IMG/VR virus record: IMGVR_UViG_3300009285_012492
Span: 1-20,865 of that record
DNA: 20,865 nt
Source: a virus
Reading direction: 5' to 3' (one strand)
Shown here: in pieces, positions 1 to 20,865 of the stretch
Layout of the letters: every line of letters starts with the position of its first letter
How positions within the stretch are numbered: position 1 is the stretch's first letter
Position numbers and translations under genes: made by a program
The notes under the pieces: model-generated
What the model saw: the letters and a program-made list of their open reading frames with translations, nothing else
Told to the model about the DNA's origin: nothing
Database searches by the model: none

Positions 1-500
1 TCTCGATCTGTTCCGTTCGGAAGATTTGCAAAAAGTCCACGCTGCTTGAATACAGACATCTTGAATGCTACAGCCGCATCATCACCAGAAACGCATAATC
101 TTCCACCAGCTTTATCCGCAACCATCTGTCTTGGGTGGTAAATAGCAGAACAACCATGCCAGCATGCCATGCTTAAATTGAAACGAGTGTCTGCTTCTTC
201 AAGAACTGTCTCCCAGCCGGATTTTGTAAGTAAAAAGTCGTCATGGAGAATAACACACCAGTCCAAATCGTTTGCAGATTCAAATGCTGCTTTCCATAGT
301 CCCTTTTCTTGCCCAAGTCTGTTTTCTGGTTTTTCGCCGCAGTTGACAGAATTTACCCGGTCAGGGACAGGAATCGGTGCCATTCCATTGAACAAAACCC
401 GCACTTCAGTATCCAATCTGGACATATCACGCGCTGCCAAATAAACTTTTTCTTGGTATTCTTGCCGAACACATGACCCAATTACTATTCCAAATTTCAT
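1..500 (-). CDS. Partial glycosyltransferase-like protein (3' end outside window)
   Basis: An open frame starts with ATG at 500 and runs off the left edge with about 166 codons visible. It begins MKFGIVIGSCVRQEY and contains a hydrophobic strand followed by an acidic pair (CVILHDDF, about residues 92-99). This matches the DxD-type metal/nucleotide-sugar motif of GT-A glycosyltransferases and resembles the NDD motifs of the complete family-2 enzymes in this operon. The ATG overlaps the TGA of the upstream methyltransferase gene as ATGA (497-500), so translation is probably coupled. The predicted role is sugar transfer in the virion or surface glycan module. Substrate and full length cannot be judged because the C-terminus is missing. 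Confidence 0.65.
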   Translation of the reverse strand, partial: MKFGIVIGSCVRQEYQEKVYLAARDMSRLDTEVRVLFNGMAPIPVPDRVNSVNCGEKPENRLGQEKGLWKAAFESANDLDWCVILHDDFLLTKSGWETVLEEADTRFNLSMACWHGCSAIYHPRQMVADKAGGRLCVSGDDAAVAFKMSVFKQRGLFANLPNGTDR

Positions 501-1069
501 TCGGAAACTCTCAAAAAAGAAACTAACTTTATAAAACGATGGCTCATTCCGACTTCTGTAAAGACATATGCATAGACAAGATTGTATTTCCATAAATCTT
601 TGAACTTAAACAAGGCAAGAGTTACATCAGGAAAAGAAGCAGAAGAATCATCCACCAGCAAATAGCCGCCAACTTTTACTTTTGGAGACCAAGCAACAAT
701 ATCTTCATAAGGAGCTTCCCCCTCATGTCCGGCATCTATGAGAACAAGAGCACAAGATGAATCTTCAAAATCTCTCGCCATATTCCAGCTACTTCCATGA
801 TGAAGAATATGAGGAATTTTATAGTTTGACATTGTTCTATTAAAATCGTCATATCTTTCACCAACCCAATCATCCACCGCATGTATAGTTCTATTAGATG
901 CATGATGCAAGAGAAGTGTGGTCCCGCCAGAAAAGACACCTACTTCCACAATTTCTCCGTTTGGAAGTATCTGGCACACATCCCAAATATATTGTCTTTC
1001 TTCATCGCGCATGATGCTGGTAACAGGCCCCTTAGCAGTAAGAATACTTTGTACTTGAAGAAAATCCAC
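497..1069 (-). CDS. Class I SAM-dependent methyltransferase (Methyltransf_24-like)
   Basis: A roughly 190-aa protein with a Rossmann-type SAM site: EIVEVGVFSGGTT (motif I), then IHAVDDW (acidic end of strand 2), ALVLIDAGHEG and GGYLLVDDSS. The AGHEG-YEDI-W segment and the GG..LVDD strand are typical of the Methyltransf_24 group, which is often found in glycan and surface-polymer clusters. The frame is open to a GTG at 1093, but I prefer GTG at 1069. It lies just after the TAG of the upstream gene (1072-1074) and has a GGAAG site about 8 nt upstream. Its TGA overlaps the ATG of the next glycosyltransferase. It probably methylates a sugar or a glycan precursor; the acceptor is unknown. Confidence 0.75.
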   Translation of the reverse strand: MDFLQVQSILTAKGPVTSIMRDEERQYIWDVCQILPNGEIVEVGVFSGGTTLLLHHASNRTIHAVDDWVGERYDDFNRTMSNYKIPHILHHGSSWNMARDFEDSSCALVLIDAGHEGEAPYEDIVAWSPKVKVGGYLLVDDSSASFPDVTLALFKFKDLWKYNLVYAYVFTEVGMSHRFIKLVSFLRVSE

Positions 1070-1071
1070 GT

Positions 1072-1764
1072 CTATTTCTTCCTGACAACCCACGGAAACG
1101 AAAAGTCGTTAGAAAAGTCATCATATTCTACAACCGTTTCAATTAAATCTTGAACACCCATTGTTACCATCTCATGCCATGTCTTCGGCGTCCAAGCGGA
1201 CTTGTGGTCTTTATCAATCTGGAGAACAGGAACAAAATCATTATGGGGTGTAATTACAGCTACAAAACCCCCAGGACGAGTCACACGAAGCCAACCACGA
1301 ATAATTTCCACCATTTTTTCAGTCGGAAAATGCTCTACAACATGATTGGCAATCACCAAAGAAAAGACATTATCACCAAACATACTCACATCTTCCGCAT
1401 TCACCCGAAGGTCGTACTTAATTCCACCCCCCTTGTCATATTTTTCTTGGTAAATCTTCGATGGGCAGTCAGTAGAAAGAAGCCAAGAGTGCCTTAGACC
1501 CGCACTTCCAAGATCCAGTCCAATCCCTCCTTGATGGCAGGCATAAATAGACCAAAATACTTGCCAACATCTCTGTTGGTAGCCCACATAATTTTGCGGG
1601 TGGCTGTACTTTAATCTTGTTGGGTCATCCGTAAGAAACCGCCAATACATATAACGGTCGAATTTGTCTGCTAGATAATGGTGGCACGTATCTACGCCAA
1701 TGGAAAGAATAGAATCCCACTTTCTCTCATCGAATGGAATGCTTGGTGGTGACTTCAGAATCAT
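1072..1764 (-). CDS. Class I SAM-dependent methyltransferase (Methyltransf_11-like)
   Basis: A 230-aa protein with SAM-binding motif I as GIGLDLGSAG (about residue 80), and further along the motif NHVVEHFP, typical of Methyltransf_11/UbiE-like enzymes. A WLRVTRPGGFVAVITP strand (post-motif III) follows. The start is ATG at 1764, forming ATGA with the stop of the upstream gene; the codon before it is TTG, so a TTG start at 1767 is possible but less likely. An AAGGAA site lies just upstream. It is the second of two adjacent methyltransferases of different subfamilies in the sugar module, so they probably methylate different positions or substrates. The acceptor is unknown. Confidence 0.78.
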   Translation of the reverse strand: MILKSPPSIPFDERKWDSILSIGVDTCHHYLADKFDRYMYWRFLTDDPTRLKYSHPQNYVGYQQRCWQVFWSIYACHQGGIGLDLGSAGLRHSWLLSTDCPSKIYQEKYDKGGGIKYDLRVNAEDVSMFGDNVFSLVIANHVVEHFPTEKMVEIIRGWLRVTRPGGFVAVITPHNDFVPVLQIDKDHKSAWTPKTWHEMVTMGVQDLIETVVEYDDFSNDFSFPWVVRKK

Positions 1765-2213
1765 CAATTCTTCCTTTTTCTAAACGTAAGTCTCCGCATG
1801 AATTCCAAAACTCTTCTTTGCATCTTTTGTGGCATGGACTCTACGGTTCCCTCTTCTTTCGCGCTTTCTTTTTCAGATTGTATTTTTATCTTTTTTGGCT
1901 TTTTCTTTCTAAGTGACATTAATTCGGCGTCTGTGTAGCTAGTCCATTTCTTCGGAAGGGAAACAGCATCTTTCTCGTAATAAATAGTGCCTGTAACCGC
2001 ATCATACTGGGTAAATCTTGGTGGGCTACCCCCATTATCAAGAGTTGCAAATCGAATTACTTCTTCCCATTGAGCCGATAACGATTTGCGAAAACTAACT
2101 GTGTAAAATCCCATAGGCCCTCCCCCTTTTCCATTAAGAGAGGAAGCCACATGAGAGATAAAAACACTCTTGTGGTCAGCCCCCGTGCTGACTGGATACT
2201 CTGTTTCTTTCAT
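1764..2213 (-). CDS. Hypothetical protein in the glycosyltransferase module
   Basis: A 149-aa protein of unrecognised family. The N-terminal two thirds (KSVFISHV, GFYTVSFRK, RFTQYDAVTGTIYY) look like short beta-strands. The C-terminal third is highly charged with Lys/Arg-rich stretches (SLRKKKPKKIKI near residue 100; RRLTFRKRKN at the end). The frame is open to an ATG at 2267, but that would overlap the upstream glycosyltransferase by 92 bp. ATG at 2213 reduces this to 38 bp and is preferred, although the ribosome site there is weak. Its stop forms ATGA with the next methyltransferase. It could be a small accessory or glycan-acceptor protein, but nothing in the sequence proves this. Confidence 0.6.
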   Translation of the reverse strand: MKETEYPVSTGADHKSVFISHVASSLNGKGGGPMGFYTVSFRKSLSAQWEEVIRFATLDNGGSPPRFTQYDAVTGTIYYEKDAVSLPKKWTSYTDAELMSLRKKKPKKIKIQSEKESAKEEGTVESMPQKMQRRVLEFMRRLTFRKRKN

Positions 2214-3162
2214 TGACGCAACCCGCACAAGAACAAGGAAGACTTGCTTCTGTCTTCCAGGAACCATCAGGCATCATCCATGTAACTTGCATTTCTGGAA
2301 TTCCATGTGAGTATTTTGGATGGGTATACTCAAACGGGTTATTCCAGAATTCCGGTGGAACTTTGAAGGTCTCACAATACATACCACGACTTGTTACCAT
2401 CCGATGATGTGCGTTTAATTCTGGACTGGCTCTGAATGTTGCTGACCAAGTATGCCAGACTTGAGGATAAGTAAGCCCGAATGTTTGATAACCATTCATT
2501 GCCAAAACACTCCCAAATTCCGATTCTTCATGGAAACTTTTGTATTCTTCTGGAAATGCTCCTGTCAGACCATGTTCTTTGTTCCACTTTTCTACGAGAT
2601 GAAACTTATCTATCGTAAACCCAAAGGCGCTTCCCGCAGGACACATGATACGTCCGGCTCTGGCTCCCCAAGAGTGCCGCCAAGACTCCGGTTTATGTAT
2701 TTTTGAAATGGGATCTCTTGGAGTCACCCTCATTTCATCGTGCATCGTTCCGATAGTAACAATTCTCTCCGAATCTTCTTCAGAACAGAAGTATTGGGGA
2801 TAACTGGCGCTTCCAACGTTATGATTAACTTCCAAAAAGCCAATCATAGACTTGTACCAGTCTTTCATCACAATTACATCATCATTGAAAAGGATTGTGT
2901 AAGGACTTTGAAAATGATTTACAAGAGCATTCCAAGCAGCAGGGATACCTCTATTTTCTGGAAATCGAATGAAACTTGTTTTGTACTTTAGCGCCAGTTT
3001 CTCTGTAGCTCTTCCACCATCAGGAGACCCATCATCCAAGAGAAGAATTTCAAATTCTCCTTCATATTTGTGAAGATACAAAGATCGAATAAGATATTCT
3101 GCCCTGCATGCTCCAGCATAAGTAGGAATTCCAACAGTCACTCTTGGATTTCCGAAATTCAT
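2176..3162 (-). CDS. Glycosyltransferase family 2 (GT-A fold)
   Basis: A 328-aa protein starting RVTVGIPTYAGACRAEYLIRS, a classic GT2 N-terminal strand. LLLDDGSPDGG (about residue 40) and TILFNDDVIVMKDW (about residue 90, the DxD-like metal/UDP-sugar motif) follow. The acceptor-side region FPEEYKSFHEESEFG resembles the E(E/D)xD motif used for the catalytic base. The C-terminus ends in a Cys cluster, CSCAGC, not seen in its paralogues. Its last residues before that (VTWMMPDGSW) parallel MTWLQDGEV in the enzyme at 3913-4728, suggesting duplication. It overlaps its upstream neighbour as ATGA (3159-3162) and has GGAG about 10 nt upstream. Donor and acceptor sugars are unknown. Confidence 0.85.
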   Translation of the reverse strand: MNFGNPRVTVGIPTYAGACRAEYLIRSLYLHKYEGEFEILLLDDGSPDGGRATEKLALKYKTSFIRFPENRGIPAAWNALVNHFQSPYTILFNDDVIVMKDWYKSMIGFLEVNHNVGSASYPQYFCSEEDSERIVTIGTMHDEMRVTPRDPISKIHKPESWRHSWGARAGRIMCPAGSAFGFTIDKFHLVEKWNKEHGLTGAFPEEYKSFHEESEFGSVLAMNGYQTFGLTYPQVWHTWSATFRASPELNAHHRMVTSRGMYCETFKVPPEFWNNPFEYTHPKYSHGIPEMQVTWMMPDGSWKTEASLPCSCAGCVNERNRVSSQHGG

Positions 3163-3926
3163 AGGATAAGTTCTCCTTTTCGAGACTCCAGATTCTTCAA
3201 GTACCTTTTTTCTGTTTCTTCAGGCTCTCGTCCCCATATTCTCAAGAATGTCTGATGATCCATTTCTTTACAGGCTTCAAGACTATTATTTGCAGCAATG
3301 GTTCCATGTTCGCGGTGCCAGAACATGGGAAACCACAAACGGTATCCATACTCTCCATTCATTGCAGCCGAACAGCAAAAATCGGAATCCTGGTAGTAGA
3401 CTTTATATTCTGTATTCCAGTATTTGTAAAGATCAGTTCTGAAAAGAAGACCACACCCGCAAAGTTGAGTAGCAGACTCAGAAATTTTTATAAGTGGGGT
3501 AGGAAGAGCCGAAATCTCGGAGACGGGAGCGGCCCGGTCCGGTTTCAAGCTCTTCCACCCCGCGTAACCCACCCAAGGATTGGCCTTAATAAAGGACTTC
3601 ATATGATACATGAATTCTTTCGGAAGAAAAGCATCGTTGTCCAAAAGAAAACAGTAATCGAATGACTCCGTATACGCAAATTGACCTATCTGACGATAAC
3701 TACTCCCCAATCCCTTGTAAGGATTTGCAGACCATCTAATGGGATTGGCTAATTTTCCGCTCCATTTCATTATCGTATCAAAAATCTCTCGGTATTCTTG
3801 ATCACCGTCTACATGCACTTGAACTTCAAACTCCTCAGCCGTTTGCCAGGATAAAGACTCTAAAACAAGATCCAGTTCTCCAGCACCATAACAAGGAATG
3901 CCAACAAGAATGTTAACGGATGACAT
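3159..3926 (-). CDS. Glycosyltransferase family 2 (GT-A fold)
   Basis: A 255-aa GT2-type protein. It has an N-terminal strand VNILVGIPCYGAGELDLVLESL, a VHVDGD element where its relatives have DDGS, and the metal-site strand CFLLDNDAFLPKEF (about residue 92). A later YYQDSDFCCSAAMNGE segment matches the acceptor-side acidic motif. It overlaps the neighbouring glycosyltransferases on both sides (14 bp upstream, 4 bp downstream), so the three are a translationally coupled set. It is shorter than its two relatives and lacks their C-terminal W-x-x-x-DG tail. It probably adds a different residue to the same glycan. The substrate is unknown. Confidence 0.8.
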   Translation of the reverse strand: MSSVNILVGIPCYGAGELDLVLESLSWQTAEEFEVQVHVDGDQEYREIFDTIMKWSGKLANPIRWSANPYKGLGSSYRQIGQFAYTESFDYCFLLDNDAFLPKEFMYHMKSFIKANPWVGYAGWKSLKPDRAAPVSEISALPTPLIKISESATQLCGCGLLFRTDLYKYWNTEYKVYYQDSDFCCSAAMNGEYGYRLWFPMFWHREHGTIAANNSLEACKEMDHQTFLRIWGREPEETEKRYLKNLESRKGELIL

Positions 3927-4728
3927 TAACAGGTCTTCCTCTCTTTACTTCTCCATCTTGAAGCCATGTCATTTCCATAGAAGAATTAAAAGAAACGTAT
4001 TTTTCGTACATCTGAGGCATTTCCCCACCCCACTTTTCCATAAATCTCTCTTTTGATTTTTTCATACGTATTTCCGCAAGAAGATTTGGATTCTGAGAAA
4101 ACGTAGAACCCCATTCATGCTCGATAACCGGCCAAGGAATGTTGTAAGAAAAAATGCCCCTGCCAGCCATGTGACATCCAAGATCTAGCTCTTCATAGAA
4201 AGATTGATAGCCTTCATCGAAGTAATTCAAATCTTTCCATAAGCCATAATCCACAGAAAAACAGAAGCCATTGGCACATAGACCGCGATGAGGAACTGAA
4301 AAATCGACTTCTCCCTCATATTTCTTTATATTATTATCTGTACAAACTAATTTCCCATCGACTCTGGCGTGCAAACCGACCATTCCTACAAGAGGGTTAT
4401 TTTCGTAGAAAAACTCAATTGCTTTTAGCCAGCCTTTTGTAACTTTGATGTCATCGTTGCAAACAACAACAAGATCACATCCTTTTTCTCCAAGATAAGC
4501 AATTCCATGATTCCAAGTAGCAGAAATTCCCATGTTACGTCGATGCTCACGAAATTCCACTTCATAATGCTTGCAAAGTTCTCGTAGAATCTGAAGTTCT
4601 CTTTCACAAGAACCGTCATCAACAAGAACAACAGCAGCAAAATCGTCTCCAGCATCTCTCACAGACTGCATGGCTTTGTAAAAACGCTCCGAACCATTAA
4701 TGGTTCCAAAGGAAATGCCAATTTTCAT
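3913..4728 (-). CDS. Glycosyltransferase family 2 (GT-A fold)
   Basis: A 271-aa protein with MKIGISFGTINGSERF, VVLVDDGSCERE (about residue 34), NMGISATWNHGI, and VVVCNDDIKVTKGW (about residue 88, the DxD-like site). FYEELDLGCHMAGRG provides the acceptor-side acidic motif. The ATG at 4728 has a good GGAG site 8 nt upstream. It is similar along its length to the enzyme at 2176-3162, including the C-terminal MTWLQDGEV tail, and is likely a paralogue. It begins 10 bp after the epimerase stop, so the glycosyltransferases are probably co-expressed with that sugar-nucleotide enzyme. Confidence 0.85.
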   Translation of the reverse strand: MKIGISFGTINGSERFYKAMQSVRDAGDDFAAVVLVDDGSCERELQILRELCKHYEVEFREHRRNMGISATWNHGIAYLGEKGCDLVVVCNDDIKVTKGWLKAIEFFYENNPLVGMVGLHARVDGKLVCTDNNIKKYEGEVDFSVPHRGLCANGFCFSVDYGLWKDLNYFDEGYQSFYEELDLGCHMAGRGIFSYNIPWPVIEHEWGSTFSQNPNLLAEIRMKKSKERFMEKWGGEMPQMYEKYVSFNSSMEMTWLQDGEVKRGRPVNVIR

Positions 4729-4738
4729 ATGCTTCTCC

Positions 4739-5779
4739 TTAGTACAGCTTATTTGCCCATGTTTTGGGCGTCTTCTCGTTTTCTATTTCGAGGTCATAAT
4801 ATCGCCACGGCTGATGTCCGAGCAATTTCGCCCATTGCACCATCTCAGTGAGACCATCTTTCAAAGACACACGATCCTCAAAACCAAGAAGACGCTGGGA
4901 TTTTTCAATAGTGCAATAAGCTTCTTTCACTTCCAAGGGACGAGGACTTGTATATCGCGGACGAAGATGCCCAGGACACCCCGAAAATTCCGGCGAAGGA
5001 CCGATTTCTCTCTCCAGAAAGGCTTCCAGAAGAACTCTGGCTGCTTCATTCAGCATGTAAGGATGGGCCGCACCAAGGTTAATTATCTGCTTATGTATGG
5101 GAGCGTCGTTGGCTTTAATCATACAAGGAAGAATATCCTCGTAATGAGAAAAGGCCCTGATTTGGTGCCCAGTTCCATAGATATAAAAAGGATGATTAGC
5201 GAGAAGACAATTGATCCATATTCCAAACACATTTCGATAGTAAGAATACAAGGACTGCCTTTTTCCGTAGATATTATGAGGACGAAGAATTACATACTCA
5301 AATCCATGCACACTGGAAAGAATCTCTGTGGATCTTTCCATAGCAGCTTTATTTACCGCGTAAACATCTTCCGGCATTCTAGGCAATTCTTCTGAGAATG
5401 GCGGCTCTTGTGCTCCATAAACACTCATGCTTGAGACCATAACTACACGCTTTACACTCTCTTTTATAGAACGAGATAAAACATTCATATAAGCCATGTA
5501 ATTACTTCTCGTACAAGTCGCCGGAGTAAATTGGCTTCTTCCTTCCGTGGCATCTGCGGCGTAATGATGAAGAACATCTATTTTCCCTATTTGATTAAAT
5601 AAACAATTCACTTCTTTGTAATCAGACAAATCAACATGAAAAAACTCCCAAGAATCTCCCTTATTTGCCACCGTTCCATCTGATAAGTTATCCACACCAA
5701 AAACCGTGTGCTCTTTTGCAAGTGCATCAGCAAGGTGGCTACCAAGAAACCCACAAGCACCCGTAACAAGGATTTTCAC
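4739..5779 (-). CDS. NAD-dependent epimerase/dehydratase (extended SDR)
   Basis: A 346-aa sugar-nucleotide epimerase/dehydratase of the extended short-chain dehydrogenase family. It has MKILVTGACGFLGSH (TGxxGxxG NAD site), VDNLSDG, VVMVSSMSVYG (catalytic Ser region) and YAVNK (YxxxK, about residues 140-144), then RPHNIYG, the conserved stretch of UDP-glucose 4-epimerase-like enzymes. The start is taken as GTG at 5779 because GGAGGG sits 7 nt upstream and the GTG overlaps the TGA of the previous gene (GTGA). The in-frame ATG at 5791 lies on the ribosome binding site itself. It likely supplies an NDP-sugar for the neighbouring glycosyltransferases. The exact sugar cannot be deduced. Confidence 0.88.
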   Translation of the reverse strand: MKILVTGACGFLGSHLADALAKEHTVFGVDNLSDGTVANKGDSWEFFHVDLSDYKEVNCLFNQIGKIDVLHHYAADATEGRSQFTPATCTRSNYMAYMNVLSRSIKESVKRVVMVSSMSVYGAQEPPFSEELPRMPEDVYAVNKAAMERSTEILSSVHGFEYVILRPHNIYGKRQSLYSYYRNVFGIWINCLLANHPFYIYGTGHQIRAFSHYEDILPCMIKANDAPIHKQIINLGAAHPYMLNEAARVLLEAFLEREIGPSPEFSGCPGHLRPRYTSPRPLEVKEAYCTIEKSQRLLGFEDRVSLKDGLTEMVQWAKLLGHQPWRYYDLEIENEKTPKTWANKLY

Positions 5780-6033
5780 GATACCCTCCATGCTCCAGGT
5801 TTATCCAGTTCAAAAGATATAATAGTATTTCCCTTCCCACCTCTGGTTCCAATAAAGAGAGGAACCCGCCCATCATTTAGAGACGCACCAGTAGCTACTA
5901 GCTCATCCACATAATTTTCCCCATGTTCTTTATATTTATCCCAATCAAGAAAAATGTCTCTAGCAACACCACCACCAATACCGCACATTTTCTTTTTGAA
6001 GAGACCGGCCAAAATATCAAAGTCATTATTCAT
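5776..6033 (-). CDS. Small hypothetical protein
   Basis: An 85-aa protein of no recognised family, MNNDFDILAGLFKKKMCGIGGG to the C-terminal FELDKPGAWRVS. It contains two Gly-rich turns (CGIGGGVARD; GTRGGKGNT) and no membrane segment. The ATG at 6033 is preceded by GGAG about 9 nt upstream; a TTG at 6036 is the only alternative. It overlaps the GT-B glycosyltransferase stop by 8 bp and the epimerase start as GTGA, so it is firmly embedded in the sugar module. The tight spacing supports a real gene. Its function is unknown. Confidence 0.6.
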   Translation of the reverse strand: MNNDFDILAGLFKKKMCGIGGGVARDIFLDWDKYKEHGENYVDELVATGASLNDGRVPLFIGTRGGKGNTIISFELDKPGAWRVS

Positions 6034-7336
6034 CAAAATACTCTCCTACAGTATCTTCTACTGTTGTGACACCATCACCACCAAACGACTTTTCATAATC
6101 ATGGACAATTGAAGGGTCTACCCCCAAACGATGAGCATTTTGAAGAAGATATTCCACTCTCTGAACACAAGCACCGTCACCATACTTCTCCAGAATAAGG
6201 TTTCTTCCTTGTTTAGCTCTGACTTTTGATTCGCAGTAGTTATCTCTTGTCCAATGAAGACCCTCAACAATGCTATCCATATCTGGTTCTGCCCACATAC
6301 CTGTTGTATAGAATGGATGATTGCATGGACGCCATCTGGATGTTTTCACTGGAAAAGCAGTCTTATCTGAAACAAAATCCTTCATACCAGTTTCGGGAGG
6401 AGCAATTACAGGAAGTTCCGTCAACATAGCTTCAGCAACCGTTCTAGCAAACCCCTCCCCTCTGGCCGGATGGAGCAAACAATGATGCCGATGATAAAGT
6501 TCGAGAATCCGATGCGAAGGAAGGTACATGCAAGAAAAAGAGATATTTTGGTTCTCTTTGCACTTATCCCGTATCCAGTGTGGTGACCCAAGATTTGGAA
6601 TGTGCATATGCAAATGTGCGCCACCATTTGGAAATGCTTTCTCGAAAGCTACTACTGCAAGATCCCACCCCTTTCTTTCATAAGCAGACGACACAAAAAG
6701 AATTTTGAACTCTCCATCTATGGTTCTTTCTTTTGGCGGCGGAGGAAAAGTCGATGTTCCAAGAGGAAGACCCACAACAAAGATAGGACATGTAGCACCG
6801 GCTTTCCTTGCCACTTCTCCACAAAATGTGGAAGGAGTTACTATGGCATCCACAAAATTAAGGAGACATCCCCATGTAGCAGGGTACTCTGTGCTTTCCC
6901 AGAGAAAGAACAACAGCAGTCTTTTTACAGGTATAGGAAGCATTGAAAGATCTGGTGTCATACAGAATGCCAACGCCACTTCAGAGTCCGGTTTCAGGTC
7001 TTTTCTTGACATAACTTCAGGAAGAGAGAATTGAATAGAATCCTTGCCATCTTTCCAAACCGGACGAATATCCCACTCTTTGCTTAAAAGTTCTTTTGCG
7101 AGAAGGGAACAAGAAAGGCCATAACCATCAGACTTGTTCCAGTAACCAGCCATTGTAACTTTTCTGGTGGGTGTAAGTGGCCCTTTCCGACATTGATTGA
7201 GAACCAAATAAGCTCCGAGACTGCGATCATCTATGTTGACTTGGTTATTTCCAACATAAATGAGTTTACGTCGTCTTGATAGCGAGACAGGAAAAGAGCA
7301 GACTTGGAGCTTTTCCTCCAACCTATCCGTGCTCAT
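6026..7336 (-). CDS. Glycosyltransferase family 1/4-like (GT-B fold)
   Basis: A 436-aa protein with a retaining GT-B signature. KILFVSSAYERKGWDLAVVAF (about residues 211-231) is the start of the nucleotide-sugar-binding half. HPARGEGFARTVAEAM (about 289-304) holds the E-x7-E motif (E294, E302) of GT4-type enzymes. The N-terminal half contains GYWNKSDGYG, a glycine loop typical of the acceptor domain, and LLFFLWESTEYP. Full GT-B length is present. It is the first gene of the sugar module after the small virion genes, 12 bp behind the 132-aa gene, with no terminator between. The sugar donor is unknown. Confidence 0.85.
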   Translation of the reverse strand: MSTDRLEEKLQVCSFPVSLSRRRKLIYVGNNQVNIDDRSLGAYLVLNQCRKGPLTPTRKVTMAGYWNKSDGYGLSCSLLAKELLSKEWDIRPVWKDGKDSIQFSLPEVMSRKDLKPDSEVALAFCMTPDLSMLPIPVKRLLLFFLWESTEYPATWGCLLNFVDAIVTPSTFCGEVARKAGATCPIFVVGLPLGTSTFPPPPKERTIDGEFKILFVSSAYERKGWDLAVVAFEKAFPNGGAHLHMHIPNLGSPHWIRDKCKENQNISFSCMYLPSHRILELYHRHHCLLHPARGEGFARTVAEAMLTELPVIAPPETGMKDFVSDKTAFPVKTSRWRPCNHPFYTTGMWAEPDMDSIVEGLHWTRDNYCESKVRAKQGRNLILEKYGDGACVQRVEYLLQNAHRLGVDPSIVHDYEKSFGGDGVTTVEDTVGEYFDE

Positions 7337-7348
7337 CTTATTCTCGTT

Positions 7349-7747
7349 TTATTTCACTGTTTGCTGTATTACATGAAATGGATAGGAGAAAAGAAGTTGC
7401 TCTTCCGTAGACCCGGCTAGAGTGATAAATGACTTCATCTCATACGTTCCGACGGATTCTAGAGGCTGTCCAATAAGTTGAAGAAAAAAGACATCCTTTA
7501 TTTGTCCGGTCAGCATGCGAGGATTGGAAGGGTATTCCCGAATGAAAACCCCATTTTTGAATAATTTATGGCCAAGAAGAATAGAGCCCTCTCCCTTTGT
7601 GATGATCGTGACGACATTGAAATCCAACGTTACCGGAAATTCGGTGACATTAATGGTATCCAGCAAGCCCCATAGAATGTAGGATTCGTCGAAAGTCTGT
7701 CCGACTCTTTCACAGACTAGAGTTGTTCCGCAGATATTGGAGGCCAT
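7349..7747 (-). CDS. Small beta-rich protein, possibly DUF6941-like
   Basis: A 132-aa protein starting MASNICGTTLVCERV. The pattern of N-terminal strand, Cys-Glu and then a hydrophobic strand ending in GLLDTINVTEFP recalls small proteins grouped as DUF6941. This resemblance is from memory and weak. Alternating hydrophobic residues throughout suggest an all-beta sandwich, and there is no signal peptide or membrane helix. The ATG at 7747 is preceded by a G-rich ribosome site (AGGGGGG). It is the last small gene before the glycosyltransferases, so it could be a minor virion protein. Function uncertain. Confidence 0.55.
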   Translation of the reverse strand: MASNICGTTLVCERVGQTFDESYILWGLLDTINVTEFPVTLDFNVVTIITKGEGSILLGHKLFKNGVFIREYPSNPRMLTGQIKDVFFLQLIGQPLESVGTYEMKSFITLAGSTEEQLLFSYPFHVIQQTVK

Positions 7748-7802
7748 CTTCTCATCCCCCCTGGCACATAAACTACCTGTATGTACGCTAAAAAACTTCT
7801 AC

Positions 7803-8228
7803 TTAGCCAGCTTCCCGCATTCCCTCTGCGGAATTGTCAGAGTCCCAATACCGAAGAGTGGTAGTCACGGTTCCGGACGGAATTGTGACCACGGCCAAAA
7901 CCACCTCATTACTATACGGCTTTGGAGGAGCAGGAGTAGCCGCAGCAGTCCCAGGACGAATTCCAACCTTCGCCACATTCGTCCGATTGGCTACCACCAA
8001 GTCTTTCCGGGGATTGGTCGGGTCGGGTGGTTTAAGCCAAGACCCACTGGACGAGTAAGAATAGGTATGCTCATAAACAAAGTGAACTATGCCACCCTGA
8101 ACAAAAACACCCGACGAAATATGGAAAGTCATGGGGAGGCCCGGACGAGCCGTTACAAGCAATCCCTGAAGCACTCGGTTGAAATGCTTCTTCGGTGCCG
8201 GTACAAAACCCCTTACTCCCTTACCCAT
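7803..8228 (-). CDS. Hypothetical virion-region protein
   Basis: A 141-aa protein with no recognised domain. It starts MGKGVRGFVPAPKKHFNR, has a Tyr/Ser-rich loop (YEHTYSYSSSGSW), then a Pro/Ala linker (GTAAATPAPPKPYS) and a C-terminal strand-rich tail (TVTTTLRYWDSD). ATG at 8228 follows a good GGAGG site at 9-nt spacing. Its position downstream of the head-tail connector and its beta-rich, linker-containing make-up fit a minor structural or decoration protein. This is inference from context. Confidence 0.6.
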   Translation of the reverse strand: MGKGVRGFVPAPKKHFNRVLQGLLVTARPGLPMTFHISSGVFVQGGIVHFVYEHTYSYSSSGSWLKPPDPTNPRKDLVVANRTNVAKVGIRPGTAAATPAPPKPYSNEVVLAVVTIPSGTVTTTLRYWDSDNSAEGMREAG

Positions 8229-8285
8229 TGCAGTAACCTCCGTTAGTACTCAAAATGTACCTTGATTTTTCCGACCCGTCAACAC

Positions 8286-8606
8286 TTATTCCCAAACAAC
8301 AGTAATATCGCAACCACCAGTAATGTCTAAAAAGATCCCTTCAGCAACATGAGCCCCGGATTTCAGTGTGCCCGGAGTCTTCGTATCCGTGTCTGTTGGA
8401 ACGTAAAACTTGTGCATGACTCCACCACCTGTGTTGAACCCCCTTTGGCTGAAATTCTGGGAGTAGTCATAGACATGAAGATATGCAGCTTGATTGAAGG
8501 TTCTATTGACAACAATGTGTCCTAAACGAGCAGCGCGACTGGTGATATTGTAAGTAGCACCAACAGCATTGGAAACTGATAGCCGCCGCCATTTTGAGAC
8601 TCCCAC
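8286..8606 (-). CDS. Hypothetical small virion-region protein
   Basis: A 106-aa protein beginning with GTG (GVSKWRRLSVSNAVGATYN), preceded by AGGGGG at 6-nt spacing and 11 bp after the connector stop. Strands such as LGHIVVNRTF, AAYLHVYDYS and AEGIFLDITGG, ending DITVVWE, suggest a compact beta-sandwich like small capsid decoration or tail-tube-adjacent proteins. No catalytic motif or membrane segment is seen. It is unlike any family I can name with confidence; a virion role is inferred from its place in the head operon. Confidence 0.58.
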   Translation of the reverse strand: MGVSKWRRLSVSNAVGATYNITSRAARLGHIVVNRTFNQAAYLHVYDYSQNFSQRGFNTGGGVMHKFYVPTDTDTKTPGTLKSGAHVAEGIFLDITGGCDITVVWE

Positions 8607-8617
8607 AGCTTACCCCC

Positions 8618-9379
8618 TTACGAGGTGGCACCCGAAACTTCGTTCGAGTGGGATATTTTTCCGTTGTTGTTTACCAGAACAATCACGAAGTAGTACGTCG
8701 TTCCACTTGTGAGTCCGGTTACTTTGTAATTCACAAGATCCCGGTCGTATATCTCTTTTACTTTCGTGGCTGCCGCTGCGATTCCAAAATCTTTGTTCTC
8801 GTCCGTATCTGTGGATGTTAAACGGGTGAGATCTTTCAATCCGGCAGACGTGTGTCGAAAAACCACATAACGATTGAAGTCCGTGATACTGGGATTGTCC
8901 CACGACAAACTGAGTGTGGTAGTTGTGGCTCCTGTTGGCGTAGCAAGAGTAAGAACAGGAGGAAGCGGCACAGCCACATCTGGAAGAAGAACTTCCCGGA
9001 ATCTCTCTCTTGTCAAAAGAGTCGCCACTTGAATTGTGTCCCCATGCGAGGAATCCTGGTATTCTTCCAGTAGTTCCCTGGCCAGAGTGATGTTGTTCTG
9101 CATGACCTGACTTTTGTCCCCGCTTCCCTCCTCGGAGGAAATGGAAAAGAATTGTGTGTGGTTCCCGGCGCGGACTAAACACACGTTCCTCCACGCCAAA
9201 AGAAGCACGGGGTATTCTTCGTCTTTCGGCAGGCTGGAATAGGTGATGGTTGATTTATGCCGCGCCAGCGCGTCATCCAAGACTCCATTTAAGATAGGAT
9301 CTTCAAATTCATAATCCGTCGGGTCGATATCACTGACCGCCCTCCGGAGTCTGCTCCGAAGATCCGCTTGTGTGGCCAT
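8618..9379 (-). CDS. Head-tail connector/adaptor-like protein with C-terminal fibronectin type III domain
   Basis: A 253-aa two-part protein. Residues about 1-120 are helical and acidic (ADLRSRLRRAVSDIDP, ILNGVLDDALARHKS, PVLLLAWRNVCLVRAG, ARELLEEYQD). They resemble small phage head-completion/adaptor proteins that sit on the portal. Residues about 140-253 form a fibronectin type III module: PPVLTLATPTGATTTTLSLSWDNP, FNRYVVFR and the hallmark YKVTGLTSGTTYYFVIVLVN ending SNEVSGAT. ATG at 9379 has GGGGA 7 nt upstream. The position after the capsid gene fits a neck protein. The Fn3 module is commonly an exposed, carbohydrate- or surface-interacting add-on in phage virions. The adaptor assignment is inference. 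Confidence 0.65.
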   Translation of the reverse strand: MATQADLRSRLRRAVSDIDPTDYEFEDPILNGVLDDALARHKSTITYSSLPKDEEYPVLLLAWRNVCLVRAGNHTQFFSISSEEGSGDKSQVMQNNITLARELLEEYQDSSHGDTIQVATLLTRERFREVLLPDVAVPLPPVLTLATPTGATTTTLSLSWDNPSITDFNRYVVFRHTSAGLKDLTRLTSTDTDENKDFGIAAAATKVKEIYDRDLVNYKVTGLTSGTTYYFVIVLVNNNGKISHSNEVSGATS

Positions 9380-9394
9380 GACAATCCCCGGTCG

Positions 9395-9823
9395 TTATTT
9401 TGTCTCCACTTCCAGGATTGTCACCGTCTTGTACTCGGCCAGGGCTTGCCCGGCGTAGCGCGGAAGTCTGTATCGTTTTCCTTTTTCGATTTTGGCTCGG
9501 AACTTCCCTACATTCACATCTCCAGTGTGGTGAGAAAGAACAAACAAAGAGTCTTTCATCTCTTCTTCTGTTCCGAAAGTGCCGTCCACTTTCAACTCAC
9601 CAAAGCCCTTGAGATTCACCATCCGTCCGGCAAGAGCCAGAACCAAAGTGTCGAAGGAAGAACCCTCTGCCACTTTGATTCCTCTCTGCCCCGCCACCGA
9701 CCGGAGGGCCGTAAGCACAACGGGATCGGTGGTAAGACTATCACCCTGGGAACCCTTCTTTCCGGATTCCGACTTCCCCTTTACTTCATCGTCAATAAAC
9801 GTGATCCCTGCCTTGTCTGCCAT
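9395..9823 (-). CDS. Hypothetical protein next to the capsid gene
   Basis: A 142-aa protein. The frame is open far upstream into the capsid gene, but the start is placed at ATG 9823 (MADKAGITFIDDEVKGK), which has GGAGGG at 8-9 nt. An ATG two codons earlier lies too close to that site. The N-terminus is polar and probably disordered (KGKSESGKKGSQGDS). The C-terminal part contains KGFGELKVDGTFGTEEEMKDS and a basic KFRAKIEKGKRYRLPRYAG stretch. There is no recognisable family. Placement between the capsid and connector genes suggests a head decoration or head-completion role. Confidence 0.6.
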   Translation of the reverse strand: MADKAGITFIDDEVKGKSESGKKGSQGDSLTTDPVVLTALRSVAGQRGIKVAEGSSFDTLVLALAGRMVNLKGFGELKVDGTFGTEEEMKDSLFVLSHHTGDVNVGKFRAKIEKGKRYRLPRYAGQALAEYKTVTILEVETK

Positions 9824-9854
9824 TTCCATTACCCTCCATTCCCAATTACTTAAC

Positions 9855-10814
9855 TTAGACTGCGCTTTCCAGACGATAGATGTGGCCGTTCTCAATCCGA
9901 GCGAAACCCCAGATTGCGTACCACGCCAGGGAGTGATTACGCCCGAAGTCCTCCACCCCATCATCCCTCAACTCAATGCTCAATCCGATTCCCTGACCCC
10001 AAGCATTGTCCCCGAAGATCGTGGATAGATAGACATTCGTAGCCGAGGAATAGGTGGCAGCATTGGAAGTCGTATCACCACGGTCGTCGAAGATGTTCCC
10101 TGTCGTATCAACGTAACGAACTTGTGTCGTTTCGATGAAGGTCACATCTTCGTATCGACCGATCTCACCCAAGAACAACTGATCCGGAGCGCCATAGTTG
10201 CTGGCGTTCTGCCAAGCACCGTCGTCACGGACACGCCGCCCCTGCTTCGGATGGATGAAGCAGATATAGCTATTTCCGTTGTACTTCGGGGCCTTGTTCG
10301 TCGCCAGATTGACTACCGCTTCTTTTACCAAGTCCGTATCGAAGTAGTCCACAGCCGTGATATCCGCTCGCGCTGTTTTTCCGTTGGCGTAGAGAACATT
10401 TGATGTTCCCTCTACAGTTGTAGCATGAGCGTCATCCAGAACCACAGCAGCGTCGTGACCCAGAACCCTAGACATCGAACTCATCATGTCGTCGAACGAC
10501 ACGACACGCAGATGTTCGGAGATCTGGACAGCATTGCCGTATTCTGACAGGGTAATCGAAACAGTGGACGTTCCAAGGGAACGCTTTGTCATTGCAGTCC
10601 CTTCCGTCAGCGTTCCACCACGGGTAAGATCGCTGTACTTCAGGAACTGAATGGCATTTCCAGGAATCCGCCCGATCTCTTCCTTCTTCTCCGCAAACTG
10701 GTCATACCGGAGAAGGGGCTGAGATGCGAACCGAATTTCCTGGGAATAGATGGTACGAAGAGCATCAGACAGTTGTACCGTTGCGTTACTAGTTGCACCA
10801 GTGGAGACAGCCAT
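9855..10814 (-). CDS. Major capsid protein, N4-gp56 family
   Basis: A 319-aa protein matching the N4-gp56-type major capsid family, an HK97-fold shell protein. The N-terminus (SDALRTIYSQEIRFASQPLLRYDQFAEKK) and KRSLGTSTVSITLSEYGNAVQISEHLR are typical of the family. FIHPKQGRRVRDDGAWQNAS and the later EIGRYEDVTFIETTQV follow the usual order, and the C-terminus ends in strands WYAIWGFARIENGHIYRLES. ATG at 10814 has GGGAGG just upstream. It lies directly after the scaffold gene, which is the standard order. No protease gene is seen between portal and capsid, so maturation cleavage may be absent or encoded elsewhere. Confidence 0.85.
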   Translation of the reverse strand: MAVSTGATSNATVQLSDALRTIYSQEIRFASQPLLRYDQFAEKKEEIGRIPGNAIQFLKYSDLTRGGTLTEGTAMTKRSLGTSTVSITLSEYGNAVQISEHLRVVSFDDMMSSMSRVLGHDAAVVLDDAHATTVEGTSNVLYANGKTARADITAVDYFDTDLVKEAVVNLATNKAPKYNGNSYICFIHPKQGRRVRDDGAWQNASNYGAPDQLFLGEIGRYEDVTFIETTQVRYVDTTGNIFDDRGDTTSNAATYSSATNVYLSTIFGDNAWGQGIGLSIELRDDGVEDFGRNHSLAWYAIWGFARIENGHIYRLESAV

Positions 10815-10840
10815 ACTTCCCTCCCATTACGCCACGGCGA

Positions 10841-11578
10841 TTACTTTCTTGCCTCTTGCAGACCCACCAACATCTTTTCTCGCAACTCCTTCCGTTTCTT
10901 CGGATCGGTAACGTTGCGATAGCCGTCCAGGTCTACAACTTTGACGGTTCCCGACACATCCGGTGACGGGGCCGCAGGAGGGGGTGCTGTCACTTTTCCG
11001 GTTTTCCCTGCTTCAAATGCCTTCAACCATTCGGCTTTCGCCACCGCGATAGCTGCTTGTATGTCCGCTTCCGATTCCCCTCGAACCAATGGCTCGATCA
11101 ACTTGCTTCCGTCCGCCGTGGCCTCGGCAATCAGACGGCTGCGAAGCTTTTCGATTTCCAATCTTTTATTTGTCCCTTCCAGATCCGCCACTCGTTTGAT
11201 GAGAGACGCTTCCGCGTCTGCAAACTGCTTCTGGGCTTCCGTTAGAGCGTTCTTCACAGCGTCCTTCATCTTCTCGTCCGTTGTCTTGTTTGTGTTCTCT
11301 TCCGTCTTCTTGGTAACTGTTACGAGTTCTTGCAGCTTCTTCACCTCTTCTTGAAGTTCCGCCAGTTTCTTTTCAAGGGTCTCTTTGTCACCCTTCAACT
11401 TTTCAATCTGTGGATATAGCTTTTCTTTCTCTTCCCGTCTGGCGGCTTCAATGGATTTATTTACGATCTTCTGGATATCATCAGGAAGCCGTGTGTCTTT
11501 CCCCTGATCTTGGGTCGTGGTGTTCTGTGGATTGGTTCCTGTTTGCTGCTGTTGCCCTTCTTTGATTTCTTCAGCCAT
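10841..11578 (-). CDS. Capsid scaffolding protein (coiled coil)
   Basis: A 245-aa acidic/basic helical protein. It has a Gln/Thr-rich disordered start (MAEEIKEGQQQQTG), a long heptad-like coiled coil (about residues 40-150, with KLKGDKETLEKKLAELQEE), and then a helix and Ala-rich region. A Pro-rich linker (APPPAAPSPD) and a basic C-terminal tail (DPKKRKELREKMLVGLQEARK) follow, as expected for the capsid-binding end of scaffolds. The start is set at ATG 11578, with GGAG 7 nt upstream, rather than the in-frame upstream codon at 11593. It is located immediately before the major capsid gene. It would act inside the procapsid and leave at maturation. Confidence 0.78.
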   Translation of the reverse strand: MAEEIKEGQQQQTGTNPQNTTTQDQGKDTRLPDDIQKIVNKSIEAARREEKEKLYPQIEKLKGDKETLEKKLAELQEEVKKLQELVTVTKKTEENTNKTTDEKMKDAVKNALTEAQKQFADAEASLIKRVADLEGTNKRLEIEKLRSRLIAEATADGSKLIEPLVRGESEADIQAAIAVAKAEWLKAFEAGKTGKVTAPPPAAPSPDVSGTVKVVDLDGYRNVTDPKKRKELREKMLVGLQEARK

Positions 11579-11602
11579 TGCATCTCTCCGCAACTATGAG
11601 TG

Positions 11603-11620
11603 GCTTCTCTACAGAGAAGC
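11603..11620. other. Perfect hairpin between 49-aa gene and scaffold gene
   Basis: GCTTCTCT and AGAGAAGC form an 8-base inverted repeat with a 2-nt centre (effectively 7 bp around a 4-nt loop). It lies in the 49-bp gap upstream of the scaffold start on the minus strand. There is no T-run after it in the direction of transcription, so it is not a standard terminator. It could shape mRNA stability or translation ahead of the highly expressed scaffold and capsid genes. Confidence 0.4.
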
Positions 11621-11627
11621 AAAAATT

Positions 11628-11777
11628 TTACCGGCGGTCTCCCTTTGGAGACGGCCACTTCCGTTCTTTCGTCAGGTACCCCGGTTCACCAGCATGGGGA
11701 CCAAGACGGGTTGCAGTCTTTGTGATCCTCTTGTAAACCGGCTTGGAACCCTTCTGTTCTGTCACACGAATAACCAT
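11628..11777 (-). CDS. Small basic hypothetical protein (49 aa)
   Basis: A short ORF, starting ATG at 11777 and stopping TAA at 11628-11630. The protein begins MVIRVTEQKGSKPVYKRIT and ends KWPSPKGDRR, strongly basic, with a central HAGEPGYLTKERKW. A textbook GGAGGGAAGCAC precedes the ATG. It fills an otherwise empty gap between the 89-aa and scaffold genes, keeping the operon gap-free. Its function is unknown; small basic proteins in this position may bind DNA or the portal. The RBS is the main evidence that it is real. Confidence 0.62.
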   Translation of the reverse strand: MVIRVTEQKGSKPVYKRITKTATRLGPHAGEPGYLTKERKWPSPKGDRR

Positions 11778-11791
11778 GTGCTTCCCTCCGG

Positions 11792-12061
11792 TTATGAACG
11801 AGCGCCGGTATCCGGCGTGTTGTTCCTCTTGGCTCCCTGACCACCCTGCTTGCCCTGGTTCAACCCCTCTTTGAAAGAGGAATTTGCCGTACCCTTCTCC
11901 CCGTAATAATCTGTCTCTTTCGTCTTCCCGGTTGCATCCGTGACGTTGTCGTAATCATGCACTGGGTTGTTCATCGGGGGTTTGTCCAGATTTTTCATGC
12001 CGGTACGAAACGCCTGCTGTTCATCGTGACCGCGATTCTGAGACTTTGCATCCAGAGCCAT
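11792..12061 (-). CDS. Hypothetical hydrophilic protein (89 aa)
   Basis: A very polar 89-aa protein (MALDAKSQNRGHDEQQAFRT, later KETDYYGEKGTANSSFKEGLNQGKQGGQG) with almost no hydrophobic core, so it is probably largely disordered. ATG at 12061 is preceded by an ideal AAGGAGG site at 5-6 nt spacing. It sits between portal and scaffold. A disordered internal virion or assembly factor would fit, but no family is recognised. Confidence 0.6.
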   Translation of the reverse strand: MALDAKSQNRGHDEQQAFRTGMKNLDKPPMNNPVHDYDNVTDATGKTKETDYYGEKGTANSSFKEGLNQGKQGGQGAKRNNTPDTGARS

Positions 12062-12129
12062 AACTTCCTCCTTCTATACTAAACTATGACTAATCTAACC
12101 TTTTCCGTCAAGACTATTTGTGAAAATAA

Positions 12130-12273
12130 TCACTTCTTGCGGCGTGGCTTTCTTCCACCGGCAATCCAGCCAAAAAGCTTGCGTTGCTTGGTCGTTAATT
12201 TCTTTCCACGAATCGTGCCATCTCGAATAATCTTCTTGGCTTTTGCCGTTGTTGGATACTTTCTCTTTGCCAC
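12130..12273 (-). CDS. Small basic hypothetical protein (47 aa)
   Basis: A short ORF with GTG start at 12273 and TGA stop at 12130-12132. The protein begins MAKRKYPTTAKAKKIIRDGT, then has LTTKQRKLFGWIAGGRKPRRKK. The pattern of basic N-terminus, helix, L-T-x-K-Q-x-x-L-F-x-x-I-A-G-G is one I associate with tiny phage ORFs near portal genes; this is family memory, not a search. AGGGGA lies about 6 nt upstream, and the start is 10 bp after the portal stop. Nearly half the residues are Lys or Arg, so nucleic-acid contact is plausible. The 68 bp between its stop and the next gene start hold only that gene's RBS. Confidence 0.65.
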   Translation of the reverse strand: MAKRKYPTTAKAKKIIRDGTIRGKKLTTKQRKLFGWIAGGRKPRRKK

Positions 12274-12282
12274 GATAGTCCC

Positions 12283-13884
12283 CTATTCTCTGCTCGCTTC
12301 CACATAAGTATTCCGAAGGTCTTTAGGCTTTCTCGCCGGAGTCTCCCCTTCCACATCGGCTTTTTTCTCCGGAGCAGTTTCTTCTTCTGTGTTTATTCCA
12401 CCAAGGTTTGTTTCCGTACCCGCAGGTCTCATAGGATTGGTGGTATCGTTGTCTATCTCTTCAAGAATTTGCTCCACATCCTCCGGTGGAGTTCCAAGAT
12501 CCCGAAGAGCTTGCGCCCTGCTTGTAATTCCAGAATTCAATTTTTGTGCAATCAGTTGCATCTCGATAAGACGATCCTTCGGTAGAGGACTGTCCCATCG
12601 GAGCTTCATACGCCGCCATAGAATAGGATTCTCCAATTTAATCTTGTTTTGAGCACTATCGGAACCGGCTTCCGGTCTGAATTTTACAAGACCGGATTCC
12701 TCCATCCACCGAAGCGCAAGATGTGTGATACGAAGAATGCCGTTCCCGTAAGTTCTCTGTTTTCTAACGGTCTTTTTCATCAAGGGCAGGTAGTTCATAT
12801 GAAGAGCCACACCGGATGTATTGGAAATCGGTTGGGTTTCTCCCAGAGCCCCAAGGGGAGTAGCGGTCAATTCGTGCATCGCCAGACGGAGAAGTTCAAG
12901 ATAACGAACGGTAGCCGGAAGATCGGAAATCAATTCCAGATTTTCCACTCTGGCATCTTTAGGAAGACCCCAAACTTTGTTTGCTCCTTTTTCGATGTTT
13001 TCAATTCTGGCCCCAAACACCAAGGTAGTCGGAGCACCGTGGTACTGAATGATATCCGATGTATCGGACAGCTTCTCGTTGAACTCTTCATTCAAGTCCG
13101 AGATATCGTCGATGTCACTTATGCCATACGAGCCAAAGCCAGGAAGATTATGAACATGAACTACGTTTATCTCTCCAAGAGGATTTTTAGAATCATCAAT
13201 GACAGCCCCATCTATGTACTGTTTTATTTTTTCTCGCGTGATGTCTTGTGTGTAAATTTGCCAGTTTATGGACCCCTTTTCATCCACATCGTAAATGGGG
13301 TAAGAAATCAAGCAACGAATCATTCGTCTCTTGTCATGCGGATCGTAGATAGGAAAAACCGTTGAGCTATCCAAAACAACCAGCTTTATCCCGGGCTCTC
13401 CGTTCTCCATTGTATCCCCGTCCACGTCCATTGTGACTTGAACGAAGCAATCACCGGTCACACCTCCCACCGTAGCCATGTCATAAACAAGGGTTTCCCT
13501 GTCATTCATCTCTTCCCAAACCGTGTCAGCAAGTTCTTTCAGACCCTCATTCCCTTGGAACGGTTCGAGAACCCAAAGATTGCCGACAAGAAAATCAGAA
13601 GAAAAATCCACAAATCTACGACAGTAATTTATTTTCTGCTTGCGTGTCTCTCCCAATGGTTGGTATCGCCAATGATCGCCGTTATAAAGACGCCAGAGTT
13701 TTTGATATTTCAATATCCGTTCTTGGTGGGATTGGGCTACCGTAGTTGGAAGTCCCCCAAGTTTTTGAAGGTTCTGCATAAAATGAGGAAGGAGATCGTT
13801 TCCGCCGGAGGAGGCGTACTTATCCGTGAAGACCGCCCCCCCAAATCTCCGGCGTTTGAAATCGAGATCATCTTTATGGGGCAT
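12283..13884 (-). CDS. Portal protein (SPP1 gp6-like)
   Basis: A 533-aa portal protein, the dodecameric ring at the capsid vertex through which DNA is packaged. The N-terminal third has YQKLWRLYNGDHW and KINYCRRFVDFSSDFLVGN, typical of the Phage_prot_Gp6 group. The central region carries VVLDSSTVFPIYDP and NVVHVHNLPGFGSYGISDIDDISDLNEEFNEKLS (the crown/wing segment ahead of the tunnel helices). Residues near 355-400 (ELTATPLGALGETQPISNTSGVALHM) contain the usual S-G-x-A-L motif. The C-terminus is a disordered acidic tail. ATG at 13884 overlaps nothing and follows the TerL stop by 3 bp; AAGGG lies upstream. Confidence 0.88.
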   Translation of the reverse strand: MPHKDDLDFKRRRFGGAVFTDKYASSGGNDLLPHFMQNLQKLGGLPTTVAQSHQERILKYQKLWRLYNGDHWRYQPLGETRKQKINYCRRFVDFSSDFLVGNLWVLEPFQGNEGLKELADTVWEEMNDRETLVYDMATVGGVTGDCFVQVTMDVDGDTMENGEPGIKLVVLDSSTVFPIYDPHDKRRMIRCLISYPIYDVDEKGSINWQIYTQDITREKIKQYIDGAVIDDSKNPLGEINVVHVHNLPGFGSYGISDIDDISDLNEEFNEKLSDTSDIIQYHGAPTTLVFGARIENIEKGANKVWGLPKDARVENLELISDLPATVRYLELLRLAMHELTATPLGALGETQPISNTSGVALHMNYLPLMKKTVRKQRTYGNGILRITHLALRWMEESGLVKFRPEAGSDSAQNKIKLENPILWRRMKLRWDSPLPKDRLIEMQLIAQKLNSGITSRAQALRDLGTPPEDVEQILEEIDNDTTNPMRPAGTETNLGGINTEEETAPEKKADVEGETPARKPKDLRNTYVEASRE

Positions 13885-13887
13885 TTT

Positions 13888-16800
13888 TCACCCTTTTAAG
13901 AACATGTTCTCTTTCAACGAGGAAACCCTGACATTCGCAGGCTCTCTGGAAGCAAAACGGGCCAAAGCAAGCGAACAACAGTTATGGACTAGAAACCCTC
14001 CAGCAAAGTATTCGTGGCAACCTTCCACAGCTAAATTATAAACAGGAGTTTTTCTGTAGACAACTGAAATGTTTGCCACACGAAACGGAGCAACAGAAGG
14101 AACTCTTTCTGTACTTATTTCGACTGTATCGTGTATAGATAACGTGTCAAGACGTACAAAACCACGACCATCCACGAAAACAGGATGATTCGGAGTCCCT
14201 TCCAGGATATACCCATTTTCTGTGGTAACTTTAATCAAAGAATCAACCGTTCTTGTTTGAGAAGAAACCAGGACTCTCCGCAATCCAACTCTTGTCCAAA
14301 CCAAGCTGTTAGTTTCCACTTTCTCTATAGGAACATCCCCATCAACCGTTTTTATGGGAGTACCGGCAGGAAAACAATAATCGTCATGGGCATCTGGTTC
14401 ATTAGGTGCCTCACACAACATACACTCTCCCACATAATCCTTCTCCAAATCAAGCATCTGTTGTCTGAATCTTCTCCACTCCGCAGTTTCGTCACATCCT
14501 TCATTGGCGGGATAGGTAAGTCGTCTTCCCTCCATATCCGCAGACAGGGACTTGAAAGCGTTGCTTTTCCATTGCATCGTAAACGTCACGGGTTCCACGA
14601 CCACATTCTGAAGCATCCCCGCCAACCGATCTGCCAGAAGGGATTCTTTTGTGGAGTCTATGGACAACTTTACCACGTTAAATTGTTTAAGATATTCCAC
14701 GATCTTCGTGAATTGTTTTTCGTAGTTGTCCCCGAAAAGTTCAAGCCATCCCAATACATGCGTTTTGTAGCTCTCATACTCCACCGTACTCTCGACGCTC
14801 ACCCCCTTGAACATTTCCACCGGGTGCTCCCAATCCACTTCCAGGATCGTGACCACCGTGGAATCCCTGATTCTTCCAAGGTCGATCCCGGCTACATGAA
14901 CCCCTGCTTTCTTCGACCCAAAGACATAGCCATATCTCTCGTCATAGCCGTTCTTCTCGAATTCTTTCCAGGCATCCCCGGCCAAGCCGCACTTCTCGAA
15001 AGACTCGTCTGCGATAAACATGCCGCGCTCTGTAAGCCACATGATTCTGTAACTTCTTTTGAATTCATCGGAATTTTCTCCGAGTCTTCGTTTTTCTTTT
15101 TCGATATACTTCGCATAGAACGGACTGTGTTTCTGGCACTCCACATAGTCATATTCAAAATGATTTTTGGCCCCGCCCGCCACCGCCAGTTGCTTGTTCC
15201 TTCGAATCGCCTTGTAGAATTCCCTCTTGCGGATTCCGGGTGTGCCGATTTTCACAAGAGTCCCAGATACGGCGGCAACCATCGGATGGATTCCCTGCCG
15301 GATCTTCTCGTCTCCGATATCCTGAGTTTCATCCAAGATGGCAACATGGTAGCTTGCACCCTCCACATGCGCTTTCTCACTGGCCGAACGGGATACTACA
15401 TAGCTGCCGTTTGATAACTGGCATGTATCCCCGTTGCTGGTGGTAAAAATCAAACCCGCTTCCCGAAGAATCATCGAGCTTGTCTCCGTCATCAAAATGG
15501 TGCGGATTTTGTTGTACAGAAGATTGCTCTGATCCTGCTTGGGTGCGTAAACCCCGAACTTAGCACCCTCTTTGAATCCGACATAAAGATGGCGGATTTT
15601 ACGATTGAATCTCTGATCATCCAAAAACATCTCCGCCAGCTTGGGAAGCATGACCATCGCGGAAGCGCACAAGCAAGCGACCGCCGTGCTTTTCCCCGAA
15701 TTATGCACACAGAAACCCTGTGAGATAAACCACCCTTTTTTCGGAAAATAAGCGTCATAGGTCGGTCTAACTCCCACAGATCTGATAGATCTGACCCGCG
15801 CCCAGCAGAGATGCTCTCCGTCCTCTCCAATGAGCGCATGCGGTCGAGAACATCTTCTACTGTTCCCTTTTCCACCTCGTTTGTACTTTTTCAGAAAATC
15901 GTCGATTTGTTTCAATACTCTCTTACACGATTCTTCTTTACCAAAAATCAGACCGATACTTTTGAAAAATTTCTCACAATTAGCATCACCAGAAACAATA
16001 AGACGTCGGAATAGCTTGCCGTCCCGGTTTTTTTGCATGCGTTCTCTTTTTAACCGGGATGGGATTCCAAAAAGCAGCAATAAAGATTGGCAGTATCGTG
16101 CGTAGGTCTCGTTGTTGCCGCAACATAATCCCAACTCTCCCGATTCTCTTCCACCAGAAGTTGAATGTATGGAGATATATCCATCCGCAGCCCAGAATCT
16201 ATTCAAAAAATGTTTTTGGTATGATCTTGGAAAAGAAAAAATATCCAATGGAAATCCACAATCTGTCCGTAGACAACGAATAAAAAACCGTAGAGAATTT
16301 CCGTCAGGTTGCCTGTTCCGTGAGGTAAAGAGTAAATCATAACCCTTTCCTTTTTTGTATTTTTTGATTTGCACGTCTGGAAACTCAGCTTGCACGATTC
16401 TTGTAACTTCATCCAAATACAAACTGGACACGCTTGTAAATTTTATTGATTGTCCTTTTTTCACAGCATTGAAACAGTACCCATCTGCCGTGAGATACCC
16501 AAGCAATGCACACCGATCTTTGGTAAGACGCACTTTTCCAGAAAAGGTTTTAGTATGTCCATGCTTGTCAAAGCAGTCAAATTTACCGGAAAAGACAGTT
16601 CTTTTTCTCGGCCCAGAAAGACTTTCCAAAACCGCCACTTTGTCTCCCCGCTTCAAATCCTCCAACCGGGTGAACCCCTTCTCCGTGCGAAATGGATGAT
16701 TGGCGGTCGCCAGGAGCGTATGTTGACCAGCGGAAATCTCATAACATTTTTGTTTTCCGGTGCTCCATGCTCCTTCATAGTCTTCAATCCGGCAGGCGGT

Positions 16801-16947
16801 TCCATCTCGACGAAAAATCACAGATCCTTCCGCCAAACATTGCCGGGAAAACAGTGCCGTAATCTCTTCCCCTTCGCATTCCAGGATGGATATGTACACC
16901 CTTTTCATAAACGGGATCTGATAGGGAAAAAGTTTTATTTCCGCCAT
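13888..16947 (-). CDS. terL: Terminase large subunit with two inteins
   Basis: This encodes the packaging motor ATPase and headful/site nuclease. The precursor is 1019 aa from ATG 16947. Removing inteins (residues 37-416 and 858-989) leaves about 507 aa, a normal TerL size. Exteins join to ALFSRQ-SGKST, the deviant Walker A of terminases. Walker B is VAILDETQD (D539, E540). The RNase H-like nuclease carries AGIDLG (D689), LSID (D764) and AHDDY (D855, D856). The start is unresolved. The frame stays open to ATG 17490, which has a strong AAGGAG site. That would add 181 hydrophilic, junk-like residues overlapping a better-looking basic ORF. STEEICDKLVLLAE just upstream of ATG 16947 resembles genuine terminase sequence, and the RBS at 16947 is poor. 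The stop lies 3 bp before the portal gene. Confidence 0.9.
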   Translation of the reverse strand: MAEIKLFPYQIPFMKRVYISILECEGEEITALFSRQCLAEGSVIFRRDGTACRIEDYEGAWSTGKQKCYEISAGQHTLLATANHPFRTEKGFTRLEDLKRGDKVAVLESLSGPRKRTVFSGKFDCFDKHGHTKTFSGKVRLTKDRCALLGYLTADGYCFNAVKKGQSIKFTSVSSLYLDEVTRIVQAEFPDVQIKKYKKGKGYDLLFTSRNRQPDGNSLRFFIRCLRTDCGFPLDIFSFPRSYQKHFLNRFWAADGYISIHSTSGGRESGELGLCCGNNETYARYCQSLLLLFGIPSRLKRERMQKNRDGKLFRRLIVSGDANCEKFFKSIGLIFGKEESCKRVLKQIDDFLKKYKRGGKGNSRRCSRPHALIGEDGEHLCWARVRSIRSVGVRPTYDAYFPKKGWFISQGFCVHNSGKSTAVACLCASAMVMLPKLAEMFLDDQRFNRKIRHLYVGFKEGAKFGVYAPKQDQSNLLYNKIRTILMTETSSMILREAGLIFTTSNGDTCQLSNGSYVVSRSASEKAHVEGASYHVAILDETQDIGDEKIRQGIHPMVAAVSGTLVKIGTPGIRKREFYKAIRRNKQLAVAGGAKNHFEYDYVECQKHSPFYAKYIEKEKRRLGENSDEFKRSYRIMWLTERGMFIADESFEKCGLAGDAWKEFEKNGYDERYGYVFGSKKAGVHVAGIDLGRIRDSTVVTILEVDWEHPVEMFKGVSVESTVEYESYKTHVLGWLELFGDNYEKQFTKIVEYLKQFNVVKLSIDSTKESLLADRLAGMLQNVVVEPVTFTMQWKSNAFKSLSADMEGRRLTYPANEGCDETAEWRRFRQQMLDLEKDYVGECMLCEAPNEPDAHDDYCFPAGTPIKTVDGDVPIEKVETNSLVWTRVGLRRVLVSSQTRTVDSLIKVTTENGYILEGTPNHPVFVDGRGFVRLDTLSIHDTVEISTERVPSVAPFRVANISVVYRKTPVYNLAVEGCHEYFAGGFLVHNCCSLALARFASREPANVRVSSLKENMFLKG
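13981..14376 (-). other. Mini-intein 2 in TerL nuclease motif
   Basis: A 132-aa in-frame insertion. It begins CFPAGTPIKTVDGD (splicing block A, Cys1) and has GTPNHPVFV (block B, TxxH). It ends YNLAVEGCHEYFAGGFLVHN (blocks F and G), followed by Cys as the +1 extein residue. The size matches a minimal Hint domain without an endonuclease. It interrupts AHDDY-CCSLALA, the third acidic motif of the terminase nuclease, so the nuclease is inactive until splicing. All residues needed for class 1 splicing (Cys1, block B His, terminal His-Asn, +1 Cys) are present. Confidence 0.93.
15700..16839 (-). other. Intein 1 with LAGLIDADG endonuclease in TerL Walker A
   Basis: A 380-aa in-frame insertion. It begins CLAEGSVIFRRDG (block A, Cys1) and contains TANHPF (block B). 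It ends YDAYFPKKGWFISQGFCVHN (blocks F and G), with Ser as the +1 extein residue. Between the splicing halves are two dodecapeptide-like motifs about 100 residues apart, LLGYLTADGY and FLNRFWAADGY. These identify a LAGLIDADG (DOD) homing endonuclease. The acidic residues of both motifs are retained, so it may be active. The site SRQ-SGKST lies inside the ATPase P-loop. Confidence 0.95.
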
Positions 16948-17003
16948 CGTCTCCGCGAGAAGAACCAGCTTGTCACAGATTTCTTCCGTGGAGTACGTAC
17001 AGA

Positions 17004-17459
17004 CTAGAAGAGCTTTTTCCGGCCCCTGCCGAACAGGCCCTTGCTCTTTCTTCCGAATCCCAGCCGAAGACCCGTCGGGCGGAATCCCTTCATTGCATGG
17101 CGTGCTACTTTCACCGCCGGATGGAAGTATCCCACTCTCCGAAGAAGCGTTCGCCGGATGTTCCCCGGCACCCGGAACGGTCTCTTGATCGCCGTGATCC
17201 CGACTTTCTTGAGAAGGCGTCTCTTGAGAAGCAATCCGCCTGTCAAGGCTTTCGCGGATACTCCCCGGAATCGAATCAACTGCGCCGGACGAAGAGCCCC
17301 GAATCTCACCTTTGGACCGATGGCTCCCGTTGCTCTCGACCCCGGCAGTCTGGCTTTGATCCGGCTTGCGATTTTCTGCGAGAGACTCTTCGGCCCTGCT
17401 CTTCTTCCGCCGAACCCTCGTCGCCTTCCGCCGCCCCTTCTTCCGCCCCCTCTCGCCAT
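17004..17459 (-). CDS. Highly basic protein upstream of TerL (151 aa)
   Basis: A 151-aa protein with extreme Arg/Lys/Gly content. It starts MARGGGRRGGGRRRGFGGRR, followed by amphipathic basic segments such as LLLKRRLLKKVGITAIKRPF and RRVGYFHPAVKVARHAMKGF, and ends GRGRKKLF. ATG at 17459 has AAGGAAG with suitable spacing and is preceded by a run of seven A. It is overlapped along its length by the upstream extension of the TerL frame (offset +1), so only one may be translated as drawn. Hydrophobic periodicity favours this frame as real. It may bind DNA or act as a small-terminase substitute, but no family is recognised. Confidence 0.55.
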   Translation of the reverse strand: MARGGGRRGGGRRRGFGGRRAGPKSLSQKIASRIKARLPGSRATGAIGPKVRFGALRPAQLIRFRGVSAKALTGGLLLKRRLLKKVGITAIKRPFRVPGNIRRTLLRRVGYFHPAVKVARHAMKGFRPTGLRLGFGRKSKGLFGRGRKKLF

Positions 17460-17490
17460 TTTTTTCTTCCTTTACTACCGGCTTCCCCAT

Positions 17491-17534
17491 TAAGATTCTC
17501 CTTATAAGAGAAGCATACACGCAAGGCTCCAATC
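17491..17534. promoter_or_regulatory. Divergent strand-switch intergenic region
   Basis: These 44 bp separate the leftward virion operon from the rightward queD gene. They hold the AAGGAG site for ATG 17490 on the minus strand and the palindrome CTTATAAG (17501-17508), with flanks TCTC/GAGA that extend it imperfectly. Promoters for both directions should lie here or just inside the neighbouring genes, but no convincing -35/-10 pair is visible. Confidence 0.35.
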
Positions 17535-17966
17535 GTGTACAGAGTCGTGAAAAGAATACCCTTCTGCTACGGCCACAGGCTCGTTCACCACACTGGCAAG
17601 TGCCGGTTCCTCCATGGCCACAACGCCACAGCAGAAATCACCGTGGAATCCGACAAGCTCGATTCCACCGGGTTCGTCATCGACTTCGGGGTTATCAAGG
17701 AAAAAGTCAAGACACTCATCGACTTCGAGTACGACCACACCATGCTTCTCTGGGAGGGAGATCCGGTCGTTTCGTTTCTCAAGGACGCCGGGGAGAAGTT
17801 CCGTCTCTTCCCGTTCCATCCCACCGCCGAAAATCTGGCGGAAAGGATTCATAATCAGGTCCGTCTGTTGCTGCCGGAGGTTCTTGTCAGGTCCGTTGGA
17901 ATTTTCGAGACCGGGGATTCCAGGGCAACATATATGGAAAAAGAATACAAGGAGAACGAGGAATGA
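17535..17966 (+). CDS. queD: 6-carboxytetrahydropterin synthase / PTPS family (QueD-like)
   Basis: A 143-aa complete pterin-synthase fold protein. Zinc ligands His14, His27 and His29 are visible in FCYGHR and CRFLHGHN. Cys23 is the catalytic Cys of the CxxxHGH motif, Asp67-His68 form the DH pair, PTAENLAERI is the conserved helix, and Glu125 in GIFETGDS is the pterin-anchoring Glu. All active-site residues are intact. In QueD the enzyme converts dihydroneopterin triphosphate to 6-carboxytetrahydropterin on the way to preQ0. In phages this feeds 7-deazaguanine DNA modification or host queuosine. GTG at 17535 is the start, with AAGG upstream. A eukaryote-type PTPS function is possible but less likely in a phage. 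Its stop overlaps the next gene as ATGA. Confidence 0.9.
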   Translation: MYRVVKRIPFCYGHRLVHHTGKCRFLHGHNATAEITVESDKLDSTGFVIDFGVIKEKVKTLIDFEYDHTMLLWEGDPVVSFLKDAGEKFRLFPFHPTAENLAERIHNQVRLLLPEVLVRSVGIFETGDSRATYMEKEYKENEE

Positions 17967-18334
17967 ACCCGCTCACAGAAGAAATGGCCGAAGATCTCAA
18001 CCAACTTTGGAATCATCTCCAAGAAGAACTCCCGCAAGGAACCGATGCACAAGCCCTGTGCGGGGTTGTCTATTCCGAGCATGAACCGGACAAACCCATT
18101 CTCGAACTCTTTCTCTCCGCTCTTGAAAATGCCGGGCTGAAATTCTGCGGAAAGATGATGCCCACGGATGCCGGATATGCCGGAAAGAATAAAAAAGAAA
18201 ACATACCCGCCGCCGCTCTTACCATCATCGCCCGAAGCGAGAACAAGACAGTGGAAGACTATCTCCATTCCATCGAACCACCGGTAAGAGTAGTGGACAT
18301 GTCAAACCGCAGGGAAACCAGCGGGACAGTCTAA
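17963..18334 (+). CDS. Hypothetical protein coupled to queD
   Basis: A 123-aa soluble acidic protein (MNPLTEEMAEDLNQLWNHL, then DKPILELFLSALENAGLKFCGKMMP, PAAALTIIARSE and PPVRVVDM). The overlap ATGA with queD and the shared terminator just downstream indicate a two-gene operon. There is no recognised domain, signal peptide or metal site; predicted secondary structure is alternating helix and strand. Co-occurrence with queD might suggest a role in the same pathway, but there is no motif to support that. Confidence 0.7.
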   Translation: MNPLTEEMAEDLNQLWNHLQEELPQGTDAQALCGVVYSEHEPDKPILELFLSALENAGLKFCGKMMPTDAGYAGKNKKENIPAAALTIIARSENKTVEDYLHSIEPPVRVVDMSNRRETSGTV

Positions 18335-18350
18335 TCTCTCCTATCTCTTG

Positions 18351-18386
18351 CCCTCCCTTCCAGTCGCGTGGAAGGGAGGGTTTTTT
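18351..18386 (+). terminator. Rho-independent terminator of the queD operon
   Basis: Stem CCCTCCCTTCC (18351-18361) pairs perfectly with GGAAGGGAGGG (18370-18380) across an 8-nt loop and is followed by TTTTTT. It begins 16 bp after the stop of the 123-aa gene. It is a strong intrinsic terminator on the plus strand. Confidence 0.95.
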
Positions 18387-18510
18387 ATTTCTCCCCAGGA
18401 AGAGAGAGTTTTTGTTTCCGCAAAATTTCGGCGGAAATAATAAAAATAAAGAAGAGAAGTAATACCACGAACTCTTCACGCGCACCCTTGCAAACCCCGG
18501 CTGCTCAGGT

Positions 18511-18770
18511 ATTATTAGTTTTTATTCGTCCTCATGTCAGGAGTTCTATTAATAGTTTTTACCCGTTCCTATAACTATCTTTCGGGGACGGAAGAGGAAG
18601 AGAATTTCTGTTATTAGTTTCACCCATTCCTATATTCATTACCCGGGGTCCTATACCAAGATTTATTATTAGTTTTACCCATTCCTATATTTGTTATTCG
18701 GGACCTTTTACCTATATCTATTATTAGTTTTTACCCGATCCTATATCCATTACCTGGGGTCCTATACCTA
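18511..18770 (+). repeat. Degenerate tandem repeats, ~55-bp period
   Basis: Four to five copies share TTATTAGTTT, ACCCATTCCTATAT, ATTAC(C)CGGG and GTCCTATACC in this order. The TTATTAG element begins at 18611, 18666 and 18721 (55 bp apart). A diverged copy lies near 18546 and a partial one at 18512. The last and third copies are most alike. The TTATTAGTTTT element also recurs in the distal block at about 20043. Confidence 0.8.
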
Positions 18771-18880
18771 AGGCTATACTCACATAAACAATTATAGCTA
18801 AGGGTAGGGTGTACACGCACACAACCGCCTGCCTAGCCTTTAAGCCAGGCCTTGAGTTTGCCTTCAATCCAGGAGCAAGA

Positions 18881-18959
18881 GCCAGGATGCATTTGATCCT
18901 GGTGCTGGAGCCAAGATGTAATTGATCCTGGCGCACAACCATCGGATTGATCCTGGCGC
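18881..18959 (+). repeat. TTGATCCTGG direct repeats with an inverted copy
   Basis: TTGATCCTGG occurs at 18893, 18922 and 18947 (spacings 29 and 25 bp), each followed by TGC or CGC. An inverted CCAGGAT at 18882 pairs with the first copy to make a 7-bp hairpin with a 7-nt loop. They look like iterons or protein-binding sites. Confidence 0.7.
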
Positions 18960-18968
18960 TAGACTAGA

Positions 18969-18998
18969 CTATGGGTAAACAAGCCGGGCTATGGGTAA
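18969..18998 (+). repeat. CTATGGGTAA direct repeat
   Basis: The 10-mer CTATGGGTAA occurs at 18969 and 18989, exactly 20 bp apart (about two helical turns). It lies just downstream of the TTGATCCTGG repeats and upstream of the putative promoter, an arrangement typical of regulator binding sites. Confidence 0.55.
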
Positions 18999-19042
18999 TC
19001 GACAATAGAGGAAAATACCTTTAAGAATTTTTTATTTTTTAC

Positions 19043-19070
19043 TTGCGTATGCCGATACATGGGATAGACT
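19043..19070 (+). promoter_or_regulatory. Possible sigma70-like promoter for the 122-aa gene
   Basis: TTGCGT (19043-19048) and TAGACT (19065-19070) are separated by 16 bp, with a TGGGA just before the -10, and an upstream AT-rich tract (about 19021-19042) acts like an UP element. Both hexamers are only partial matches to consensus. The following leader is about 145 nt. Confidence 0.35.
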
Positions 19071-19176
19071 ACTAGTGTCATTGATCTATGAGAAAGAGGG
19101 GAAGCGGGAAACGGGGAACGGCCGGAAGAGGAATTTTCCGACATCCGATTCTACCGTGACCGTGATGAAACTTTTG

Positions 19177-19193
19177 CCGGGTTGTCCACCCGG
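19177..19193 (+). other. Leader hairpin before the 122-aa gene
   Basis: CCGGGT and ACCCGG form a 6-bp stem with a 5-nt loop, ending about 10 nt before the AGGAGG ribosome site (near 19205). It could influence ribosome access or message stability. Confidence 0.35.
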
Positions 19194-19217
19194 TAGTGTG
19201 CAGTAGGAGGTAGCCAA

Positions 19218-19586
19218 ATGGCTACGTTCATTTTGGGGAAAACCGGATTCCACGTGAAATCCGGGAACAAAAGCATTGCATGGGGTGAGAACCCTGTCAA
19301 TGCGGCACGTGACGGCGGATTGAAATTCCGTAAGTACACGGAAGGCAAGCCGCCCAAGGGTTCCAAGTCTCTGGACGCCGTTTCCGAATTCCGCCACTAC
19401 ATGAAGGCGGCGGAAAAGGAAGCGAACGCGCCGGATGACAAGGGTCTGCAGGGGAAGACGGACAAAACGCTTGCGCTCTTGCGCAAGATTTTGACCGTCA
19501 AGCCCAAGGCCACCAAGGCCACCAAGGTCAAGGCCACCAAGGCCACCAAGGCCACCAAGGTCAAGGCTAGCTCCAAGAAGAAGTAG
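19218..19586 (+). CDS. Small protein with histone H1-like Lys/Ala/Thr tail
   Basis: A 122-aa protein. The N-terminal part (MATFILGKTGFHVKSGNKS, then FRKYTEGKPPKGSKSLDAVSEFRHYMKAA) is soluble and basic. The C-terminus is a repetitive tail of KATKATKVK units ending SSKKK, like bacterial and chlamydial histone H1-type nucleoid proteins. The tail is encoded by near-perfect 9-bp GCCACCAAG repeats, so it can expand or shrink by slippage. ATG at 19218 has an ideal TAGGAGG at 8 nt. It is flanked by an upstream control region and a downstream terminator, making it a monocistronic unit. A DNA-binding role is inferred from composition only. Confidence 0.78.
   Translation: MATFILGKTGFHVKSGNKSIAWGENPVNAARDGGLKFRKYTEGKPPKGSKSLDAVSEFRHYMKAAEKEANAPDDKGLQGKTDKTLALLRKILTVKPKATKATKVKATKATKATKVKASSKKK
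19508..19567 (+). repeat. GCCACCAAG tandem coding repeats
   Basis: Blocks of two and three GCCACCAAG nonamers, each closed by GTCAAG, encode the KATKATKVK tail. Synonymous codons are identical between copies, indicating recent duplication or slippage rather than protein-level convergence. Confidence 0.85.
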
Positions 19587-19604
19587 GCACACTTCTTCTC
19601 TTCT

Positions 19605-19642
19605 CCACGATAGTCGCTCAACTCGGCTACCGTGGAATTTTT
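19605..19642 (+). terminator. Intrinsic terminator after the 122-aa gene
   Basis: CCACGATAGTCG (from 19605) pairs with CGGCTACCGTGG (ending 19635) over a 7-nt loop, with one mismatch and one G-T pair. AA and five T follow. It lies between the 122-aa and 103-aa genes, so the latter needs its own promoter or receives read-through. Confidence 0.75.
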
Positions 19643-19665
19643 CCCCAAACGAAAGGAAGTGCAAC

Positions 19666-19977
19666 GTGAAGCGCGGCACATTTTCGGCGCAAGGACTGCG
19701 TGACACTTTCCGCGATCTGCAGCGGTTGCGGAAAGCGGAAAAGAAGTACGGGTTGGATTCTGATGAGTGTGAAAGAGAATTGAGGTTGATTGCCAAAATT
19801 CTTCGGGAACCGTTGTGGGACGAGGAAGAAGAAAAGGAAGAGGATGACCGGATTCAACGTGCTCATGAATCCACTAGTAACAACACTTGGGTGTGTGAGG
19901 AGTGCCAGGATTACTGCACCGAGAGACAGATACGCTGTCCAAGGTGCGGGAAGGTTCGACCGGATTACGCTATCTAA
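19666..19977 (+). CDS. Zinc-ribbon protein
   Basis: A 103-aa protein with a basic helical N-terminus (GLRDTFRDLQRLRKAEKKYG), a central acidic run (WDEEEEKEEDD), and a C-terminal zinc finger WVCEECQDYCTERQIRCPRCGK. The spacing Cys-x2-Cys, x10, Cys-x2-Cys plus the preceding Trp resembles RanBP2-type/zinc-ribbon modules. The start is GTG 19666, with AAAGGAAG about 7 nt upstream. It sits between two terminators. A nucleic-acid- or protein-binding regulator is plausible; no specific role can be assigned. Confidence 0.8.
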   Translation: MKRGTFSAQGLRDTFRDLQRLRKAEKKYGLDSDECERELRLIAKILREPLWDEEEEKEEDDRIQRAHESTSNNTWVCEECQDYCTERQIRCPRCGKVRPDYAI

Positions 19978-19983
19978 TCCATT

Positions 19984-20015
19984 CCCCCACTACTTCGGTA
20001 GTGGGGGATTTTTTT
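19984..20015 (+). terminator. Strong intrinsic terminator with UUCG loop
   Basis: CCCCCACTAC (19984-19993) pairs perfectly with GTAGTGGGGG (19998-20007) around a stable TTCG tetraloop, followed by A and seven T. It ends transcription of the zinc-ribbon gene. Confidence 0.97.
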
Positions 20016-20068
20016 ACCTCTACTTTTGTTTGTCATCTTGTGTTATTAGTTTTCTATTATTCTTTTAT

Positions 20069-20176
20069 CCCGCGCAAATTTTCCTGCCTCCTCTGTACTC
20101 GCCTGCTGCCCTCTCTTTTGTTCTGTACGGCATCTATTCTGTTATTCTCATCCCGCGCAAATTTTTTACCTCCTGC
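20069..20176 (+). repeat. CCCGCGCAAATTTT dispersed repeats
   Basis: CCCGCGCAAATTTT followed by (C)CTGCCTCC or ACCTCCTGCC occurs at about 20069 and 20152. A diverged TCTGCGCAACTTTTCTGCCTCC lies near 20572. They are part of the same repetitive tract. Confidence 0.65.
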
Positions 20177-20249
20177 CTGTACTGCTCCTTGTAATAAAAA
20201 ATTTTTTCTCCTTCCTTGATGGTGGGAAAAATTTTTACCTCTGCCTTGC

Positions 20250-20355
20250 AGCTTTTTAGTTTTACAGCTTTTACGGTTTTACAGTTTTTCCGCCTTTTAG
20301 TTTTATAGCCTTTTAGTATTATAGCCTTCTAGTTTTGCAACCTTTTAGTTTTACG
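20250..20355 (+). repeat. 16-bp tandem repeats (GCCTTTTAGTTTTATA type)
   Basis: Four consecutive 16-bp units start at 20292, 20308, 20324 and 20340 (consensus GCCTTTTAGTTTTATA, one to three differences each). Related GCTTTTTAGTTTTACA units begin at 20250 and 20266. The TAGTTTT core matches that of the TTATTAGTTTT repeats further left. Confidence 0.8.
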
Positions 20356-20419
20356 ATTTTACCACCTACTTCCTGCCTTGCTTTTTTATTTTTCCTTCCT
20401 CCTTCTCCTACCGGTATTT

Positions 20420-20865
20420 CTGGGCACCTGAACCTACGGGTACCTTTTTTCTGGGCCTCCTTATTGTGCGGTACCTTTTTTCTATTCCTTCCTTATTCTA
20501 TTACTATTAATTTCTGGGCCTGTGCTCCTGCGGGTACCTTTTTTTAGTTTGGTTATTATTCTTATTATTATTCTGCGCAACTTTTCTGCCTCCTTCCTTG
20601 ATTGAAGATACTATTCCTTCCTCCTGGTACTAATTTCTGGGCCTGTATCCTTGGAGGAACCTCCTGTTACTACTATTATTATTTTCTGGGCCTCCTATAC
20701 TATGGGAACCTCCTGCTATTATTTTTTCTGGGCCTGCCTTGTCATGGGTACCTTTTCTGGGCCTCTATTCCTGTGAGTACCTTTTTCTGGGCCTGCCTAT
20801 TGCCGGGTACCTTTTGCTGGGCCTGTGGGATTACAAGTACCTTATTAGAGCCTTTTCCTAGGTAC
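20420..20865 (+). repeat. CTGGGCC-N12-GGTACC repeat array
   Basis: Nine copies of CTGGGC(C/A), then exactly 12 variable nucleotides, then GGTACC (twice GGAACC, twice AGTACC), and usually a T-run. Copies start at 20420, 20451, 20514, 20637, 20686, 20728, 20757, 20787 and 20817. Spacings cluster at 29-31 bp or about multiples of it. A degenerate tenth copy (GAGCC then GGTAC) ends the window. Constant halves with variable spacers of fixed length suggest a two-part recognition site or short hairpin element. Confidence 0.88.

Follow-up and report, generated by a model that had tools for sequence, protein, structure and literature searches.

How does a phage terminase large subunit (TerL) come to carry an intein in each of its two catalytic centres, and is such a double interruption a control on DNA packaging or the trace of mobile elements? 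The question is raised by positions 13888-16947 (minus strand) of a 20.9-kb IMG/VR virus contig (the window, meaning the whole stretch of DNA that was analysed). A single unbroken frame of 1019 codons runs there from an ATG at 16945-16947 to a stop at 13888-13890, and encodes a precursor of 1019 aa before splicing; upstream of that ATG the frame is still open. An earlier, sequence-only reading had placed in this interval a TerL with inteins at SRQ/SGKST and AHDDY/CCSLALA, and its coordinates were right, with intein domains recognized at both points by Pfam and NCBIfam profiles. In all likelihood this is an ordinary phage TerL holding two unrelated, separately acquired class-1-type inteins, which probably splice constitutively.

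The terminase itself is formed by three exteins on the minus strand. The N-extein (36 aa, 16840-16947) has ALFSRQ at its C-terminus; the middle extein (441 aa, 14377-15699) comprises the remaining ATPase (GKST, ILDET, and KIGTP) and most of the RuvC-like nuclease (AGIDLG, SIDSTK, and AHDDY), and the C-extein (30 aa, 13891-13980) begins with CCSLALA. Joined without both inteins, they gave 507 aa, the spliced length that had been proposed. The spliced protein matched PHROG terminase families (phrog_2, 3e-16) and was aligned with nine intein-free relatives at 31-43% identity, gapless at both junctions; later, the intein-free relatives aligning across both junctions came to about 60 distinct groups. 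The continuous alignment and the survey of empty sites that the sequence-only reading had suggested as checks were thus both favorable, empty sites being common.

The ATPase of a large terminase was recognized by its Walker A (SRQ-SGKS), Walker B (ILDET), and coupling (KIGTP) motifs, and the RuvC-like nuclease by the ligands D309, D384, and D475-D476, which are conserved across the TerL family. The family profile places AHDDYxDSLALA on GHDDIVMSLALA of G20c TerL, so that HDD corresponds to H427, D428, and D429, residues which are catalytic in that enzyme (PMC5389553). Only the terminase part of the precursor was modelled with confidence, and this structure matched the terminases of D6E, HK97, T4, and Sf6 and the G20c/P74-26 domains; both inteins were poorly modelled, and intein 2 was misaligned, because the alignment lacked intein homologues. 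Intein 1 splits the P-loop between the Arg and the Gly-Lys-Ser, while intein 2 is located two residues past the metal-binding Asp. Considering that the P-loop and the nuclease motif are both interrupted, neither the ATPase nor the nuclease centre would be active before excision.

Directly 3′ of terL lies the portal protein gene (12283-13884, minus strand; PF05133, 1e-25). Portal homologues were also found near terL in intein-free relatives, and this adjacency, in the window as well as in the relatives, supports the identity of TerL. A QueD-like 6-pyruvoyl-tetrahydropterin synthase gene (17535-17966, plus strand; phrog_2389, 8e-36) adjoins the packaging genes on the opposite strand, and a run of ORFs at 1764-7336 (minus strand) resembles, by eye, glycosyltransferases and a sugar epimerase. 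Homology to TerL is still seen for about 17 aa before the assumed ATG at 16947 (YSTEEICDKLVLLAET; window 16947-17532, minus strand), and for this reason the true N-terminus is uncertain. No ATG, GTG, or TTG occurs in the TerL frame upstream of 16947 until 17490. An Arg/Gly-rich ORF of 151 aa (17004-17459, minus strand) ends with CGG AAA AAG CTC TTC TAG, and TerL is read in the -1 frame with respect to it; this ORF was matched by nothing in Pfam or PHROG, and none of the fetched loci contained a homologue. The start of TerL may involve a -1 frameshift, a rare start codon, or an indel.

The uncertain start codon would suit an assembly chimera or a decaying gene, in which the inserts stay in and the gene is non-functional. 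The contig is also metagenomic, and the searches yielded no close relative against which this exact phage could be checked independently; no other copy of it was returned by an exact pattern spanning the second (nuclease) junction. We regard this explanation as scarcely credible, since the 1019-codon frame is uninterrupted, all the TerL and splicing residues are intact, the junctions are clean, homologous inteins occupy the same sites elsewhere, and the portal gene is in place.

Intein 1 (380 aa, 15700-16839, minus strand) is a LAGLIDADG intein within Walker A. It has the class 1 Hint signature, with a Cys nucleophile at position 1, block B TANH (TxxH), a VHN end, and Ser at +1. Both acidic LAGLIDADG motifs are retained: the first is LLGYLTADG (intein residues 112-120, 16480-16506, minus strand) and the second is LNRFWAADG (residues 212-220, 16180-16206, minus strand). 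In Pfam it matched Intein_splicing (4e-15) and LAGLIDADG_3 (PF14528, 8e-15), and its predicted fold, of moderate model confidence, resembles PI-SceI and I-DmoI. Judging by these features, intein 1 probably retains the ability to home. Used alone as a query against viral contigs, it gave no matches, and its homologues were found with a degenerate DNA pattern spanning the P-loop junction. Two TerLs of the same family from IMG/VR, L197 and L198, have their P-loop intein at exactly the same position, SRQ/SGKS. That of L198 (357 aa, LAGLIDADG) is 37% identical to intein 1 over its full length (E=7e-72), and that of L197 is a mini-intein of 159 aa with ends homologous to intein 1. Both TerLs carry a second intein, located at or after Walker B and not in the nuclease (the contig of L198 stops short of the nuclease site), so double-intein TerLs recur within this family.

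Intein 2 is a mini-intein of 132 aa (13981-14376, minus strand) that follows the catalytic HDDY (HDDY/CCSLALA). Its class 1 signature consists of Cys at position 1, block B TPNH, a VHN end, and Cys at +1, and it matched PT-HINT in Pfam (3e-7) and TIGR01445 (intein_Nterm, 2e-7) and TIGR01443 (intein_Cterm, 2e-3) in NCBIfam. Together with the Intein_splicing match of intein 1, these results answer the Hint-profile search proposed earlier, and the intact signature residues agree with the view that both active sites are interrupted by apparently splicing-competent inteins. No endonuclease domain was detected in intein 2 by Pfam; it has 132 aa versus 255-354 aa in several relatives, whose internal region is missing from it. 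Judged by its sequence, intein 2 is related to an intein that is widespread at the nuclease site, and its own internal endonuclease domain has been lost.

The residues that follow intein 2 are Cys-Cys (TGT TGT, 13975-13980, minus strand), and the second of them, at +2, is Asp in 59 of the 61 scored relatives. We considered that Cys for Asp at +2 might abolish the nuclease and rejected it, since the active G20c nuclease has Met at this position and the catalytic HDD precedes the intein. Cys is already present at the +1 of the nuclease site in 11 of 62 groups of intein-free relatives, which indicates a site pre-adapted for intein entry. The vicinal Cys pair, together with a block-F Cys, could make intein 2 a domesticated redox lock beside a parasitic intein 1. 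Intein 2 has no endonuclease, and in Mycobacterium smegmatis DnaB, of two inteins, the endonuclease-less one is stress-responsive (PMC6195587), a precedent that ties endonuclease loss to responsiveness. Nevertheless, we judge such a lock to be very unlikely: the +2 change is a single substitution in one lineage, the block-F Cys is common across the family of intein 2, and the Met of G20c suggests a non-catalytic position that may simply drift.

The family of intein 2 comprised at least 278 viral loci in IMG/VR, in a scan built on a five-sequence subset, the nine-sequence alignment being too divergent. Of the 80 loci that were kept, some of them near duplicates, at least 64 have, by their flanking sequence, the intein in the C-terminal [HD]xxD motif of TerL; the registers are adjacent ones, DH/CDALRY and NH/CIDALRY among them. 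On this sequence evidence, inteins have a major hotspot in the TerL nuclease site. The nuclease-site inteins of L010, L098, L107, and L109 share in their middle region an NGIxxKKGxxGT-like motif, and this region had no endonuclease family match in Pfam.

It was also possible to find P-loop and nuclease-motif inteins together in four unrelated metagenomic TerLs, with P-loop registers GPAG/SAKT (L011), GGGK/S (L124), WGK/T (L165), and GGVG/SGKT (L171), the last one being shared with the window. Other pairs occupy the P-loop and nuclease motif I (L186), nuclease motifs I and III (L184), or the ATPase upstream of Walker B and motif III (L112); these samples are biased by the search patterns. The sequence-only reading had called the double occupation unusual, which is too strong in view of the hotspot, of the recurrence of double-intein TerLs, and of the published Microcystis phage Mic1. 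Within the same broad TerL family, L014 (Bacteroides phage BS162P1) and L015 have an intein at other sites of the ATPase domain. In the two phages checked, TerL was a hypothetical protein (BS162P1_00018) or unannotated, and annotators may miss such intein-bearing TerLs. The P-loop codons of the L087 TerL are separated by about 300 nt of inserted sequence containing stop codons (about 316-616); this insertion is absent from the close relative L029 (94.5% identity downstream) and had no Rfam match. It may represent an unclassified intron in this hotspot.

The recurrence of the double-site arrangement in the four unrelated TerLs and in Mic1, with each intein blocking one catalytic centre, could be read as a two-step timing control, the function put forward by the sequence-only reading and proposed for Mic1 too. 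Slow or cue-dependent splicing would set the onset of the ATPase and the nuclease, and packaging would be held until late infection; the stress-responsive, endonuclease-less intein of DnaB gives it a parallel (PMC6195587). No sign of conditional splicing is visible in the sequence. Related phage TerL inteins tested elsewhere splice fast without a cue (PMC5050341), nearly all relatives of the window's TerL are free of both inteins and evidently package unlocked, and in L197 and L198 the second intein that accompanies the one in the P-loop lies elsewhere than in the window, as independent invasion predicts. Taken together, these points make timing control a very unlikely explanation. Very improbable indeed is the broader proposal that selection across phages favors TerLs occupied at both the P-loop and the nuclease motif, with the nuclease-site intein as a redox- or time-sensitive lock. 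If true, the lock, which in the window has a Cys-Cys junction, would order TerL, putting its motor and DNA-cutter states in a fixed sequence.

The reading that we prefer is that of two independent invaders of an ordinary TerL. Each intein would excise itself from the translated precursor through a Cys1 thioester, transfer to the +1 Ser or Cys, and Asn cyclization. The excisions would restore the P-loop of the ATPase (SRQ-SGKST) and the motif of the nuclease (HDDY-CCSLALA), and the mature TerL of 507 aa would arise after both. The inteins would have entered independently at conserved motifs, intein 1 probably still homing and intein 2 now being devoid of endonuclease. Their location at active sites may be explained because the DNA there offers the most conserved homing targets, and their maintenance because imprecise loss there would be lethal. 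Splicing, homing, and fast unregulated excision are all inferred from the sequence. Both sites are empty in most relatives of the window's TerL. The GC3 of the exteins was 0.58, and those of inteins 1 and 2 were 0.39 and 0.30, respectively (Fisher p=2e-8 each); this lower GC3 in the inteins than in their host gene is consistent with a foreign origin. The persistence of intein 2 without an endonuclease fits pure selfishness less well, and it could have been retained, domesticated, or carried along by the homing of intein 1.

The window's TerL is a further case of conserved sites being repeatedly invaded by mobile elements, a phenomenon that has been outlined before. It extends the single published case, Mic1, to a recurring pattern across unrelated terminases, in which both catalytic centres of TerL are recurrent intein targets, sometimes co-occupied, and the nuclease motif forms an extensive hotspot that has been little described. 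The single, double, and empty terL alleles form a natural set in which to ask whether these inteins are parasites only or tuners of packaging-motor assembly.

By comparison with known systems, the TerL of the crAss-like Delta phage OBYQ01000140, which is in three pieces with two inteins (PMC7886860), resembles that of the window in its number of inteins, but they are of the Hint-Hop type and it shows TAG recoding. Mycobacteriophage terminases have inteins at seven sites of the ATPase domain, two of them within the P-loop; five TerL or terminase-like inteins were tested and all spliced readily in E. coli, and the two tested for endonuclease were both active (PMC5050341). TerL1-a and TerL1-b have Walker A inteins like the window, and splicing was demonstrated for TerL1-b, whereas all the mycobacteriophage terminase inteins of that study are in the ATPase domain and none is at the nuclease, where the window has one (PMC5050341). 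L198 is comparable to the window in the identical SRQ/SGKS point and in a P-loop intein homologous along its whole length; L197 and L198 differ from it in their second intein, at or after Walker B, and L197 also in having a mini-intein in the P-loop. The literature searched contained no report of a P-loop and nuclease pair. A close counterpart is the Mic1 TerL, described in 2020 with an ATPase-domain intein and a nuclease-domain intein and a proposed control of packaging (PMC7156551). No similarity between the Mic1 and window TerLs was detectable (tblastn, E 1e-5), and the ATPase-domain intein interrupts the coupling motif in Mic1 (LLTG/C..N/TPKG) and the P-loop in the window. The window's TerL nevertheless has the Mic1-type arrangement of an ATPase-domain intein plus one in the nuclease HxxD/HDD motif. 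As in the window, the ATPase-domain intein of Mic1 (MN013189) has a homing endonuclease and its nuclease-domain intein is a mini-intein, located, as we checked in the sequence, at the very site of the window (DHL/C..N/CDALRY in Mic1, DDY/C..N/CCSLAL in the window).

Follow-up and report, generated by a model that had tools for sequence, protein, structure and literature searches.

What are the nine 25-base units at the end of this virus contig for, and what reads them? The window analyzed here is the complete record, a virus contig of 20,865 bases, and the units sit in gene-free, pyrimidine-rich DNA (63-73% on the plus strand) that runs to the contig end. The sequence-only reading had offered a dimeric protein recognition array, an origin or packaging site, or a family of small mobile hairpins whose interiors might covary.

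The array and its two conserved blocks

Between positions 20420 and 20841, the motif CTGGGC(C)-N12-(G)G(T/A)ACC recurs nine times as a direct repeat, always on the plus strand and with equal internal length. Four of the nine match the 25-base unit exactly (copies 2, 3, 6 and 8, at 20451..20475, 20514..20538, 20728..20752 and 20787..20811), and the remaining copies carry one change each: copy 1 (20420..20444) reads CTGGGCA-N12-GGTACC, copies 4 and 5 (20637..20661 and 20686..20710) have GGAACC as their right half, and copies 7 and 9 (20757..20781 and 20817..20841) have AGTACC. The half-sites had been called conserved; they are slightly less uniform than that description implied, with CTGGGCC present in eight of nine copies and GGTACC intact in five of nine. 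The distance from TGGGC to G[TA]ACC is 14 nt in 9/9 copies, and a check of spacings 8 through 25 in the array region turned up no pair at another distance, bearing out the proposal of a nine-copy array with an invariant spacer. Conservation reaches slightly past the half-sites, to approximately TTNCTGGGCCTSY-N8-RGKWACCT, leaving roughly 8 nt of interior that is truly free to vary.

The gaps between units are irregular (6, 38, 98, 24, 17, 4, 5 and 5 nt). Since both interiors and gaps differ among the copies, these are not collapsed duplicates of one read. At the contig end (about 20846-20865) there is a degenerate AGAGCC-N8-GGTAC, weak and truncated, whose spacing would differ if it were a copy.

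In dinucleotide-preserving shuffles of 19979-20865 (n = 20,000), the array pattern occurred on average 0.00065 times and at most once per shuffle. A weight matrix gave the nine copies 36-46 bits, and the next best place in the window, on either strand, 13 bits. Departures from the consensus affected 5 of 117 half-site cells versus 49 of 108 interior cells. Ten columns were invariant, compared with a maximum of eight in 200,000 trials of an equal-rate simulation, and columns picked on four copies remained conserved in the other five. The imbalance between half-sites and interior indicates that two blocks were selectively kept, rather than left over from mere tandem-repeat decay. A site contacted at two places would show this pattern, which a decaying tandem repeat does not give.

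The nine units are very probably protein-binding sites of some kind, best read as asymmetric and bipartite and all recognized by the same sequence-specific DNA-binding protein. The constrained halves and free middle predict a protein, probably phage encoded, that would read CTGGGCC and GGTACC by contacting the DNA at two places with centers about 18 bp apart, ignoring most of the sequence between them. The earlier idea of a dimer-bound array or origin thus survives in part: the fixed-distance blocks, direct orientation, noncoding setting and neighboring A+T-rich repeats agree with it, whereas a symmetric dimer is not indicated, because neither half-site is an inverted copy of the other.

Looking for CTGGGCC-N12-GGTACC elsewhere, as had been advised, revealed no further site in the 20.9 kb and no second array in the scans of IMG/VR, in one scan of GTDB contigs or among the relatives examined. 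An exact single-unit scan of IMG/VR gave eight single matches, with no second unit in the surrounding DNA examined, and a two-unit scan gave no match. One two-unit scan of GTDB contigs returned three isolated matches, two of them in GC-rich DNA, and no array. Right-half-only and relaxed two-unit scans of IMG/VR yielded no array of the 25-base unit, nor did a left-half-only scan among the matches listed; matches in the half-site and relaxed scans (for the left half, among those listed) were mostly open frames, many of them collagen-like by DNA, or unrelated repeats. In a bipartite-array scan of the loci examined, relatives included, only the window has the array. We found no DNA similarity to phage and plasmid collections, and a literature search for the motif returned nothing relevant. 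The absence of the array elsewhere covers only IMG/VR, one GTDB contig scan and the relatives' loci examined. The sequence of the array is new; its kind is already known.

Candidate uses of the array

The most likely use, which we put forward tentatively, is an iteron-type replication origin. The protein would load on the nine sites and help open an A+T-rich tandem repeat just upstream (20246..20361, plus strand; about six AGTTTTACAGCCTTTT-like units of 16 nt), a candidate unwinding region. In lambda and in iteron plasmids, initiator sites lie beside the region to be opened (PMC5043065), and the RepA iteron is among the four repeat types in the noncoding region of the phage satellite PLE (PMC7145576). 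The locus resembles iteron origins (phage lambda ori, P1, RK2 and the PLE ori) in its cluster of nine direct repeats, to which initiator binding is putative, in noncoding DNA adjoining A+T-rich repeats; as in PLE, several repeat types share the noncoding stretch. When 100-bp stretches of the window are ranked from the least stable upward, 20472-20571, between copies 2 and 4, comes third and 20253-20352, in the tandem repeat, fifth, the unwinding itself being predicted. However, the array departs from iteron origins in having two conserved blocks around a variable interior and irregular gaps. The irregular gaps count against an origin, as do the lack of an initiator gene in the window, where the contig ends within the array, the lack of a DnaA box near the array and its absence from all relatives examined. 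Helical phasing was not evident at 10.5 bp (R = 0.40), R being 0.77 at 10.2 bp, with P = 0.013 in a jitter test over several periods. GC skew showed no switch attributable to the array apart from gene direction.

We regard control of transcription as rather unlikely. A phage repressor or activator would bind the units as asymmetric bipartite sites, in the manner of cluster A mycobacteriophages, in which a repressor monomer recognizes asymmetric operators and stoperators through two DNA-binding domains (PMC9283540). That precedent would explain the non-inverted half-sites, since the array too could plausibly be read by two domains of one protein, and its sites are likewise asymmetric, in one orientation and downstream of plus-strand genes. 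Stoperators, in contrast, are scattered and 13 bp long, whereas the array is a single cluster of 25-bp units with no second site in 20.9 kb (13 versus 36-46 bits).

Partition is an unlikely use as well. A ParB- or TubR-type protein would bind the nine direct repeats to segregate a plasmid-like prophage. Direct-repeat clusters are typical of such systems, and each parS locus of mycobacteriophage RedRock repeats an 8-bp motif eight times in direct orientation (PMC7157519), a similar cluster in phage DNA. The unit described here is longer than that motif and bipartite, and the window shows no sign of lysogeny. No parA- or parB-like gene was seen among the window proteins scanned, the flank past the contig end being missing. 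If the array is an origin or a centromere, this is where a divergent lineage of tailed phages has its control region, and the 25-bp unit would be a short DNA probe for fishing out the cognate binding protein.

Doubtful, too, is a new type of phage origin or partition array in which the site would be a tandem pair of GGG(N0-2)CCT words at a fixed distance, read by proteins of a family that has so far had no connection with sites of this sort. The word is present in both half-sites, as GGGCCT on the left and GGGTACCT on the right (in copy 1, GGGCACCT and GGGTACCT), and it recurs in the 55-nt repeats of the neighboring noncoding region. On the plus strand, 19978-20865 has 14 occurrences and 18335-19217 has five (a count that takes in overlapping matches, all within those 55-nt repeats); the first 18.3 kb has two, which overlap. 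Related words in the two noncoding regions may be read by a single protein, a post hoc lead only.

That the units are non-functional slippage products in low-complexity noncoding DNA seems improbable to us. The two noncoding stretches do hold at least four other repeat families besides the array, but equal-rate decay gives no two conserved blocks around a variable interior, and gaps of 4 to 98 nt fit simple slippage poorly.

An element acting as RNA is disfavored and very unlikely. It would consist of tandem mini-hairpins followed by U-runs, either terminator-like or bound by a protein, and T-runs do follow several copies; three copies fit a loose terminator pattern. Weak stems are possible in individual copies, and covarying mini-hairpins had been suggested, but interior covariation was absent by half swaps, fixed-register pair counts and pooled-interior shuffles. 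When right halves were swapped between copies, the summed energy was unchanged (-44.2 observed versus a permutation mean of -44.6, P = 0.52). In the copies at 20757 and 20817, a G-to-A change at position 20 breaks the pair with C7, with no compensation. The whole array folded no better than its shuffles on either strand (z = +0.71 and +1.62). With neither an RNA fold nor covariation, the constraint points to double-stranded DNA and a protein.

Several further classes were rejected. An array of intrinsic terminators was set aside, as the swap and fold tests showed no stable conserved hairpin before a U-run. Small mobile hairpins, another of the original suggestions, found no support either: the window has no dispersed copies, the IMG/VR scans gave no array, and a REP- or MITE-like family would call for scattered copies that can fold into a conserved hairpin, which were not found. 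A CRISPR array was rejected since the interior varies inside the repeat and the unit gaps, from 4 to 98 nt, are not constant.

A packaging (pac/cos) site, to which the small terminase (TerS) would bind, is the least probable use: some phages are known to carry several TerS-binding repeats and the large terminase (TerL) gene starts about 2.9 kb from the array, but no recognizable TerS gene adjoins it and the terminase gene runs the opposite way.

The surrounding genome fragment

Judged from its sequence, the contig is a 20.9-kb piece of the genome of a divergent tailed phage. The genes for the major head protein (9855-10814) and portal (12283-13884) and the TerL reading frame (13888-17532) are on the minus strand, as are sugar-modifying genes; the plus strand carries a QueD-like gene (17535-17966) and three small open reading frames (ORFs) without a family match. 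Identity is about 43% to the closest capsid proteins found and 35% to the portal of Streptomyces phage BRock, the best match to the portal in a named phage, so the noncoding DNA has no close relative for comparison.

The gene nearest to the array is a plus-strand ORF of 103 amino acids (19666..19977) that has a C-terminal CxxC-CxxC zinc ribbon and no family match. Its predicted structure (mean pLDDT 79) has a weak likeness to RanBP2-type zinc fingers (best E 0.45), too weak to call it the array-binding protein. A plus-strand ORF of 122 amino acids (19218-19586), with a lysine/alanine/threonine-repeat tail (KATKATKVKATK), possibly encodes a DNA-coating protein; relatives were sought and none found, and its structure model was unusable (pLDDT 50). 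Searches for relatives of two small plus-strand ORFs likewise found none. A strong intrinsic-terminator-like hairpin (19983..20008, plus strand) closes the upstream gene, the last one visible, before the noncoding region. It coincides with the one Rfam match, to NsiR1 and below threshold; there was otherwise none.

Other repeats were noted in the noncoding DNA. The other noncoding region carries, at 18508-18776, a 55-nt repeat with YGGGGTCCTATACC, in three good copies and fragments of two more; no other 100 bp in the window is as unstable as a stretch within it. Three copies of TTGATCCTGGYGC lie at 18893-18963. In the same noncoding stretch as the array, ATCCCGCGCAAATTTT occurs twice exactly and once as ATTCTGCGCAACTTTT, at 20067, 20150 and 20570.

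Elsewhere, viral contig L244 has at 1150-1330 a GGGTACC-containing 22-bp direct-repeat array, CCTGGTTTTGGGTACCTTTARY, that looks like an iteron cluster. It resembles the array described here in being made of direct repeats with GGGTACCTTT in noncoding viral-contig DNA. It differs in its unit, CCTGGTTTTGGGTACCTTTARY, and its uniform interior, and the likeness may be due to chance. Noncoding DNA at L237:1965-2049 and L252:8926-9020 (reverse strand) has many irregularly spaced GGTACC palindromes, which are possibly regulator sites.

Finally, the minus-strand TerL frame (13888-17532) contains two apparent inteins, recognized by eye in the translation: the large one lies in the Walker A region (SRQ|C...HN|SGKST), the small one close to the end of the frame (DDY|C...HN|C).
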